Source: Prevotella sp. E15-22
Lineage (GTDB): Bacteria > Bacteroidota > Bacteroidia > Bacteroidales > Bacteroidaceae
NCBI RefSeq assembly: GCF_023204875.1
Contig: NZ_CP096247.1
Location: forward strand, 1,054,001 to 1,118,000
DNA: 64,000 nt
Direction: 5' to 3'
Positions 1 to 64,000 of this stretch are shown one piece after another. The notes beneath the pieces are model-generated. The model was not told the DNA's origin and did no database searches. It worked only from the letters and a program-made list of their open reading frames with translations. A program made the position numbers and the translations under genes. Each line of letters opens with the position of its first letter. Within the stretch, counting starts at the first letter, position 1.

Positions 1-69
1 TATATGGGGCATACGGAAACCATGGAAAGTCTCAAGCTAAAGCGTGAGGATAATATACGGGATTTGTAG
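1..69 (+). CDS. 3' end of an unidentified gene (partial)
   Basis: The first frame is open from base 1 to a TAG at 67-69 and encodes 22 residues beginning YMGHTETMESLK. The gene starts outside the window. The YMGH tetrapeptide resembles C-terminal segments of tyrosine recombinases, but 22 residues are not enough to name it. A similar 11-base stretch recurs at 2242-2252, again reading YMGH. It could be chance read-through of non-coding DNA. Confidence 0.25.
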   Translation, partial: YMGHTETMESLKLKREDNIRDL

Positions 70-151
70 ATTATCGCAGATGAAATAATAAAAAGATAGG
101 TTGAAAAAGAAGATTTTGGTATAAAAATGTGATTATATTGGAAAATATTCC

Positions 152-160
152 TATCTTTGC
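152..160 (+). promoter_or_regulatory. Bacteroidetes -7 box of the ImmA/IrrE gene
   Basis: TATCTTTGC matches the Bacteroidetes primary-sigma -7 consensus (TAnnTTTG) and lies 15 bases before the ATG at 176, so the leader is very short. Confidence 0.7.
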
Positions 161-175
161 GCCCAGAAAACGTAA

Positions 176-1321
176 ATGACTAAGGACTGTATAGTAGAAA
201 TTAACTTGGAGCGTCTGCACTATCTCTTGAGGTTGTATAACCTTTCGGTAGGGGAGTTCTTGGCGATGCTTAATAGTGGACACAAACGGGCGTTAAACCG
301 CGAGGAGGTGTTTACTAATGAGATGTCTATGGCTTTGTTGAAGCGTATAGATAAAATATTCAATAAGGGTATATACTACTATATTGATTTTACGCCAGTG
401 TCGCAGGGGTCTCATGCAAGTATATTTTTCAGGAAGCAGAGTTTTAATGGTCAGCTCAATTTGGAAGCCCGGAAAATGGTGGACAAATTTGAAACTCTGA
501 AAAATACGCTTGATACATACAATGTGTTGGCAGATGTGTCTTTTGAACGTCAGTTGCCATCATTTACCGTAAAGGACAACCCTCGGGAAACGGCTCGTGT
601 GATTAGTGGACTGCTGAAGATGAGAAGCCATAAGGACGAGAAGGATCATCTGAAGTTCATAATTAATCAGTTGGCTAAACTAAATATTTATGTGTTTGAG
701 TTTGTTGAGACTTTCAATAAGAAACAGAAGAGTAATGTTGAAGGTTTCTTTATCGCACCAAATGTTATAGTTGTAAAGAGACAACAGGGTCGACTGAAGA
801 GAGAACTGTTTACATTGGCTCATGAGCTGGGGCATTGCGTAATAAATGTGGAAGAGGTTGAAAACGTTTCGGATGAGTTGTCGTCTGGCCTGTCGGAGAT
901 AGAGAAATGGTGCAATGATTTTGCTTTCTACCTTTTGATGGGTGATGAAGCTGTAAAATTGGACGGGCTGAAGTATGTCAATGCCAAAAACGACTATGCC
1001 CACGACATGATAAAAGGCATGTCGGACGCGACGCATGTAAGTATGCTGGCCATTTACACCCGTCTCGTGATAGAGAAGAAGATGAGTCAGGATGACTACG
1101 CGCTCGTGAGAGGTGGTATCATGGCCAATGTGAGACGGGCAGAGGAAAAACGAAAGCAGGAGGCGAAAGATGGAAAATCGGTTATGTCATCTCCACGCCC
1201 AATTATTTCGAATCTGTTTCGTGACACCATGCAGTGTGCGCTTTATAGAGGTGTAATAGATGAGGCGACTTTTTGCCAGCAGTTGAATGTGAAACCTGAA
1301 AGGATGGAGGCTTACTTGTGA
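176..1321 (+). CDS. ImmA/IrrE family metallo-endopeptidase
   Basis: The 381-residue protein has a zinc-protease motif HELGH at about residues 216-220, followed about 20 residues later by EIEKWCNDFAFYLLM, the usual ImmA/IrrE third-ligand region. The N-terminal 70 residues look like a degenerate Xre-type helical domain. Family members cleave or inactivate partner repressors or antitoxins. The stop codon overlaps the start of the downstream DUF4411 PIN-like gene, so the two are translationally coupled. ImmA/IrrE (COG2856) plus DUF4411 is a recognised toxin-antitoxin-like pairing, with this protein as the likely antitoxin or regulator. The start follows directly after a -7 box. The family call is secure; the toxin-antitoxin role is inferred from the pairing. 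Confidence 0.85.
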   Translation: MTKDCIVEINLERLHYLLRLYNLSVGEFLAMLNSGHKRALNREEVFTNEMSMALLKRIDKIFNKGIYYYIDFTPVSQGSHASIFFRKQSFNGQLNLEARKMVDKFETLKNTLDTYNVLADVSFERQLPSFTVKDNPRETARVISGLLKMRSHKDEKDHLKFIINQLAKLNIYVFEFVETFNKKQKSNVEGFFIAPNVIVVKRQQGRLKRELFTLAHELGHCVINVEEVENVSDELSSGLSEIEKWCNDFAFYLLMGDEAVKLDGLKYVNAKNDYAHDMIKGMSDATHVSMLAIYTRLVIEKKMSQDDYALVRGGIMANVRRAEEKRKQEAKDGKSVMSSPRPIISNLFRDTMQCALYRGVIDEATFCQQLNVKPERMEAYL

Positions 1322-1872
1322 TGGAATACTATTTTGATACCAGTTCGCTTGTGGCCCTGGCTCGCTACTATCATCCTTTTGACAAAGACGGACGGCTTTT
1401 CGATTTTGTGCGTAACCAATTTCAAAGTAAGGAGATTATTGTTCTTGATGCTATATTGAATGAAGCTAAATTCACTTCTAAGGGTATTGTACTGAAAGCA
1501 TATCCTTTTATAGTAGAGCAAAAAGACCTTATTGTTGATACGAAGGAGTTGATGCCATACAGTACCAAGAAGTTTGATAATATGGTTGACAAGAACTTCA
1601 TTGTGGCTGCTTTGGTGAATAATGGGAAGGTGAACTATTCTATAATGAAACAATCTTTCTTGAACAGCGGGGATGGTAAGCTGATTCTCACTATGTATAA
1701 CCGGTTGCATGATGACAAGGAGGCCAATATATGTATTGTGACAGAAGAATCGAAAACAGGGAATGATGGCAAGATATTTAAGAAGATTCCTGCTCTATGT
1801 GAATTTATTGGAGCAAGGTGTATATCATTGGCAGAGTTCTTGTCAACAACGTCATTCCATGTAGCGATGTGA
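1321..1872 (+). CDS. DUF4411-family PIN-like protein (probable toxin)
   Basis: The protein has about 183 residues. It begins with EYYFDTSSLVALARYYHPF, a PIN-type first acidic residue followed by the RYYPF segment of DUF4411 proteins, and ends with a segment of the type KKIPALCEFIGARCISLAEF that closes this family. Other acidic residues (D in IIVLDAI, D in DNMVDKNF) could complete a PIN-like metal site. Either GTG 1318 or ATG 1321 could start it; ATG is preferred and overlaps the upstream TGA. PIN proteins are usually ribonucleases, and with the ImmA/IrrE partner this is the likely toxin. Nuclease activity is inferred from family only. Confidence 0.75.
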   Translation: MEYYFDTSSLVALARYYHPFDKDGRLFDFVRNQFQSKEIIVLDAILNEAKFTSKGIVLKAYPFIVEQKDLIVDTKELMPYSTKKFDNMVDKNFIVAALVNNGKVNYSIMKQSFLNSGDGKLILTMYNRLHDDKEANICIVTEESKTGNDGKIFKKIPALCEFIGARCISLAEFLSTTSFHVAM

Positions 1873-2009
1873 TAGTTATTCCTGCAGTTACAACAAATTA
1901 TAAAAAGCAAACAGCAGTTGCAACCTTATATCGGAGTTGCAACAAGAGGAACGGGGGGACGGGTACATTTTCCGCAACAATAGGAGTTGGCTAAAATATT
2001 GGTAAAGTA
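1873..2009. other. Intergenic, repeated GTTGCAAC-type half sites
   Basis: GTTACAAC occurs near 1886 and GTTGCAAC occurs twice between about 1917 and 1947. These resemble the GTTGTAAC half sites of the Fic operator at 3075-3092 but do not form a perfect palindrome here. No gene seen. Confidence 0.35.
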
Positions 2010-2201
2010 ATGCCAAGACAGGCTAGAGAATCATCAGGAACGGGGATTTATCACGTGATGATGATGGCTCTGTCGCATGAGCCTGATGGTACCCCCGGAG
2101 GCAGGAACTACGGAATTACGGATATGACACAGGAGGAACGCTGGCTAGCGAAGTATAATGAGGTGATGGAGGAGTATAAACGGAAGAATCAGTATGAATA
2201 G
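2010..2201 (+). pseudogene. RAYT (REP-associated tyrosine transposase) N-terminal remnant
   Basis: The open frame starts MPRQARESSGTGIYHVMM, the conserved first 18 residues of Bacteroidetes REP-associated transposases. After that the similarity stops: the rest (DMTQEERWLAKYNEVME) resembles the start of a different Bacteroidales protein type. No HUH/Tyr catalytic region is present. This is a broken fragment fused to unrelated sequence, not a functional transposase. It faces a second RAYT fragment at 2384-2575. Confidence 0.65.
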
Positions 2202-2383
2202 GATATGGGAAGGTCAGCCGATGGGCTGGCTTTTCTTGGTTTATATGGGGCACGTGGAGAGAGTAAGGCGCACAGATTACGCTGAAGACAGTGGGGACAG
2301 GTCAGCGTCTCGCGCGAACGTGCATGATTTGACATTAGACATCATGTAGAATTGGAAATGGTGGTTCTGGTGCGCCAGGCACC

Positions 2384-2575
2384 TCATAAAGAAACTCGGA
2401 AACCATGATAAACAAAGGGCTTCCGAGTTTCTTCTTTTTCCTGGAAATTAAGAATTGTAGCGCAAATGTAGCGCACGGGACAGAAGGTCTGTCTATATAA
2501 GGATTGGATTATAATACCTCGCATCATTACATGGAAGATACCGGTGCTTGATGGTTTCCTTGGCTGTCTGGGCAT
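2384..2575 (-). pseudogene. Second RAYT N-terminal remnant, opposite orientation
   Basis: Read leftwards, the frame begins MPRQPRKPSSTGIFHVMMRG, again the RAYT N terminus, then loses similarity. It still has a -7 box (TACCTTTGCC on the minus strand, about 2597-2606) just upstream. A 13-base inverted repeat (2390-2402 with 2421-2433, arms AAGAAACTCGGAA) lies at its 3' end and may be a REP-like hairpin or terminator. The catalytic domain is missing. Confidence 0.65.
2389..2434. repeat. Inverted repeat / hairpin
   Basis: Arms AAGAAACTCGGAA and TTCCGAGTTTCTT pair perfectly around a loop of about 18 bases, with a T-rich run after the right arm. It is either a terminator or a REP hairpin tied to the RAYT remnant. 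Confidence 0.6.
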
Positions 2576-3074
2576 GATGTTTTCGTCTTTTGGCGGGCAA
2601 AGGTACGAAAAATTTTAGACAGAGAGAATGGAAAACGGGGATTTTTGAACACGAATCACTCGAATATCACGAATATGTAGTACAATAGTTGTAACTACAA
2701 GTAACTGCAAAAGCGGCTATAACTTAGTCTTTGAAGTTGTAGCTGTTTTTTTTGCATGATCCGCTTGGGATTCGAAACCATGACCCCATTCTATTATGAA
2801 TGTCAAAAATAGTAGATAATTTGAAAATATCTAATAAAATATAGATATTATTTGTTTATCACATGATGATGTATAGGGCTCGGTGGCTTTGAATGTGTCT
2901 GTGCCTCATATTAAAGATTATGCAAGGGTCATTCACGTTTCAAAGTTTAACGAATTAATGACCGCGAAGGCTCTGTTGGCGAAAACCAATTAAGACTGAA
3001 GTGGAGCAAAAATGTGAAAATAGGGCTGATTTCTGATGGAAATCGGCCTTTTTTAGTAAGAAAAACGTTAAAAA
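2576..3074. other. Intergenic DNA with relic sequences
   Basis: No intact gene. It contains a diverged copy of the CACGGAT repeat type at about 2648-2677 (GAACACGAAT...TCACGAAT), a TTGTA/TACAA half-site pair at 2689-2700, an imperfect T-tailed hairpin at about 2712-2752, and a short open tail (about 2889-2993) that may be the end of a lost gene. Confidence 0.4.
3024..3054 (+). terminator. Rho-independent terminator
   Basis: GGCTGATTTC (3024-3033) pairs with GAAATCGGCC (3039-3048) and is followed by six T. No intact gene precedes it, which suggests the gene it served has been lost. Confidence 0.65.
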
Positions 3075-3117
3075 GGTTGTAACGTTACAACCATTTAGGG
3101 ATTTTTTTGTATCTTAG
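3075..3117 (+). promoter_or_regulatory. Palindromic operator and promoter of the first fic gene
   Basis: GGTTGTAACGTTACAACC at 3075-3092 is a perfect 18-base palindrome. The -7 box TATCTTAG follows at 3110-3117, so the palindrome covers the -33 region, the position expected for a repressor site. The encoded Fic protein has a C-terminal winged helix, so autoregulation is plausible. The same half sites recur at 5926-5951. Confidence 0.6.
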
Positions 3118-3145
3118 CAGCCGAAATTACAATGATTCGCACCGT

Positions 3146-4288
3146 ATGAAGCATCTGAATATTAAAAAGGCACTGGCGGCATGGCAGGAGTTACAACCTC
3201 TATCGGAGAAAGATAGGGAGAGGCTAAGTCGTAGATTCACCGTAGACTTTAACTACAACAGCAACCATATTGAGGGTAATACGCTGACGTATGGGCAGAC
3301 GGAGATCCTGTTGCTGTTTGGAAAGGTGATAGGTGAGGCTGATGTGCATGCAGTACAAGAGATGACGGCGAGCAATGTGGGGCTGAAGATGATGACTGAG
3401 GAGGCTCGCGTGAAGGAGATGCCGCTGACGCAGAACTTTATCCGAACATTGCATAAAACATTGTTGAGGGAGGATTATACGGTGTATCGCAATCTGCCCG
3501 GAGGACAGCAAACTAGCTATGTTATTGACGGATTGTCGACTTCCGTCACGACTCGACAATGCTCGAACGAGCTCGGCACTGTGCTCGCTGTTCCGTCAGT
3601 TCATGCTGGGCAGTATAAAACTCGACCGAACAGCGTGATTACCCGCTATGGTGACCGTTTTGAGTATGCTTCGCCAGAGGAGACACCAGGGCTGATGACG
3701 GATTTGGTGGATTGGTACAATGAGGCTGAAAAGGAAGGGAAGTTGTCGCCTATAGAACTGGCGGCGTTGTTTCACTACCGCTACATCCGCATTCACCCGT
3801 TTGAGGATGGTAATGGACGTATTGCCCGCCTGATGGTGAACTTTATATTGATGCGTCATGATTATCCGATGATAGTGGTGAGAAGCCGCAAGAAGAGCGA
3901 ATATCTGGAGGCCCTGCATCAGGCTGATATGGAAGTAGGGCCTGTGCCTGCAGACGGTGCTCATGCTGAGATAAAGGACATCAGGCCTTTCATGAAGTAC
4001 TTCAACGAGTTGGTGGCTACGGAGGTGTACAACGATGTGCTGTTTGTGAGCGAGAAGGATGAGAACGTTTGGTGGTATGACGGGGAGAGGATAGCTTTCC
4101 GTACGCCGAACTACACGAAGATTCTGAACGCCATGCGCACGCTGCCTACGCTGACGCTGGCAGACATGATGGAAGAAACGGGCATCAGCATGGCTGCCAT
4201 ACAGAAACTGCTGGACAGGCTGATTGAGAAGAAGTATGTGGAGCGGGGCGAGAAGGATGGCAGCTGGCGGGTGTTTGTGACACAGTGA
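3146..4288 (+). CDS. Fic family protein with C-terminal winged helix
   Basis: About 380 residues. The catalytic motif HPFEDGNGR is in the centre (nt about 3792-3818) and an N-terminal inhibitory-helix motif of the (S/T)xxxE(G/N) type (SNHIEGN) is present, so this is a class II self-inhibited Fic enzyme. Such proteins transfer AMP or another phosphate-containing group to target proteins. The last 60 residues look like a winged helix-turn-helix. ATG 3146 is chosen because the -7 box lies at 3110-3117; an earlier in-frame TTG would sit inside the promoter. An extra 25-residue peptide is encoded by a palindromic insertion at 3527-3601, between the conserved segments TSYVI and HAGQYKTRPN. The substrate is unknown. 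Confidence 0.9.
   Translation: MKHLNIKKALAAWQELQPLSEKDRERLSRRFTVDFNYNSNHIEGNTLTYGQTEILLLFGKVIGEADVHAVQEMTASNVGLKMMTEEARVKEMPLTQNFIRTLHKTLLREDYTVYRNLPGGQQTSYVIDGLSTSVTTRQCSNELGTVLAVPSVHAGQYKTRPNSVITRYGDRFEYASPEETPGLMTDLVDWYNEAEKEGKLSPIELAALFHYRYIRIHPFEDGNGRIARLMVNFILMRHDYPMIVVRSRKKSEYLEALHQADMEVGPVPADGAHAEIKDIRPFMKYFNELVATEVYNDVLFVSEKDENVWWYDGERIAFRTPNYTKILNAMRTLPTLTLADMMEETGISMAAIQKLLDRLIEKKYVERGEKDGSWRVFVTQ
3527..3601 (+). repeat. In-frame palindromic (REP-like) insertion in fic
   Basis: A 75-base segment with nested inverted repeats: TGACGGA/TCCGTCA at its ends (about 3526-3532 and 3592-3598), ATTGTCGA/TCGACAAT inside (3532-3539 and 3553-3560), and GCTCGAACGAGC at 3561-3572. It adds exactly 25 codons without a stop and separates two protein segments that are contiguous in the Fic relatives I know. 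Confidence 0.65.
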
Positions 4289-4306
4289 TTGATTCCCCCA
4301 AGGCCC

Positions 4307-4351
4307 CCTACATCCCTGCTGTCGCCGTCCCTTGGAAAGGGACTCACAGGT
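4307..4351. repeat. Dispersed 45-base repeat, copy 1
   Basis: This segment (ends CCTACATCC and CTCACAGGT) recurs exactly at 11995-12039 in the same orientation. It contains the near-palindrome GTCCCTTGGAAAGGGAC and lies just after the stop of the first fic gene. Confidence 0.85.
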
Positions 4352-4473
4352 CGGTTACTGCTGCTTTTTTTTGTTGTCGTGGCGCAATAAATAATGTCAT
4401 AGGTCTATTTTTCTATATCTGAAAGATTTTTATGTTATATAATGTTAAATCCATTGTGCGTTTCTTTCCAATT

Positions 4474-4515
4474 CTTTCCAATTCTTGCAAGATTGGAAAG
4501 TTTTTCTTATTTTTG
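4474..4515 (+). promoter_or_regulatory. Palindromic operator and promoter of the second fic gene
   Basis: CTTTCCAAT (4474-4482) and ATTGGAAAG (4492-4500) flank a CTTGCAAG core, giving a nearly perfect 27-base palindrome; an extra half site lies at 4464-4472. The -7 box TATTTTTG is at 4508-4515, so the palindrome covers the -33 region. The same half sites are found downstream of the gene at 5852-5888. Confidence 0.6.
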
Positions 4516-4532
4516 CCACAAAATTGTTAGAT

Positions 4533-5849
4533 ATGAGTATAATAGAAACCCCTCCCCAAATTGATAATCAGGAGATGTTGGATTGTTTAGTCACTTCTCC
4601 TCCTGAAGATGTTGCTGCATTGGTGGATAAGATAAATGAAGAATATGAGTATTGGGATACTGTTAAGTACAAAAAGAGTACCCAAAAGTGTTCTTCCAAG
4701 AAGTTGTGGACTTATGTAAAGGTCTCTAGGATGAGGAATATGATTAATGTATGGCCTCAATTCAATATGTTTCTTGGCGTTACTAACCAAATGCAACGAA
4801 TATGTTATGAGCTTGATATGAACTTTGGTGGTTCTTGGGGAACGAGTTCCATAATACCAGGAGACAGTAAAGAGAGATACTTGGTTAGTTCACTGATGGA
4901 AGAGGCTATATTCTCTAGTCAAATGGAAGGTGCTGCTACAACACGACAGGTGGCAAAGGAGATGCTTCGCAAGAAGATGACACCAAAGGACAAGTCGCAG
5001 CAGATGATAGCTAACAACTATCAGACAATCCAATTTGTAGTCCAGAATCAAGATACACCTTTGACTATAGAACTATTACAGCGCATTCATCGTCTGATGA
5101 CTGAGAATACATTGGATAATCCTGAGGATGCTGGAAGATTCCGTACAAACGATGATGTGGTGGTAGAAAACGGTATCACCCACGAGATAGTACATCGTCC
5201 TCCTTCATATACAGAGTTGCCTTCTTTTGTAAAAGACCTATGTAAGTTTTTTAATGATGAAAAAACGAAGGTCTTTATTCATCCTATTATTCGGGGTATT
5301 ATTATCCATTTTATGATTGCTTATATGCATCCATTTGTTGATGGTAATGGAAGAACTGCACGAGCTCTTTTCTATTGGTATATGCTGAAGCAGAAGTATT
5401 GGTTGACAGAATATCTTTCTATATCAAGGGTTATTGCAAATTCGAAGAAATCGTACGAGAAGTCCTTCTTGTATACAGAAGCAGATGGTAATGATATGGG
5501 GTATTTTGTGGCCTATAATCTGAGAGTGCTAGATATTTCATTTAAACAGTTGCAACGTTATCTGAAACGAAAACAGGACGAAAAGAAAGCTGCAAATACG
5601 TTCCTACAGTTAGGAGATATCAATGACCGACAGGCTCAGATTATTAAGATGTTTGTTGATAATCCGAAGGAAGTCATCACAGTTAAAGATATTCAATGTA
5701 AGTACTTAATTAGTGCTACGACTGCAAAGAATGATATTATGGGCCTTGTGAATCGTGATCTAATTAATGAGTTTGCCTTTAATAAGGTTAAGAGAGGCTA
5801 TGTGAGAAGTGATAAATTTGAAGATGCTGTCAAACCATTCTTAAAGTAA
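4533..5849 (+). CDS. Fic family protein (Fic/DOC N-terminal type) with winged helix
   Basis: 438 residues. It carries HPFVDGNGR, the Fic catalytic loop (nt about 5330-5356), and an inhibitory motif SSQMEGA upstream in the protein, so it is class II. The C terminus (DINDRQAQIIKMF...GYVRS) looks like a winged helix. ATG 4533 is chosen because it follows the -7 box by 17 bases; an earlier in-frame start would precede the promoter. Base composition is clearly more AT-rich than the housekeeping genes to the right, as is common for accessory genes. It differs from the first Fic protein in its N-terminal domain. The target is unknown. Confidence 0.9.
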   Translation: MSIIETPPQIDNQEMLDCLVTSPPEDVAALVDKINEEYEYWDTVKYKKSTQKCSSKKLWTYVKVSRMRNMINVWPQFNMFLGVTNQMQRICYELDMNFGGSWGTSSIIPGDSKERYLVSSLMEEAIFSSQMEGAATTRQVAKEMLRKKMTPKDKSQQMIANNYQTIQFVVQNQDTPLTIELLQRIHRLMTENTLDNPEDAGRFRTNDDVVVENGITHEIVHRPPSYTELPSFVKDLCKFFNDEKTKVFIHPIIRGIIIHFMIAYMHPFVDGNGRTARALFYWYMLKQKYWLTEYLSISRVIANSKKSYEKSFLYTEADGNDMGYFVAYNLRVLDISFKQLQRYLKRKQDEKKAANTFLQLGDINDRQAQIIKMFVDNPKEVITVKDIQCKYLISATTAKNDIMGLVNRDLINEFAFNKVKRGYVRSDKFEDAVKPFLK

Positions 5850-5851
5850 TT

Positions 5852-5951
5852 CTTTCCAATGTTTAAAGAATTGGAAAGAATTGGAAAGAAATAGAATGTT
5901 AGTTAGGCTCTGATTATAATAGCTCAAAAGGTTGTAACCCTACAACCTTTT
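5852..5951. repeat. Second pair of Fic-type palindromes without a gene
   Basis: CTTTCCAAT (5852-5860) faces ATTGGAAAG (5870-5878, repeated 5880-5888), the half sites of the second fic operator. Next, AAAAGGTTGTA (5926-5936) faces TACAACCTTTT (5941-5951), the half sites of the first fic operator. No plus-strand gene follows, so these may be a relic promoter region or silencer-like secondary operators. Confidence 0.65.
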
Positions 5952-5999
5952 GGGGAACATTTTGGGCGATATAAGTAAGTTGTTTACGTTAAATTTGGG

Positions 6000-6040
6000 A
6001 AATTAGGGGAAATTTTTGGGGAATTCCCCCTAATTTTGTG
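6000..6040. repeat. Small inverted repeat
   Basis: AAATTAGGGG and CCCCCTAATTT flank an AT-rich loop. It lies between the convergent fic and AlkD-like genes and could act as a terminator. Confidence 0.4.
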
Positions 6041-6103
6041 TTGGGACAAGGATGAGATGTCTCGACAGGCTCGACATGACAAAGGAGGGGCGGCATGACG
6101 GGA

Positions 6104-6868
6104 CTATGCGCGGATGGACATCCATTGCTTGCGTTCGGCATCGGACATCTTTTCGATGGCATAGCGGAGCATGGTGCGAGGCATTTCGTGGGCATGCTGG
6201 TGGAGGAAGTCGCGGAGGAGGTCCATGGAGACGCGCTTACCCATTTCTCTTAGCATCCAGCCGACGGCTTTATGCATCAAATCGTGAGGGTGGTGGAGGT
6301 GGATCTCGGCATAACGGAGGCACCAGGAGGGGTCGCCCATCTGTGAGGTCTTCCATGAGCAGACGATGCTCATGCGTTGTTTCCACAGGCAAGGGCTTTG
6401 GGCAAGGTCATCGAGGACCTTTATCTTATAGGCTTTGTCGCCAAGGTGGCTTGGCAACAGGAGCCAATGGCCCAGAATCTTATGGACAGACAAATCGACC
6501 AGGTCCCAGTTGTTGGCTTGCTCGGCATATTTGAGGTACAGTTGAAGGATCTCGTCACGACCTTTTATCGCTTCCTCGTTGTTCTCCAGGCGTTTTGTAG
6601 CGAGCTTTTCGAATTTTGCCACCAAAATAAGGAAGCCGCAGAGGCGTACTTCGTGCCAGTGGTTCATCAATAACTCAGGAACCTCTTCTAAAGGAAAGTC
6701 CTGGGGTACGCTTTTGACCACCTCCCTTGTCTGGGGCACTTTCAGGCCTAGGAACTCGTCGCCTTCGCCGTACTCGCCTGGGCCGGTTTTGAAAAAGCCC
6801 ATCAAAACCTTGCGTTGCGCTTCGTTGCGCAACGACTCCATATAAACTATTATCTCCTTTGCTGTCAT
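6104..6868 (-). CDS. DNA alkylation repair protein, AlkD-like
   Basis: 254 residues made of short helical repeats typical of the AlkD/AlkC HEAT-like fold. The segment NNWDLVDLSVHKILGHWLL matches the AlkD motif with the catalytic Trp and Asp. Family members are glycosylases removing positively charged alkylated bases (N3-methyladenine, N7-methylguanine) from DNA in the cytoplasm. ATG at 6868 starts a standard AlkD N terminus and has no obvious Shine-Dalgarno. A long array of family A palindromes lies directly upstream (6893-7283), so its promoter must be inside or replaced by that array. The family call is good; the exact lesion is not predictable. Confidence 0.85.
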   Translation of the reverse strand: MTAKEIIVYMESLRNEAQRKVLMGFFKTGPGEYGEGDEFLGLKVPQTREVVKSVPQDFPLEEVPELLMNHWHEVRLCGFLILVAKFEKLATKRLENNEEAIKGRDEILQLYLKYAEQANNWDLVDLSVHKILGHWLLLPSHLGDKAYKIKVLDDLAQSPCLWKQRMSIVCSWKTSQMGDPSWCLRYAEIHLHHPHDLMHKAVGWMLREMGKRVSMDLLRDFLHQHAHEMPRTMLRYAIEKMSDAERKQWMSIRA

Positions 6869-6892
6869 TTATCTAACTAATTCATCAGGAGC

Positions 6893-7283
6893 GACCACGG
6901 ATGACTCGGATTGAACGGATAATCCGTATTATCCGTTAGATCCGTGTTCGTTTATTAATTGACCACGGATTGCTCGGATTTGACGGATTTTTTTTGTTAC
7001 AATTTATCCGTTATATCCGTTAGATCCGTGTTCGTTTATTAAATTGACCACGGATTGCTCGGATTTGACGGATTTTTTTCTCGTTACAATTTATCCGTTA
7101 GATCCGTGTTCGTTTATTAAATTGACCACGGATTGCTCGGATTTGACGGATTTTTTTCGTTACAATTTATCCGTTTTATCCGTTAGATTCGTGTTCGTTT
7201 ATTAATTGACCACGGATGACTCGGATTGAACGGATTTTTTTCTCGTTACAATTTATCCGTATTATCCGTTTAATCCGTGTTCG
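6893..7283. repeat. Family A palindromic repeat array, five copies
   Basis: Five tandem copies (about 6893-6949, 6961-7033, 7046-7111, 7124-7197, 7208-7282). Each begins GACCACGGAT, carries further CGGAT motifs, then ATCCGT motifs, and ends ATCCGTGTTCG, so each can fold into one hairpin. Copies are joined by a spacer of the type TTTATTAATT. The last copy ends one base before the stop codon of the epimerase gene. Confidence 0.9.
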
Positions 7284-7284
7284 T

Positions 7285-8391
7285 TTAAAAATAGTATTGT
7301 TTGTACCACTCAGCGAAATGCCTTAATCCCTCTCTCAGCGTGATCTTGGGCGTGAAGCCATAATCGCGCTCAAGGGCGGTGGCATCGGCATAGGTGGTGG
7401 GGACATCACCGGGCTGCATGGGGACGAGTTGCTTGTGGGCCTCGAAATCAAAGTCCTGAGGCAGAACACCGGCACGAACGAGTTCCTCCTGCAGGATGGT
7501 GACAAAATCGAGCAGGTTCTCGGGCTGACCGCCACCGATGTTATACACAGCATAGGGTGGGATGGGGAGTCCGTCTTCGCCCTTCTTGCGCTCGGGAGCA
7601 CCCTGCATCACGCGCACGATGCCCTCAACGATGTCATCGACGTAAGTGAAGTCGCGACGGCAGTTGCCATAGTTGTAGATTTGGATGGTGTCACCCTTCA
7701 GCAGTTTGTTGGTGAAGCCGAAATAGGCCATGTCCGGACGACCGGCAGGACCATAGACGGTGAAGAAGCGCAAGCCGGTAGAGGGGATGTCGTAGAGCTT
7801 CGAGTAGCAGTGGGCCATGAGCTCGTTGCTCTTCTTAGTGGCGGCATAGAGTGACACGGGATTATCCACACGATCGTCGGTAGAGAAGGGCACCTTTTTG
7901 TTGCCGCCATAAACGCTGGAACTGGATGCATATACCAGATGCTCAACAGGGTGGTTGCGGCAGGCCTCCAAAATATTGTAGAAGCCAATGAGGTTGCTCT
8001 GGATATAGGCATCGGGATTGGTAATCGAATAGCGCACACCGGCCTGAGCGGCCAGGTTCACGACCACATCAAAGTGATAGTCGTCGAAGAGCTTGTCGAT
8101 GGTAGGCTTGTCGGAGATATCACCACGAACGAAGATCCATTTATTCGACCACGGATGACTCGGATTTAACGGATAATCCGTTTTATCTGTTAGATCCGTG
8201 GTCGCATTATTCTCCAGTTCCCGCAAACGGTACTCCTTGAGGGTGGGGTCGTAGTAATCATTCATGTTGTCGATGCCTACGATAGTGGCACCTGAAAGGT
8301 CGTTAAGCAGACGCTTAACAAGGTTGCTGCCGATGAAACCGGCTGCACCTGTAACCAGAATGGTTTTGTGGTTTAAATCAATTTTTTCCAT
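7285..8391 (-). CDS. UDP-glucuronate 4-epimerase-like NAD-dependent sugar epimerase
   Basis: About 368 residues. The N terminus has the NAD motif TGAAGFIGSNL; YAATKKSNE carries the SDR YxxxK pair and ASSSSVYGGN the catalytic Ser region. The sequence is of the CapI/LpsL type, which interconverts UDP-glucuronate and UDP-galacturonate. ATG 8391 is chosen because the protein then starts MEKIDLNHKTILVTG; a longer frame would enter the upstream repeat. A family A palindrome (8146-8204) is inserted in frame after LRELENN and adds about 20 residues (TTDLTDKTDYPLNPSHPWS) before KWIFVRGD. The active-site motifs are intact, so the insert is probably a tolerated surface loop. GDP- or other UDP-sugar specificity cannot be excluded. 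Confidence 0.85.
   Translation of the reverse strand: MEKIDLNHKTILVTGAAGFIGSNLVKRLLNDLSGATIVGIDNMNDYYDPTLKEYRLRELENNATTDLTDKTDYPLNPSHPWSNKWIFVRGDISDKPTIDKLFDDYHFDVVVNLAAQAGVRYSITNPDAYIQSNLIGFYNILEACRNHPVEHLVYASSSSVYGGNKKVPFSTDDRVDNPVSLYAATKKSNELMAHCYSKLYDIPSTGLRFFTVYGPAGRPDMAYFGFTNKLLKGDTIQIYNYGNCRRDFTYVDDIVEGIVRVMQGAPERKKGEDGLPIPPYAVYNIGGGQPENLLDFVTILQEELVRAGVLPQDFDFEAHKQLVPMQPGDVPTTYADATALERDYGFTPKITLREGLRHFAEWYKQYYF
8146..8204. repeat. Family A palindrome inside the epimerase gene
   Basis: CGACCACGGAT (8146-8156) and ATCCGTGGTCG (8194-8204) are perfect 11-base arms of a 59-base palindrome of the same type as the flanking arrays. It is translated in frame on the minus strand as TDLTDKTDYPLNPSHPWS. 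Confidence 0.9.
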
Positions 8392-8409
8392 ATTCCTTTT
8401 TTTGTTTTC

Positions 8410-8733
8410 GACCACGGATTGTTCGGATTGAACGGATTTTTTTCGTTACAATTTATCCGTGTTATCCGTTAGATCCGTGTTTGTTTATTAATTGACCACA
8501 GATGACTCGGATTTTACGGATTCTCACTGCTGCATTTTATCCGTTTTATCTGTTAGATCCGTGTTCGTTTATTAATTGACCACGGATTGTTCGGATTGAA
8601 CGGATTTTTTTTCGTTACAATTTATCCGTGTTATCTGTTAGATCCGTGTTCGTTTATTAATTGACCACGGATTGCTCGGATTTTACGGATTATTATTTTC
8701 AGTTTATCCGTGCTATCCGTTAGATCCGTGTTC
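8410..8733. repeat. Family A palindromic repeat array, four copies
   Basis: Copies at about 8410-8482, 8494-8566, 8578-8651 and 8663-8733 fill the gap between the epimerase start and the GxxExxY gene stop. No separate promoter is visible in the gap. Confidence 0.9.
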
Positions 8734-8736
8734 GCT

Positions 8737-9108
8737 TTATACAACTATACGTTCTTTCTCCAGTCCATCAGAACATCCGAAGTTGTAGAGTAAACCAAGC
8801 TTGTAGCCTGTGGCATGCAGGTAATTATAAACCTGAGATCTGTGACCATCATCTAATGCACTTACAGCCTTCAGTTCTACGATTATCTTCCCATAGCAGA
8901 CGAAATCTGCTTTATAAGTTTGTTTTAGCTCTACACCATCATACGTTATTTTCAATTCTTTCTCTCTTTCATACGGAATGCCACGACGTTGGAATTCTAT
9001 TTCCAATGCTTCTTGATATACTGCTTCAAGAAAGCCATGACCAAGCTTGTTGTAAACCTGGAACGCAGCTCCATTGATAGCATAACTTAGGTCGCTATAT
9101 AACAACAC
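8737..9108 (-). CDS. GxxExxY family protein
   Basis: About 123 residues. It has GAAFQVYNKLGHGFLEAVYQEAL, which contains the GxxExxY signature (GFLEAVY), then ADFVCYGKIIVELKA, a PD-(D/E)xK-like D...ExK core, and the typical C terminus LLYNFG...ERIVV. Members are small predicted nuclease-fold proteins of unknown function, common in Bacteroidetes. The start is unclear: GTG 9108 or TTG 9105 fit the usual N-terminal length, and there is no ATG. Family A arrays flank both ends, with one ending three bases from its stop codon. The ORF is otherwise intact. Confidence 0.8.
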   Translation of the reverse strand: MLLYSDLSYAINGAAFQVYNKLGHGFLEAVYQEALEIEFQRRGIPYEREKELKITYDGVELKQTYKADFVCYGKIIVELKAVSALDDGHRSQVYNYLHATGYKLGLLYNFGCSDGLEKERIVV

Positions 9109-9129
9109 TGTTTTTTCTTTTTATTAATT

Positions 9130-9490
9130 GACCACAGATAACTCGGATTGTACGGATTATCTGTTTTATCCGTTAGATCCGTGTTCGCTTATTAAATTGA
9201 CCACAGATAACTCGGATTGTACGGATGATTATATCCGTTTTATCCGTTAAATCCGTGTTCGCTTATTAAATTGACCACGGATAACTCGGATTGTACGGAT
9301 CATCCGTTTTATCCGTTAGATCCGTGTTCGTTTATTAAATTGACCACAGATAACTCGGATTGTACGGATGATTATATCCGTTATATCCGTTAGATCCGTG
9401 TTCGTTTATTATATTGACCACGGATTGCTCGGATTGAACGGATTTTTTTTCGTTACAATTTATCCGTTATATCCGTTAAATCCGTGTTCG
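9130..9490. repeat. Family A palindromic repeat array, five copies
   Basis: Copies at about 9130-9186, 9199-9260, 9273-9330, 9342-9403 and 9416-9490. The last base of the array directly abuts the TAA of the GHMP kinase (9491-9493, minus strand). Some copies carry CACAGATAACTCGG instead of CACGGATTGCTCGG. Confidence 0.9.
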
Positions 9491-10699
9491 TTAAACGAAT
9501 CGGGCTCCGTCGTCTGGACGGACCCAGAAGACCTTGAAGGTCTTTTCGTATTCAGGGAACTGGGCGAGATAGCGCTCTGTGAGGGCTTTTTCGATTTCTG
9601 CTTTGTGGGCAGGATCGACTAAGGCGATGCAGGCGCCTTTGAAGCCGGCACCAGAGAAGCGACCGCCATAGACGCCGGGGAGGGAGCGCATGATTTCGTA
9701 GATGGCGATGAGCTCGGGCGAGCCACACTCGTAGTTGTGGATACTCGACTCACAGCTGTCGAACGAGAGTTTTCCGAAGAGTTTGAGGTTGCCCGTCTCC
9801 CAAGCTGTTACACCCTGGCGCACACGACGATACTCGCTATAAAAATGCTCTGCACGACGGGCAAAACGGGCGGGCATGGCAATACGGGTCTTGTCGAAGG
9901 TGGCCTTGGGGATATCGCGCAGGAAGGTCTTGTCGAACGTCTTGAGCGGCTGTTCGGTATAGGCCAGCATATTCCATGCGGCCGTCTTACACTCGTACAC
10001 ACGCAGATTGTAATCACTGTTGACAAGTGAACGTGTGAGGCCACTGAAGAAAATGCCAATCTCGAAGGGGATTGTTGAACACGGATGACTCGGATTGGAC
10101 GGATGATCCGTTTTATCCGAAAGATCTGTGTTCGTTTCTTTTTCGACCACGGATGAACCAAAAGGTATCAGTCGGTATTCGTTAGAATCGCAGTCTAAGA
10201 ATAAGAGTTGGTCCTTTTTGCTCAGGGCGATGCAGGCCTGATCGAGCAGACCGTTGTTGAGTCCGATATATTCGCGCTCGGCCTCGGAAGCAATTTTTAC
10301 TACCTCGAAGGGCTGAAGGGTGATATTATTCGCCTTGGCAAACGCCATCACGTAGGCAATTAATACCGCTGCTGAAGATGAGAGTCCACCTACAGGCAGT
10401 GAGCCCTGGATAACACCCGTGATGCCTCGCGTGAGTTCGAAGCGCTTCTTGAGGGCGTACTTGGCACCTCGGGCATAGTCGCCCCAATGGCGCTCGCGTA
10501 CCTGAGAGGGGGCGTCAATATCGAAATCTACGACTCCCTCGAAAGTCTTACTCTCGAGGTGGACATGACCATCCTCGGCAACATCGAACCACAGGTCGAC
10601 ACCCTTGTTGATGGCAAAACCCGTGACCAGACCATGCTGGTGGTCAACATGAGCGCCCAAGGGACATACGCGATAGGGCGAGAAAATGTGATACTGCAT
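9491..10699 (-). CDS. GHMP sugar kinase, galactokinase / galacturonokinase-like
   Basis: 402 residues. It has GGLSSSAAV, the GHMP phosphate-binding loop, and the C-terminal motif GGRFSGAGFKGACIAL. The N-terminal sugar motif reads SPYRVCPLGAHVDHQHG rather than the GRVNLIGEHTDY of ordinary galactokinase; this form resembles plant galacturonokinase as I remember it. The likely reaction is ATP-dependent 1-phosphorylation of galactose or galacturonate. It starts with ATG 10699, downstream of a minus-strand -7 box at 10723-10731. A family A palindrome (10077-10133) adds a peptide around NTDLSDKTDHPSNPSHPCS before IPFEIGIFFSG. Neighbours (UDP-GlcA epimerase, nucleotidyltransferase) fit uronic-acid salvage. 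The kinase fold is certain; the substrate is inferred. Confidence 0.8.
   Translation of the reverse strand: MQYHIFSPYRVCPLGAHVDHQHGLVTGFAINKGVDLWFDVAEDGHVHLESKTFEGVVDFDIDAPSQVRERHWGDYARGAKYALKKRFELTRGITGVIQGSLPVGGLSSSAAVLIAYVMAFAKANNITLQPFEVVKIASEAEREYIGLNNGLLDQACIALSKKDQLLFLDCDSNEYRLIPFGSSVVEKETNTDLSDKTDHPSNPSHPCSTIPFEIGIFFSGLTRSLVNSDYNLRVYECKTAAWNMLAYTEQPLKTFDKTFLRDIPKATFDKTRIAMPARFARRAEHFYSEYRRVRQGVTAWETGNLKLFGKLSFDSCESSIHNYECGSPELIAIYEIMRSLPGVYGGRFSGAGFKGACIALVDPAHKAEIEKALTERYLAQFPEYEKTFKVFWVRPDDGARFV
10077..10154. repeat. Family A palindrome inside the sugar kinase gene
   Basis: GAACACGGAT (10077-10086) pairs with ATCTGTGTTC (10124-10133). A second partial arm (GACCACGGATG, about 10145-10155) follows. 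The whole is read in frame on the minus strand and gives SSVVEKETNTDLSDKTDH and onward. Confidence 0.9.
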
Positions 10700-10722
10700 A
10701 GGTGATAATTATTGATTTAGAT

Positions 10723-10731
10723 GCAAAAGTA
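10723..10731 (-). promoter_or_regulatory. -7 box of the sugar kinase gene
   Basis: On the minus strand TACTTTTGC fits the Bacteroidetes -7 consensus about 24 bases upstream of the ATG at 10699. Confidence 0.6.
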
Positions 10732-10804
10732 CATATTATTTCAAAAACTGCAAAAAATATTCAGTTTTTTCTGGTGTTAATGCTGATGTTTGGTAATTAA
10801 TTCG

Positions 10805-10813
10805 TAACTTTGG
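10805..10813 (+). promoter_or_regulatory. -7 box of the nucleotidyltransferase gene
   Basis: TAACTTTGG lies about 100 bases before the ATG at 10913. The intervening transcribed leader contains a complete family A palindrome (10831-10892). Confidence 0.6.
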
Positions 10814-10830
10814 AGCGCGTTTTGTTTAAC

Positions 10831-10892
10831 GAACACGGATTTGACGGATATAACGGATATAATAATCCGTGCAATCCGAGTTATCCGTGGTC
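10831..10892. repeat. Family A palindrome in the 5' leader
   Basis: GAACACGGAT opens and ATCCGTGGTC closes this copy, between the promoter and start codon of the nucleotidyltransferase gene. It would form a hairpin in the mRNA leader ending about 20 bases before the ATG. Confidence 0.85.
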
Positions 10893-10912
10893 AAAATAAA
10901 TAAAAAGAAAAA

Positions 10913-11713
10913 ATGAAATGTGTTGTAATAGCGGCAGGATATGCCACGAGGCTGGGGGAGTTGACAAAGAATTTCCCAAAGCCATTGTTGAAGATAGGTG
11001 AGAACACGATTCTGGGTAGGATGCTCGATGATATCGATAAGATTCCGGAGATTGATGAGCATATCATTATCACTAACCACAAATTCGCTCATATCTTCGA
11101 GGAATGGGTTAAAACGACTACGGATGGAGATATAAAAACGAACACGGATCTAACGGATATAACGGATTATCCGTCAAATCCGTGTTCAAAATATAAGAAA
11201 CCGATTACAGTGGTTGATGATGGTACTGAGACCAACGACACCCGCCTTGGTGCTGTGTGCGACCTGTTGTTTGCGATGGACAAGCTCCAGATTGATGATG
11301 ATTTGCTGGTGGTGGCAGCGGATAACTTGCTGTTCTTCTCGTTCCAGGAGTTCGTGGACTTTGCGAAGGCCAAGGGGACATCGTGCATTATGTGCCATGA
11401 GCAGCCTTCGATAGAGAAATTGCAAAGGACGGGAGTCGTGGAACTCGATGACAATAATAAGGTGTTGGGTATGGAGGAGAAGCCCCAGGTGCCGAAGAGT
11501 CATTGGGCTGTGCCGCCGTTCTATATCTATCTGAAGAAGGATCTGGACCTTGTTCGCCACTCGGTAGAGAATGGGTGTGGGAAGGATGCGCCTGGTAACC
11601 TTGCCCATTACATGGTGGAGCACACCACCATGCACGCTTGGCCCATGTCCGCCGGAAGATTTGACATCGGAAGTCTTGATACTTATTACGAGGCGGTGGA
11701 GAAGTACGGATAA
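10913..11713 (+). CDS. Sugar-phosphate nucleotidyltransferase
   Basis: 266 residues. It starts MKCVVIAAGYATRLGELTKN, the GxGTR-like nucleotide loop (here AAGYATRL) of NTP transferases, followed by FPKPLLKIG; the metal-binding region is VVAADNLLF. The enzyme should join a sugar 1-phosphate to a nucleotide. Divergence from the GHMP kinase and closeness to the epimerase suggest it makes a UDP-sugar from the kinase product. A family A palindrome (11140-11187) is inserted in frame after WVKTTTDGDIK and adds 16 residues (NTDLTDITDYPSNPCS). The stop codon TAA is itself part of a half copy of the repeat (11705-11741). The sugar is not predictable from the sequence. Confidence 0.85.
   Translation: MKCVVIAAGYATRLGELTKNFPKPLLKIGENTILGRMLDDIDKIPEIDEHIIITNHKFAHIFEEWVKTTTDGDIKTNTDLTDITDYPSNPCSKYKKPITVVDDGTETNDTRLGAVCDLLFAMDKLQIDDDLLVVAADNLLFFSFQEFVDFAKAKGTSCIMCHEQPSIEKLQRTGVVELDDNNKVLGMEEKPQVPKSHWAVPPFYIYLKKDLDLVRHSVENGCGKDAPGNLAHYMVEHTTMHAWPMSAGRFDIGSLDTYYEAVEKYG
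11140..11187. repeat. Family A palindrome inside the nucleotidyltransferase gene
   Basis: GAACACGGAT (11140-11149) and ATCCGTGTTC (11178-11187) are perfect 10-base arms of a 48-base palindrome, exactly 16 codons, read in the same peptide frame as the copies in the two minus-strand genes. Confidence 0.9.
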
Positions 11714-11810
11714 TCCGTTATATCCGTTAGATCCGTGTTCGCTTATTAAATTGACCACGGATGACTCGGATTGAACGGATTATCCGTATTATCCGTTAGA
11801 TCCGTGTTCG
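11705..11810. repeat. Family A half copy plus full copy
   Basis: A half element (about 11705-11741) supplies the stop codon of the upstream gene; a full copy follows at 11753-11810, joined by the usual AT-rich spacer. Confidence 0.85.
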
Positions 11811-12040
11811 TTTTGTCATCTCGAGCTTGTCGAGAGATCTTTTTTTATCTATCCTTTTCTCGCTCACTCCGAGAAAAGGACCAAAAGAGGGGTGCTACCC
11901 CCAAGGCCCCCTTCAAAGGGGGATGCAAACGGGAGTCGCGGACGACCGACGACTCCCGTGCCTTTTTGGTATCGCGGGACACGCGATATTCTTTCCTACA
12001 TCCCTGCTGTCGCCGTCCCTTGGAAAGGGACTCACAGGTT
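11811..12040. other. Intergenic repeat debris
   Basis: No gene. It contains a GGGAGTCG/CGACTCCC hairpin (about 11930-11958), C/G-rich palindromes around 11900-11925, and the second copy of the 45-base dispersed repeat (11995-12039). Confidence 0.6.
11995..12039. repeat. Dispersed 45-base repeat, copy 2
   Basis: Identical by eye to 4307-4351, same orientation, about 7.7 kb away. Confidence 0.85.
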
Positions 12041-12145
12041 CGCGGATAATCCGTTATATCCGTTAAATCCGTGTTCGTTTATTAAATTGACCACGGATGA
12101 CTCGGATTGAACGGATTATCCGTATTATCCGTTAGATCCGTGTTC
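12041..12145. repeat. Family A half copy plus full copy
   Basis: Half copy at about 12041-12075, full copy at 12089-12145. The full copy ends three bases before the TAA of the flavodiiron gene (minus strand), and the arrangement repeats that of 11705-11810. Confidence 0.85.
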
Positions 12146-12148
12146 GTT

Positions 12149-13309
12149 TTATTTCAGCAGGTTGTCAGCTAGCTGCAGAAGAAGGGGCTCATCCGTGGAC
12201 TTCATGCGCGAACGAATGGTGACCATGGGCTCGATGATCTCGCAGTCCTTCAGGGATTCGATCATGGTGCACATGGTGCGACCTGCGGTGGGGGCCCAAC
12301 TGCCGTTCTCGATGATACCGAATTTGCGCTTCTGGTAGTTCTTAATCTGCAGGTGGTACAAGAAGTCGTGCATCACGGGGAAGACACCTGCATCGTAGCT
12401 CGAGGCTGCTACCACCACCGTGGGATAGCGGAACGCATCTTCGATGACCTCCGCCATATCCGAGCGACTCAAATCACTCACTACAACCTTCTTCGCGCCT
12501 TTCTGACGAAGCATCTCCGCAAAGTGCTCGGCAGCCTTGGCCGTGCCGCCATGGATGCTGGCATAGGCAATGAGGATGCCCTCGCTCTCGGGCTCGTACT
12601 TGCTCCAGATGTCATACAGACGGATGGCTTCGGCCAGGGCCTCACCCTTGAGTACTGGTCCGTGCAGGGGACAGATGGTCTGGATATCAATGGCAGCGGC
12701 CTTCTTGAGGACGCTCTGCACCTGGGTGCCGTACTTGCCACAGATGTTAAAATAATAACGACGGGCCTCGCATGCCCAATCGTCGGTCTCATTAACTAAG
12801 GCGCCAAACTTACCGAAACCGTCGGCCGAGAAGAGTACCTTGTCGGTGAGGTCGTAGGTCATGATGACCTCGGGCCAGTGGATCATGGCGGCACCAATGA
12901 ACTGCAGGGTGTGGTGGCCCAGCGAGAGGGTGTCGCCCTCCTTAACCGTGGTCACGCGCCCCTCGAAATCGACGCCCTCGAAGAAGTTTGACAGCATCTT
13001 CACGGCCTGCGCACTGCAAACGAGTTGTACCTGAGGATAGGTCTCCAGCATCCAGGCAATGAGGGCCGAGTGGTCGGGCTCCATGTGGTGAACAACGAGA
13101 TAATCGGGCTGACGGCCGTTCAGAGCCTTTGTGAGGTTGGTCTTCCACTCGTCGGCCTTGCGGGCATCGACCGTGTCCATGACGGCAATCTTCTCATCGT
13201 CAATGAGATAGGAGTTGTAACTCATGCCCTCGGGCACCACATACTGACTCTCGAAGAGATCGATGTCGATGTCGTCAACACCGATATACTTGATGGTATC
13301 GCTTATCAT
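12149..13309 (-). CDS. FprA-type flavodiiron protein (A-type flavoprotein)
   Basis: 386 residues. The N-terminal metallo-beta-lactamase-like domain has the diiron ligands HHMEPDHS, the His in IHWPEVIMTYD, the Asp in LFSADGFGKFG and the His in CPLHGPV. The C-terminal flavodoxin domain starts about residue 255 (ILIAYASIHGGTAKAAEHF) and binds FMN. These enzymes reduce O2 to water or NO to N2O and protect anaerobes. ATG 13309 is chosen because a longer frame would cross the promoter: a minus-strand -7 box TATCTTTGC lies at 13351-13359. The gene is monocistronic and diverges from the exopolysaccharide operon. All ligand residues appear present. Confidence 0.92.
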   Translation of the reverse strand: MISDTIKYIGVDDIDIDLFESQYVVPEGMSYNSYLIDDEKIAVMDTVDARKADEWKTNLTKALNGRQPDYLVVHHMEPDHSALIAWMLETYPQVQLVCSAQAVKMLSNFFEGVDFEGRVTTVKEGDTLSLGHHTLQFIGAAMIHWPEVIMTYDLTDKVLFSADGFGKFGALVNETDDWACEARRYYFNICGKYGTQVQSVLKKAAAIDIQTICPLHGPVLKGEALAEAIRLYDIWSKYEPESEGILIAYASIHGGTAKAAEHFAEMLRQKGAKKVVVSDLSRSDMAEVIEDAFRYPTVVVAASSYDAGVFPVMHDFLYHLQIKNYQKRKFGIIENGSWAPTAGRTMCTMIESLKDCEIIEPMVTIRSRMKSTDEPLLLQLADNLLK

Positions 13310-13350
13310 ATCGTTTTTTAAAATGTCTATAAAGTTAATACATCCTGTCT

Positions 13351-13359
13351 GCAAAGATA
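13351..13359 (-). promoter_or_regulatory. -7 box of the flavodiiron gene
   Basis: TATCTTTGC on the minus strand, about 42 bases upstream of the ATG at 13309; it decides the start over longer in-frame options. Confidence 0.75.
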
Positions 13360-13451
13360 CTACAATATTCTGAATCCGCCAAGTATTACTCCTTTTTTCT
13401 GAAAAATCATATCTTTTCATGAAAAAAGTTTGCCAATTGTGAAATTCTTTG

Positions 13452-13460
13452 TACCTTTGC
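13452..13460 (+). promoter_or_regulatory. -7 box of the exopolysaccharide operon
   Basis: TACCTTTGC, a perfect -7 box, 38 bases before the ATG at 13498. Confidence 0.8.
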
Positions 13461-13497
13461 ACCGATTGTCTGAACGATAAAAGAAAAACCAAACAAT

Positions 13498-16035
13498 ATG
13501 ACGTTAGAAGAAAAAAAGGCTAACCTTGCCGAAAACGAGGAACTCCTGAATGCTGAAAACGATGCCCAGTCGTGGTTTACGTTTCAGAATATCTATGCCA
13601 TTCTGATCCTGAACTGGCAGTGGTTCTTGCTGACTATGTTTATCTTCTTGTGTGGCGCACTGATTTATCTGCGTTACACAGATCCGACTTACTCGGTGTC
13701 GGCTCGCATGCTGATTAAGGAGGATAAGAATGCCCGTCGTAATACCGGAAATATGCTGGCCAATATGCAGGACCTGGGCTTTATGACCAATTCGGTGGGT
13801 CTGGAGAACGAGATGGAGATCCTGCAGAGTAACGTGCTGCTGCGCAGTGCGGTGAAGGACCTGAAGCTCTACACGGAGTATTACAGCAAGGGTTATGTGA
13901 AGAAGAACCTGACTTACGGCAACCAGCCCATCAACGTGGATCTGGATCCGGTGAGTCTGGATAGTCTGGACAAGTTGATTATGGACGAGACGCGTACCAT
14001 GGAGATGAGCATTGTCCGCAAGGAACAGGTATATGAGGTGAACGGCTTGCTGAAGAAGAATGGTAAGCCTGCGGGCTCGTTCTTAAAGCAGTTTAAGCAA
14101 CTGCCTGCTTCGTGCAAGACGGCCTATGGCACACTGACCTTCACCAAGAATGTGGTGAACAAGGCTGACAGCCTGAATGGTACGTGGATTGTGAAGATTA
14201 TGCCGCCCATGCTGGTGGCTCGCAAATACCTGGCTGCCATGAACGTGGCTGCTACCTCGAAACAGACGGATATCGCTGAGATTACGCTGAAGGATGCGAA
14301 CCCCAAGCGTGGTATCGACTTCCTGCGTGCACTGGTGAACTGCTACAACCGTCAGGCCAATGCTGACAAGAACGAGATTGCGCTGAAGACGGAGGAGTTT
14401 ATCAATGAGCGTATCGAGAAGATCAACGAGGAACTGGGTAAGACGGAGAGTAAGCTGCAGAGCTATAAAAAGGTGAACGAGGTGGTTGACCTGCAGTTGG
14501 ATGCTGCTCAGACACTGCAGATGACGAATGAATACTCTACAAAACTGGCCGAGGCCAGCTCGCAGATCCAGTTGCTGGACTACCTGCGCCAGTATGTGGA
14601 CAACCCTGCCAACCAGTATAGCATCATCCCCTCGAACGTGGGTATGACGGATGCGGCTTCTACGGCGTTGATTACGAGTTACAACCAGACTGTGCAGGAC
14701 CGCAACCGCTATCTGCAGACTGCCAGTGCGCATGCACCTCAGGTGCTGACACTGACCAGCACGCTAGACCAGTTGCAGGTGTCTATCATCAATGCCTTGA
14801 CGCAGGCCCGCCGCTCGGCTGAGATCCAACGCAAGAGTGTGCAGGACCAGTACTCGAAGTACCAGAGTCGTGTGGGTAAGACGCCCGACCAGGAGCGTGT
14901 GCTCACAGAGATTGGTCGCCAACAGGAGGTGCGCTCGGGCTTGTACCTGATGCTGCTGCAGAAGCGCGAGGAGAACAGTATCTCGCTGGCTGCTACGGCC
15001 GATAAGGGTAAACTGATTGACGATCCTCAGTATCTGGGCATCGTGAGTCCTAAGCGTTCTATCATCCTTCTGGCTGCCTTGGTACTGGGCTTTGCCCTGC
15101 CCCTGCTGGTGCTGTTCCTCATCAGCTTCTTCCGCTACCGTATTGAGGGTCGCGATGATGTGATGAAGTTGACCAGTCTGCCCATCGTGGCTGATGTGCC
15201 CGTGGCCAGCGATAGTGTGAAGACGACTGCCGGCATCGTGGTGCAGGCTAACAAAAATAACCAGATTGACGAGATATTCCGCTCGCTGCGTACGAACATC
15301 CAGTTCCTGATGAAGGAGAACGAGAAGGTGATCCTCTTTACCTCGTCTACGTCGGGTGAGGGTAAGACGTTCCTGGCCGCTAACCTGGCCGTGTCGTTCG
15401 CATTGCTGGGTAAGAAGGTGGTGCTCTGCGGCTTGGACATCCGTAAGCCTGCGTTGGGTAAGTTGTTCAACGTGAGCGACCGTAAGGCTGGTGCTACGGC
15501 ACTGCTGGTGAAGAACGAGGTGACCACGGCTGACGTGCGCGCCCAGATCACTCCCTCGGGTGTGAACGACAATCTCGACCTGCTGCTGGCTGGTCCTACG
15601 CCTCCTAACCCCACTGAGCTGTTGGCCCGCCGCAACATGCAGGATATCATCGAGATTCTGAAACAGCAGTATGACTATGTGATTCTTGATACGGCTCCTG
15701 TGGGTCTGGTGACGGATACACTGCAGATCGCTAAGTTCACGAACGTGAGCTGCTATGTGTGTCGTGCCGACTACACGCCAAAGGCTAACCTGGGTGTGGT
15801 GAACACGCTGGCTAAGGAGAACAAGTTGCCGAACACGTGCATCATCCTGAATGGTGTGGATATGTCGAAGAAGAAGTATGGCTACTACTATGGCTACGGC
15901 AAGTATGGCAAGTACGGACGCTACGGCTACGGTCGCTATGGCTATGGTAAGTATGGCTATGGCAACTATGGAAACTACGGAAATTATGCTGACTCGCGCT
16001 ACAGTAACAAGAACGATGATAGTATTAAGAAATGA
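13498..16035 (+). CDS. Wzc-type polysaccharide co-polymerase / tyrosine autokinase
   Basis: 845 residues. A transmembrane helix near residues 36-57 and a second near 520-545 bracket a periplasmic Wzz-like domain with long coiled coils (about 265-480). The C-terminal BY-kinase has Walker A SSTSGEGKTF (about 616-625) and the Walker-type segment YDYVILDTAPVG (about 722-733). The tail is extremely Tyr/Gly-rich, with about 18 tyrosines in YGYGKYGKYGRYGYG-like repeats, the autophosphorylation cluster. It controls chain length and export of capsule or exopolysaccharide together with the Wza protein downstream. It overlaps the next gene by four bases (ATGA). No glycosyltransferases are in the window. 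Confidence 0.93.
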   Translation: MTLEEKKANLAENEELLNAENDAQSWFTFQNIYAILILNWQWFLLTMFIFLCGALIYLRYTDPTYSVSARMLIKEDKNARRNTGNMLANMQDLGFMTNSVGLENEMEILQSNVLLRSAVKDLKLYTEYYSKGYVKKNLTYGNQPINVDLDPVSLDSLDKLIMDETRTMEMSIVRKEQVYEVNGLLKKNGKPAGSFLKQFKQLPASCKTAYGTLTFTKNVVNKADSLNGTWIVKIMPPMLVARKYLAAMNVAATSKQTDIAEITLKDANPKRGIDFLRALVNCYNRQANADKNEIALKTEEFINERIEKINEELGKTESKLQSYKKVNEVVDLQLDAAQTLQMTNEYSTKLAEASSQIQLLDYLRQYVDNPANQYSIIPSNVGMTDAASTALITSYNQTVQDRNRYLQTASAHAPQVLTLTSTLDQLQVSIINALTQARRSAEIQRKSVQDQYSKYQSRVGKTPDQERVLTEIGRQQEVRSGLYLMLLQKREENSISLAATADKGKLIDDPQYLGIVSPKRSIILLAALVLGFALPLLVLFLISFFRYRIEGRDDVMKLTSLPIVADVPVASDSVKTTAGIVVQANKNNQIDEIFRSLRTNIQFLMKENEKVILFTSSTSGEGKTFLAANLAVSFALLGKKVVLCGLDIRKPALGKLFNVSDRKAGATALLVKNEVTTADVRAQITPSGVNDNLDLLLAGPTPPNPTELLARRNMQDIIEILKQQYDYVILDTAPVGLVTDTLQIAKFTNVSCYVCRADYTPKANLGVVNTLAKENKLPNTCIILNGVDMSKKKYGYYYGYGKYGKYGRYGYGRYGYGKYGYGNYGNYGNYADSRYSNKNDDSIKK

Positions 16036-16463
16036 CTATAGCTGTTGATTTTGATGGCACCATCGTGGAGCATCGCTACCCACAGATTGGTGAGGAGATA
16101 CCTTTTGCCGTGGAAACACTGAAGATGCTGGTCCAGGACCATCACAAGCTGATCCTGTGGTCTGTCCGTGAGGGCGAACTGCTGGAGGAGGCTGTGAACT
16201 GGTGTAAGGAGCGTGGACTGGAGTTTTATGCGGTGAACCGTGACTATCCTGAGGAGACGGTGGAGAACAACCCGCATTTTTCGCGCAAGCTGAAGGCGGA
16301 CATGTTTATCGATGACCGTAACCTGGGGGGACTGCCCGACTGGGGGACCATGTATCGCATGATTAAGCATCATCGTAAATGGGAACACCTGATTGACGAG
16401 GCGGGACATAACTCGTTTGAGTGGCACCGCCCGCCAAAGAAAAAGCACTGGTGGCAGTTCTAA
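16032..16463 (+). CDS. HAD-like hydrolase of the BT0820 type
   Basis: 143 residues starting MTIAVDFDGTIVEHRYP, with the HAD motif DxDGT; the second acidic motif is FIDDRNLGG. It overlaps the kinase gene by four bases, so translation is coupled. Members are small phosphatase-like proteins of unknown substrate; a role within polysaccharide synthesis is suggested only by position. The classic motif II Ser/Thr and motif III Lys are not obvious to me. Confidence 0.8.
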   Translation: MTIAVDFDGTIVEHRYPQIGEEIPFAVETLKMLVQDHHKLILWSVREGELLEEAVNWCKERGLEFYAVNRDYPEETVENNPHFSRKLKADMFIDDRNLGGLPDWGTMYRMIKHHRKWEHLIDEAGHNSFEWHRPPKKKHWWQF

Positions 16464-16497
16464 CGCCCTGTTTTTTGAATCATAAAAAAATAAGTAT

Positions 16498-17307
16498 ATG
16501 AAGAAACTGAGTCTTATTTTTGTTGTATCAGTGGTATCACTGGTGATGGCTTCCTTCTCTTCGTGCGGCAGCGTGAAGAACATTGCCTATATCCAGAATA
16601 GTGATAGTGTCAACTACGAGAAGTCGCAGTATCTCTATGATGCGAAGATCATGCCGAAGGATGAGATTACCATCACGGTGAACACGACGGATCCTGAGGT
16701 GTCGCTGCCCTATAACCTGCTGATGCAGAATGCTTACCAGCAGGGTCGTACACTGTCGTCGGGTGCTGGTGGTACGCTGATGCCTTACCTTGTGGATAAT
16801 GAGGGTTGCATCAACTTCCCAGTGATTGGTCGTCTGCATGTGGCTGGCTTGACCAAGCGTCAGTGCGAGCGCATGATCCAGGAGAAGATCAAGCCGTTCC
16901 TGGCTGAGAACGAGAACCCTATCGTCACCGTGCGCATGTCGAGCTACTCAATCTCGGTACTGGGTGAGGTGGCTAAGCCAGGTAGTTATATGGTGTCGCG
17001 TGAGGAGATTAACGTGTTTGAGGCGCTGGCTCAGGCTGGTGACCTGACGATCTATGGTGTGCGCGACCGTGTGAAACTGATTCGTAAGAACCCTGATGGA
17101 CAGAAGGAGGTGCACACGCTGAACCTGAACGATGCGGGCATCGTGAACTCACCTTATTACTATCTGCAGCAGAACGATATCCTGTATGTGGAGCCTAACA
17201 AGGTGAAGGCGCAGAACTCTAGCGTGGGTAGCATGACAACGTTGTGGTTCAGTGCTACGAGCATCCTCATCTCACTGACTTCTCTGATGTATAACATTCT
17301 TAAGTAA
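16498..17307 (+). CDS. Wza-like polysaccharide export lipoprotein
   Basis: 269 residues. The signal peptide ends in the lipobox SFSSCG (Cys near residue 23). The poly_export region follows (AKIMPKDEITITVNTTDPEV, then NEGCINFPVIGRLHVAGLT) and an SLBB-type domain (ISVLGEVAKPGSYMVSREEI). The C-terminal hydrophobic helix is the outer-membrane-spanning segment expected of Wza. It works with the Wzc kinase upstream to export exopolysaccharide. It starts 34 bases after the HAD gene. Confidence 0.92.
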   Translation: MKKLSLIFVVSVVSLVMASFSSCGSVKNIAYIQNSDSVNYEKSQYLYDAKIMPKDEITITVNTTDPEVSLPYNLLMQNAYQQGRTLSSGAGGTLMPYLVDNEGCINFPVIGRLHVAGLTKRQCERMIQEKIKPFLAENENPIVTVRMSSYSISVLGEVAKPGSYMVSREEINVFEALAQAGDLTIYGVRDRVKLIRKNPDGQKEVHTLNLNDAGIVNSPYYYLQQNDILYVEPNKVKAQNSSVGSMTTLWFSATSILISLTSLMYNILK

Positions 17308-17313
17308 ACAGTC

Positions 17314-17496
17314 ATGGCAGAGGAACATCATCATCACCATCATCATCACAAGAAGGATGGTGCCAGTCTTTTTAAGCAGCGTTCGCTGCAGGCTATCGAA
17401 ACCCGAAGGAGGGTGGAGAAAGTGCTGAAGGTTTTTTTGGTGGTTTTGGCCATTGTCATGGCGTTGGCTGTGGTTGCTTCGCAATTTATTATGTAA
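17314..17496 (+). CDS. Small His-rich single-pass membrane protein
   Basis: 60 residues, starting six bases after the Wza gene, so in the same operon. The N terminus MAEE is followed by eight consecutive histidines and KK, then an amphipathic basic segment (FKQRSLQAIETRRRVEKV) and one transmembrane helix (LKVFLVVLAIVMALAVVASQFI). I do not recognise the family. The His tract could bind Ni, Zn or Cu. The operon position suggests a link to exopolysaccharide export or its regulation. Confidence 0.75.
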   Translation: MAEEHHHHHHHHKKDGASLFKQRSLQAIETRRRVEKVLKVFLVVLAIVMALAVVASQFIM

Positions 17497-17527
17497 AATT
17501 GCGAAACAACTTTTCTATCATATAAAG

Positions 17528-17558
17528 GCGTTTCAGGGAAACCTGAAATGCTTTTTTT
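17528..17558 (+). terminator. Terminator of the exopolysaccharide operon
   Basis: GCGTTTCAGG and CCTGAAATGC form a ten-pair stem (one G-T pair) with a GAAA tetraloop, followed by seven T. Confidence 0.9.
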
Positions 17559-17656
17559 GTTGTTGGGCCTAGCCCAACGGGCTTGTGTTGGGCGAAGCCC
17601 ACGACCTATTTTTGCGGGCGAAGCCCACTGATATTTATGCGGGCAAAGCCCGCGGT

Positions 17657-18150
17657 GTCTCAACTCACCCAACCCTCTCTTACCGTAAGAGAGGGCTTCG
17701 ACCCACCCCCGGCCCCCTCCCTCTCCAGGGAGGGCTCCAACTGACTACGGGCAGCGACCGCCCTTCGTCAGGGTTTTGGTATCCTTGACCCATCAAAGAG
17801 TCAAGGATGCGCTCTTTTCGGCTAGCGCGGTGGGAAATCAATGAGAGATGAAAGATATGAGATGAGAAATTAAAGATGAAAAATGAGAGATGAAAGATAT
17901 GAGATGAAAGGCGAAAGAAACAACCTCCATGAAGATGCAAATGGGGCGATAGCCGAAAAAAACGCCAAGCCGGACCTTTGATGGTCCGAGCTTACCTTAA
18001 TGTAAGAGCGACGGGTAGTCGCGGTTGGAGCCCTCCCTGGAAAGGGAGGGGGCCGGGGGTGGGTCGAAGCCCTCCTTAGGCAAGGAGGGTTGGGTGGTTG
18101 TGAAAAAAAATAATTCGTTGAAGGTAAGAGAGGGTAGGGTGAGTTGAGAC
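17657..18150. repeat. Large inverted repeat, near-perfect arms
   Basis: 17694-17741 matches the reverse complement of 18024-18071 with one mismatch in 48 bases; 17657-17684 matches the reverse complement of 18123-18150 almost exactly. The inner loop is about 280 bases. Folded, it would form a cruciform or very long RNA stem. Confidence 0.85.
17841..17898. repeat. ATGAGAGATGAAAGAT simple repeat, two copies
   Basis: The 16-mer occurs at 17841-17856 and 17883-17898 within a wider GATGAAA-rich stretch. The same 16-mer recurs inside aguA at 20132-20147. Confidence 0.85.
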
Positions 18151-18301
18151 CCTGCAGCGCCAGCTGCAAAAAAGGGAAGGACGGGGTTACGGATTAACGG
18201 AATTACGGAGAAATGGAGAGAGGGAGAAAGGGATTAACGGAAAAAGGGAATTACGGAATAATGGAAAAAGGGGCCGAAACCCCTTTGTGATAAAAAAGAA
18301 A

Positions 18302-19156
18302 TTAGTCGATAAAGCGAGAGGTGAGATTGGTGTAAGACTCAATCCGCCTGTCGCGCAGGAAAGGCCACCAGCGGCGAACCTGCTCACTGCGCTTAAGATC
18401 AACATCAATGACGGTTTCTACCTCCTGGTCGGTGGGCGCCTCATAAAGGAGCTCACCCTGCGGCCCAGCTACAAAGCTGGTGCCCCAGAAAGGCACACCA
18501 TCCTCGTCGCCCACACGGTTGACCGTGATAACGGGCAGACCGTTGGCCACGGCATGGCCACGCTGCACCGTCTGCCAGGCCATACGCTGGCGCTCCTGCT
18601 CGTCGCGAGTGTCATGAGGGTCATAGCCAATGGCGGTGGGATAGATGAGCATCTCGGCACCCGCCAGGGCCATGAGACGTGCTGCCTCGGGATACCACTG
18701 GTCCCAGCAGACGAGTACGCCCAACTTTCCTACTGAGGTCTGGATGGGCTGGAAACCGAGGTCGCCGGGGGTGAAATAGAACTTCTCGTAGTAACCAGGA
18801 TCGTCGGGGATATGCATCTTGCGATAGATGCCTGCAATGGAGCCGTCTTTCTCGAGCACCACCGCGGTGTTATGATAGAGTCCTGCGGCACGACGCTCGA
18901 AGAGTGAGGTGACGATGACAATCTGCAGTTCCTTGGCCAAGGCACCGAAAAACTCGGTGGAGGGGCCTGGAATGGGCTCTGCCTGGTCGAAGAGGTTGAC
19001 ATCCTCTACCTGGCAGAAATACAAGCCATTATGAAGCTCCTGAAGGACTACCAGTTCTGCGCCTTCGTGGGCGAGTTTGCGTATCTTCTCGGCCAAGCGC
19101 TGCTTGTTGGCCTCGATATCGGGGGTGTTGTGTTGCTGAATGATTCCTGTTTTCAT
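18302..19156 (-). CDS. aguB: N-carbamoylputrescine amidase
   Basis: 284 residues of the nitrilase superfamily. The Glu-Lys-Cys triad is visible: Glu in VVLQELHNGLYF, Lys in GIYRKMHIPDDPGYYEKFYF, Cys in GVLVCWDQWYPEAARLM. It converts N-carbamoylputrescine to putrescine, ammonia and CO2 in the agmatine route. It lies 99 bases after agmatine deiminase on the same strand, with family B repeat DNA between them. The length and motifs match the family closely. Confidence 0.93.
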   Translation of the reverse strand: MKTGIIQQHNTPDIEANKQRLAEKIRKLAHEGAELVVLQELHNGLYFCQVEDVNLFDQAEPIPGPSTEFFGALAKELQIVIVTSLFERRAAGLYHNTAVVLEKDGSIAGIYRKMHIPDDPGYYEKFYFTPGDLGFQPIQTSVGKLGVLVCWDQWYPEAARLMALAGAEMLIYPTAIGYDPHDTRDEQERQRMAWQTVQRGHAVANGLPVITVNRVGDEDGVPFWGTSFVAGPQGELLYEAPTDQEVETVIDVDLKRSEQVRRWWPFLRDRRIESYTNLTSRFID

Positions 19157-19181
19157 AATTATTGATTTTGGGTGTGTGGGG

Positions 19182-19273
19182 GCTGCGACGGTGTCGCAGC
19201 TTACGGGATGAAGGACTTATTGATAGTATTGCATGTCGCAGCTTACGAGAAAGGGTTATTGATAGTATTGCAT
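19182..19273. repeat. Family B palindrome and tandem duplication of the aguA 3' end
   Basis: A family B hairpin (GCTGCGAC GGT GTCGCAGC, 19182-19200) begins a tandem duplication: GTCGCAGCTTACG, a short variable stretch, then TTATTGATAGTATTGCAT occurs twice (about 19193-19234 and 19235-19273). The second copy holds the real aguA stop codon. Confidence 0.8.
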
Positions 19274-20335
19274 GGTGCAGCAATGGAGCGAGCCATGCTG
19301 CTTGATAACGGCCCGGCAGTCGATGCCAATGATCTCACGGTCGGGGAAGGCCTCACCAATGATGCGCATGGCCTCTGCATCGAGGTCTGGCTGTGCATAG
19401 GTGGGCACCAACACTGCACCATTGATGATGAGGTAGTTGGCATAGGTGGCTGGGAGCCTGTCGCCATTTGCAACGGCGTCACCGCTCTCTATACCTTCTG
19501 CAACGATGGCATCGTTGACTACAGAACCTTCTGCCACAGGCGGGTCATAGATAGGACGGGGAAGAGGGAGTTTCAGCAGACGGTAGGGCTTGCCTTCCAG
19601 AGTGCGCAGGGCTTTCAACTCTTCTTCCATCAGGGCCAGGTCGGGATGGTCAGCATCGCCACCGGTATAGACAATGGTGTCGTTGGGACAGATGCGTGCC
19701 AGCGTGTCGATATGGCCATCGGTGTCATCGCCAATCAGGGAGCCGTGGTTGAGCCACACCACGCGCTCGGCACCCAGATATGCTTTGAGGCGTTCCTCTA
19801 TCTGGGTCTGTGTGAGGGGCTGGTTTCTGTGAGGTGCCATCAGGCAACAGGTGGTGGTAAAAATGGTGCCTTTGCCATCACTCTCGATAGAGCCGCCCTC
19901 GAGGACGAAGTCGAGATGGTCTTCGTAGTTGCCCTTGACCAGTCCCTGCTCGTAGAGGTGCTTGTTGATGGCGTTGTCGAGCTTCGCCTCGAACTTCTCG
20001 CCCCAGCCGTTGAACTGGAAATCGAGAAGTTTGATGTCTGATGTCTGATGTCTGATGTCTGATGTATCCTCAACGGTGATGAAGCCATGGTCGCGCGCCC
20101 AGGTGTCGTTGGTGGGACAGGAAGATGAAAGATGAGAGATGAAAGATGTGGTTAGTCCTGAATCTTTTGGGGCTACCACCAGCAGGGTCTCGCGCTTTGA
20201 TATCTCGCGTGCCATCTCTTCATAAACAGCGGTGATCTCGGGGAGAATAGGGGCCCAGTCCGTGTCCTTGTGAGGCCACGTGAGTTGCACCATGCTTTGG
20301 GGCTCCCATTCCGCGAGCATTCGTCTTTTCGTCAT
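19256..20335 (-). CDS. aguA: Agmatine deiminase
   Basis: 359 residues. It has MLAEWEPQSMVQLTWPHKDTDW at the start, TNDTWARDHG in the first third and the catalytic Cys segment HGSLHCCTMQ near the end, all typical of peptidyl-arginine-deiminase-fold agmatine deiminases. It hydrolyses agmatine to N-carbamoylputrescine and ammonia. ATG 20335 overlaps the thrC stop (ATGA). Two segments look inserted: SGLTTSFISHLSSS (about 20114-20160), encoded by the GATGAAAGATGAGA repeat, and TSDIRHQTSDIK (20033-20067), encoded by GATGTCT heptamers. The conserved motifs remain, so function is likely kept. Confidence 0.92.
   Translation of the reverse strand: MTKRRMLAEWEPQSMVQLTWPHKDTDWAPILPEITAVYEEMAREISKRETLLVVAPKDSGLTTSFISHLSSSCPTNDTWARDHGFITVEDTSDIRHQTSDIKLLDFQFNGWGEKFEAKLDNAINKHLYEQGLVKGNYEDHLDFVLEGGSIESDGKGTIFTTTCCLMAPHRNQPLTQTQIEERLKAYLGAERVVWLNHGSLIGDDTDGHIDTLARICPNDTIVYTGGDADHPDLALMEEELKALRTLEGKPYRLLKLPLPRPIYDPPVAEGSVVNDAIVAEGIESGDAVANGDRLPATYANYLIINGAVLVPTYAQPDLDAEAMRIIGEAFPDREIIGIDCRAVIKQHGSLHCCTMQYYQ
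20033..20067. repeat. In-frame GATGTCT heptamer repeat in aguA
   Basis: Five tandem heptamers (the last is GATGTAT) are translated on the minus strand as repeated TSDIRHQ between TVED and LLDFQFNGWG. Confidence 0.9.
20121..20148. repeat. In-frame GATGAAAGATGAGA repeat in aguA
   Basis: It includes the 16-mer ATGAGAGATGAAAGAT (20132-20147), also present twice in the intergenic region at 17.84-17.90 kb. Here it encodes TSFISHLSSS. Confidence 0.85.
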
Positions 20336-21726
20336 TGTGCTAACAAGTATTTCTTAAAGTCATCAAAGTTCTTGGTCATGGGCACACTTTGCTTCTGGCC
20401 CTTCATGAAGGCTGCCAGACGCTCAGGAATCTCCACGTCGATGCCCAGGATCTCGTCGACCTTCTCCTTGAACTTAGCCGGATGGGCCGTCTCGCAGAAC
20501 ACGCCGATCTCGCCGGGCTTGAGTTGTTCCTCGAGGGCACGATAGCCACAGGCTCCGTGAGGATCGAGGATATAGCCTGTCTCCTTATAGCACTGGCGCA
20601 TGGTCTCGCGGATCTGCTCGTCGCTATAGGTGGCACCACTGATGAGCGAGGTGATGCGCTGGTGGGTCTCCTCGGGCGACAGTTTGCCGTTCTGGGAATA
20701 GAGGTTGATGATACGGGCAAAGTTGGAGGGATCGCCCACATCCATGGCGTTGGCCAGTGTCTGCTTAGAGGGCTTGGGGTTGTACTGGCCCGTCTGCAGA
20801 TAATTATAGAAGATATCGTTGGCATTATTAGCCGCGATGAAACGCTTGACGGGCATGCCCATCTGATGGCCAAACAGGGCCGCACAGATGTTGCCGAAGT
20901 TGCCGGAAGGAACGCAGATGACGATGTCTGAGGGCTGATGGCCGAGGGCTGAGAGTTGTGCTACGGCATTGAAATAATAGAAGGCCTGGGGCAGGAAACG
21001 CGCCACGTTGATAGAGTTGGCCGAGGTGAGCATCATGTGCTCGTTGAGTTCCTGGTCCATGAAGGCACTCTTGACCAATGCCTGACAGTCGTCGAAGACA
21101 CCATCGACCTCGATGGCTGTGATATTCTTGCCCAGGGTGGTAAACTGGCACTCCTGGATGGGTGACACTTTGCCCTTGGGATAGAGTACATAGACATGAA
21201 TGCCCTCGACACCCAGGAAGCCGTTGGCCACGGCAGAGCCTGTGTCGCCAGAGGTGGCCACAAGGACGTTGACTTCCTTGTTGGCTGCAACACTGTTGCA
21301 GCTTACGGGGAAGGATGAACTGCCGTGACGCAGGAAATACTGCAGCAGGCGCGCCATGAAGCGGGCACCAACATCCTTGAAGGCCAGGGTGGGACCATGG
21401 AAGAGTTCCAGGGAGTAGATATTCTTGCCTTGCAAGCGTCCTTCGGCCGAGCGGTCCTTGACCTTGACCACAGGGCAGGGGAACTGCAGGGTGTCGTATA
21501 CCAGGTCCTGCAGACTGTCCAGGTCTACATCGTCGCCAAAGAAGGCACTGGCCACATTGAAGGCAATGTCCTGGAACGACATGTTCGGCATGTCGGTGAA
21601 GAACTGCTTGGGCAACTGGTGAATCACTTCGGGCATATAGAGTCCGCGGTCTTCGGCCAGGCCTTTTACCACGGCCTTGCGCAGGTCAGCCACAGGGGCT
21701 TTTCCATTGGTGCTATAGTATTTCAT
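20332..21726 (-). CDS. thrC: Threonine synthase
   Basis: 464 residues, PLP-dependent: it makes threonine from O-phosphohomoserine. It starts MKYYSTNGKAPVADLRKAVVKGLAEDRGLYMP and has the PLP-lysine region LAFKDVGARF and the cofactor loop ATSGDTGSAVANGF. ATG 21726 is chosen as the family N terminus begins there; the longer frame reads through an intergenic repeat. An extra segment SSSFPVSCNSVAA, encoded by a family B palindrome (21284-21302), lies between LQYFLRHG and NKEVNVLVATSG. It is third in the thrA to thrC series and overlaps aguA by four bases. Confidence 0.95.
   Translation of the reverse strand: MKYYSTNGKAPVADLRKAVVKGLAEDRGLYMPEVIHQLPKQFFTDMPNMSFQDIAFNVASAFFGDDVDLDSLQDLVYDTLQFPCPVVKVKDRSAEGRLQGKNIYSLELFHGPTLAFKDVGARFMARLLQYFLRHGSSSFPVSCNSVAANKEVNVLVATSGDTGSAVANGFLGVEGIHVYVLYPKGKVSPIQECQFTTLGKNITAIEVDGVFDDCQALVKSAFMDQELNEHMMLTSANSINVARFLPQAFYYFNAVAQLSALGHQPSDIVICVPSGNFGNICAALFGHQMGMPVKRFIAANNANDIFYNYLQTGQYNPKPSKQTLANAMDVGDPSNFARIINLYSQNGKLSPEETHQRITSLISGATYSDEQIRETMRQCYKETGYILDPHGACGYRALEEQLKPGEIGVFCETAHPAKFKEKVDEILGIDVEIPERLAAFMKGQKQSVPMTKNFDDFKKYLLAQ
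21284..21319. repeat. Family B palindrome inside thrC
   Basis: GCTGCAAC ACT GTTGCAGC (21284-21302) followed by TTACGGGGAAGGATGAA. Relative to the family stem, the sixth base pair has changed on both sides (G-C to A-T). On the minus strand it reads VSCNSVAA. Confidence 0.85.
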
Positions 21727-21730
21727 ATAG

Positions 21731-21778
21731 TTGAGAATTGATAATTGACAATTAAGAATTGACAATTGAGAATTTTAA
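21731..21778. repeat. Short AT-rich tandem repeat
   Basis: Units of the kind GAGAATTGATAATT / GACAATTAAGAATT fill the space between thrC and the apgM-type gene. Confidence 0.75.
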
Positions 21779-23034
21779 TTGATTTTCATGAATTCTTGCA
21801 TAAACTGCTGGAGGCGCAGGAGTCCGTAGCCACCAGTGACGCATGACTCCTCGTCGTAGTGCTCCACGCTGTCGGGCTCTATTCCTTTATAATAGATAAG
21901 GAAGGGCACGGGCTCGTTGACATGGATGCGCTGCTCCACAGGGGTGGGGTGATCAGGCAGGATGGCGATGCATACGGGCTCGCTCATCTTTTCGCAGGCC
22001 TCGACAATGGGCTTGATGAGTCGCTGGTCCAGGTAGTCGATGGCCTTGAGCTTCAGGTCGAGGTCTCCGTCATGCCCCGCCTCGTCGGTGGCCTCTACAT
22101 GCACAAACACGAAGTCGTCCTGCTGCAGGGCCTCGATGGCTGCCTGCGCCTTACCCTCGTAGTTGGTGTCTGCGAGTCCGGTGGCGCCTGCCACCTTGAT
22201 GATGCGCAGACCAGCATACTTGCCAATGCCCTGGATGAGGTCGACAGCCGAGATGACCGCCCCAGAATGGATCTGGGGGTACTGCTGCATGAGCGTCTGC
22301 ATGGAGGGACGATAGCCACCGCTCCAGGGCCAGATGCTGTTGGCCTGGCGCTCGCCACGGGCCGCACGCGCCTGGTTGAAGGGGTGCTGGGCGAGGAGTT
22401 CCTGTGACTTCAAAATTAACTCGTTGAGAAGAGCCGCTGTGCGTCGTGCAGCGACAATGTCGCTGCCTACGAGAGAGGACTCGGGGGTTACCAGGAGTCT
22501 GCGCCAGGGCTCATTGGGATGATCATGGGGCGGGGCACACTGGATATGCTTGTTGCCGCCCTTGATGATGAGCAGATGGCGATACTGGATGCCACAGATG
22601 AACTTGACGCGCTCGCAGCCCTCTTGCTCGTTGATGGGTTTGGCGAGGTTCTCGTTGAGATAGTCGATGAGTACGCGTGCATCCTCGGTCTGGAGGTTAC
22701 CGCCGTTATGCGTGATGATCTTACCATCCTCGAGCGTGATGATGTTACAGCGCAGGGCCAAATCGTCGGCCTGCATCTCGTAACCGATAGAGGCTGCCTC
22801 GAGTGGGCCGCGTCCCTCGTATACCTGGTTGAGGTCGTAGCCCAGGATGGCCGTGTTGGCCACCTCACTGCCAGGAGGGAAGCCCTCGGGCACTGTGACG
22901 AGACGACCTGTACGACCAGCCTTGGCCAGTCGGTTCATATATTCAGGACGGGCATATTGCAGGAGGGTCTTGCCTCCCAGGCGTTCCACCTTGTGGTCTG
23001 CCATGCCGTCGCCGAGGATGATGAGATGTTTCAT
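21775..23034 (-). CDS. ApgM-type phosphoglycerate mutase-like protein, probable homoserine kinase
   Basis: 419 residues of the alkaline-phosphatase superfamily. It starts MKHLIILGDGMADHKVERLGGKT, with metal-binding regions in the centre and VHVEATDEAGHDGDLDLK and ILPDHPTPVEQRIH near the end. Closely related proteins located between aspartokinase/homoserine dehydrogenase and threonine synthase have been proposed as an alternative homoserine kinase (family TIGR02535); no GHMP-type thrB is in this cluster. It would phosphorylate homoserine for ThrC. A family B palindrome (22448-22466) encodes VGSDIVAA within an apparent insert after LLVTPESSL. Archaeal-type phosphoglycerate mutase is the alternative role. 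Confidence 0.85.
   Translation of the reverse strand: MKHLIILGDGMADHKVERLGGKTLLQYARPEYMNRLAKAGRTGRLVTVPEGFPPGSEVANTAILGYDLNQVYEGRGPLEAASIGYEMQADDLALRCNIITLEDGKIITHNGGNLQTEDARVLIDYLNENLAKPINEQEGCERVKFICGIQYRHLLIIKGGNKHIQCAPPHDHPNEPWRRLLVTPESSLVGSDIVAARRTAALLNELILKSQELLAQHPFNQARAARGERQANSIWPWSGGYRPSMQTLMQQYPQIHSGAVISAVDLIQGIGKYAGLRIIKVAGATGLADTNYEGKAQAAIEALQQDDFVFVHVEATDEAGHDGDLDLKLKAIDYLDQRLIKPIVEACEKMSEPVCIAILPDHPTPVEQRIHVNEPVPFLIYYKGIEPDSVEHYDEESCVTGGYGLLRLQQFMQEFMKIN
22448..22466. repeat. Family B palindrome inside the apgM-type gene
   Basis: GCAGCGAC AAT GTCGCTGC: the third base pair is swapped (T-A to A-T) compared with other copies but pairing is kept. The minus-strand reading VGSDIVAA is in the same frame as VSCNSVAA in thrC. 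Confidence 0.8.
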
Positions 23035-23075
23035 GGGTCTTGATGGGTCTTTATAGGATGAATGGACTCGGTGGG

Positions 23076-25541
23076 TTAGATGTTGGCGATACTCATGATG
23101 TTGGCAAAGACACCTGCCGCAGTGACGCCTGCACCTGCACCATAGCCCTGGATGAGCATGGGATATTCCTTATAACGCTCGGTGGTGAGCAGTACGATGT
23201 TGTTAGAGCCTTCGAGTCCGTAGAACGGATGACGGGGCCCTACAGCCTCGAGTGATACCGAGGCGCTGAACGTCTTTTCATTGTTCTCGCTGCCAGGGAT
23301 GGTCTCCATCTTGGCCACGAAGCGCCAGCGTTTCTGTTCCTTGTCGAGCTCCTGACGACGTACTTCAAAGTCGGTATCGAGTGATGGGAGATTCTTCCAG
23401 AAATCATCCAGTGAGCCCTCGAAGAAGGCATCGGGCATGAAGAGGTGCTTTTCAACATCCTCCTGTTCCACCTTATAACCCGCCTCGCGCGTGAGGATGA
23501 CCAGTTTGCGGATGACATCCTTGCCACAGAGGTCGATGCGTGGGTCGGGCTCGCTATAGCCCTTCTCCTTGGCCAGTCGTACGGTCTCGGAGAAAGGAAT
23601 CTCCTTCGAGATGGTGTTGAAGATGAAGTTCAGCGTGCCACTGAGAACCGCCTCGATGCGCAGGATCTTGTCGCCCGAGTTCAGCAGGTCGTTGATGGTG
23701 CCGATGATGGGGAGTCCTGCTCCCACGTTGGTCTCGAACAGGAACTTGACGCCGCGTTTCATGGCCGTCTGTTTCAACTTGGCATAGTTGTCATAGGCCG
23801 ATGAAGCCGCAATCTTATTGGCTGTGACCACCGAAATGTTATGGTCGAGGAAGTCCTGATAGAGACTGGCCACCTGCTCGGAGGCTGTACAGTCGACAAA
23901 CACCGAATTGAAGATGTTCATGCCGATGACCTCGTTCTTGAGGTTGGCAATGTTACTGTCCTGCAACTGCTCGCGGTAGTTGCTCAGGTCGATGCCATCG
24001 CGATTGAAGATGGCCTTCTTCGACGAGGCAATGCCCACGACGTTGAGTTTCAGCTGGCGTGTCTCCTTCAGCGTCTCGTATTGTGAACGGATCTGTTCGA
24101 TGAGGTTGCCACCCACGGTGCCGATGCCGCAGATGAAGAGGTTGAGTACCTTATATTCAGACAGGAAGAACGAGTCGTGCAGGACGTTGAGCGACTTGCG
24201 CAGGTACTTGCCATCGACCACGAACGAGATGTTGGTCTCGGAGGCACCCTGGGCACAGGCAATCACACTGATGCCCGAACGGCCCAATGTGCCGAACAAC
24301 TTACCGGCAATACCTGGCGTGTGCTTCATGTTCTCGCCCACGATAGCGATGGTGGCCAAGCCACTCTCGGCATGCATAGGGAACATGGCGCCCGTTTCGA
24401 TCTCCTTGGCAAACTCCTGATTAAGCACATCCACGGCCTGGTTGGCATCCTCGTCGCGCACACCGATAGAGGTAGAGTTCTCGGACGAGGCCTGTGACAC
24501 CATGAACACTGAGATGCCGTTCTGGGCCAGGGTAGAGAAGATGCGTCGGTTGACACCGATGACACCCACCATGGAAAGACCCGTGACGGTGATGAGGGTG
24601 GTGCCACTGATAGAGGAGATGCCCTTGATGGGCTTCGAGTCGTTCTCGATCTTCTGCTTGATCATCGTGCCTGGATGCTCAGGATTGAAGGTGTTCTTCA
24701 CCCTGATGGGGATATTTTTGACACAGACAGGATAGATGGTGGGGGGATAGACCACCTTGGCGCCGAAGTTACAGAGCTCCATGGCCTCGACATACGACAG
24801 TTCGTTGATGGTATAGGCGGTCTTGATGACGCGTGGGTCGGCTGTCATAAAGCCGTCCACGTCGGTCCAGATTTCCAGTACCTCGGCATCGAGAGCCGCT
24901 GCAATGATGGCTGCGGTATAGTCGGAACCGCCACGCCCCAGGTTGGTGGTCTCGTTGGTATCGCGATCGCGTGCAATGAAGCCAGGAACCACAGCGACTG
25001 TAGGCTGCGACAATGTTGCAGCACACTGGAAGGCCTCCTTGACGAGCTGGTTGGTGAGCTCGGCATCGAGCACGTGCTTGCCCTGCTTCTTCACCGTGCG
25101 GATGAAGTCGCGTGAGTTCATGCGCTTGCCCCCACGAATCAGGGCTGCCACGATGTGACTGCTCAGGCGCTCGCCATAGCTCACAATGGCTGCCTCGGTC
25201 TTGGGGCTGAGGTCGTGAATCAGGAAGACACCGTAGTAAATAGACTTCAACTCGTCGAACAGGGAGTTGATGGTGTCGGTGAGCTGCTGGTTCTTGTTCT
25301 GCTCCTTGAAGAGCGTGTCAATCATATCGAGATGGCGCAAACGCATGGCTTCAAACTCGTGCTTCCACTGCTCGTCGCCCTGCAGGGCCAAGCGTGAGGT
25401 GGCTATGAGTTTGTCGGTGATGCCACCCAGGGCACTCACCACCACGATGACAGGTGTTTTTTCTGCCTCGACAATGCGTTTCAGGCTAAGGATGCTCTCT
25501 ATGGAACCCACACTGGTTCCGCCGAACTTGAGTACTTTCAT
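23076..25541 (-). CDS. thrA: Bifunctional aspartate kinase / homoserine dehydrogenase I
   Basis: 821 residues. The aspartokinase domain begins MKVLKFGGTSVGSIESI; two ACT regions lie in the middle; the homoserine dehydrogenase domain begins near residue 465 (LNLFICGIGTVGGNLIEQI) and contains VTANKIAASS. It catalyses the first and third steps of threonine synthesis. ATG 25541 starts the standard N terminus; a minus-strand -7 box TACCTTTGC at 25565-25573 excludes the longer frame. It heads a probable operon with the homoserine-kinase candidate, thrC, aguA and aguB. A family B palindrome is inside the kinase part (25004-25022), just before VAVVPGFIARD. No attenuator is visible in its short leader. 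Confidence 0.96.
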   Translation of the reverse strand: MKVLKFGGTSVGSIESILSLKRIVEAEKTPVIVVVSALGGITDKLIATSRLALQGDEQWKHEFEAMRLRHLDMIDTLFKEQNKNQQLTDTINSLFDELKSIYYGVFLIHDLSPKTEAAIVSYGERLSSHIVAALIRGGKRMNSRDFIRTVKKQGKHVLDAELTNQLVKEAFQCAATLSQPTVAVVPGFIARDRDTNETTNLGRGGSDYTAAIIAAALDAEVLEIWTDVDGFMTADPRVIKTAYTINELSYVEAMELCNFGAKVVYPPTIYPVCVKNIPIRVKNTFNPEHPGTMIKQKIENDSKPIKGISSISGTTLITVTGLSMVGVIGVNRRIFSTLAQNGISVFMVSQASSENSTSIGVRDEDANQAVDVLNQEFAKEIETGAMFPMHAESGLATIAIVGENMKHTPGIAGKLFGTLGRSGISVIACAQGASETNISFVVDGKYLRKSLNVLHDSFFLSEYKVLNLFICGIGTVGGNLIEQIRSQYETLKETRQLKLNVVGIASSKKAIFNRDGIDLSNYREQLQDSNIANLKNEVIGMNIFNSVFVDCTASEQVASLYQDFLDHNISVVTANKIAASSAYDNYAKLKQTAMKRGVKFLFETNVGAGLPIIGTINDLLNSGDKILRIEAVLSGTLNFIFNTISKEIPFSETVRLAKEKGYSEPDPRIDLCGKDVIRKLVILTREAGYKVEQEDVEKHLFMPDAFFEGSLDDFWKNLPSLDTDFEVRRQELDKEQKRWRFVAKMETIPGSENNEKTFSASVSLEAVGPRHPFYGLEGSNNIVLLTTERYKEYPMLIQGYGAGAGVTAAGVFANIMSIANI
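25004..25022. repeat. Family B palindrome inside thrA
   Basis: GCTGCGAC AAT GTTGCAGC, one G-T mismatch in the stem. It is read in a different frame from the thrC copy, giving CAATLSQP. Confidence 0.7.
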
Positions 25542-25564
25542 ATCTGCTGTTATATTACTAAGGT

Positions 25565-25573
25565 GCAAAGGTA
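25565..25573 (-). promoter_or_regulatory. -7 box of the threonine operon
   Basis: TACCTTTGC on the minus strand, about 24 bases upstream of the thrA ATG. Confidence 0.8.
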
Positions 25574-25676
25574 CGATAAAGTGTGTAAAAAACCAAAACT
25601 ATTTTGGATTTTTTCCGACACAGCTGTTTTATTGGAAATAAATTGCAATAATACCCATATTTTACTGTTTTTTTCG

Positions 25677-25684
25677 TAATTTTG
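25677..25684 (+). promoter_or_regulatory. -7 box of the FAD oxidoreductase gene
   Basis: TAATTTTG lies 11 bases before ATG 25695, giving an almost leaderless transcript. Confidence 0.65.
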
Positions 25685-25694
25685 TAGCCGAATT

Positions 25695-27272
25695 ATGACG
25701 AATGAATACCAACTACGCGTTTTGCCGCAAGTGGCGGCCAACGCAGACCAATTACGCAAGTATATTGCTGAGGAACAGGGACTGGCCCTGGGCGCGCTGA
25801 AGGCTGTGCGCATACTGAAGCGCTCGATAGATGCCCGTCAGCGTACGATCTTCGTGAACCTGAAGGTAAGGGTCTATGTGAACGAGCTGCCCACGGAGGA
25901 TGAGTTTGAGCATGTGGACTATCAGGATGTGAGCAACAAACCACAGGTGATTGTGGTGGGTGCTGGTCCTGGCGGACTCTTTGCGGCCCTCAGACTCATT
26001 GAGTTGGGTCTTCGCCCCATTGTGCTGGAGCGTGGAAAGGATGTGCATGAGCGCAAGAAGGACCTGGCCAATATCTCGCGTACGCAACAGGTGGATGGCG
26101 AGAGCAACTACTGTTTTGGTGAGGGTGGCGCCGGCGCTTATTCTGACGGAAAACTCTATACGCGCTCGAAGAAGCGTGGTAACACGGAGAAGATCCTGCG
26201 TGTGTTCTGTCAGCATGGGGCTTCGACCAACATCCTGGCTGATGCGCATCCGCATATTGGTACCGACCGTCTGCCTCAGGTGATTGAGGCTATGCGCAAC
26301 ACCATCATCCGTTGTGGTGGCGAGGTGCATTTTCAGACGAAGATGACAAGGCTGTTACTTGAAAATCAGAAGGTGATAGGCTGTATTGCTGGCGAGAAAG
26401 AGTTTATGGGCCCAGTGATCCTGGCTACAGGTCATTCGGCGCGTGACGTGTACCGCTATCTGAACGAGGCAAAGATCCACTTGGAGGCGAAGGGCATTGC
26501 CGTGGGTGTGCGCCTGGAGCATCCGTCGCAGTTGATTGACCAGATTCAATACCACCGTAAGGAGGGCAGGGGACAATGGCTGCCTGCGGCTGAATATTCG
26601 TTTGTGACCCAGGTGGATGGTCGTGGCGTGTATTCGTTCTGCATGTGTCCTGGCGGTTTTGTGATTCCTGCCGCCACGGGTCCTGAACAGTTGGTGGTGA
26701 ACGGTATGAGTCCTGCCAGTCGTGGCACGCAATGGAGTAACTCGGGCATGGTGGTCGAGGTGAGACCGGAGGATTTGCCCTCTCTGCCGTCTTCCGAGGG
26801 AGAGAGTGGGGACCCGCTGGCCATGATGCGTTTCCAGGAGGAACTGGAACGGATGTGCTGGCAGCAGGGCAATATGAAGCAGACTGCGCCTGCACAGCGC
26901 ATGGCAGACTTCGTGAACGGTAAGCTGAGTTACGACCTGCCCAGGAGTTCGTATGCCCCTGGACTGGTGTCGTCGCCCTTGCATTTCTGGTTGCCGAAGT
27001 CTATCTCGCACCGCCTGCAACAGGGCTTTAAGGTGTTTGGCCGTCAGGCGCATGGCTTCCTGACCAACGAGGCTGTGATGATTGCCATGGAGACCAGGAC
27101 ATCATCGCCAGTGCGCATTGTGCGCGACAATGAGACGCTGATGCATGTGCAGGTGGAAGGCCTCTTTCCATGCGGTGAGGGTGCTGGCTATGCAGGTGGC
27201 ATCGTGTCGGCTGGTGTGGATGGTGAGCGCTGCGCAGAAATGTGTGCGCTGTACCTCGAAAAAAATAGCTGA
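25695..27272 (+). CDS. NAD(P)/FAD-dependent oxidoreductase (COG2509-like)
   Basis: 525 residues. The N-terminal 85 residues form a small conserved domain (LRVLPQVAANADQLRK). A dinucleotide-binding motif VIVVGAGPGGLFAALRLIELG follows at about residue 90, then GEGGAGAYSDGKLYTRSK. This family of uncharacterised FAD-dependent dehydrogenases is usually cytosolic. The segment LPSLPSSEGESGDPLAMMR contains an extra stretch encoded by an inverted repeat (26778-26806) similar in style to intergenic repeats. Divergent from thrA. The substrate is unknown. Confidence 0.85.
   Translation: MTNEYQLRVLPQVAANADQLRKYIAEEQGLALGALKAVRILKRSIDARQRTIFVNLKVRVYVNELPTEDEFEHVDYQDVSNKPQVIVVGAGPGGLFAALRLIELGLRPIVLERGKDVHERKKDLANISRTQQVDGESNYCFGEGGAGAYSDGKLYTRSKKRGNTEKILRVFCQHGASTNILADAHPHIGTDRLPQVIEAMRNTIIRCGGEVHFQTKMTRLLLENQKVIGCIAGEKEFMGPVILATGHSARDVYRYLNEAKIHLEAKGIAVGVRLEHPSQLIDQIQYHRKEGRGQWLPAAEYSFVTQVDGRGVYSFCMCPGGFVIPAATGPEQLVVNGMSPASRGTQWSNSGMVVEVRPEDLPSLPSSEGESGDPLAMMRFQEELERMCWQQGNMKQTAPAQRMADFVNGKLSYDLPRSSYAPGLVSSPLHFWLPKSISHRLQQGFKVFGRQAHGFLTNEAVMIAMETRTSSPVRIVRDNETLMHVQVEGLFPCGEGAGYAGGIVSAGVDGERCAEMCALYLEKNS
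26778..26806. repeat. Inverted repeat within the FAD oxidoreductase gene
   Basis: CCCTCTCT and GGAGAGAG lie about 13 bases apart; a similar CCCTCTCTTACCGTAAGAGAGGG hairpin without coding role is near 17672-17695 in pieces. Confidence 0.45.
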
Positions 27273-27300
27273 TTTCTTTGTGAATTTCATTTTTTCTTCT

Positions 27301-27309
27301 TATCTTTGC
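27301..27309 (+). promoter_or_regulatory. -7 box of the cytidylate-kinase-like gene
   Basis: TATCTTTGC, 45 bases before the start codon region at 27348-27354. Confidence 0.75.
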
Positions 27310-27353
27310 GGCAGAACAAACACTTTACGTAGAACCTATTAATCTATATGCTT

Positions 27354-27974
27354 ATGAATAAGGAGGAGAAATTTGTTATCACCATTAGTCGACAGTTCGG
27401 TACTGGTGGACATGAGATTGGAGCCGAGTTAGCCCGTAGGCTCAATGTGAAGCTTCTCGATAAGCAGATACTCAACGAGATGGCTCGCAGGTTTAATATT
27501 GTGGAAGAGGCGGTAGAGAAGATTGAGGCCCGCAACCCCTTGTGGCGTGATGACTTCACCCAGTTCTATCGCTCGTATATGGCCAAGGCTGAATATAGTG
27601 GTCAGGAGCATGACGAGACCTCACGCCAGTTGTTTGAGGCACAGGCGGAGGTGATCAGGAAGATTGCCAATCAGGAGTCGTGCGTCATTGTGGGCCGCTG
27701 TGGCTTCCATATCTTCCGCGATCATCCTAACGCCCTGAAGATCTTCATTCATGCGGATGTGGACTGCAGGAAAAAGCGTATCGGGCGGAAGTACGATATT
27801 TCAGAGAGTGATGCGGCTGCCATGATCGTTGACAACGACTACAGTCGTGAGCTCTACACAAAGACGTTTACAGGAAGTGAATGGCAGGATGCCCGCAACT
27901 ATGACATCTCGCTGAACGTCAAGCAGTTTGGCGTGAATGGCGCTGTCGATTTCCTGATGAATGTCATAGGATAA
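27354..27974 (+). CDS. Cytidylate kinase-like family protein
   Basis: About 206 residues starting MNKEEKFVITISRQFGTGGHEIG, a P-loop variant (SRQFGTGGHEI) of the cytidylate-kinase-like family common in gut anaerobes. Residues ESCVIVGRCGFHIF and the LID-like RKKRIGRKYDISESDA follow. These are P-loop kinases of uncertain substrate, distinct from CMP kinase proper. ATG 27354 or ATG 27348 can start it; the shorter form matches the family. It ends nine bases before the DnaJ-like gene. Confidence 0.85.
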   Translation: MNKEEKFVITISRQFGTGGHEIGAELARRLNVKLLDKQILNEMARRFNIVEEAVEKIEARNPLWRDDFTQFYRSYMAKAEYSGQEHDETSRQLFEAQAEVIRKIANQESCVIVGRCGFHIFRDHPNALKIFIHADVDCRKKRIGRKYDISESDAAAMIVDNDYSRELYTKTFTGSEWQDARNYDISLNVKQFGVNGAVDFLMNVIG

Positions 27975-27983
27975 AAAATTGAT

Positions 27984-28748
27984 ATGGCTTTTGGAAAATG
28001 GATAGGCGGCTATCTGGGATGGAGCGCCTTTGGTCCGTTGGGTGGACTCATCGGATTTGTTGTTGGGGCGCTGTTTGATACTGCTACTTCTCAGGAGGGC
28101 GCTGATACCATACGTCTGGACAATGAGCAGTCGCGACAGGGCGACCGCAATAGTTTCTTTTTGTCAATGCTGGTGCTGTCGGCCTATATCGTGAAGGCTG
28201 ACGGTAAGGTGATGCATTCTGAGATGGAACTGGTGCGTGGCATGCTGCGCCAGAACTTTGGCGAGTCTGCCGCCCAACAGGGTGATCAGGTGATGCGCGA
28301 GTTGTTTGCTGAGCAGGATCGCCAGGGGGCAAGTGTCTATCGGGAACGCATCCGTCAGGCTTGTCAGCAGATTGCGATGAATGTGGACTATTCTGGACGC
28401 CTGCAACTCCTGAACTTCCTCGTGATGATTACACAGGCTGATGGACGTGTGGATCAGGTGGAGGTGATGGCCTTGAAGGAGGTGGCTCAGTGGATGCAGA
28501 TGTCGCCTCAGGAGGTGGATGCCATGCTGCACCTGGAGGGCAACTCGCTGGAGGATGCCTATAAGGTGCTGGGCGTAAGTGCTGATGCCAGTGATGCTGA
28601 GGTGAAGAAGGCTTATCGTAAGTTGGCCCTGGAGCATCATCCTGACCGTGTGGCTGCACTGGGTGATGATGTGCGCAAGGCTGCTGAAAAGAAATTCCAA
28701 GAGATCAATGCTGCCAAAGAACGTATTTGGAAAGCCAGAGGACTTTAG
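27984..28748 (+). CDS. TerB/DjlA-type protein with C-terminal J domain
   Basis: 254 residues. The Gly-rich hydrophobic N terminus ([24 protein letters not shown]) suggests membrane anchoring. A TerB-like helical domain spans about 55-175. The C-terminal J domain (about 188-254) contains the HPD motif in [13 protein letters not shown], which stimulates DnaK ATPase. The order resembles co-chaperone DjlA. Short gaps to both neighbours suggest one operon with the kinase and the QueH fusion. Confidence 0.88.
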
Positions 28749-28760
28749 GAGAACTGAGAG

Positions 28761-29918
28761 TTGAAACAGCCGGCTATTTTGATTCCTGAAGGGTGTGAGA
28801 AGGTGCTGCTGCATGCTTGCTGTGCACCATGTTCATCGGCCATTGTTGAGTGGTTGCTCAACAATGGGGTGCGCCCTACCATCTTTTATTTTAATCCGAA
28901 CATCTGGCCGCGCGAGGAATATGAGATTCGCAAGAATGAGAGTAAGCGCCATGCTGAGGGCTTAGGCATCGACTGGATTGATGGGGATTATGACCATGGG
29001 GCGTGGCGCAAGGGTGTCTGTGGACTGGAGAACGAGCCTGAACGTGGAGGCAGATGTGAAATGTGCTTCACGCTGCGACTCACTGAGACGGCTCGCAAGG
29101 CCAAGGAACTGGGGTTCCGCTATTTTGCCACCACGCTGGCTTCGAGTCGCTGGAAGAGTTTGGAGCAGATTGAACGGGCTGGACTGATAGCGCAGGAAAC
29201 TGTGAAATCGGAGGATAGTCCCTCACCGCTGTTCTGGGCACAGAACTGGCGCAAGGGTGGACTCCAGGAGCGTCGTAACCAACTGCTCAAGGAGAATCAG
29301 TTTTATAACCAGCAATACTGTGGGTGCGAGTTTTCGGCCAGGAATGGGGCGAACACCAAACCCTTGCTGCGTGCCCAGATGCGCGAGGCTAAGAAACAGC
29401 ACGAGGAGCAATTGGCAAGGCTGTCAAAAGAGGTGGTGGAAAAGCTTGCGGATCAATTACGCCTAATTCTAACCTCTAACCCTTCACCTTTAACCCTTAA
29501 CCCCTCACCCAAAACCATCATGGCGTTCTGGTCGCTGCCTGATGAGGTGGATATCCGCCCGTTGGTGGAGCAGTTGGTGGAGCATGGCCATACGGTGGTG
29601 CTGCCCAAGGTGCTGGATGGTGAGAGGATGGAATTGCGCCGCTTCTCGCCGGAAGAAGACCTGGCTGAGGGGCCTTATCACTTGCTGGAACCTGTTGGCG
29701 AGTCGTTCACGGCATATGACACCATTGATGTGGTGCTGGTGCCTGGCATGGCGTTTGATGCCGCAGGACACAGACTGGGGCGTGGAAAGGGCTATTACGA
29801 CCGTTTCCTGCCACTGGTGCCGCAGGCCAGGAAAATGGGTGTTTGCTGGCCTTTCCAAAGGGTGCCTGAGGTGCCTGTGGATGCGCATGATTTTACGGTG
29901 GACATGGTTGTGGGGTGA
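28761..29918 (+). CDS. Fusion: QueH epoxyqueuosine reductase plus 5-formyltetrahydrofolate cyclo-ligase
   Basis: 385 residues. Residues 1-200 are QueH (DUF208): HACCAPCSSAIVEWL, GRCEMCFTLRL and NQQYCGCEFS hold the iron-sulfur and catalytic cysteines for the last step of queuosine synthesis in tRNA. Residues about 205-385 are 5-formyl-THF cyclo-ligase, starting LRAQMREAKKQHEEQLARLSKE and ending with VPGMAFDAAGHRLGRGKGYYDRF. TTG 28761 is the likely start, after AGGAG at 28748-28752; no ATG lies nearby. Within the ligase part, ILTSNPSPLTLNPSP is encoded by a CTAACCCTT-type simple repeat (29466-29516) before KTIMAFWSLPDE. A sequencing-created fusion cannot be excluded, but both domains are complete. 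Confidence 0.85.
   Translation: MKQPAILIPEGCEKVLLHACCAPCSSAIVEWLLNNGVRPTIFYFNPNIWPREEYEIRKNESKRHAEGLGIDWIDGDYDHGAWRKGVCGLENEPERGGRCEMCFTLRLTETARKAKELGFRYFATTLASSRWKSLEQIERAGLIAQETVKSEDSPSPLFWAQNWRKGGLQERRNQLLKENQFYNQQYCGCEFSARNGANTKPLLRAQMREAKKQHEEQLARLSKEVVEKLADQLRLILTSNPSPLTLNPSPKTIMAFWSLPDEVDIRPLVEQLVEHGHTVVLPKVLDGERMELRRFSPEEDLAEGPYHLLEPVGESFTAYDTIDVVLVPGMAFDAAGHRLGRGKGYYDRFLPLVPQARKMGVCWPFQRVPEVPVDAHDFTVDMVVG
29466..29516 (+). repeat. In-frame CTAACCCTT-type simple repeat
   Basis: Degenerate repeats of CTAACC/TTAACCC with CCCTCACC are read as ILTSNPSPLTLNPSP inside the cyclo-ligase domain. Confidence 0.8.
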
Positions 29919-29969
29919 GTCTGGTGAAAGAAATCGCTTGATTTTCTTTCGCAAATGCTTTTTTTTTAC

Positions 29970-29978
29970 TACCTTTGC
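29970..29978 (+). promoter_or_regulatory. -7 box of ffh
   Basis: TACCTTTGC, 25 bases before ATG 30004. Confidence 0.8.
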
Positions 29979-30003
29979 ACCCCAATAATTGCAATTATAA
30001 AAT

Positions 30004-31347
30004 ATGTTTGAGAATTTAAGTGAACGACTGGAACGGTCGTTCAAGATATTGAAGGGTGAGGGAAAGATCACCGAGATTAACGTTGCCGAGACTTTGAAGG
30101 ATGTGCGTCGCGCCCTGTTGGATGCTGACGTAAACTATAAGGTGGCCAAGCAGTTTACTGATACGGTGAAGCAGAAGGCTATGGGTATGAACGTGCTCAC
30201 AGCTATCAAACCGAGTCAGTTGATGGTGAAGATTGTGCACGATGAGTTGACTGAACTCATGGGTGGTAAGGCTGCTGAGTTGAACCTGGAGGGCCGTCCT
30301 GCCATCATCCTGATGTCTGGTCTGCAGGGCTCTGGTAAGACTACCTTCACGGGTAAGCTGGCCAAGATGCTGAAGGAGCGTCAGCACAAGAACCCCCTGC
30401 TGGTGGCTTGTGACGTGTATCGTCCTGCTGCCATCGAGCAGTTGAAGGTGGTGGCTCAGACCGTTGGTGTGGATGTCTATACCGAGGAGGGCAACAAGAA
30501 CGTGGTGGAGATTGCTCAGAATGCTATCCGCAAGGCTAAGCAGGAGAACTATAACGTGGTCATCGTAGATACTGCTGGCCGACTGGCTGTGGACGAGGAG
30601 ATGATGAACGAGATTGCCAACCTGAAGGAGGCCATCAATCCGAATGAGACCCTGTTCGTGGTCGACTCGATGACTGGTCAGGATGCTGTGAACACAGCCA
30701 AGGAGTTTAACGACCGCCTGGACTTTGACGGCGTGGTGCTCACCAAACTTGATGGTGACACGCGTGGTGGTGCAGCCCTGAGTATCCGCACTGTGGTGAC
30801 GAAGCCTATTAAGTTCGTGGGAACGGGTGAGAAGATGGAGGCCATCGACGTGTTCCACCCTGAGCGTATGGCTGACCGCATCCTGGGTATGGGTGACGTG
30901 GTTTCACTGGTGGAGCGCGCCCAGCAGCAGTTTGACGAGAAGCAGGCTAAGGAGCTGGAGAAGAAGATCCGCAAGAACAAGTTCGACTTCAACGACTTTA
31001 TGAACCAGATCCAACAGATCAAGAAGATGGGTAACATCAAGGAACTGGCTGGCATGATTCCTGGCGTGGGTAAAGCCCTGAAGGATGTGGATATCGATGA
31101 TAATGCGTTTAAGGGTATCGAGGCTATCATCAACTCGATGACGCCCAAGGAGCGCTCTAATCCGGATATCATCAACCAGAGCAGGAAGTTGCGCATTGCC
31201 AAGGGCTCTGGCACTAAACTTGAGGAGGTGAACCGACTGCTGAAGCAGTTTGACCAGACCAAGAAGATGATGAAGATGGTGTCTGGCATGGACCGAGGAA
31301 AGATGGCGCAGATGGCTGCTGCCATGAAGAATATGAAGCGACCCTGA
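30004..31347 (+). CDS. ffh: Signal recognition particle protein Ffh
   Basis: 447 residues with the N, G and M domains in order. The G domain has [38 protein letters not shown] and [14 protein letters not shown]. The Met-rich M domain (about 325-447) contains [10 protein letters not shown] and ends [24 protein letters not shown]. It binds 4.5S RNA and signal sequences of nascent proteins. Downstream, a TAAGGACCTTAAGGAC hairpin (about 31359-31400) separates it from folD. Confidence 0.98.
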
Positions 31348-31358
31348 TGTCGCATGTG

Positions 31359-31402
31359 ATAAGGACCTTAAGGACGTTCGCGCCCTTAAGGTCCTTAACG
31401 AT
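31359..31402. repeat. Inverted repeat between ffh and folD
   Basis: AAGGACCTTAAGGACG faces CCTTAAGGTCCTT around GTTCGCGC. It lacks a strong T-run and may be a processing or attenuation hairpin or another dispersed palindrome. Confidence 0.7.
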
Positions 31403-31429
31403 TATAAGAACTTTAAAAGACTTAATGAT

Positions 31430-32308
31430 ATGCAACTGATTGACGGAAAAGCAACGGCAACGGCGATTAAGGCTGAGATTGCCGAAGAGGTGAAAGAGAT
31501 CATGGCCAAGGGTGGCAAACAGCCCCATCTGGCTGCTGTGTTGGTGGGCCACGACGGTGGCTCGGAGACCTACGTGAAGAACAAGGTGCTGGCCTGCGAG
31601 GCCTGCGGGTTTAAGTCGACCCTCATCCGCTATGAGGACGACATCACGGAGGAGGAGCTCCTGGCCTGTGTGGATAAGTTGAACAAGGACGACGATGTGG
31701 ATGGCTTCATCGTGCAGTTGCCTTTGCCCAAGCATATCGACGAGCAGAAGATTATTGAGGCTATCGACTATCGTAAGGATGTGGATGGCTTCCATCCCAT
31801 CAACGTGGGTCGCATGGCCATTGGTCTGCCTTGCTTCATCTCGGCTACGCCGCTGGGTATCATTACGCTGCTGAAGCGCTATGGCATTGAGACTTCTGGT
31901 AAGAAGTGTGTGATCCTGGGTCGCTCGAACATCGTGGGTAAACCCATGGCTCAGCTGATGATGCAGAAGCAGTATGGTGACTCGACCGTGACAGTGTGTC
32001 ACTCGCGCTCGAAGACCTTGAAGGAGGAGTGCCGCGCTGCGGATATCATCATCGCCGCCATTGGCAGTCCTGAGTTTGTGACGGCTGACATGGTGAAGGA
32101 TGGTGCCGTGATCGTGGATGTTGGTACTACGCGTGTGCCTGATGCAACGCGCAAGAGTGGTTTCCGTCTGACTGGTGATGTGAAGTTTGACGAGGTGGCT
32201 CCTAAGTGCTCGTTCATCACACCTGTGCCTGGTGGCGTGGGTCCTATGACCATCTGTTCGCTGATGAAGAATACACTGGCTGCAGGCAGAAAAGAATATT
32301 ATAAGTAA
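31430..32308 (+). CDS. folD: Methylenetetrahydrofolate dehydrogenase / methenyltetrahydrofolate cyclohydrolase
   Basis: 292 residues. It has [18 protein letters not shown] with the catalytic Lys of the YVxxK motif, [14 protein letters not shown], the NADP-binding loop [17 protein letters not shown] and the closing motif [14 protein letters not shown]. It interconverts methylene-, methenyl- and 10-formyl-THF. It sits two genes after a 5-formyl-THF cyclo-ligase domain, another folate C1 enzyme. The stop overlaps the next ATG by one base. Confidence 0.97.
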
Positions 32309-32487
32309 TGACTGCAGAGGAATGGTATGAGAAGGGCAATGCCTTTCGTAAGGAATCCAAATGGCACGAGGCCATTAACTGCTATATCAAAGCGATTGAG
32401 CTTGACCCCGACAGTCCGGCTGTCGAGGCCAAGCGCATGCTCGACGATATCATGGCCTTCTATTGCAAGGATATGTATAATCCGTAG
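32308..32487 (+). CDS. Small TPR-like protein
   Basis: 59 residues: starts [20 protein letters not shown] and continues EAINCYIKAIELDPDSPAVE. This is one classic tetratricopeptide unit plus a capping helix. The ATG overlaps the folD stop (TAATG), so it is translationally coupled, and a terminator follows at once. The function is unknown; it may bind a partner protein. Confidence 0.8.
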   Translation: MTAEEWYEKGNAFRKESKWHEAINCYIKAIELDPDSPAVEAKRMLDDIMAFYCKDMYNP

Positions 32488-32511
32488 GACAAGCGTCCTG
32501 CGGAATTTTTT
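32482..32511 (+). terminator. Terminator after the ffh-folD region
   Basis: CCGTAGGAC and GTCCTGCGG form a nine-pair stem with an AAGC loop, then AATTTTTT. The left arm overlaps the stop codon of the small TPR gene. Confidence 0.8.
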
Positions 32512-32672
32512 ATCCCTCTGAAACCCCTCTGTTTATCGGTGTTTTGGCTGTGTACAAAACTTTTTTATTCTAGGTTGGTTTAAACTTTCCGAAGCCTGTC
32601 ACGTCAAAAAGACAGAACAGGATAACAAAACGATAGTAATAACAAAACTAAAAAATGGAAAGGAAACGAATT
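32512..32672 (+). other. Leader region of a small secreted protein gene
   Basis: About 160 bases containing ACAGGATAACAAA at 32617-32629, a motif repeated three times before the paralogous gene at 62043. A weak -7 box is not clear. Confidence 0.45.
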
Positions 32673-33032
32673 ATGAAGAAGATTGTATTATCAGTGGTAA
32701 CAATGATGATGTTTGCAGTTAGTTATGCCGAGACTTCAGAGAGTAACAAATTTAATCGTCAACCAATTAATTACGACATGAGTTTCGACATGCATCGCCT
32801 GGCAGTCAAGTTGGATCTCGATGCTAATCAGATGGAGGCTGTGCAAGTGATTCAAGACTGCTTCAATGACGAAGTGCAGGAAGCTGCAACATCCAGAGGC
32901 CTTAAGCGCCATCACCTGATTCATCAGGCCGTGCGCAAGGATGCTCAACAGATGCGACAGGTACTCAATGATAAACAGTATGATACCTACATGATGCTTC
33001 TGGGCGTCACACTTCGTAACAAAGGTCTTTAA
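32673..33032 (+). CDS. Small secreted protein, paralogue of 62043-62402
   Basis: 119 residues with a signal peptide (MKKIVLSVVTMMMFAVSYA). The mature part is helical: YDMSFDMHRLAVKLDLDANQ, then MRQVLNDKQYDTYMMLLGVT. It aligns along its whole length with the protein at 62043, with matching N and C termini (LRNKGL / LKNRGLK). ATG 32673 is chosen by this alignment; an earlier ATG at 32655 would put six residues before the signal peptide. The family is unknown to me; it looks like a periplasmic DUF common in Prevotella. Confidence 0.8.
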   Translation: MKKIVLSVVTMMMFAVSYAETSESNKFNRQPINYDMSFDMHRLAVKLDLDANQMEAVQVIQDCFNDEVQEAATSRGLKRHHLIHQAVRKDAQQMRQVLNDKQYDTYMMLLGVTLRNKGL

Positions 33033-33048
33033 AATCATCATTTAAAGC

Positions 33049-33087
33049 AGATATCGGGGGAGCCAATTGGTTCCCCCGATATCTTTT
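33049..33087 (+). terminator. Strong Rho-independent terminator
   Basis: AGATATCGGGGGA and TTCCCCCGATATCT form a 13-pair stem followed by TTTTC. Confidence 0.92.
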
Positions 33088-33173
33088 CTGTATAGCCTCT
33101 GAATAATTTTTCAGATAATCGCTGTTGCGCTCGAAAAAAAACACTTTTCTTTTGCATTTTCCCTATAAATTAG

Positions 33174-33182
33174 TACCTTTGC
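33174..33182 (+). promoter_or_regulatory. -7 box of the 2-oxoacid:ferredoxin oxidoreductase operon
   Basis: TACCTTTGC, 41 bases before ATG 33223, so the longer frame from 33193 is unlikely. Confidence 0.8.
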
Positions 33183-33222
33183 ACATTGAATTTTGGATTT
33201 AAATGCATCAAACAAATACATT

Positions 33223-33453
33223 ATGGCAAAATTAAAAGGTGCTATTGTGGTCGATACCGAGAGATGCAAGGGATGCCAATTGTGTATCATTGCATGTCCT
33301 CAGAAGGTTATCGCCCTGGCCAACAAAGTTAATCTTCACGGTTATCCCTTTGTGGAGGCTGTCAACGAGGAAGCCTGTGTGGGCTGCGCATCGTGTGGCA
33401 TTGTCTGCCCAGATGGCTGTATTACCGTGTATCGTAAAAAAGTGGAGGAATAA
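33223..33453 (+). CDS. 2-oxoacid:ferredoxin oxidoreductase, ferredoxin (delta) subunit
   Basis: 76 residues starting MAKLKGAIVVDTERC. Two 4Fe-4S clusters are bound by CKGCQLCIIACP and CVGCASCGIVCP. It passes electrons from the core subunits to soluble ferredoxin. First gene of a four-gene operon, three bases before the alpha subunit. Confidence 0.93.
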   Translation: MAKLKGAIVVDTERCKGCQLCIIACPQKVIALANKVNLHGYPFVEAVNEEACVGCASCGIVCPDGCITVYRKKVEE

Positions 33454-33456
33454 GCT

Positions 33457-34542
33457 ATGGCTGAAGAAAAAAGAGAAGTTGTGTTGATGAAAGGCAACGA
33501 GGCTATTGCCCACGCTGCTATTCGATGCGGATGCGACGGCTATTTCGGCTATCCTATTACTCCGCAGAGTGAGGTGATTGAGACACTGGCTGAGTTGAAG
33601 CCCTGGGAAACCACTGGTATGCAGGTGGTGCAGGCTGAGAGCGAGCTGGCATCTATTTATATGGTGTATGGTGCTGCTGGCGCTGGTAAACGTGCCATGA
33701 CGTCGTCATCGTCGCCTGGTATTGCTTTGATGCAGGAAGGTATCACCTATATGGCTGGTGCCGAGGTACCTGGTGTGTTTATTAATGTGCAGCGTGGTGG
33801 TCCTGGTCTGGGCACTATCCAGCCTTCACAGGGCGACTATAACCAGGCTACGCGTGGTGGTGGTAATGGCGACTACAAGGTGATTGTCCTGGCGCCCTCT
33901 TCTGTGCAGGAGATGGCTGACTTCGTGGACCTGGCCTTCGAGTTGGCCTTCAAGTATCGCAACCCTGCCATGATTCTGAGTGATGGTGTTATCGGTCAGA
34001 TGATGGAGAAGGTGGTGTTGCCTCCTTTCAAGCCCCGTCGTACTGACGAGGAGGTAATCAAGGAGTGTCCCTGGGCTTCTACGGGTAAACCCAAGAACCG
34101 TGAGCGTGTGGTGATCACCTCGCTGGAACTGAAGCCTGAGGCTATGGAGAAGCGCAACCTGGCGCTGCAGGAGAAGTATCGCAAGATTCAGGAGAATGAG
34201 GTACGCTTTGAACAGCAGCAGATGGACGATGCTGAGTATGCTATCGTGGCCTTCGGCTCTGCCGCCCGTATTGCTGAGAAGAGTGTGGAGATTGCTCGCG
34301 AACAGGGCATCAAGGTGGGTCTGTTCCGTCCTATCACGCTGTTCCCCTTCCCAGAGAAGCAGATTGCTGAGCTGTCGAAGAAGGTGAAGGGCATCCTGGT
34401 GGCCGAGATCAATGCTGGTCAGATGGTGCAGGATGTGCGTCTGGCTGTGAATGGTGCCGTGCCCGTTGAGCAGTTTGGCCGTCTGGGTGGCATCGTGCCC
34501 GATCCTGAGGAAATTGTTGAGGCTTTAAAGAAATTAATCTAG
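33457..34542 (+). CDS. 2-oxoacid:ferredoxin oxidoreductase alpha subunit (VorB/KorA type)
   Basis: 361 residues. It begins VLMKGNEAIAHAAIRCGCDG and FGYPITPQSEVIETLAE, then RAMTSSSSPGIALMQEG and GGPGLGTIQPSQGDYNQATRG, the pyruvate:ferredoxin-oxidoreductase domain I and II pattern. With the beta, gamma and ferredoxin subunits it oxidises a branched-chain 2-oxoacid or 2-oxoglutarate to the acyl-CoA, or runs in reverse for amino-acid synthesis. Substrate assignment is by resemblance to VorB-annotated proteins. Confidence 0.92.
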   Translation: MAEEKREVVLMKGNEAIAHAAIRCGCDGYFGYPITPQSEVIETLAELKPWETTGMQVVQAESELASIYMVYGAAGAGKRAMTSSSSPGIALMQEGITYMAGAEVPGVFINVQRGGPGLGTIQPSQGDYNQATRGGGNGDYKVIVLAPSSVQEMADFVDLAFELAFKYRNPAMILSDGVIGQMMEKVVLPPFKPRRTDEEVIKECPWASTGKPKNRERVVITSLELKPEAMEKRNLALQEKYRKIQENEVRFEQQQMDDAEYAIVAFGSAARIAEKSVEIAREQGIKVGLFRPITLFPFPEKQIAELSKKVKGILVAEINAGQMVQDVRLAVNGAVPVEQFGRLGGIVPDPEEIVEALKKLI

Positions 34543-34587
34543 GATTACCTAGGATAGCCTAGGAATGCCTAGGATAGCCTAGAAAAA
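34543..34587. repeat. CCTAGG tandem repeat between alpha and beta genes
   Basis: Units GATTACCTAGGATAGCCTAG and AATGCCTAGGATAGCCTAG fill nearly the whole intergenic space. CCTAGG is itself palindromic. Confidence 0.85.
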
Positions 34588-34597
34588 GAAAAGAACA

Positions 34598-35446
34598 ATG
34601 GATAGAAATCAAATAGTTCAACCGAATGAGCAGCGAGAGCAGAGTGGAGCTTGCTCCAACTATGCCGAGTCGCAATTGAGGAAGAGCATTGCTCAACCAG
34701 AGAACATCGTCTGCAAAAAGCCGACGCTGATGAACGACAACAATATGCACTACTGTCCTGGCTGTAGCCATGGCGTGGTACATAAGCTCATTGCCGAAGT
34801 CATCGAAGAGATGGGTATGGAAGACAAGGCCGTTGGCGTATCGCCTGTGGGCTGTGCTGTCTTCGCCTATAATTATATTGATATCGACTGGCAGGAGGCT
34901 GCCCACGGTCGTGCACCTGCACTGGCCACTGGTATCAAGCGCTGCTGGCCCGACCGACTGGTATTTACTTATCAGGGTGATGGCGACCTGGCTTGTATCG
35001 GTACTTGCGAAACCATTCACGCCCTGAACCGTGGCGAGAACATCGTGATTATCTTCGTTAACAACGCTATCTATGGTATGACGGGTGGTCAGATGGCTCC
35101 TACCACACTGGTGGGTCAGAAGACCTCTACCTGTCCTTACGGACGTGATCCCCAGATTCATGGCTATCCCCTGAAGATGGCTGATATCGCTGCTCAGCTC
35201 GAGGGTACATGCTACGTCACTCGTCAGAGTGTGGAGAGTGTGGCCTCTATCAACAAGGCTAAGAAGGCACTGCGCAAGGCTTTTGAGGCTTCGATGGCTG
35301 GCAAAGGCTCTTCACTGGTGGAGTTTGTGTCTACCTGTAACAGCGGTTGGAAGCTCTCGCCTGCCAAGGCTAACGAATGGATGAAGGAGAACATGTTCCC
35401 CTTCTATCCCAAGGGTGACCTGAAGGATACAACGGGTGAGAAGTAA
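34598..35446 (+). CDS. 2-oxoacid:ferredoxin oxidoreductase beta (TPP-binding) subunit
   Basis: 282 residues. It has the TPP/Mg2+ motif QGDGDLACIGTCETIHALNRGENI and MHYCPGCSHGVVHKL with iron-sulfur-associated cysteines. The N terminus MDRNQIVQP is followed by about 24 residues (NEQREQSGACSNYAESQ and onward) before AQPENIVCKKPTLMNDN, where relatives continue directly; this extra segment is encoded by repeat-like DNA (34626-34695). ATG 34598 lies just after the CCTAGG repeats. Confidence 0.92.
   Translation: MDRNQIVQPNEQREQSGACSNYAESQLRKSIAQPENIVCKKPTLMNDNNMHYCPGCSHGVVHKLIAEVIEEMGMEDKAVGVSPVGCAVFAYNYIDIDWQEAAHGRAPALATGIKRCWPDRLVFTYQGDGDLACIGTCETIHALNRGENIVIIFVNNAIYGMTGGQMAPTTLVGQKTSTCPYGRDPQIHGYPLKMADIAAQLEGTCYVTRQSVESVASINKAKKALRKAFEASMAGKGSSLVEFVSTCNSGWKLSPAKANEWMKENMFPFYPKGDLKDTTGEK
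34626..34695 (+). repeat. In-frame repeat-like insertion in the beta subunit gene
   Basis: GAGCAGCGAGAGCAGAG is followed by GGAGCTTGCTCC (inverted repeat) and closes with GAAGAGCATTGCTC. The direct CAACCGAATGAG/CAACCAGAGAAC flanks suggest duplication at the insertion ends. Confidence 0.5.
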
Positions 35447-35473
35447 GATGTAAGAAGTAAGACGTAAGAAGTT
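35447..35473. repeat. GTAAGAAGTAAGAC tandem repeat
   Basis: Three GTAAGA units fill the gap between beta and gamma subunit genes up to the gamma ATG. Confidence 0.8.
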
Positions 35474-36022
35474 ATGAAAAAAGAAATAATTATCAGTGGT
35501 TTCGGAGGTCAGGGCGTGCTCTCAATGGGTAAGATCCTGGCTTATAGTGGACTGATGGAGGACAAGGAGGTGACTTGGATGCCTGCCTATGGTCCTGAGC
35601 AGCGTGGTGGTACGGCTAACGTGACGGTGATTGTGAGCGACGAGCGTATCTCTTCGCCCATCCTGAGCAAGTACGACATCGCCGTGGTGCTCAACCAGCC
35701 TTCGCTCGAGAAGTTTGAACCCAAGATCAAACCTGGTGGCATCCTGATCTACGACGGCTTTGGCATCATCAACAAGCCCACGCGTAAGGACATCACTATC
35801 TATGAGGTGAACGCTATGGACAAGGCTGCCGAGATGAAGAATGGTAAGGTCTTTAACATGATTGTGCTGGGTGGACTCCTGAAGGTGGCTCCTGTGGTGA
35901 GCGACAAAGGCGTGGAGAAAGCACTCTACAAGACGCTTCCTGAGCGCCACCATGGACTGATTCCCCTGAACATGGAGGCCCTGAAGGAGGGTGCCAAGAT
36001 TATTAACGAGGTGAAACTGTAA
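35474..36022 (+). CDS. 2-oxoacid:ferredoxin oxidoreductase gamma subunit
   Basis: 182 residues starting MKKEIIISGFGGQGVLSMGK, with MPAYGPEQRGGTANVTVIVS, the signature of the gamma domain. It completes the oxidoreductase with delta, alpha and beta subunits and closes the CoA-binding part of the enzyme. It is followed after 32 bases by an OmpA gene that may be read through. Confidence 0.93.
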   Translation: MKKEIIISGFGGQGVLSMGKILAYSGLMEDKEVTWMPAYGPEQRGGTANVTVIVSDERISSPILSKYDIAVVLNQPSLEKFEPKIKPGGILIYDGFGIINKPTRKDITIYEVNAMDKAAEMKNGKVFNMIVLGGLLKVAPVVSDKGVEKALYKTLPERHHGLIPLNMEALKEGAKIINEVKL

Positions 36023-36054
36023 ACAGTATATTATCTATTAATTTTCTAATCGTT

Positions 36055-37200
36055 ATGAAAAAAACAATTTTGATGGCGACCGTAGCTCTTTTTGCGCTAC
36101 AGGCTAATGCCCAAGAGGCTCTCGAGGAGAGCAACATCTGTGACAACTGGTATGTGGGTGTGAATGCTGGCATAGGTATGAAGACAACCGAAAACAGCGA
36201 TGTTCTGAAGAACCTGAACCCATCGGTTGGTTTGCGTCTGGGTCGTTACTGGACTCCTGTAACGGGTTGGATGATCTCTGGTGAGGTGTTCCTGCGTGAC
36301 AAGGCTTTCGACTGGAGTGATGCGAAGACCGTGAAGGGCACAAGTGTTGACCTGCTGGGAACGCTGAACCTGAGTAACTGGTTTGGTGGCTATCTGGGTG
36401 AGCCTCGTCATTTCGAAGTTGTTGCCTTGGCTGGTCTGGGCTGGAACCATGTGTTCGATACGAAGCTGGCTCGTGCCAACGATATGGTGTCGAAGTTTGG
36501 TCTTGACTTTACCTTCAACCTTGGCGAGAAGAAGGCTTGGCAGTTCTATATCGAGCCTGCCATCAACTACAACCTCACCAACACCAACGAGGTGCGCTTC
36601 AACGTGAACCGTTCTGGTGTGCAGCTGACTGCTGGCTTCAACTATAAGTTCAGCAACTGCAACGGCACGCACAACTTTAAGTTTGCTGAGTTGCGCAACC
36701 AGCGCGAGATTGACGCCCTGAACAATCGCATCAACGACCTGCAGGCTCAGGTGGTGGCTAAGAACAAGCAGGTGGCTGAGCGTGACAAGACCATTGCTAC
36801 GCTGCAGGACGACCTGGAGGCTGCCAAGAAGGTGAAGCCTACGGTGACGACTGTGACTAAGGTGGTGAACAACAACGTGCTGCAGCCTACCGTTATCTTC
36901 GGTCAGGGCAAGAGTACTGTGGATGCTGCCCAGATGGCTAGCGTGGCCATGGTTGCCAAGTATATGAAGAACCATCCTGAGTCGAAGATCTTGATCAAGG
37001 GCTATGCTTCTCCTGAGGGTAACCCTGAGTTGAACCAGAAGCTTTCTGAGGCGCGTGCCAACGCTGTGAAGAAGGTGCTGGTGAGTCGCTATGGCATTGC
37101 TGAGGGTCGCCTGACGGTGCAGGGCATGGGTGCTACGAGCGAGCTCTTCGACGAGATCGACTTCAACCGCGTGGCTACCTTCACTGATACCACCAAGTAA
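36055..37200 (+). CDS. OmpA family outer-membrane protein
   Basis: 381 residues. Signal peptide MKKTILMATVALFALQANAQ; a beta-barrel with many aromatic-ending strands up to about 220; a coiled linker (EIDALNNRINDLQAQVVAKNKQ); then an OmpA peptidoglycan-binding domain from about 280 (VIFGQGKSTVDAAQ, GYASPEGNPELNQKLSEARA). It links outer membrane and cell wall. A terminator follows. Confidence 0.92.
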   Translation: MKKTILMATVALFALQANAQEALEESNICDNWYVGVNAGIGMKTTENSDVLKNLNPSVGLRLGRYWTPVTGWMISGEVFLRDKAFDWSDAKTVKGTSVDLLGTLNLSNWFGGYLGEPRHFEVVALAGLGWNHVFDTKLARANDMVSKFGLDFTFNLGEKKAWQFYIEPAINYNLTNTNEVRFNVNRSGVQLTAGFNYKFSNCNGTHNFKFAELRNQREIDALNNRINDLQAQVVAKNKQVAERDKTIATLQDDLEAAKKVKPTVTTVTKVVNNNVLQPTVIFGQGKSTVDAAQMASVAMVAKYMKNHPESKILIKGYASPEGNPELNQKLSEARANAVKKVLVSRYGIAEGRLTVQGMGATSELFDEIDFNRVATFTDTTK

Positions 37201-37218
37201 GCTGATACGTGCAAAATA

Positions 37219-37252
37219 AAAAAAGGCTGGGGCAGTGCTCCAGCCTTTTTTT
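37219..37252. terminator. Bidirectional terminator
   Basis: AAAAAGGCTGG and CCAGCCTTTTT form the stem between convergent OmpA and TonB-receptor genes, with A and T runs on the two sides. Confidence 0.9.
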
Positions 37253-37260
37253 GTGTCTTA

Positions 37261-39261
37261 TCATATTCTGTCCAGGTCTATTGACAGTCCGATGCTCACT
37301 GAGCGTCCTGTGGTGAGGGGCGAACTGTAATAGTAGGCCTTGGGCTTGTAGTTCAGCAGGTTGTCAACAGCGGTGTTGATGTTGATGCCGCGCCAGATGT
37401 GGTGCTGCAGCATCAGTTTCCAGATGGTATAGCCCTGGTCAACGTCCTTGCGGCCTGACTGTGGCTTACCCAGATGGCGCCCTGAGAGTGAGGCATCCAG
37501 TGCGTAGTGGCACGAGAAACGATGATCGTAGCCCAGGCGCCAGGTCATGGAGTGGGAGCGTGGCTGGTCAAACTGTGAGTTGATGACGTTGCCTGTCTCG
37601 TGCATCCATGCGTAGTTGAACTTCAACGACAGACCGCAGTCCCATACGTGTCCCATGCTGGCATCCAGTCCCCATACGGTGACGCCGTCCTCGTTCCAGT
37701 AGACCGCACTCTCCATGCCGTTGTAGAGGCCTCCGTCGATGGTGGTGATGCGCTTGTTGAAGCGGTTGCAATAGCCCACCAGCGTGAAGCTGTAGCGCCC
37801 GTCGAGCAGTCCACCGTTGCTGATGTGATTGGTGCGCTCTATGGCGATGTTGTAGTTGTGACTCTTCTCTGGCTCCAGGTTGGGGTTGCCCAGGATCATA
37901 TAGCCCATGTTGCCCATGTCGAAGTACATGTACATCTCCTTCAGCGTGGGGGCACGAAAGCCGCTGGCGTAGTTGGCACGCAGGGTGGCCCAGGGCAACT
38001 TATACACCACGGCGAAGCGTTCTGTATAGGCCTTTTGCTTGGAGGCTGAGAAATAGTCGTAGCGCATGCTGCCCACGATGTTCAGTTGGTCGGTGATGTT
38101 CCAGTCGAACTGCACATAGCCGTCGATGTTGTTTTGCGTGTGACTGGCATTGTCGATGAACTGATAGGTGGAGAGGTAGTCGTGCATCAGGTCGGCACCC
38201 ACAATCAGACTGTTCTTGCCAAAGGCCTGACTGTACAGTGCGTGGACCACGTGCTGCTGGTTGCTGTAGTCGTGGTCGTGGGTGCGCTTGCCGTCGGGGG
38301 TGAAGTTGGCCTTGTCGTACTGGTCGTAGGCATACGACAGCTCCATACTCCTTTCGTGGTTCCATACGTACTTGCCCTTCAGACCTGCGCTATAGGCGTT
38401 GAAATGATAGTCGTATGTGTCGCGTTCGCTGGTGCGAAAGAAATAGCTGCCTCGTCCTGTCAGTGTCAGGTGGTCTGTGGCGCGCCATGTCAGTCGTTCT
38501 TTCACGTTGTAGGTCTTCTGGCCGAAGAGTCTGCTCAGATTCGAGTCGTCGATGAACACGGTCGAGTCGTAGGGCAGTCCCTGCGCCTGTTTCAGTCGCT
38601 CCAGCGCTATCTCCATGGCCGAATGGCGCTTGGGCAGGTCAACAGGGTTGATCCTGGTGTGCTGGAAACTGGTTTGCGAGTTCCATTTCTTGGTGTTGAA
38701 CGAGAAGGTGGTTCCATGGCGCCATTCGTGGCCGAAATCGCTGTAGCGTGTGTTGACATTGGCCGTCCAGGGCTCTATGTTCTCGCGACTGATGATATTG
38801 ATGACGCCACCCACGGCATTCGAGCCGTAGAGGGCTGATGAGGCGCCTTTTACGATCTCTATACGTCCCACGTTGTCCATGTTCATGCGCGTATAGTCCA
38901 TATTGTTCAGCGTCTCGCCTGCCATGCGCTCGCCGTCGACCAGAAACAGCACGGCATTGCCACCAAAGCCACTCATGTTGAGCGAGGTTTCCTGACCCAT
39001 GGCAAAGCCAAACTCCAATCCTGGAATCTCTTGTGTGAGCAGGTCCTGGATGTTGGTGGCATCGGCCATCTTGATGTCGTGCAGGGTGATGAGGCGTGTC
39101 ACCACAGGGGCGTCCTTCAGGGCCTTGGGCGATTGGGAGGCTGTCACCACCACCTGTTCCAGCTCTATGGAGTCGCGTACGCCCTGTGCAGAGACGCCAA
39201 TAGCCAGCATGGATAACACCACGCTGGCTATGACTGATTTGCTATGAAAAGAGTGTGCCAC
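37261..39261 (-). CDS. TonB-dependent outer-membrane receptor
   Basis: 666 residues. Signal peptide to about residue 25; the TonB box region IELEQVVVTASQSPK; a plug domain (DAPVVTRLITLHDI to GGVINIISRENIEPW); a large beta-barrel ending SIGLSIDLDRI. It imports a ligand such as a siderophore, haem, cobalamin or glycan. It lacks the SusC N-terminal extension. The lipoprotein gene upstream on the same strand ends three bases away, so they are probably co-transcribed. The ligand is unknown. Confidence 0.9.
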   Translation of the reverse strand: MAHSFHSKSVIASVVLSMLAIGVSAQGVRDSIELEQVVVTASQSPKALKDAPVVTRLITLHDIKMADATNIQDLLTQEIPGLEFGFAMGQETSLNMSGFGGNAVLFLVDGERMAGETLNNMDYTRMNMDNVGRIEIVKGASSALYGSNAVGGVINIISRENIEPWTANVNTRYSDFGHEWRHGTTFSFNTKKWNSQTSFQHTRINPVDLPKRHSAMEIALERLKQAQGLPYDSTVFIDDSNLSRLFGQKTYNVKERLTWRATDHLTLTGRGSYFFRTSERDTYDYHFNAYSAGLKGKYVWNHERSMELSYAYDQYDKANFTPDGKRTHDHDYSNQQHVVHALYSQAFGKNSLIVGADLMHDYLSTYQFIDNASHTQNNIDGYVQFDWNITDQLNIVGSMRYDYFSASKQKAYTERFAVVYKLPWATLRANYASGFRAPTLKEMYMYFDMGNMGYMILGNPNLEPEKSHNYNIAIERTNHISNGGLLDGRYSFTLVGYCNRFNKRITTIDGGLYNGMESAVYWNEDGVTVWGLDASMGHVWDCGLSLKFNYAWMHETGNVINSQFDQPRSHSMTWRLGYDHRFSCHYALDASLSGRHLGKPQSGRKDVDQGYTIWKLMLQHHIWRGININTAVDNLLNYKPKAYYYSSPLTTGRSVSIGLSIDLDRI

Positions 39262-39264
39262 CCC

Positions 39265-39765
39265 TTAATTTTTTTCTCCAGTAAACTGTCCGGCAAAGGG
39301 GAATGGCATGTTGCCGTATTTCAATGTATAGGTTACCACTGCTGCCTTGTCGCTGAACACCACCACGAGGTCGGTTACTGTGAATGCCTTCTCGATGCTG
39401 TCAGAGACGATGGCTTTGCCTGCGTATGAGTCGAGGGTGCCATTGATGGTCTTGCCATTGGTGGTCAGACTGATACCCTTGACGGTGAGGGCTGGGATTG
39501 ACATGTGACCCATATCGTCCATGGCGGGGATGACAAGGTCGATAGTGGTGTCTGTGGCCTTGGGGAATGTGTAGGTTGTATCGCGCATGAAGTCGGTATT
39601 GCTGCCGCCAGCGCTGACGGTCAGCACCTCATGACCATTGAATGCGCCTGCCACCTGGGCGGCTACAGCAGCCTCCTGATTGTCGTCGTCGCTGCCACAT
39701 GAACTCATACCTACGGTGATGGCTATTGCGGCTGCCATCATGGTCCAAAATTTTCTCAGTTTCAT
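39265..39765 (-). CDS. Calycin-like lipoprotein
   Basis: 166 residues. Lipoprotein signal with lipobox GMSSCGS (Cys near 22). The mature domain (VAGAFNGHEVLTVSAGG ... YTLKYGNMPFPFAGQFTGEK) resembles Bacteroidetes calycin-like lipoproteins, beta-barrel carriers of small hydrophobic ligands. Located between a membrane protein gene and a TonB receptor, it may be the surface partner of the receptor. Confidence 0.7.
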   Translation of the reverse strand: MKLRKFWTMMAAAIAITVGMSSCGSDDDNQEAAVAAQVAGAFNGHEVLTVSAGGSNTDFMRDTTYTFPKATDTTIDLVIPAMDDMGHMSIPALTVKGISLTTNGKTINGTLDSYAGKAIVSDSIEKAFTVTDLVVVFSDKAAVVTYTLKYGNMPFPFAGQFTGEKN

Positions 39766-39803
39766 CTCTACTATTTTTTTTGTTTTAATTATATTTCTTC
39801 TTC

Positions 39804-40598
39804 TTAGTTGCTGCCAGTGGTCAACTGCTGGGTCTCGTAGTTATACTCCGATCCGTTGGCGCTGTGGGGAATGGTGAACACGGCTATCATCACCATCACG
39901 GCCAGGGCCACCACCCATCTGTTGTATTTCCACTTCCTGGTGGCCAAGGCCAGCAGGAAGAACAGGAGCGAGATGAGGGTCTTGTTGTCTGTGAGGTCGG
40001 TGTCGAAGGGGAAGCCTGCCCACCAGGGGCCAAAGGCCTCGTGCTGCACCATGGGACCCAGGATGAAGCCGCCAGCAAACAGGGTTAGCGTAGTGAGCTT
40101 CAGCCATCTCTTGTATTTCTGTTGTGTGATTACCAGCAACAGTGTGTAGACGGCAAACAGCATGGCTGCAAACATCAGCAGGATATGGGGCACCAGGATG
40201 TAGGCTGGCACGTCGTTGCGAAAGCGTATCACCAGTGGCTCGTCGGAGGGATAGTTGTGGTTGTTCACGGTGATGTAATACTGCAGCTTGCCTGCCACGG
40301 GCTGAACGGGCAGGGTGGCCTGCCAGGTGCTGTCCTGCCATGTGAACGCCTTGGTCGAGAAGTCATCGTGTGAGGGATATCGACGGTAGTGTATCTGGGC
40401 GTTGGCCTCGGCTGGCACGTCGCTCAGGGTGACAATCTCGTCTGTTCGCACGCCACTCCTGGGCAGTTTCATCTTATATTGCTGGCCATTCAGCTCAATC
40501 GTCACCTTCTTGGGGTGGGTGGGACCTGTTATGCGCTGATAAACGCTCAGGGCCAGTGTGATGACGATGGCTAATGTCCAGTAGACGGTCTTTTTCAT
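39804..40598 (-). CDS. Integral membrane protein of unknown function
   Basis: 264 residues. One N-terminal helix (YWTLAIVITLALSVY), then a beta-rich extracytoplasmic part (about 30-125), then four helices in the C-terminal half (YILVPHILLMFAAMLFAVYT, LTTLTLFAGGFIL, LISLLFFLLAL, WVVALAVMVMIAVF). I do not recognise the family. The start ATG overlaps the stop of the M28 peptidase (TAATG). Confidence 0.75.
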   Translation of the reverse strand: MKKTVYWTLAIVITLALSVYQRITGPTHPKKVTIELNGQQYKMKLPRSGVRTDEIVTLSDVPAEANAQIHYRRYPSHDDFSTKAFTWQDSTWQATLPVQPVAGKLQYYITVNNHNYPSDEPLVIRFRNDVPAYILVPHILLMFAAMLFAVYTLLLVITQQKYKRWLKLTTLTLFAGGFILGPMVQHEAFGPWWAGFPFDTDLTDNKTLISLLFFLLALATRKWKYNRWVVALAVMVMIAVFTIPHSANGSEYNYETQQLTTGSN

Positions 40599-41884
40599 TA
40601 CTTATCGGTTCTTAAGTGAACTTGAAACTTGATGGTTTGATTGCCGCGAAGCACCTTCACAGGGACCACGGTGCCTGCCTTCAACTCGGCCAGGCGCTCC
40701 ATATATTCCTCGATGTTCTTCACGGGCTTACCGTTGATCTCCTGAATAATGTCGCCGCTCTTGATGCCTGCGTTGTGGGCTGGCTTTCCTGCTACTACGA
40801 TGTCGGCCCTCAGACCTGGTATGGTGCTGGCGCCGGTCACATCGGGCATCAGACCCAGGGTCACCTTGAACTTGGCGTGCTTCATGTCGCCATTGCCTGG
40901 CACGTTGATGAAATCGGGTGTCTGGGGCATGCTGGCCACCCTGCTGATGAGTTCCTGGGCATAGGTCAGCGTCTGCTGCATGCCGTCGTAGTTCAGCGTG
41001 GCTGGCTTGTCGGCTGGTGTGTGATACTCCATGTGTCCGCCTGTGGTGAGATAGAGCACAGGGATGTTGGCTGCCACAAACGAGGCCTGGTCGCTGGGGC
41101 CATAGCCGTCTGGCGTGCAACTGATGTGCAGGCCTGTCTGCTCGCCCACCTGCTCGGCCAGGGACTTGAACGAGGTACTGGTGCCTGTGCCCGACACGCT
41201 CATGGCATCGTCGCGCATGCGTCCCACCATGTCGAGGTTCACCATGGCCACAATGCCTTTGATGTCCTTGGGCAGGTTGATGCGCTCGTTGCTCTCGTGC
41301 TTCATCCATTCCACGAATGCTTTCGAACCTACGAGTCCTTGCTCCTCGGCGCCGAAAAACATGAAGATGATGCTTCTTTTCGTGCCTTTCTTCTTGAAGT
41401 ATTTGGCCAACTCCAGCACCACGGCGTCGCTGCTGGCATTATCGTCGGCACCAGGATGCACGCCCAGGGTGTCTGGTCTGCGTGAGCCTGAGCCTTGTCC
41501 GCCCATGCCCAGATGGTCGTAGTGTGAGCCCACCACGATATATTCGTTCTTCAGCTGTTTGTCCTTGCCAGGCAGCACTGCCACGATGTTGTGGGTCTTG
41601 TATGTGGTTGTGCTGTCGCTGACGATGTTTTTCTTACTGAACGAGAAGTCGTGGAAGAAGGCTTTCGCTCCTTTCTCCTTCAGGATGGGCTTCAACTTCA
41701 TGCTTCGCAACTGGTCTGTCAAAAACGCTGAGGCCAGCGTGTCGCCCTTCGACTCAGGGAATCTGCCGCCCAACTCTTCCGACGCCAGGTACTCCACAGT
41801 TGCCTTCATGTTGCGTTGCTGCTGTGCGTGCAGTGGCATCATCAGGGCAAGTGTCAGCGCTAGTAACAGGTATCTTTGGGTCAT
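40598..41884 (-). CDS. M28 family metallopeptidase with PDZ domain
   Basis: 428 residues. Signal peptide MTQRYLLLALTLALMMPLHA. Zinc ligands of M28 are visible: the His in VGSHYDHLGMG, the Asp in HPGADDNASSDAV, the Glu pair in FFGAEEQGLVGS. The C-terminal PDZ domain reads ADIVVAGKPAHNAGIKSGDI. It is probably a secreted aminopeptidase. ATG 41884 is chosen because a minus-strand -7 box TACCTTTGC lies at 41911-41919, inside the longer open frame. Confidence 0.92.
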   Translation of the reverse strand: MTQRYLLLALTLALMMPLHAQQQRNMKATVEYLASEELGGRFPESKGDTLASAFLTDQLRSMKLKPILKEKGAKAFFHDFSFSKKNIVSDSTTTYKTHNIVAVLPGKDKQLKNEYIVVGSHYDHLGMGGQGSGSRRPDTLGVHPGADDNASSDAVVLELAKYFKKKGTKRSIIFMFFGAEEQGLVGSKAFVEWMKHESNERINLPKDIKGIVAMVNLDMVGRMRDDAMSVSGTGTSTSFKSLAEQVGEQTGLHISCTPDGYGPSDQASFVAANIPVLYLTTGGHMEYHTPADKPATLNYDGMQQTLTYAQELISRVASMPQTPDFINVPGNGDMKHAKFKVTLGLMPDVTGASTIPGLRADIVVAGKPAHNAGIKSGDIIQEINGKPVKNIEEYMERLAELKAGTVVPVKVLRGNQTIKFQVHLRTDK

Positions 41885-41910
41885 TTCTTTGCTTCTTTTC
41901 TTTTTCGGCT

Positions 41911-41919
41911 GCAAAGGTA
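41911..41919 (-). promoter_or_regulatory. -7 box of the M28 peptidase gene
   Basis: TACCTTTGC on the minus strand, about 27 bases upstream of ATG 41884. Confidence 0.8.
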
Positions 41920-41967
41920 CTGCTTTTTTTCTGCTTTCCATATCCATATTTATATGGATTTTCCGTC

Positions 41968-42855
41968 TTACTTCTTCACCTTGTTACTCAGAAACATGCC
42001 TGTGAGGATGAGAATGGTGCCGATGGTGAAGTAGAGGGTGATACGCTCCGACAGGATGAGCCAGGCAAAGAGTACGGTGGTGACGGGGTTGAAATACACG
42101 TAGTTGGTGGCTGCCACGGCTCCAATCTTCTTGATGGCCCAGTTCCACGCCAGGAAACACAGCATGGAGGCCACGCAACCCAGAAACAGCAGGTTGGCCA
42201 GCACATCGGGACGGAACACCAGACTGGGCGAGGGAAAGTCTGGGAAGAGGATGAAATAGGGGATCATGGACAGCAGGCCATAGAAGAACACCTTGCGCGT
42301 GATGAAGCTTGTGCGATAGCGCTGGCTGGCTGGAATCATCAGTAGTGAATAGAAGGCCCAGCAGAGGCAGGCACAGAAGGCCAGGGTGTCGCCCAGGGGT
42401 GAGAGATGGAGCACGAAATGGCCATTGAGTACCACCACGCTCACGCCCAGCGCTGCCATCAGCGTGCCCACTATCTGGATGCCATGCAGTCGCTGTGAGC
42501 GATAGAACACGGAGATGAGAGCCGTGGCAAACAGTGGACTGAGACAGACGATGAGGGCCGTGTTGGTGGTTGTGGTGTAGTTCATCGCACTGTTCTCTGT
42601 GAGAAAATACATGGAGCCGCCAGTGATGCCCAGTCCCATCATGGTCAGCTCGTCTTTCCACGACGAGGCAAACCATCGGAACGTCTTCTTGGGCAGGAAA
42701 TAGATGAGCAGCAGCACGTAGGCAATGATGAAGCGTAGCACAAAGATATGTGCCGCTGTGAGTCCTGCCATGAGTAGCAGTTTGGTGAAAATAAAGGTGG
42801 TGCCCCATACGGCCACCACCCAGAAAGCTACGAGGTGATATACTAATTTATTCAT
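41968..42855 (-). CDS. EamA/DMT superfamily transporter
   Basis: 295 residues with about ten transmembrane helices in two EamA halves. It starts LVYHLVAFWVVAVWGTTFIFTKLLL; the second half repeats the pattern (WAIKKIGAVAATNYVYFNPV). These carriers export amino acids or other metabolites across the inner membrane; the substrate is unknown. Nine bases separate it from the Sel1 protein gene. Confidence 0.88.
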   Translation of the reverse strand: MNKLVYHLVAFWVVAVWGTTFIFTKLLLMAGLTAAHIFVLRFIIAYVLLLIYFLPKKTFRWFASSWKDELTMMGLGITGGSMYFLTENSAMNYTTTTNTALIVCLSPLFATALISVFYRSQRLHGIQIVGTLMAALGVSVVVLNGHFVLHLSPLGDTLAFCACLCWAFYSLLMIPASQRYRTSFITRKVFFYGLLSMIPYFILFPDFPSPSLVFRPDVLANLLFLGCVASMLCFLAWNWAIKKIGAVAATNYVYFNPVTTVLFAWLILSERITLYFTIGTILILTGMFLSNKVKK

Positions 42856-42863
42856 TGATTCAT

Positions 42864-43322
42864 TTACTTGCCAATCAGCGTGAGAATCTTGGCAGCCTCC
42901 TCGCCGTCGGCCTTGGCCTTGCGCAGGTCCTTGAGGATGTCAGGACCGTTCTTGGGGTCGTTCACAGCACGCTTGATCCATTTCCTGGCCTCGTCGGCAT
43001 TGGCAGTAACGCCTTTGCCCTTGAGGTAGCACTTGCCCAGTTGATACATGGCCTTGGCATAGTCCTGGCGCGCCGCCTTCTGATAGAGTTCGAAGGCCTT
43101 CTTGTCGTTCTCCTTGACGCCATAGCCCTTGTCGTAGCAGCGCCCCAGGCGATAGAGAGCCTTCTTGTGACCCTTGTCGGCTGCCGCCTGGAGTTTGGGC
43201 ACGGCCTTGTCGTATTGCTCGGCATCAAACAACTGTTTGCCCTCGTCGTAGAGTTTATCGGCACTTTGGGCGCTGGCGCTGAGGCTCAGCATGAGCATGA
43301 GGGCTAAAAAGATTTTTTTCAT
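42864..43322 (-). CDS. Secreted Sel1-repeat protein
   Basis: 152 residues. Signal peptide MKKIFLALMLMLSLSASAQ, then Sel1/TPR units: AVPKLQAAADKGHKKALYRL, GRCYDKGYGVKENDKKAFEL and a third. Such repeats are protein-binding scaffolds in the periplasm. A family B palindrome lies upstream (43341-43359). Confidence 0.85.
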   Translation of the reverse strand: MKKIFLALMLMLSLSASAQSADKLYDEGKQLFDAEQYDKAVPKLQAAADKGHKKALYRLGRCYDKGYGVKENDKKAFELYQKAARQDYAKAMYQLGKCYLKGKGVTANADEARKWIKRAVNDPKNGPDILKDLRKAKADGEEAAKILTLIGK

Positions 43323-43340
43323 AATTATTATTTTTTTGTG

Positions 43341-43359
43341 GCTGCGACAATGTCGCAGC
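43341..43359. repeat. Family B palindrome, intergenic
   Basis: GCTGCGACAATGTCGCAGC, a perfect stem of eight pairs with a three-base loop, between the phosphatase stop and the Sel1 gene start. Confidence 0.85.
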
Positions 43360-43365
43360 GTACTT

Positions 43366-44886
43366 TTAATGCGCCGCAGCGCTGTTCATTACCTCTAGGA
43401 TAGCCTCGCCCGAGCAGGCGTTAGGCTGCTGGATGTGGAGCATCTGGCAGATGGTGGGGGCGATGTCGTTGATATGCACCTCACGACTGCTCTCGCCGTG
43501 CTTGATGTGCCAGCCGTAGAAGAGTAGGGGGATGTGGGCATCGTAGGGATTCCAGGTGCCGTGGGTGGTGCCAACGGGTGATGACCAGTCACCATACTCA
43601 TAATAGCCAGGCTCGACGATGATGAGCATGTCGCCAGAACGACGAGGATGATAGCCCATGAGAGCCATGTTCATCTGACGCTCAGGCAGACTGCTGGTGC
43701 GCAGTTTCTCGTAGTCGACCACCTGCACCACATTGGGTGCTGTTCGGAAGTACTCAGTGAGGCACTGCTTTACGTCAGAGACGCTGAGATGCTGCTCGGC
43801 AATAGACTGGTGGTCCAGGTAGATGCGATACACGGTGATGTCCTTGATGACGTTCTTCGTGGCATGCAGTTTCTTGGCGATATAGGCCTCGGCCTGCTTC
43901 TGATGGTCCTGATAGAGCCACTTGCCGCCATTGAGCTTGTGGTCCTGCATGAACTGCCAGTTGTGGGCGCCACCATGGTCGGCTGTGAGGAACAGCAGAT
44001 AGTTTTCGTGGCCCACCTGCGCATCGAGGACCGAGAGCAGGCGCTTGATGTCCTGGTCGAGTCCCATGTAGGCCTCGTCGGTATGCTGGCCACGCGTGGC
44101 CCACTTATGTCCAATGGCATCGGTCTGCGAATAGCTCACGCAGAGCATATCGGTGGTGCCGTTGCGCCCCAGATTCTCGCCCTTGATGGCTGCGATGGCC
44201 ATATCGGTGATGAGATGGCCGCAAACAGGACTCAGGTTGATGTCCTTGCCCAAGGCCTTCACCTCCTTGTTCTTGGCCATCTGGGCGTTAACGTCCTTGG
44301 CATAGTCTGGCAACTCGTTCATGTAGTAGGTGCTGGTGACGAAGCAGCCAGCAGTGTTGTCCATCCAATAGGCCGCATTGGCACTGCGACCAGCAGGCAG
44401 AATGGCTGCACGGTCTTTATAACTGACACCAATCACCTTCGAGCGGAAATCAGTGTGCAGGCGCAACTGGTCGCCAATGGTCGAAGCCAGCAGCAGATGG
44501 GGTGACGACTGTCCCCTCTTGGTGTCGGAACCCACGGTCTGGTAGTTATCATCGGCCACGCAGCCCACAGGTTCGCCATCCACATAGAAGGAGTTGCCAC
44601 AGATGCCGTGATAGGCTGGGGTGGTGCCAGTATAGATGGACGAATGGCCAATGGCCGTGATGGTGGGCACATAGTTGATGAGGCAGTTGTTTATCGAATA
44701 GCCATCGTTGATAAGGCGTTTGAGTCCGCCATAGGGCATCTGGTCGTAATAGCGTGAGAGATAGTCCCAGCGCATCTGGTCGACAACTACGCCCACCACC
44801 AGTTTCGGCTTACTGGTGAACGTCTGAGCCAAGGCCGTGATACTGGCCGTGAGCAAAAAGCATATGAGCAAATAAAACCTTTTCAT
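43366..44886 (-). CDS. PafA-type alkaline phosphatase
   Basis: 506 residues. Signal peptide MKRFYLLICFLLTASITALAQ. The metal Asp is in VVGVVVDQMRWDYL; the nucleophile Thr is in PTITAIGHSSIYTG; YKDRAAILPAG carries the K-x-R pair typical of PafA; FLTADHGGAHN holds further ligands. This family of periplasmic phosphomonoesterases is less inhibited by phosphate than PhoA. It stands next to a histidine phosphatase, which suggests scavenging of organic phosphate. PafA relatives with other substrates are possible. Confidence 0.88.
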   Translation of the reverse strand: MKRFYLLICFLLTASITALAQTFTSKPKLVVGVVVDQMRWDYLSRYYDQMPYGGLKRLINDGYSINNCLINYVPTITAIGHSSIYTGTTPAYHGICGNSFYVDGEPVGCVADDNYQTVGSDTKRGQSSPHLLLASTIGDQLRLHTDFRSKVIGVSYKDRAAILPAGRSANAAYWMDNTAGCFVTSTYYMNELPDYAKDVNAQMAKNKEVKALGKDINLSPVCGHLITDMAIAAIKGENLGRNGTTDMLCVSYSQTDAIGHKWATRGQHTDEAYMGLDQDIKRLLSVLDAQVGHENYLLFLTADHGGAHNWQFMQDHKLNGGKWLYQDHQKQAEAYIAKKLHATKNVIKDITVYRIYLDHQSIAEQHLSVSDVKQCLTEYFRTAPNVVQVVDYEKLRTSSLPERQMNMALMGYHPRRSGDMLIIVEPGYYEYGDWSSPVGTTHGTWNPYDAHIPLLFYGWHIKHGESSREVHINDIAPTICQMLHIQQPNACSGEAILEVMNSAAAH

Positions 44887-44915
44887 ATTTATAAAAATGC
44901 TTCTTTCCTGTTTGA

Positions 44916-46205
44916 TTATTTTGCGTTAAACTGATTGAGCTTGTTGGTCCAATACTGGCGTACATCGGTCCACTTATAATAATAAGGAGTGGCTGTGGAC
45001 TGAACGGGCAATGTCATCTCGCGCTCGTTGAGCAGCGCCTTCACCAGGATGTCGCCCGTGCCCTTCTTGGGCTTGTAGAAGATGAGTTGGATGTTGCAGC
45101 CCATGGGGAAGATCTTGTAGTTCTGCCAGTGAAGGTCGAGCTCGTCGATGTTTTCAATGCTGGCGTTACAGTCGCCCAACTCCATGAGGCAGGCCAGGGG
45201 CATCACGCACACCTCGTGGCCAAAGCGCATGGTGGCCTGAGGCTTGCCCAGGGCTACGCAGGTGTCGGCCGTCTGGATGATGTTCGTCAGGAGGTTATAC
45301 TGACTGAAAGGCATGTTGTTGTCGGTCATGGGCGAGTTGGCATAACGCACATACCATCCCACGTTGTTGATGCGCCACTGGTCGTAGCGCTCCTCAGGCG
45401 TAAAGATGTTGATGAGGTCGATGGGCGCGTTGTCGTGACTCTGCATGTTGATGACCATCTCGAAGAGCTGGCGCATCAGGGTGTGACGATGAATGCTGTC
45501 GGCCGCCCACTGCTGGTCGTTGAACAGCACCTTCATCAGGCGTTCAGGGTGGGTGTTGCGATTATTGAACTCGCTGATACGACGACGGTCCTCATGGCGA
45601 CTGCTCTCCTTGACCTTGCCCTCCCAGTCTTTGTTCAGATAGTACTGCAGTGCCTCGCTCACATCGTTGTGGATACGAGCCGTGGGGTTGGCAGCCATCA
45701 GCTCCTCGCATTCGGCCACCATGGACAGGATACAACGGTTGACCACCGTGCTGCGTGCATCGATGGCCACGTTCTTGGTGAGGAATATCTCAGGGAAGTG
45801 CTGGGCAATGCGTCGGCCAATGCCGTGGTGCTGGCGCTCGCCAACGGTGGTGAGGTCGCCTAGGCGCTTGTCAGTGGTCTTGTTAAACTCCTCCAGCAGT
45901 CGCAGGATGCGCTCGCCCTCAGCAGTCAGTTTGCCTTGGTTGCGGCCCTTCTGCAAGGGGCGAATCACACGGTTGTAGTCGTCCTTGCCAATGAGCCAGC
46001 GTGAGCCATGTCGGCCATAGTGGGTGAAATAGAAGGGTACATAGCCCTTAGGGGCCTTGGTGTAGGCAAAGTCGGGCAACTGGCGATCGTAGTCCACATA
46101 GTTGGAACCTGCCAAGAATGGGTTGGCTTTAATGTCATCGCGTGCTGTCTGTGCCGAAGCAGAAAAAGTGACTCCCAAGAGGAGCAGAGTTAGTATTTTC
46201 TTCAT
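44916..46205 (-). CDS. Histidine-type phosphatase (histidine acid phosphatase / MINPP-like)
   Basis: 429 residues. Signal peptide MKKILTLLLLGVTFSASAQ. The catalytic RHG motif is in FYFTHYGRHGSRW. The expected C-terminal proton-donor motif appears as MRFGHEVCVMPL, with HE where many bacterial phytases have HD; MINPP-type inositol phosphatases have HAE. It probably removes phosphate from inositol phosphates or other phosphomonoesters in the periplasm. Same strand as the PafA-type gene, 29 bases apart. Confidence 0.87.
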   Translation of the reverse strand: MKKILTLLLLGVTFSASAQTARDDIKANPFLAGSNYVDYDRQLPDFAYTKAPKGYVPFYFTHYGRHGSRWLIGKDDYNRVIRPLQKGRNQGKLTAEGERILRLLEEFNKTTDKRLGDLTTVGERQHHGIGRRIAQHFPEIFLTKNVAIDARSTVVNRCILSMVAECEELMAANPTARIHNDVSEALQYYLNKDWEGKVKESSRHEDRRRISEFNNRNTHPERLMKVLFNDQQWAADSIHRHTLMRQLFEMVINMQSHDNAPIDLINIFTPEERYDQWRINNVGWYVRYANSPMTDNNMPFSQYNLLTNIIQTADTCVALGKPQATMRFGHEVCVMPLACLMELGDCNASIENIDELDLHWQNYKIFPMGCNIQLIFYKPKKGTGDILVKALLNEREMTLPVQSTATPYYYKWTDVRQYWTNKLNQFNAK

Positions 46206-46284
46206 TTTTTGTTTTTGTTAGGTTTCAGGTTTGCAAAATTACTAAAAAAATGTCAACGGCCAAAGGGATTATAAAAATAATGCG

Positions 46285-46293
46285 TATATTTGC
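46285..46293 (+). promoter_or_regulatory. -7 box of the gene at 46363
   Basis: TATATTTGC, about 70 bases before ATG 46363. Confidence 0.6.
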
Positions 46294-46362
46294 AGCCACA
46301 AACCACCTTTCGAAGGGTGGGAAAGTAGTATAGTAATAAGGTAAAAAGAATAAGAATTCAGT

Positions 46363-46764
46363 ATGAAAAAGATATTTTTAACGATCATAGCAGTGATGGC
46401 GTTGACAAGTGCTAGCGCCCAGAAAACAGTGAAGAACGATACCCTGCAGTTTATGACAGCCTATCGCCAGTTTGCAGCCTGTGTTGAGAAGCAGCGTGTG
46501 CTGACCAAGCCCATGGCCGATTCGCTCATTGCCCGCCAGGACTCGCTGATGAAGCAGTATCGCAAGGTGAAACCCCTGCTGACGAGTAAGCAGGTGGAGG
46601 AGTATAACACGCTGAAGGGCCGTTTCACCAAGAAACTGCTGCAATATCGTGGTGACCGATTGGGTGAGGGTCTGGAGGCCACAGGCGACAGCATAGCAAA
46701 AGCCACCGGCAGGGTAGGTAGTGCTGTCGGCGGCTTCTTTAAGGGGTTGTTCGGAAAAGACTAA
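46363..46764 (+). CDS. Small secreted protein of unknown function
   Basis: 133 residues. Signal peptide MKKIFLTIIAVMALTSASAQ; the mature part is helical and basic (DSLMKQYRKVKPLLTSKQVE) and ends with a Gly-rich hydrophobic stretch GRVGSAVGGFFKGLFGKD. I do not recognise the family. It has its own promoter and stands convergent to the aldo/keto reductase gene. Confidence 0.75.
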   Translation: MKKIFLTIIAVMALTSASAQKTVKNDTLQFMTAYRQFAACVEKQRVLTKPMADSLIARQDSLMKQYRKVKPLLTSKQVEEYNTLKGRFTKKLLQYRGDRLGEGLEATGDSIAKATGRVGSAVGGFFKGLFGKD

Positions 46765-46767
46765 CAG

Positions 46768-48120
46768 TTATCTTTTTCTAAGCGTCTCAACGATGCGTGA
46801 CATCTGATTGGGAATGCGAATCTGCTGAGGACACTTGGCCAGGCAGACCTCGCAGTCCTGACATTTTGATGCCCATTTCTTCTCGTCGGGCAGTGCCTTC
46901 TTATAGCCATCGATGAAGGCCTGCTGACGTGTAGCATAGTCGGCTGCCGAGGCCTCAGGTAGGGGCAGCAGATGACTGTTCACGGCCTCGTTATAGGCCG
47001 CGAAGTTGCCTGGGATATCCACACCAAACGGACAAGGCATGCAATATTCGCAGGCCGTGCAAGGGATGGTGGGGATGCCCGACATCTGGTCGGCAATCTT
47101 GGCCAATAGGGCGTTCTCCTGCTCTGTGCAGGGGTCCAGGGGCGAGAATGTCTTCACGTTGTCCTCCAGGTGGTCCATGCGGTTCATGCCACTCAGCGTG
47201 GTGAGAATGTTCGTGTGACTGCCTACCCAGCGGAAGGCCCAGCGAGCCGTGCTGTCGTCAGGATGAACGGCCTTGAGTTGGTCTGTGAGTTCAGGTGCCA
47301 TGCGACCAAACGAGCCGCCACGCAGAGGTTCCATCACCACGCACTGAACGCCCGTCTTCTTACATTTATCATACAGGTATTCTGCGTCGGCATCGCTGCG
47401 TCGTCCGCCACGCATAGAGGCATGGCGCCAGTCGAGGAAGTTCATCTGAATCTGAACGAAGTCCCAGTGATACTCCTCCTGACGGTCCAACAGCCAGTCA
47501 AAGTCGCGCACATCGCCATGATACGAGAAGCCCAGGTGCTTGATGCGTCCTGCTTCGCGCTCCTTCAGGAGAAAGTCCAGGATACCGTTGTCCAGGAAGC
47601 GCCCTTTCAGTGTGTCCATGCCGCCGCCAATGGCGTGCAGCAGGTAGTAGTCGATATGGTCCACCTTGAGGCGCTCCATCGAGGTCTCGTACATGCGTTT
47701 CGACTCGTCGAACGTCCATGTGCGACGGTTCTGGTTCGACATCTTTGTGGCCACGAAGAATTTTTCGCGAGGATGGCGCGCTAGGGCGTTGCCAGTGAGC
47801 ACTTCCGACTGTCCGCCCATGTACATAGGGGCCGTGTCGAAGTAGTTCACACCATGCTCAATGGCATAGTCGACCAACTGGTTCACCTCGTCCTGATTGT
47901 TGGGCAGACGCATCATGCCAAAGCCCAGCAGCGAGATCTGTTCGCCAGAGCCATGCTGCACGCGATAGGTCATGCGATTCTCAACAGGTTTCTCGCTTTT
48001 TTCCTTAGCCAGCACGTTCAGGGGCTCCATGGCCATCAGTGCCATGGCCGAGCCAGCGCCTAGGCCCAGTCGCTTGAGGAACAATCGACGGTTCATGTCC
48101 ATTTGTTCTTTCTTGTTCAT
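46768..48120 (-). CDS. Tat-exported aldo/keto reductase with 4Fe-4S domain
   Basis: 450 residues. The twin-arginine signal is MNRRLFLKRLGLGAGSAMALM. The reductase barrel has FDTAPMYMGGQSE and ATKMSNQN; residues near YYLLHAIGG complete the active site. The C-terminal ferredoxin-like domain has CTACEYCMPCPFGV and CQDCEVCLAKCP. Start ATG 48120 or 48096; both follow the minus-strand -7 box at 48181-48189. The substrate is unknown; such proteins are abundant in Bacteroidales. Confidence 0.9.
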   Translation of the reverse strand: MNKKEQMDMNRRLFLKRLGLGAGSAMALMAMEPLNVLAKEKSEKPVENRMTYRVQHGSGEQISLLGFGMMRLPNNQDEVNQLVDYAIEHGVNYFDTAPMYMGGQSEVLTGNALARHPREKFFVATKMSNQNRRTWTFDESKRMYETSMERLKVDHIDYYLLHAIGGGMDTLKGRFLDNGILDFLLKEREAGRIKHLGFSYHGDVRDFDWLLDRQEEYHWDFVQIQMNFLDWRHASMRGGRRSDADAEYLYDKCKKTGVQCVVMEPLRGGSFGRMAPELTDQLKAVHPDDSTARWAFRWVGSHTNILTTLSGMNRMDHLEDNVKTFSPLDPCTEQENALLAKIADQMSGIPTIPCTACEYCMPCPFGVDIPGNFAAYNEAVNSHLLPLPEASAADYATRQQAFIDGYKKALPDEKKWASKCQDCEVCLAKCPQQIRIPNQMSRIVETLRKR

Positions 48121-48180
48121 CAGTTTTTAGTTTTTGTTGTTATTACAATTAAAGTATTTGTTTGTTTCAAGTTGTGCGAT

Positions 48181-48189
48181 GCAAAGATA
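48181..48189 (-). promoter_or_regulatory. -7 box of the aldo/keto reductase gene
   Basis: TATCTTTGC on the minus strand. Confidence 0.75.
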
Positions 48190-48261
48190 CAAATATGTCA
48201 TGGAATAAACAAATAATTTCATTATTTTCGCATTTTATTTGTTTTTCTCAGAGAAAAGTCG

Positions 48262-48270
48262 TAACTTTGC
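48262..48270 (+). promoter_or_regulatory. -7 box of the Nif3-like gene
   Basis: TAACTTTGC, which rules out the longer frame from 48239. Confidence 0.75.
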
Positions 48271-48292
48271 GGTCTTAAAAGCGATTAGAAGC

Positions 48293-49072
48293 GTGAAAAT
48301 AAAACAAGTGCTGAGCGCCCTTGAACGATTCGCGCCCCTGCCGCTGCAGGAAAGTTGGGACAATGCTGGCCTGCAGATTGGATTAACAGAGGCGGAGGTT
48401 TCAGGGGCATTATTGTGTCTGGACGTTACTGAACAGGTAATCGACGAGGCTGTGGCAAAAGGCTGCAACCTGGTGGTGAGTCATCACCCCCTCCTGTTTC
48501 GCGGACTGAAGCAGGTGAGCGATGCCAATGATGTGCAACGCACTGTGCGTAAGGCCATTAAGCACGACGTCTGTGTCATCTCGATGCACACCAACCTGGA
48601 TAATGCCAAGGGTGGGGTGAACTTTAAGATGGCCGATAAACTGGGCGCCATGGTGCTCAACGGCGCTTGTGAAAATGACTCGCTGGAGAAAGTGCCCATG
48701 GTTGTGGCAGAACTGCCTGAGGCCCTCGACGCACGTCAGTTTGTGGCGCATGTGAAGCGTTGCTTCTCTGTGGAGTGCGCTCATTGCAACGAACTGCTTC
48801 AGCGTCCCATCAAAAAGGTGGCTATATGTGGCGGCGCAGCTGATTTTATGCTCGACGAGGCCATTGCAAGTGGTGCCGATGCCTTTATCACAGGCGAGAT
48901 GCACTATCACTCCTATTTCGGTCACGAGCAGGAGATTCAAATCTGCGTGATTGGTCACTACGAGAGTGAGCAGTTTACCTCTGAGATTTTCCGCGAGATC
49001 ATCGAAAAGGCATGCCCTGGTGTGGCGTGCCAGATTACTGAGACAAATACGAATCCAATTAAATATTATTAA
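48293..49072 (+). CDS. Nif3-like dinuclear metal-centre protein
   Basis: 259 residues from GTG 48293 (VKIKQVLSALERFAPLPLQESWDNAGLQIG, the usual N terminus). Metal ligands: the paired His in SHHPLLFRG, the His in SMHTNLDNA, and GEMHYHSYF and IGHYESEQFTSE at the C terminus. The family forms hexamers; its function is unsettled though it is often annotated as GTP cyclohydrolase 1 type 2. It lies three bases before the zinc-ribbon protein gene. Confidence 0.92.
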   Translation: MKIKQVLSALERFAPLPLQESWDNAGLQIGLTEAEVSGALLCLDVTEQVIDEAVAKGCNLVVSHHPLLFRGLKQVSDANDVQRTVRKAIKHDVCVISMHTNLDNAKGGVNFKMADKLGAMVLNGACENDSLEKVPMVVAELPEALDARQFVAHVKRCFSVECAHCNELLQRPIKKVAICGGAADFMLDEAIASGADAFITGEMHYHSYFGHEQEIQICVIGHYESEQFTSEIFREIIEKACPGVACQITETNTNPIKYY

Positions 49073-49075
49073 ATT

Positions 49076-49939
49076 ATGGCAAAGAAAGATCCTACAGATT
49101 TGTCAGTTGAAGAGAAACTGAAGACGCTCTTCCAGTTGCAGACGGCCCTCTCGGCCATCGACGAGAAGAAAGCCTTGCGTGGTGAACTTCCCCTGGAGGT
49201 AGAAGACCTGGAGGCTGAGATTGAGGGTCTGAACACGCGTGTTGAGCGCATTCAGGCCGAGGTGAATGATTTCGAGCGTGCCATCTCTCAGAAGAAGGCA
49301 GAGATTATCGAGGCTCAGAACAGTGTGGATCGCTACAAGCAGCAGTTGAACGAGGTTCGTAACAACCGCGAATACGACACACTGTCTAAGGAGATCGAGT
49401 TCCAGAGCCTGGAGATCGAGCTCTGCAATAAGAAGATTAACGAGGCACAGCGCCGCATTGCCGAGAAGCAGGAGGAACTGCAGGCCAACCAGAGCGTGAT
49501 GAACGACAAGCAGGGTGACCTGGACTTGAAGCGCAATGAGTTGGACGAGATCATGGAGGAGACTCGTGCTGAGGAGGATAAGCTCAAGGAGAAGGCTCAG
49601 GAGTTAGAGGCTAAGATTGAGCCCCGTTTGCTCACCTCGTTCAAGCGTATTCGCAAGAACGCTCGCAATGGTCTGGGTATCGTATACGTGCAGCGTGATG
49701 CCTGTGGTGGTTGCTTCAATAAGATTCCACCTCAGCGTCAGTTGGACATTAAGATGCACAAGAAGGTCATCGTTTGCGAGTACTGCGGTCGTATCCTCAT
49801 CGATCCTGAGTTGGCTGGTGTGAAGACTGAGAAGCCTGCTACTGAGGAGAAGAAGACCACACGTCGTCGTGCTGCTGGTGCCAGCGTTCGCAAGACTTCA
49901 AACTCGAAGCGCGCTACCGACGCTAACGACATGATTTAA
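49076..49939 (+). CDS. Coiled-coil protein with C4 zinc ribbon (DUF164-like)
   Basis: 287 residues. Residues about 20-180 form a long coiled-coil hairpin rich in Glu and Lys. The C-terminal zinc ribbon has RDACGGCFNKIPP and VCEYCGRILIDPEL, four cysteines, followed by a basic tail. The family is conserved beside nif3 in many bacteria; a role in translation quality or flagella has been proposed for relatives, not known here. Confidence 0.9.
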   Translation: MAKKDPTDLSVEEKLKTLFQLQTALSAIDEKKALRGELPLEVEDLEAEIEGLNTRVERIQAEVNDFERAISQKKAEIIEAQNSVDRYKQQLNEVRNNREYDTLSKEIEFQSLEIELCNKKINEAQRRIAEKQEELQANQSVMNDKQGDLDLKRNELDEIMEETRAEEDKLKEKAQELEAKIEPRLLTSFKRIRKNARNGLGIVYVQRDACGGCFNKIPPQRQLDIKMHKKVIVCEYCGRILIDPELAGVKTEKPATEEKKTTRRRAAGASVRKTSNSKRATDANDMI

Positions 49940-49994
49940 TAGCACGCTGATGCTGTCTGTCAGATAACAACGTCAGACGGTATGAAAACAATAA

Positions 49995-50027
49995 AGGTGA
50001 GAGACGCATTGTCTCTCACCTTTTTTT
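49995..50027 (+). terminator. Terminator after the zinc-ribbon gene
   Basis: AGGTGAGAGAC and GTCTCTCACCT with a five-base loop and seven T. Confidence 0.92.
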
Positions 50028-50030
50028 GTT

Positions 50031-50477
50031 TTATAGGGCGTTGTAATCAGGAATATCCTGCAGAAACGTGTAGGATTGCTGCTCATAGTCCATTTTGCAG
50101 CAGTAATGCTGAAGGCCATTCGAGATCACCAGATAATCCACGTGCAGCAGGTGGTTATACACCGTTATCTGATTGAACACCTGCTGGGTGATCTCAACCT
50201 GTGGCGCCTTGTATTCAATAATCATCTGTGGCTGCAAGGCATTATTATATAATATGGTGTCGCAGCGCAATTTCTTCTCGCCTACGCGCAATTCCACCTC
50301 GTTGGCCAGTAGTCCCTTGGGATAGCCCTTGTGCTCTGCAAGGAAATGTACGAAGTGCTGGCGTACCCATTCCTCTGGCGTCAGTGCCACGTATTTACAT
50401 CGCAGGAAATCGAAAATCTTCATCTTTCCTGCTTGCTCACGCAATTTTATATGAAATGTAGGGAGGTTTATTTCCAT
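50031..50477 (-). CDS. HsdR N-terminal-like PD-(D/E)xK nuclease-fold protein
   Basis: 148 residues. The segment EVELRVGEKKLRCDTILYNN plus MIIEYKAPQ gives the D...ExK nuclease core seen in the N-terminal domain of type I restriction HsdR. It has no helicase and no HsdM/HsdS neighbours, and stand-alone versions are common in Bacteroidetes. ATG 50477 is chosen since the minus promoter is at 50500-50508. Confidence 0.85.
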   Translation of the reverse strand: MEINLPTFHIKLREQAGKMKIFDFLRCKYVALTPEEWVRQHFVHFLAEHKGYPKGLLANEVELRVGEKKLRCDTILYNNALQPQMIIEYKAPQVEITQQVFNQITVYNHLLHVDYLVISNGLQHYCCKMDYEQQSYTFLQDIPDYNAL

Positions 50478-50485
50478 TTTTTTAT

Positions 50486-50509
50486 GTACCTTTGCAGATG
50501 CAAAGGTAC
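50486..50509. promoter_or_regulatory. Perfect palindrome carrying back-to-back -7 boxes
   Basis: GTACCTTTGCA, GA, TGCAAAGGTAC: each strand reads a consensus -7 box TACCTTTGC, so one palindrome serves both the HsdR-like gene (left) and holA (right). Confidence 0.8.
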
Positions 50510-50604
50510 GAATAAGCGAGTTAAAATGCAAATTCTATTTGCATTTTCCGAGCGAAAGTACCTAAAAACAGAGTTTAAAGTTACTAATTCTCTTTCAATC
50601 AACA

Positions 50605-51633
50605 ATGGCAGAAACCAAAAATGTGACTTATAGCTCCATTATGAAGGAGTTGCAGAGCGGTCAGTATCGCCCTGTGTATTATCTGATGGGCGACGAGTCG
50701 TACTATATCGATAAGATTTGCGATTATATTGCTGAGCATGCACTACAGCCTGAGGAGCGCGACTTCAATCAAACAATCTTCTTTGGAAGTGACGTAACTG
50801 CTTCGCAAGTGGCCGATGCTGCCCGTCGCTATCCCATGATGGCCGAAAGGCAGGTGGTGATCGTGAAAGAGGCGCAGAATTTGAAGAATACAGATGCGCT
50901 GGAGAAGTATATGAAACAGCCGCTGCCAAGCACTGTGCTCGTGATTTGCCACAAAAACGGTAAGATTGACGGGCGTAAACGCGACTATGTGAAGGCTGTT
51001 CAGCAAGCTGGCATCCTGTTTGAGAGTCAGAAATTGCGCGAGCGCGACCTGCCTGTTTTCATTGAGAATTATGCTAAGCAGAAGGACGCATCCATTGATC
51101 CAAAATCCACGCAACTCATTGCCGATGCCATTGGCGCAGATCTGAGTCGACTGACAAGCGAACTCGATAAGGTGCTCATCAGTCTGCCGGAAAACAACAA
51201 ACGCATCACACCCCAGGTGGTGGAAGACCAAATAGGGGTGAGCAAGGATTTTAATGGTTTTGAGCTTCGCGATGCCATCGTCAACAGAAATGTGTTCAAA
51301 GCAAACCAGATAATCAACTATTTTGACAAGAATCCAAAGGCTGGTAGTCTCTACTCATTTCTCCCAATGCTCTTTAATTACTTCCAGAATTTATTAATTG
51401 CCTGGTATTCTCCCAATAGAGGCAGTCAGGAGGCTGTTGCTGACTGGTTAGAATTGCGATCTCCATGGGCAGCGAAGGACTACATGACTGGCATGAGAAA
51501 TTTCTCTGCGATGAAATCGATGCAGATAATTTCCAAACTACGCGAAATTGATGCCAAAAGTAAGGGTTTGGATAACCCAAATACCCCTCCAGAAGAGCTC
51601 ATGAAGGAACTTATATTTTACATATTGCACTAA
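50605..51633 (+). CDS. holA: DNA polymerase III delta subunit
   Basis: 342 residues. It starts MAETKNVTYSSIMKELQSGQ and RPVYYLMGDESYYIDKICDYI, a typical HolA N terminus; the central part DLSRLTSELDKVLISLPENN is the helical lid. HolA opens the beta clamp in the clamp loader. A weak terminator follows the stop. Confidence 0.94.
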   Translation: MAETKNVTYSSIMKELQSGQYRPVYYLMGDESYYIDKICDYIAEHALQPEERDFNQTIFFGSDVTASQVADAARRYPMMAERQVVIVKEAQNLKNTDALEKYMKQPLPSTVLVICHKNGKIDGRKRDYVKAVQQAGILFESQKLRERDLPVFIENYAKQKDASIDPKSTQLIADAIGADLSRLTSELDKVLISLPENNKRITPQVVEDQIGVSKDFNGFELRDAIVNRNVFKANQIINYFDKNPKAGSLYSFLPMLFNYFQNLLIAWYSPNRGSQEAVADWLELRSPWAAKDYMTGMRNFSAMKSMQIISKLREIDAKSKGLDNPNTPPEELMKELIFYILH

Positions 51634-51660
51634 AAGGGCTGTTTTTTAGTCCTTTTTTTA
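51633..51660 (+). terminator. Terminator after holA
   Basis: AAAGGGCT and AGTCCTTT pair around six T, followed by more T. Confidence 0.7.
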
Positions 51661-52404
51661 TCTAGAATGGGTACTCGCCAGAGTACCTTTTTTTAGGCCT
51701 AAGTGCCTGTATTTATAGGCAGTTAGCTCAAAATAACTACCCTCATATTTTAAAAATTTCGAGCTTCTCGACCGCTCGCTCAGAATTTTTAAGCTATGGC
51801 AAAATAGCCATTTTTCGCCCGCTTCAAATTTAGTGTTAACGTTTATTATGATTTATGAATTTGAAGTTTGAAAGTTTAAAGTTTTAAAATGCTAATGGAA
51901 AACAAGTGGTATTTATGTTTTAAAACGTAAACTCATTGAATTTGATGTTTTAAAGTTTAAAATATTAAAAGTTTAATTTGTTGATTTAAAACATTGAATG
52001 CATAAATATAAAACTACATTTTTAAATATTTATATTATTAAAAATCAAATAGTTAGCATGCATATATACAAGTAAAACACCTTTTTATCCTTCTATTACC
52101 TGAATATGGCCTTTTTAACGAATCCGTTGGTTTATAGCGTGTTCAGACCTTTAAACGCCTTTAAAAATATGAATATATCCCCTAAAAATCTCCCTATTTA
52201 TACCTATAAAACATTGAAGACCAATCAAATACGCATTATTTCTTATATTCCTGTTTAACAGTATTAAATTCTTAATATTAAAATATATGAATGTAAACCT
52301 TGAAAACTCACCTTTATCGTTTTAATTTCACAAATTTAAAATAGAAAATTTAAAGTTTAATATCATAAATTTCTCTTTAAAAATTTGCATGGTTCAATTT
52401 TTTG
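51661..52404. other. AT-rich gene-free region
   Basis: About 740 bases, very AT-rich, with repeated TTTAAAGTTTAAA / AAAGTTTAAAAT motifs and one small ATGGC/GCCAT hairpin near 51796-51812. No gene, tRNA or clear DnaA box seen. A fragment ATTTGAAGTTTGAAAGTT and others suggest low-complexity slippage. Confidence 0.6.
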
Positions 52405-52420
52405 GTTTACCTTTGTAAAC
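52405..52420 (+). promoter_or_regulatory. Promoter of the Xre regulator gene within a small palindrome
   Basis: GTTTAC CTTT GTAAAC: a perfect six-base inverted repeat that contains the -7 box TACCTTTG (52408-52415). This is a natural autoregulator site. Confidence 0.6.
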
Positions 52421-52467
52421 TGAATGTAAAACGCTCCCCTAGGGGCCAAAAACCACTTGATTAGCAG

Positions 52468-52977
52468 ATGAAGGACAGAATCAGACAGATTATGGAGGCG
52501 CAACACATGACCCAACAAGTGTTCGCAACTTACATTGGTACGACACCAGCCACCCTTAGTGGCATCTTTAACGATCGCACTCGCCCCACCATTAACATCA
52601 TAGAAAACATCAAAAAGAAATTCCCTGACATTAGCCTCGAATGGTTGATGTTTGGCATAGGTGATATGTTCCAGTCATCCTCTACCCCCCAGAAGGATGC
52701 CTCTGATGAGGATAATAATGGCCTTTTCACCCCTCAATCGGTAGAAGAATCGACCCTCGATTTTGACATGCCTTCGTCTCCTACCCCTCAAAATCCTCTT
52801 TTTAAGTCGCAAAATGTGCATTCAGCACCCTCTTACAATAATAGTGTAAGAAATACACGACCCGAAATTGTTCGAGAAGAGGTAAGAATAGTTGACAAAC
52901 CTGCCCGTCGCGTCACTGAAATTCGTGTGTATTATGACGATCAGACCTGGGAGAGCTTTGTGCCAGCAAAGAAATAG
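52468..52977 (+). CDS. Xre-family helix-turn-helix regulator
   Basis: 169 residues. The HTH is at the N terminus: RQIMEAQHMTQQVFATYIGT followed by TPATLSGIFNDRTRPT. A linker rich in Ser, Pro and Gln follows, then a short C-terminal domain (VTEIRVYYDDQTWESFVPAKK). It likely binds DNA as a dimer; the palindromic promoter upstream suggests self-control. The targets are unknown. Confidence 0.88.
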   Translation: MKDRIRQIMEAQHMTQQVFATYIGTTPATLSGIFNDRTRPTINIIENIKKKFPDISLEWLMFGIGDMFQSSSTPQKDASDEDNNGLFTPQSVEESTLDFDMPSSPTPQNPLFKSQNVHSAPSYNNSVRNTRPEIVREEVRIVDKPARRVTEIRVYYDDQTWESFVPAKK

Positions 52978-53052
52978 AATACCCCTTTACTTTACTATCA
53001 ATTTATAGAATCGCTGCGAGGAAAGGCCAAATTTGTTTTTGGCTTTTCTTCT

Positions 53053-53229
53053 TTTTTTCGTAACTCTGGCTTCGCCCAAGTTACTGCGTCTCGGCAAAAA
53101 AAGAAATTAATTTCTTTGTTTTGCTCTCGACTTTTTCGTAACTTTGGCTTCGCCCAAGTTACTGCGTCTCGGCAAAAAAAGAAATTAATTTCTTTGTTTT
53201 GCTCTCGACTTTTTCGTAACTTTGCACCC
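53053..53229. repeat. 78-base tandem repeat with promoter at its end
   Basis: Two complete 78-base units (GTAACT at 53060, 53138 and 53216). Each holds TTCGCCCAAGTTACTGCG, then AGAAATTAATTTCT (palindrome) and ends TCTCGACTTTTTCGTAACT. The third start continues as TAACTTTGCACC, a -7 box. A single unit lies inverted at 61591-61680. Confidence 0.92.
53217..53225 (+). promoter_or_regulatory. -7 box of pyrK within the 78-base repeat
   Basis: TAACTTTGC, 31 bases before ATG 53257. The earlier units of the repeat have TAACTCTGG and TAACTTTGG at this place. Confidence 0.75.
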
Positions 53230-53256
53230 AATTATAATCATATATAATAAGGTGTA

Positions 53257-54072
53257 ATGAAAAAACATATCCTAGACTTGACTGTGAGGTCTGTGGAGCG
53301 AGTACACGAGCGTTACGTACTGATCAAGTTGACTCAGTCGGCTGCGCTGCCCCCCATGAACCCTGGTCAGTTTGTAGAGGTGCGTGTTGATGGCTCTTCA
53401 TCAACCTTCCTGCGCCGCCCCATTTCCATTCATTTCGTAGATTACCAGAACAACGAGCTGTGGCTGCTTGTGGCCTGCGTGGGCGATGGTACGCGTCGCA
53501 TGGCCGAGCTTCAGGCTGGCGATACGCTGAACTGCGTGCTGCCCCTGGGCAATGGCTTTTCGCTGCCTGCTACTGCCCCTGCCGTTGGCAAGTCATGGCA
53601 AAAGGTTTTGCTCACTGGCGGAGGCGTTGGCGTGGCCCCATTGCTCTATCTGGGCAAGGTACTCAAGGACCAGGGCGTCGAGCCTACGTTCCTCCTGGGC
53701 GCCCGTTCTGCCAAGGATCTGCTGATGCTTAGCGAGTTCCAGAAATACGGTCGTGTGCTGGTCACCACTGAAGACGGTACCATGGGCGAGAAAGGCTTCG
53801 TCACCAATCACAGCGTGCTTCAGCAAGAGACGTTCGACATGATCCAGGTGTGTGGTCCCACGCCTATGATGAAGGCTGTGGCGCGCTATGCCCACGAGAA
53901 GCACATTTGCTGCGAGGTGTCGCTCGAAAATCTGATGGCCTGTGGCCTGGGCGCCTGTCTCTGCTGCGTTGAGAAGGTGAAGGCCGATGCAGACGCCTCT
54001 GTGGCAACGAATGTGTGTGTATGCAAGGAAGGACCCGTATTTAATATCAATCGATTGTTATGGCAAAATTAG
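53257..54072 (+). CDS. pyrK: Dihydroorotate dehydrogenase electron-transfer subunit
   Basis: 271 residues. FAD site [16 protein letters not shown]-binding [12 protein letters not shown]; a 2Fe-2S site near [16 protein letters not shown] and the later CVC. It passes electrons from the PyrD FMN to NAD+. It overlaps pyrD by 13 bases, so the two are translationally coupled. Confidence 0.95.
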
Positions 54073-54968
54073 AAGTAAATATAGGCGCACTCCAGCTGAA
54101 GAATCCTGTGATGACCGCCTCTGGGACATTTGGCTATGGTCTTGAGTTTCAGGACTTTGTAGATCTCAGCGAGATTGGTGGCATCATTGTGAAGGGCACC
54201 ACGTTGAAGCCTCGCGAGGGCAACGACTATCCACGCATGGCCGAGACCCCTCAGGGCATGCTCAACTGTGTGGGACTCCAGAATAAGGGTGTCGACTATT
54301 TCTGCGAGCACATCTATCCCCAGCTGTTGCCCACTGGCGGTAATTATATCGTCAACGTAAGTGGCTCTTCACCAGAAGATTACGCCGAGTGTGCAGCCCG
54401 TGTCGACGCTTTGGACCATATCCAGGCCATCGAGTTGAACATCTCGTGCCCCAACGTGAAAGATGGTGGCATGGCCTTTGGCGTCACCTGTGCAGGAGCT
54501 TCCAGCGTGGTGAAAGCCGTACGTCAGGCCTATCACAAGACCCTCATCGTGAAGCTCTCGCCCAACGTCACCGATATCACAGAGATTGCCCGTGCCGTCG
54601 AGGCCGAGGGAGCCGACAGCGTGAGTCTGATCAACACCCTGATGGGCATGGCCGTCGATATTGAGAAGCGCAAGAAGACCCTGTCTATTGGCACTGGCGG
54701 ACTGAGTGGCCCTTGTGTAAAACCCGTTGCCCTGCGCATGGTCCATCAGGTGGCCAAGGCAGTAAAAATCCCCGTTATAGGTCTGGGAGGCATCAGCACG
54801 GCCAAGGACGCCATCGAGTTTCTGATGTGTGGTGCCACGGCCATTGAGATAGGCACAGCCAACTTCCTCGACCCATCCGTCACCATCAAGGTGCGCGATG
54901 GCATCAACGAGTGGCTCGACAGTCATGGCGTGGCCGATGTCAACGATATTATAGGAGCTATTCAGTAG
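54060..54968 (+). CDS. pyrD: Dihydroorotate dehydrogenase, class 1B catalytic subunit
   Basis: 302 residues. FMN and substrate motifs: [23 protein letters not shown], the active Cys in [36 protein letters not shown]. It oxidises dihydroorotate to orotate in pyrimidine synthesis with PyrK. Confidence 0.96.
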
Positions 54969-55085
54969 CTCCTATTTTTTTTCCAATAATTATAGGTGTT
55001 TTATCAATATTAAAAGCGGTATATGCAGATAATACCGTAGTTTTGCCATGAAATAACGACTAAAAACAAAAAAGACAATAGAAAT

Positions 55086-58000
55086 ATGAACTCTAACAAA
55101 TTCTTTGTGGGGCTTGCTCTGTCGGCTATGTGCCTGACGGCCACTGCTCAACAGCTTGCCTTTCCAGGCGCTCAAGGCTGGGGCAGATACGCTACAGGCG
55201 GTCGCACAGGCACCGTTTATCACGTTACGAATCTCAACGACAAAGGCACAGGCTCCCTGCGCGATGCTGTGAGTCAGCCCAATCGCATTGTTGTTTTCGA
55301 CGTCTCAGGCGTCATCCGCATCAACTCGCGCATCACGTTTGCCAAGAACCTCTACGTGGCTGGTCAGACAGCCCCAGGCGAGGGCGTCACCGTCTATGGC
55401 GATGGCGTAAGTTTCTCAGGCGCCGATAATATTATCGTGCGCTATATGCGCTTCCGTATGGGCGCTGTGGGCACCAAGGACAAGGACGCTGGCGGCATTG
55501 CCAATGGCCAGAACATGATCTTCGACCACTGCTCCTTTTCGTGGGGCCAGGACGAGAATTTTTCCGTCAACTGGGACAATAAAGGCACGGCACCCAAGAA
55601 TATCACCCTGATGAACAGTATCGTGGGGCAGGGCCTGATGACCCATTCGGCTGGTGGACTGATGCAGGGCGACAACATCACGCTCTATCGCATCCTGCTG
55701 GTCGACAACTCCACACGTAATTTCAAGGTGAAAGGCATCAACCAATATGTCAACAACCTCGTTTACAACTGGAAGAACTACGCCTATAACATGGGAGGCG
55801 ACAGCGAGGGCGAGTCGTTTGCCAATATCGAGTCGAACCTCTTTGTCAACGGTCCTGACGGAGGTGGCAACTGCCTGGACGGTGGCAATGCCAAGTTTCA
55901 TTTCTATGGCACTGACAACTGGCAGGACGCCAATCGCGACGGCCAACTCAATCCCACTGAGTTTACAGCCAACGGTGGAGGCGATCGCCAGTCAACCCCC
56001 TACGCCTATCCAGCTTTGGAGAAATGGTCAGCGCGCGACCTCGCAGAGAAACTCCTGCCCGATGTGGGCGCCTCGCTGCCTTATCGCGACCTGGCCGATT
56101 GCTATATGATTGACGAAGTACGCTCGTTTGGCCAGAAAGGAAAACTCATCACCAACGAGAACGAACTGCCCATCGGCGTGCCCACCCAGTGGTCGTGGTT
56201 CCAGGGTCAGAAACCCACGGACACCGATAACGACGGCATGCCCGACTGGTGGGAAGAGGCCAACGGCACCAACAAGAGTGCCAACGACGCCATGGTGATG
56301 GCCGACAATGGCTATGCCAACATCGAAAACTACATCAACAGCATCACCAAGGCCAATCGTGAGTTCTTCCTGCGCGCCCCCTTGCTCTTGAATCTCGAGG
56401 CATCCACCCCCAACAGTCTCTCCCTTGCCTGGAGCGACTTCACAGACGATGAAGACGGCTTTATCGTCGAGATCCAGCAGAATGGCCAGTTTGTCGAGGT
56501 AGGGCGCACCACAGCCTCGCAGTTCCTCGTCACCACAGCTGATTTCCCCCTCACAGCCGCCTCCACCTATCAGGTGCGCGTCTGCGCCTATCAGGGCGAC
56601 CAGAAGTCAGCCTATACCCCAGCACTCACCGTGAAGACCCGTCCAGAGCAGACCGACCTCATCGATATCGACACCTTCACAGGCCAGGGCGAGGGCGAAT
56701 GGCTCATCAATCCCACGTCCGACGAGGTGATCACCCTTAGCGCCCCCACCCAGAAGACAGCCGTTGTGGTGCGTTCCGATGCCCACGTCACCCTCGATGG
56801 CGAAGGCTATATCAGTGGTCCTGCCTCGATGAACAAAGGTGGCGAAGGCACCCTCAGCGTCCTCACGGCCCAGCACTACGAGGGACCCACCGTGCTCCAT
56901 CGCGGCACCTACGAGTTCTCTGTGCTCAAGAACGGCGAGCAGCCCAGCGGCCTTGGCATGAGTCAGGAGTTTGCCCAAAACTGGGTGATGGATGGCGGCA
57001 CCTATCGCTATACAGGCGCCACCACAACCACCAACCGCTCGGCCCGTCTCTACGACAACACCACCTTTGCCGTGGCCACCAAGAGCAGTGTGGTCACCAT
57101 GAACGGCAGCATCGAGGGCACAGGCAATCTGATCATCGACGGTCAGGGCACGGTGGGCGTCAACACCCCCAACTTCTTCAAGTATAATGGCAACCTCGTG
57201 ATGCGTGGCGGCACCCTCAAACTCAACAATCGCGAGATTTCCGAGGCAGGCCTTGGCACAGCCTCGAAGCTCGTTGTTCAGGGCGGCCTCTTTACTACTG
57301 TGGGCAAGAACGAGGGCAATATCACCTATAATTTCCCCATCGAGGTGCCAGAGGGCGCCAACGGCACTGTCGACTTCGACCTCTGGAACACCAACAAGTG
57401 TCGTGTCTCAGGTCAGGGCACGCTCACGTGGAATGTGCACTACGTGCGCGAGTATATCGAAGGCAACTGGGACAGCTTCACAGGCCGACTCATTGTCAAG
57501 GGCACAGGCAATGCCGGCTCCAGTCAGTTTGCCATCCGCAATGGCGCAGGCATCAAGAATGGTGTGCTCACCCTCAAGGGCAATGCAGCCGTGCATGGCG
57601 CCAAGACCAACGTCACCTATTATCTTGGTGGCCTCTCAGGCGATGGCAGTACCGTGCTGGCAGGCTTCGACGTGAAGAAGGCAGGCACAGGCAAGTGGGT
57701 TGTGGGAGGCGCTAATACCGATGAGACCTTCCGAGGCATCATCAATAACAACGACCAGGCCAACTCGCACCCAGGCACCACCTCCATCGAGAAACAAGGT
57801 TCAGGCGACTGGCGACTCACGGGCAGCAACAGCTATGGCGGCACCACCGTGGTCAGCAAGGGTCGACTCATTATCAACGGCAATCACACGGGTACAGGTG
57901 CCATCACCGTGCGCTCAGGCGCCATCCTCGCAGGTCGAGGCACCCTCGCAGGCGCAGTCACCCTTCAGAGTGGAGCCATCCTCCAGGTGGGCGACACCCT

Positions 58001-58397
58001 GGCCACCGATAAGGGACTCACCCTCAAGGGTGGCCTGAAGATTCAGAGTGGCGCCATCCTCCAGTTGAACGACCGTATGGCTGCTGTCGAGCGCACCGTG
58101 GGCAGCACCCTCAAGGTCTTCACTGGCACAGCCACAGGCACCTTTGCGCAGATCATTCCAGCCACCCCAGGCGAAGGCCTCCGTTGGGACACCTCCGAGC
58201 TCTATTCAAAGGGCACCCTGCGCGTGGCCGACGATGCCAACGCCATCCAGACCGCCTCTCATGCAAGTGCCATGAGCACAGTCTATTACACGCTGTCTGG
58301 CCATAGGGTGGGGCATCCTCGCAGTGGTTGTCTCTACCTGATGCGCACCACCGATGCTCAGGGCAACACCACCCAGCGCAAGGTTCTATTTCGCTGA
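55086..58397 (+). CDS. Large secreted pectate-lyase-like beta-helix protein
   Basis: 1103 residues. Signal peptide MNSNKFFVGLALSAMCLTATAQ. Residues about 25-360 are a right-handed beta-helix of the pectate lyase superfamily (GWGRYATGGRTGTVYHVTNL; VRYMRFRMGA; FDHCSFSWGQDENFS). A calcium-type segment DTDNDGMPDWWEEANGTN follows near 378-396, then a fibronectin-III-like domain (about 430-520), then about 500 residues of autotransporter-passenger-like repeats rich in Gly, Thr and Asn (GGTLKLNNREI; GNTHTG-type turns). The end (YYTLSGHRVGHPRSGCLYLM to RKVLFR) resembles a Prevotella secretion tail. It would cut homogalacturonan or a related polymer outside the cell. Catalytic residues were not confirmed. 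Codons ending in C are more frequent than in neighbours. Confidence 0.82.
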   Translation: MNSNKFFVGLALSAMCLTATAQQLAFPGAQGWGRYATGGRTGTVYHVTNLNDKGTGSLRDAVSQPNRIVVFDVSGVIRINSRITFAKNLYVAGQTAPGEGVTVYGDGVSFSGADNIIVRYMRFRMGAVGTKDKDAGGIANGQNMIFDHCSFSWGQDENFSVNWDNKGTAPKNITLMNSIVGQGLMTHSAGGLMQGDNITLYRILLVDNSTRNFKVKGINQYVNNLVYNWKNYAYNMGGDSEGESFANIESNLFVNGPDGGGNCLDGGNAKFHFYGTDNWQDANRDGQLNPTEFTANGGGDRQSTPYAYPALEKWSARDLAEKLLPDVGASLPYRDLADCYMIDEVRSFGQKGKLITNENELPIGVPTQWSWFQGQKPTDTDNDGMPDWWEEANGTNKSANDAMVMADNGYANIENYINSITKANREFFLRAPLLLNLEASTPNSLSLAWSDFTDDEDGFIVEIQQNGQFVEVGRTTASQFLVTTADFPLTAASTYQVRVCAYQGDQKSAYTPALTVKTRPEQTDLIDIDTFTGQGEGEWLINPTSDEVITLSAPTQKTAVVVRSDAHVTLDGEGYISGPASMNKGGEGTLSVLTAQHYEGPTVLHRGTYEFSVLKNGEQPSGLGMSQEFAQNWVMDGGTYRYTGATTTTNRSARLYDNTTFAVATKSSVVTMNGSIEGTGNLIIDGQGTVGVNTPNFFKYNGNLVMRGGTLKLNNREISEAGLGTASKLVVQGGLFTTVGKNEGNITYNFPIEVPEGANGTVDFDLWNTNKCRVSGQGTLTWNVHYVREYIEGNWDSFTGRLIVKGTGNAGSSQFAIRNGAGIKNGVLTLKGNAAVHGAKTNVTYYLGGLSGDGSTVLAGFDVKKAGTGKWVVGGANTDETFRGIINNNDQANSHPGTTSIEKQGSGDWRLTGSNSYGGTTVVSKGRLIINGNHTGTGAITVRSGAILAGRGTLAGAVTLQSGAILQVGDTLATDKGLTLKGGLKIQSGAILQLNDRMAAVERTVGSTLKVFTGTATGTFAQIIPATPGEGLRWDTSELYSKGTLRVADDANAIQTASHASAMSTVYYTLSGHRVGHPRSGCLYLMRTTDAQGNTTQRKVLFR

Positions 58398-58499
58398 GTT
58401 CTTGTTCTCCGACTCTTCAAGTGCCTTCAACTTCTTGTAGTCCTCCATGGCAGCACCAGCCACGATGGCGATGATGTAAATCCAGAATAATGCATCCAT
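58386..58499 (-). CDS. 37-residue single-pass membrane protein
   Basis: Reads MDALFWIYIIAIVAGAAMED, then a Lys/Glu-rich tail ending NKNSAK. One hydrophobic helix spans residues 3-17. It is preceded on the minus strand by a perfect -7 box (TATCTTTGC, 58536-58544) 37 bases upstream, which supports a real gene. It overlaps the 3' end of the beta-helix gene by 12 bases, tail to tail. I do not recognise the family. Confidence 0.7.
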   Translation of the reverse strand: MDALFWIYIIAIVAGAAMEDYKKLKALEESENKNSAK

Positions 58500-58535
58500 A
58501 ATCTTAAGTTTTTTTATTTGTTTGAATTTCTGGAT

Positions 58536-58544
58536 GCAAAGATA
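58536..58544 (-). promoter_or_regulatory. -7 box of the 37-residue protein gene
   Basis: TATCTTTGC on the minus strand. Confidence 0.7.
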
Positions 58545-58549
58545 ATATA

Positions 58550-58583
58550 GGGGGTGTACCGCAAACTAGGTACACCCCCTTTT
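58550..58583. terminator. Terminator hairpin
   Basis: GGGGGTGTACC and GGTACACCCCC form an 11-pair stem with T-rich right flank. It separates the WYL gene (ending 58601) from the small-protein promoter. Confidence 0.8.
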
Positions 58584-58600
58584 CTTTTAACGCCTTTTAA

Positions 58601-59500
58601 CTATTCAGCCGCATATCTCGCGCTGCTCCCCATCAGAATGCCCTTCATTTTCTCCCTCAGTTCCTTGGGTTCCAGCACCTCGATGCCATCGCCCTGCGAC
58701 AGCAGTTGCGCTATGAAATCAGCCGTAGGACGGATGTCGAATGCAAAGTCGGCATAGTCGCTTGTCGAGGCAATCTCACGCTGCGAGTGATGCAGTGGCA
58801 GCGTGCGCAGGTAGTTGGGCGTCCACTTATGGGCGCGCACCACCACGTGCGCCATGGGTGTGCCATCCGTCAGCACCCCAAAATACTCAGCAAAATACGC
58901 CTGTGGACTGAAGTCTTCTGGCAGCACAAACGCCTCCTCAGTTGTTTCCAGGTGCGTCATGCGGTCCAGCGAATAGATGCGCATCTTATTGTCGGCCGTC
59001 CTTGCCAGCATATACCAGCGCTGGTGAAACAGCTTCAGGGCATAGGGACACACCATCTTCTCGTAGGCCTCGGCTCCAAACTTCTGATAGCCCATCAGCA
59101 GTTGCCTGTTGGTGCGCATGGCACTCACAATCACAGACAGAAACTCCTCGCCAGCAGGCACGTTCTCCAAAATCACACGATCCTTGATCGATGCACTGTC
59201 CGTCAGCACCCCCTGCACAGCCATGGTCGACATGATCCAGCGCTCAATACTGCCATCCGTCAGTGCGTCCTTATTACTGATATAGTATTTATACGTCTTG
59301 GGCTCGCACTCAATGATAATGCCAAAACTGTCGCTGATATAGTCGCGATTGCGGTTGAACGACGTTCTTGACAGCGGTTTTCCGCAGTCCACAGCGTCGC
59401 GCATCCATTTCTCGTTCATCTCGTCGAGTGTCAGTGCCTTGTGCGTTCTCAGCGCGTTGATAATCCAAATGCACTTCCTAAAGCGGTTTGTCTGAATCAT
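58601..59500 (-). CDS. WYL-domain transcriptional regulator
   Basis: 299 residues. The N-terminal helix-turn-helix-like part (RKCIWIINALRTHKALTLDE, then GKPLSRTSFNRNRDYISDSF) is followed by a WYL domain (LLMGYQKFGAEAYEKMVCPYALKLFHQRWYMLART). WYL domains sense ligands, often nucleic acids or nucleotides, and this class is common in Bacteroidetes. No defence genes are adjacent. The targets are unknown. Confidence 0.88.
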   Translation of the reverse strand: MIQTNRFRKCIWIINALRTHKALTLDEMNEKWMRDAVDCGKPLSRTSFNRNRDYISDSFGIIIECEPKTYKYYISNKDALTDGSIERWIMSTMAVQGVLTDSASIKDRVILENVPAGEEFLSVIVSAMRTNRQLLMGYQKFGAEAYEKMVCPYALKLFHQRWYMLARTADNKMRIYSLDRMTHLETTEEAFVLPEDFSPQAYFAEYFGVLTDGTPMAHVVVRAHKWTPNYLRTLPLHHSQREIASTSDYADFAFDIRPTADFIAQLLSQGDGIEVLEPKELREKMKGILMGSSARYAAE

Positions 59501-59525
59501 AATATTTATATGAATGAAGGGTTTT

Positions 59526-59611
59526 CTAAAAAATGAAGGGTGCCAATCGTCACCCGCTCTGTCGAGCGGACACCTTTTTTAAAAAATGAAGGGTGCCAAT
59601 CGGCACCCTTC
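59526..59611. repeat. AAAATGAAGGGTGCCAATCG direct repeat and terminator
   Basis: The 20-mer occurs at about 59531-59550 and again at 59583-59602. The second copy forms a perfect hairpin (GAAGGGTGCC / GGCACCCTTC, 59588-59611) with an A-run on its left that becomes a T-run for leftward transcription from aroC. Confidence 0.8.
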
Positions 59612-59752
59612 AACCAACACAAAAACTAAACTAGACTTAACTAATGTAACGCAGATTTTCACAAACCCTCACCGTTACGAATGCAAAGTTAAATAAAAAA
59701 TTTCATATAGCAATGGATTTTCCACATTTTTTGCATTTTCAGTGGATATTTT

Positions 59753-60871
59753 TTATATAAGACAGGTTTTTTGGGCCAAAAAACTGTCCAAAATGGTCAT
59801 TGCTGCCATTGCTTCGACCACAGGAACGGCACGTGGCAGCACACACGGATCGTGTCTTCCCTTCGCCGTAAATGTAGTAACATTTCCTTCCAAGTCCACA
59901 GTATTTTGTTCACGCAGTAGGGTAGCCACAGGTTTGAAAGCCACGCGGAAGTAGATGTCCTGTCCGTTGCTGATGCCACCCTGAATGCCACCACTATGAT
60001 TGGTCAGTGTAGTAATTTTTTTACTATCCTCGCCAGCTTCGTCTGTTGCCTCTGTTGTCGTGTCACGACAACTCACAAAGACATCGTTCTGTTCAGAGCC
60101 GCGCTGGGTGACCCCCTCGAAGCCCTCGCCATATTCAAAGCCCTTCACGGCGTTGATGCTCAGCATGGCGCTGCCCAGTTGTGCATGCAGTTTGCCAAAC
60201 TCAGGCTCACCCAGTCCAACGGGGCATCCCTTGACCACGCACGTAATCACGCCGCCAATGGTGTCGCCCTCGGCCTTCACCTGCATCACCAGTTCCTCCA
60301 TCTCCTTGGCCTTCTCGCTGTCAGGGCAACGCATCACGTTCGTCTCCGTTTTCGACAGGTCGTAAAGATGGTAGTCGCGCTCCAGGGCAATGTGGCCCAC
60401 CTGCGATGTGTAGGCCTGCACACTGATGCCCAGTTGCTTCAGTGCCAGTTTGGCCAGTGCGCCGCCAACCACCCTGCTGATGGTGATGCGAGCCGACGAA
60501 CGGCCGCCACCACGGTGGTCGCGCGTACCATATTTATTATAGTAAGTAAAATCGCTGTGCGAAGGTCGAAACAGCGTGCGCAGGTTCTCATAGTCCTGCG
60601 AGTGCTGGTTCTGGTTGCGCACCACAAAGCCAATGGGGCATCCCGTTGTCTTGCCTTCGAACACGCCGCTCAGCAGTTCCACCTCGTCGGCCTCGTTGCG
60701 TGCAGTGGTCACTCGGCTCTGTCCAGGTCGACGCCTGTTCAGTTCACTCTGAATAAACTCCATGTCAATCTCGATGCCAGCCGGCATGCCGTCGACCACG
60801 CCACCGATAGCCGCCCCATGACTTTCGCCAAAGGTGGTCAGTGTGAATAGCTGTCCGAACGTATTTCTCAC
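59753..60871 (-). CDS. aroC: Chorismate synthase
   Basis: 372 residues. It starts [24 protein letters not shown] and has [18 protein letters not shown] and [18 protein letters not shown]. It makes chorismate from EPSP using reduced FMN. A segment [20 protein letters not shown] lies where relatives have a short turn before [13 protein letters not shown]; it contains a palindrome at DNA level (60054-60072). The motifs before and after are intact. Confidence 0.95.
60054..60072. repeat. In-frame palindrome in aroC
   Basis: GTTGTCGTG T CACGACAAC: nine-pair arms around one base, within the extra segment of the protein. Confidence 0.75.
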
Positions 60872-60943
60872 AACTCCTTACTCCTATAATGATTAATGAT
60901 ATGTGTCTTGTTATGGCGATTTGCTGCTTGTTGCAGTTTTTTT

Positions 60944-61558
60944 TTAGTGGTGACAGTGTCCGCAACCGCCGCCGCAGCACTCGCCGTCCTCCTTGTGCTC
61001 GTGTCCGCCACAGTCGCCACCACAACCGCCTTCGCAGTCGCCGCCGCATCCGCCACAGCCGTGACTCATGTGGGCAATCAGGTTCTGAATCTCCTGAGCC
61101 GTAGCGTCGCGATTCTCCAGCACCTGTCCCTTAAACTCCAGTGTCTGACCAGCCAGGGGGTGGTTCGTGTCCAGTGTCACGCCGTCGGCCTCCACCTTGG
61201 TCACCTGAGCCATAAAGTGCTTACCCTCCTCGTTCTGCATGGTGATCACGGCACCCTCATAGATGTTAGTGCTGTCAAACTTACCATTGATCTCGAAGTG
61301 TTCGCGACCCATTTTGTGCACGCCCTCCTCATAATATTCGCCAAAGGCCTGGGCAGGTGTCAGCGTGAAGTCGAACTCCTTGCCCTGTTCCAGTTGCGAT
61401 ATCTGCTCCTCAAAGCTGTCCAGCGAGAAGCCGAAACCTGTGATAAACTGGAAGGGACGGTCCTTCTGTGTTTCCTCCACCAGCTCCTTCTGTCCGTCCT
61501 TGTCGATGGTGTAGAGCTGGTAGTTCACTGAGATGTACTTGTTTTGCTTATTATCCAT
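60944..61558 (-). CDS. SlyD-like FKBP peptidyl-prolyl isomerase with metal-binding tail
   Basis: 204 residues. The FKBP core with inserted flap spans about 1-160 (VNYQLYTIDKDGQKELVEE; NHPLAGQTLEFKGQVLENRD). The C-terminal 40 residues are extremely rich in Cys, His and Gly (HGCGGCGGDCEGG; GHEHKEDGECC), as in SlyD nickel-binding tails. It is a cytosolic folding helper and possible metal chaperone. The promoter lies in an inverted copy of the 78-base repeat. Confidence 0.92.
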   Translation of the reverse strand: MDNKQNKYISVNYQLYTIDKDGQKELVEETQKDRPFQFITGFGFSLDSFEEQISQLEQGKEFDFTLTPAQAFGEYYEEGVHKMGREHFEINGKFDSTNIYEGAVITMQNEEGKHFMAQVTKVEADGVTLDTNHPLAGQTLEFKGQVLENRDATAQEIQNLIAHMSHGCGGCGGDCEGGCGGDCGGHEHKEDGECCGGGCGHCHH

Positions 61559-61585
61559 TTTGGTCTTTTTTATTCCGTTTTGGGT

Positions 61586-61680
61586 GCAAAGTTACGAAAA
61601 AGTCGAGAGCAAAACAAAGAAATTAATTTCTTTTTTTGCCGAGACGCAGTAACTTGGGCGAAGCCAGAGTTACGAAAAAG
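61586..61680. repeat. Inverted copy of the 78-base promoter repeat
   Basis: Read leftwards it is the same sequence as 53053-53226 for one unit: TAACTCTGG start (about 61665-61673), the AGAAATTAATTTCT palindrome, TCTCGACTTTTTCG, then TAACTTTGC (61586-61594), a -7 box for the SlyD-like gene. Confidence 0.92.
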
Positions 61681-62042
61681 AAACGAGAATCCACCCAATT
61701 CTCACCTTATTATATTATAATAGGCGCCTCATCGCACAAAAAAAGCCAACAAGCAGGATAAAAGTACAAGAAAACTCTACAGTATTTGACATGGGTCAAT
61801 AAAAGTGCTGTTTGCGCACACAATCACACAAAAAACATTGTCGGTTAGAAAAATCGTCGTACCTTTGCATCGTCAAAAGGAAATAAATCCTGGCGACAGG
61901 ATAACAAACATAATTAATAGGTAGGAGCCTGAAGAGGTAGAAAAGATTCAGGATAACAAATTTAAAGAAAACAGGATAACAAACAAAAACGAAAAAAAGA
62001 CGTTCGAAGGCTCCGAGTTAAAAAAAAGAAAGGAAAAGAAAA
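61681..62042 (+). other. Gene-free leader with AGGATAACAAA motifs
   Basis: Left part: nothing recognised. Right part: promoter TACCTTTGC at 61860-61868, then a leader of about 175 bases with three CAGGATAACAAA motifs (61896-61908, 61949-61960, 61971-61983), the motif also found before the paralogue at 32673. Confidence 0.6.
61860..61868 (+). promoter_or_regulatory. -7 box of the small secreted protein gene
   Basis: TACCTTTGC, leaving an unusually long leader of about 175 bases. Confidence 0.75.
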
Positions 62043-62402
62043 ATGAAAAAGATTGTTTTGATGGTAGTTGCCATGTTCGTAATGACTGCAGCTTTTGCTG
62101 AGAACGAGAACAACAGTACAATGAAGAGCGTTGAGGCCTACGATATGACGATCAATATGCGTAAGTTGGCCGTGACACTTGACCTGACCAGCGACCAGAT
62201 GGAAGCCGTACAGGACATTCACAACGCCTTCTGCAACGACATGATGCTGGCTGCTCATGCTCAGAGCGACGAGCGCAGTAACATGGTAAACCAGGCAGTG
62301 AAGAAGGACATGCGTTATATGCACTACATCCTTAACGATGCACAGTACAAGAAGTATGAGCTTCTTCTGATGACCACGCTGAAGAACCGTGGTTTGAAGT
62401 AA
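62043..62402 (+). CDS. Small secreted protein, paralogue of 32673-33032
   Basis: 119 residues. Signal peptide MKKIVLMVVAMFVMTAAFA. The mature part includes YDMTINMRKLAVTLDLTSDQ and MHYILNDAQYKKYELLLMTT. It is clearly homologous over its full length to the protein at 32673. Long leader with repeated motif suggests strong or regulated expression. Function unknown; perhaps a periplasmic stress or abundance protein. Confidence 0.85.
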   Translation: MKKIVLMVVAMFVMTAAFAENENNSTMKSVEAYDMTINMRKLAVTLDLTSDQMEAVQDIHNAFCNDMMLAAHAQSDERSNMVNQAVKKDMRYMHYILNDAQYKKYELLLMTTLKNRGLK

Positions 62403-62442
62403 AAAGAAAGAAAAGAGAATAGTATAGAGATTGTTGTTGAGT

Positions 62443-62486
62443 AGAGAGGGAAGCCTTTTATTGAGGCGTCTCTCTTTTCTTTTTTG
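62443..62486 (+). terminator. Terminator after the small secreted protein gene
   Basis: AGAGAGGGAAGCCT and AGGCGTCTCTCT pair around TTTATTG, followed by TTTTCTTTTTT. Confidence 0.8.
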
Positions 62487-62518
62487 TATAAATCTTTGGC
62501 CTTTTGCTCCAGTTTTCG

Positions 62519-62527
62519 TAATTTTGC
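62519..62527 (+). promoter_or_regulatory. -7 box of the M48 protease gene
   Basis: TAATTTTGC, 27 bases before ATG 62555. Confidence 0.7.
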
Positions 62528-62554
62528 AGAAACTTTTTAAACGCAAACAAACTT

Positions 62555-63454
62555 ATGAAAGCTATGAAAATTGTTGTGATGTCGTTGTTGGCCGCCCTTC
62601 TGGTGGGCTGCGGCACCACGAGTACAGTGCCCATCACGGGTCGTAAACAAACATTGCTGGTGACCGACGGCGAAGTACTGAGTCTGTCAACCCAGCAGTA
62701 CAAGCAGTACATGCAGAGCGCCAAGCCCTCGACCAACGCCACCAACACCGCCATGGTGAAGCGAGTGGGGCAGAACCTGGCCAATGCCGTGAGCACCTAT
62801 CTCACCAACAACGGCATGAGTGCCGAGCTCCAGAACTACGCCTGGGAGTTTAACCTCGTGCAGGACAATCAGGTGAACGCCTGGTGCATGCCTGGTGGCA
62901 AGATTGTGGTTTATGAAGGCATCCTGCCCATCACCCAGGACGAGGCCTCGCTGGCCATTGTCCTTGGTCACGAGATAGCCCATGCCGTGGCCAAGCACTC
63001 GGCCGAGCGCCTGAGCAACGAATATAAGAACCAGTATGGCACAGCCATCCTTGGCGCTGTGGTCCAGGGAGCAGGTGTCAGCGAAAAGACGCAGGCCCTC
63101 ATCTCGCTGGGTCAGCAGTTGGGTGGCGCCCTGTGGACCTCAGGTTTTTCTCGTAAGCAGGAGAGCGAGGCCGACCACATGGGACTCATCTTCGCAGCCA
63201 TGGCCGGCTACGATCCTCAGGTGGCCACAGCCTTCTGGCAGCGCATGGCCGCACAGGGCACTGGTGGTGGCGGTCTGTTCTCTGACCACCCCTCCGACGA
63301 GAAGCGCATCAAGGATATTCAGGGTTGGATGCCCGAGGCCTTGAAGTACTACGTGCCCAAGACCACCACGACTACGAAGAAGACCACTTCTAGCACGAAG
63401 AAGACAACCACCAAGAAAACCACCACGAAGAAGACTACCACCAAGAAAAAGTAA
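62555..63454 (+). CDS. M48 family metalloprotease lipoprotein
   Basis: 299 residues. Lipoprotein signal with lipobox LLVGCGT. Zinc motif HEIAH in IVLGHEIAHAVAKHSAERLS and the third ligand in ESEADHMGL. It resembles periplasmic BepA/LoiP-type proteases that tend outer-membrane proteins. The C terminus has about 30 residues of Lys/Thr repeats (KKTTTKKTTTKK), low complexity with repeated ACCACGAAGAAG DNA. A second start ATG is at 62564. Confidence 0.92.
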   Translation: MKAMKIVVMSLLAALLVGCGTTSTVPITGRKQTLLVTDGEVLSLSTQQYKQYMQSAKPSTNATNTAMVKRVGQNLANAVSTYLTNNGMSAELQNYAWEFNLVQDNQVNAWCMPGGKIVVYEGILPITQDEASLAIVLGHEIAHAVAKHSAERLSNEYKNQYGTAILGAVVQGAGVSEKTQALISLGQQLGGALWTSGFSRKQESEADHMGLIFAAMAGYDPQVATAFWQRMAAQGTGGGGLFSDHPSDEKRIKDIQGWMPEALKYYVPKTTTTTKKTTSSTKKTTTKKTTTKKTTTKKK

Positions 63455-63485
63455 TCCCTTCGTTGAGGTTGATACAAATAAAAAT

Positions 63486-63525
63486 AGAGGCCGCTCGTCA
63501 TCACGACGAACGGCCTCTTCGTTTT
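63486..63525. terminator. Bidirectional terminator
   Basis: GAGGCCGCTCGTC and GACGAACGGCCTC form the stem between convergent M48 and clpA genes. Confidence 0.88.
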
Positions 63526-63544
63526 TGCTTAATGATTCATTAGG

Positions 63545-64000
63545 TCATATCTCAATCTTTCCGCCCTGCTTCAAAGTGCCAAACAGGATCTCGCGCATCA
63601 GTTGCGGCTTCAGTCGCTGACCAATCACGCGGTCCATCTCTCTTGCGCCATATTCCTGTGTGTAGCCCTCTTTCAGCAGCGCCTCAAAAGTCTCGTCCTT
63701 CAGTGTCAGTTCCACCTTTTTCGCTTTCAACTTCTCCTGCAGCTCGCCCACCTTCTTCCTCAGAATCAGTTCGGCCATGTGGCGATCCATGTCGTTGAAC
63801 ACCACCGTGCCACTCAGTCGGTTGATAAACTCAGGCTTAAACGTCTTCTTCACCTGCTTCATCATGGCCTCGCCTCGGCTCACGCCACCCTGAAAACCAA
63901 TCGACTGGCCGGCATACTGAGCCCCAGCGTTCGACGTCATAATCAGAATCACGTTGCGGAAGTCGGCCTTGCGCCCCTTGTTGTCCGTCAGTCGGGCGTA
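63545..64000 (-). CDS. clpA: ATP-dependent Clp protease ATP-binding subunit ClpA, C-terminal part
   Basis: 152 residues before the window edge; the gene continues beyond 64000. The visible part reads LTDNKGRKADFRNVILIMTSNAGAQ, then FKPEFINRLSGTVVF (the arginine-finger region of AAA domain 2) and a C-terminal small domain ending LKQGGKIEI. The sequence is more ClpA-like than ClpB-like. It unfolds substrates for ClpP. Confidence 0.88.
   Translation of the reverse strand, partial: YARLTDNKGRKADFRNVILIMTSNAGAQYAGQSIGFQGGVSRGEAMMKQVKKTFKPEFINRLSGTVVFNDMDRHMAELILRKKVGELQEKLKAKKVELTLKDETFEALLKEGYTQEYGAREMDRVIGQRLKPQLMREILFGTLKQGGKIEI

Follow-up and report, generated by a model that had tools for sequence, protein, structure and literature searches.

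The window analysed here is a stretch of 64,000 nucleotides from the genome of Prevotella sp. E15-22, a single contig of 3.335 Mb. It contains genes for a nucleotidyltransferase, a galactokinase and an NAD-dependent epimerase/dehydratase, all of which match their respective Pfam families and carry a short palindromic element in frame. Between the last two lies a gene of the GxxExxY family, with arrays of the element on either side. The features of the locus are as follows:

10913..11713, plus strand: nucleotidyltransferase gene (PF00483), a host gene with a Pfam match and an intact ORF
11140..11187, plus strand: palindromic element of the preliminary description, GAACACGGATCTAACGGATATAACGGATTATCCGTCAAATCCGTGTTC, in frame in the nucleotidyltransferase gene, its second arm one 9-bp unit below the usual three
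11117..11125, plus strand: ACTACGGAT, in frame, judged from its sequence a possible remnant of a neighbouring arm
10830..10892, plus strand: element upstream of the nucleotidyltransferase gene (motif clusters, arm typing)
11705..11809, minus strand: partial and full element, the former overlapping the nucleotidyltransferase stop codon at 11705-11744 (TACGGATAA)
12041..12145, minus strand: one partial and one full element, located where the next gene ends (sequence, motif clusters)
9491..10699, minus strand: galactokinase gene galK (GHMP kinase), a host gene (Pfam/NCBIfam matches)
10077..10133, minus strand: in-frame element in galK, NTDLSDKTDHPSNPSHPCS (ORF translation, motif clusters)
9121..9489, minus strand: element array from galK to the GxxExxY gene (motif clusters, periodicity)
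8737..9108, minus strand: GxxExxY protein gene (PF13366, TIGR04256; Pfam/NCBIfam), PD-(D/E)XK superfamily, the proposed gene of the mobile unit
8411..8736, minus strand: element array from the GxxExxY gene to the epimerase gene (motif clusters, periodicity)
7285..8391, minus strand: NAD-dependent epimerase/dehydratase gene, a host gene (Pfam/NCBIfam matches)
8147..8203, minus strand: in-frame element in the epimerase gene, TTDLTDKTDYPLNPSHPWS (ORF translation, motif clusters)
6894..7284, minus strand: element array behind the epimerase gene (motif clusters, periodicity)

The preliminary description was correct in placing a 48-base in-frame element in a plus-strand gene, where it is read as NTDLTDITDYPSNPCS. 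The hairpin has an energy of -25.5 kcal/mol, compared with -7.9 +/- 2.1 kcal/mol in dinucleotide shuffles, none of which folded as well (0/200; z -8.25). The arms, however, are not perfect, as had been stated, since the stem consists of 10 bp and 7 bp with a 3x3 mismatch between them, around a loop of 8 nt. An arm generally comprises about three 9-bp units, NNNACGGAT, with GAACACGGAT or GACCACGGAT at the tip, and the spacers are not alike between left and right arms. The nucleotidyltransferase is 83-94% identical to 29 aligned orthologues, and the insert falls between a predicted helix (56-70) and a predicted strand (98-102) in one weak structure model (mean pLDDT 53.7), which was consulted for the position of the loop alone.

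A fourth full coding copy is present in a 637-aa ORF at 1.83 Mb (locus L004). It had been suggested that the element yields the same peptide type from either orientation; instead, elements are inverted together with their host genes, and the arm order is constant in the epimerase, galK and L004 genes, all on the minus strand, with the CTA/CTT-spaced arm first and the GAC-TCGGAT-spaced arm second. The script typed two of the four full coding copies (epimerase and L004), while galK and the copy at 11140-11187 were typed by eye, the latter with less certainty because its second arm is short by one unit.

Genomic distribution and reading frame

The genome holds 62 matches to the arm (at most two mismatches), against two with the reversed pattern. 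Of these, 52 lie at 1034895-1066141 (31 kb), including 40 at 1060897-1066141 (5 kb), a stretch that spans the GxxExxY gene, and the remaining ten are found at 0.97, 1.14, 1.83, 2.11 and 2.82 Mb. The element family is clustered round the GxxExxY gene, and the window contains 22 motif clusters, many of them as tandem arrays with a period of 74-86 bp or double that. In the stretches fetched for this count, 171 arm pairs or single arms were found, against two in the reversed sequences. Outside the sugar-gene cluster, elements share blocks with ORFs of the VapE/BT4734, HU-like and amidase-like types (L001 14871-18981, L004 8503-9295, L005 9822-10227), the L005 copy resembling an incomplete duplication of the block in L001.

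Three independent insertions in three adjacent genes had been proposed. The three in-frame copies stand, but the GxxExxY gene and the arrays separate the epimerase gene from galK, and independence cannot simply be assumed, because all three copies are within 2.1 kb of that gene or of the arrays. With respect to orientation, copies of this genome are mostly sense to both neighbouring genes (17/21 typed); in a relative, G006, tandem gene pairs gave 4 vs 4, with 12 untyped, and divergent gaps 0/20 typed copies. Sense orientation as a rule was consequently rejected, as the copies of this genome form tandem arrays and the tandem pairs of G006 are split 4 + 4.

Elements and single arms were counted in stretches picked round matches and assigned as coding by a simple codon-score gene finder. 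In E15-22, 7 of 42 lie in genes, 5 at gene edges and 30 between genes; the corresponding numbers are 16, 10 and 40 of 66 in the loci of its kin, and 0, 1 and 62 of 63 elements in G006. Many of the G006 hairpins (L094-L142), which are of the ACGGAT type, enclose a central second palindrome (AAGT..ATG..CAT..ACTT type), as if nested. Among the coding elements and arms of E15-22 and its kin, 19/23 use the ACG-GAT frame, read as Thr-Asp or Thr-Asn, although not all are independent, since some of the 19 are at shared sites (L013, L015) and three are tandem arms inside a single gene (L020). The four exceptions are a lone arm inside an L001 ORF with a VapE domain, one L016 copy, a single arm in L022 and the L019 row, which is doubtful (its ORF runs past the contig end) yet counted among the 23. 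Neither random frames nor hosts that are mostly pseudogenes were found, the three host genes of the window matching their Pfam families.

The preliminary description suggested selection for this frame or for the element's design. A reading of this kind is that frame and peptide are under selection, with a function conferred on the proteins by their inserts. Besides the 19/23, it is favoured by the fact that the used frame is open in 20/38 reads of the intergenic copies of this genome, compared with 11.2 in shuffles. Read left to right, however, these copies have the used frame open in 12/19 and the other two in just 1 and 2, so that survival alone yields a bias (right to left, the frames are open in 8, 10 and 6). 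For the copy at 11140-11187, it was rightly pointed out that a shifted frame meets TAA. In G006, where the used frame is open in 2/62 reads vs 11.2 in shuffles, no element is found in a gene. The shared frame is therefore largely a stop-codon filter, and selection for the frame or for the element's design is not needed to explain it. Moreover, the coding copies are not independent, insert length and sequence vary among near-identical homologues (P0010 retains almost none), and the insert is absent in most of the orthologues looked at. Functional selection is consequently improbable, and most of the bias is explained by survival without a stop codon.

The GxxExxY gene and its inverted flanks

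The PD-(D/E)XK assignment of GxxExxY proteins is the Pfam name, and a nuclease role is predicted from it. The family is present in 39/60 genomes of the genus, and no match to it was found in the phage records searched. Inverted flanks (score of at least 12) were detected for 28/49 GxxExxY genes, 21/38 when kin loci are set aside, and were not detectable for the other 21/49; the count omits L152, which repeats the copy in the window and whose removal took the total from 50 to 49, as well as copies without 150-bp flanks. Among controls, they were found in 16/817 genes and in 13/325 well-spaced genes (p 2e-19), and in 4% of mismatched pairs. Predicted ORFs in the fetched loci served as controls because cold-shock genes were matched in only 1/30 genomes. 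GxxExxY genes are, in general, associated with inverted repeats in their flanks.

The arrangement of these flanks varies. In L008 and L018, whose GxxExxY proteins are 93% identical to that of the window, a left arm ends at the ATG and a whole element follows the gene; in L012, L063 and L016 (90, 93 and 80% identical), there are whole elements on both sides, and the L063 copy has like arms in a different place. Taking these five loci and the window together, GxxExxY has whole elements on both sides, or a left arm on one side and a whole element on the other, and in none of the six is it neatly enclosed by one left and one right arm. Single arms also end exactly at the start codon (ACGGATATG or ACGAATG) of nucleotidyltransferase or GxxExxY genes (L013 8633, L027 8980, L042 8980, L066 8978, L008 8395, L018 8461).

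Arm families differ widely, and likeness between arms is mostly limited to GxxExxY proteins that share 75% identity or more, in a set of pairs where one locus is duplicated. The three in-frame inserts of the window fit the arms beside the window GxxExxY gene better than those of nine other loci, and the L016 insert likewise best fits the arms beside its own GxxExxY gene, both its flanking elements and the insert being of the ACGAAT type. The E15-22 genome has a second GxxExxY gene, which stands within an array built from another repeat; 10/13 of the genomic matches to that repeat fall within 1.3 kb. The flanks of the three GxxExxY genes of G006 differ from the ACGGAT hairpins present there. 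In kin loci, the correlation between inserts and a nearby GxxExxY gene is weak (6/29 vs 3/51, p 0.065).

A clean two-arm arrangement is seen in G051, in which a 481-bp unit consists of GxxExxY between perfect 26-bp arms, the right arm containing the stop codon of the gene. This arm has 21 matches, which correspond to the unit itself, eight gene-less pairs (72-99 bp, 0-3 mismatches) and three single arms, whereas the reversed-pattern control gave none. No consistent target duplication was seen at the nine G051 sites. The arms of G083 likewise have further copies in other places, with less regularity.

GxxExxY is not the sole gene framed in this way, because S23/four-helix-bundle genes (PF05635), present in 51/60 genomes of the genus, show a like architecture: 26/30 of those examined (L189-L218) are flanked by inverted short-unit arrays, such as AGGAGTT, AGAGGTG or GACAAGTTGA.

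The element at 11140-11187 is MITE-like in being short, with inverted ends and no transposase gene, and we consider it rather probable that it derives, as a gene-less palindrome, from a mobile unit with GxxExxY as its sole gene. According to this model, the left and right arms minus the gene would form the hairpin, and GxxExxY would act on arms or hairpins, leading to copying, mostly nearby, and hence to arrays. Copies in genes would persist in permissive loops where the frame has no stop, and the gain or loss of a unit would add or remove three residues with the frame kept, because the units are 9 bp long. That GxxExxY moves or acts on the element is, at this point, inferred.

Alternatively, palindromes could arise and spread otherwise (by slippage, recombination or an unrelated transposase), GxxExxY being a passenger that lodges in palindromic arrays. 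The existence of tandem arrays, the position of GxxExxY between whole elements in the window family, the like framing of four-helix genes and the G006 hairpins without a matching GxxExxY gene are all compatible with a passenger. Against it are the clean two-arm unit of G051 with its eight gene-less partners, and the observation that different arm families go with different GxxExxY genes, likeness being mainly confined to the closely related proteins described above. This alternative thus seems unlikely, if still to be taken seriously. A REP-type element mobilised by a RAYT (Y1) transposase is very improbable. There are two Y1_Tnp genes in the genome (L088, L089), 11 and 17 kb from two element clusters, and in both the NCBIfam RAYT match is below the cut-off. 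However, no arm is found in the 3.2-kb loci around either gene, and the element ends in GAAC/GTTC, without the GTAG or CGTC tag described at one end of REPs in the part of the source consulted (PMC3733652). RAYT was therefore rejected as the engine.

Loops with inserts in related loci

The kin loci were gathered via the nucleotidyltransferase and come from Prevotella, Xylanibacter, Prevotellaceae and Bacteroidales, many from rumen samples. In the window and the best 80 of 249 relatives' loci, a ranking that may favour like inserts, the nucleotidyltransferase, galK or the epimerase were found to contain 51 inserts with a minimum length of 10 residues, in 30/81 loci. A protein list (best 120 of 8000), biased to like inserts, was left out of the frame counts. 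The inserts occupy at least six loops, and the same loops are filled by unrelated repeats in other species. Several types have no sequence relationship to one another: ACGGAT, ACGAAT, a GACCTCA-like heptamer, GGAAATTTTGCAAAATT, and NSQLS- and SPCLGGE-type peptides; that of L082 is a long near-perfect inverted repeat. Folding stood out (z < -2) in 18/51 inserts, compared with 4/51 host segments, and the other 33/51 do not stand out.

A single source for all in-frame inserts is unsupported. When the 51 inserts were compared with cassette and control flanks, 11 clearly fitted cassette flanks better, nine of them of the ACGGAT/ACGAAT type, and no in-frame family other than these two could be traced to GxxExxY or four-helix units. 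The mean match slightly favours control flanks (14.5, vs 13.5 for GxxExxY and 10.3 for four-helix flanks), which come from closer kin.

Known systems and significance

In genes, the element behaves like the Rickettsia palindromic elements (RPE), a likeness of behaviour rather than a class assignment. RPE, in the parts of the sources consulted, are palindromic, occur in frame in conserved protein genes and also between genes, and comprise several families of 105-146 bp (PMC2229807, PMC10969869). The Prevotella element shares the palindromic stem-loop, the in-frame position in intact conserved genes, a likeness to RPE that the preliminary description had drawn, and the intergenic copies. It differs in its host phylum (Bacteroidota), its length (48 bp at 11140-11187, 57 bp for the galK and epimerase copies), its arms of 9-bp units and its candidate gene partner.

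Other systems share particular traits, as far as the portions of the sources consulted describe them. For instance, among the Correia/NEMIS elements of Neisseria, an open 107-bp form is fused to ORFs and a 155-bp form with stops is almost exclusively intergenic (PMC2229807), which parallels the open family of E15-22 and the closed one of G006; sequence and host differ, and no GxxExxY link is reported there for Neisseria MITEs. In 23S rRNA intervening sequences, a small gene for an S23/four-helix protein lies between complementary arms (PMC4990558), as do the PF05635 genes of the genus with inverted flanks; by contrast, the Prevotella element occurs within protein genes and in the gaps separating them, the copy at 11140-11187 being in a protein gene rather than a 23S rRNA helix, and the gene family is GxxExxY. 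BrickBuilt of Porphyromonas gingivalis, also from Bacteroidales, is likewise of MITE type with internal tandem units, but these are a 23-bp minisatellite with ISPg-like ends, and the part consulted does not mention 'in-frame' (PMC4596501). TAACTGA heptamers, repeats of a short unit that in most cases directly precede start codons and occur in five Bacteroidetes, among others (PMC4679880), recall the Prevotella half-arms that end at start codons, although they are direct repeats, with no GxxExxY or hairpin link in that part. In the open-access literature, apart from subscription journals and preprints, the titles and abstract openings of the matches listed contained neither a link between GxxExxY and palindromic repeats nor in-frame palindromes in Prevotella.

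Overall, the original observation is partly confirmed and its interpretation partly supported, the GxxExxY unit being the best-supported origin. A broader proposal, which we regard as quite possible but tentative, is that widespread minimal mobile units, delimited by inverted arrays with a unit length of 7-10 bp, are marked by GxxExxY genes and, as a separate case, by S23/four-helix-bundle genes. Their gene-less hairpins, together with further short repeats, would insert time and again into the same permissive loops of conserved rumen Prevotella enzymes, so that protein length continues to change in frame. In-frame palindromes are best known from Rickettsia, where the parts of the sources consulted name no engine; rumen bacteria would be a second rich system, with a candidate enzyme. 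If true, this would provide a function for GxxExxY, a family named by its motif only, and would connect with the unsolved question of where 23S intervening sequences originate, while the way in which unrelated repeats have come to occupy the same loops again and again would amount to a natural experiment on protein tolerance.
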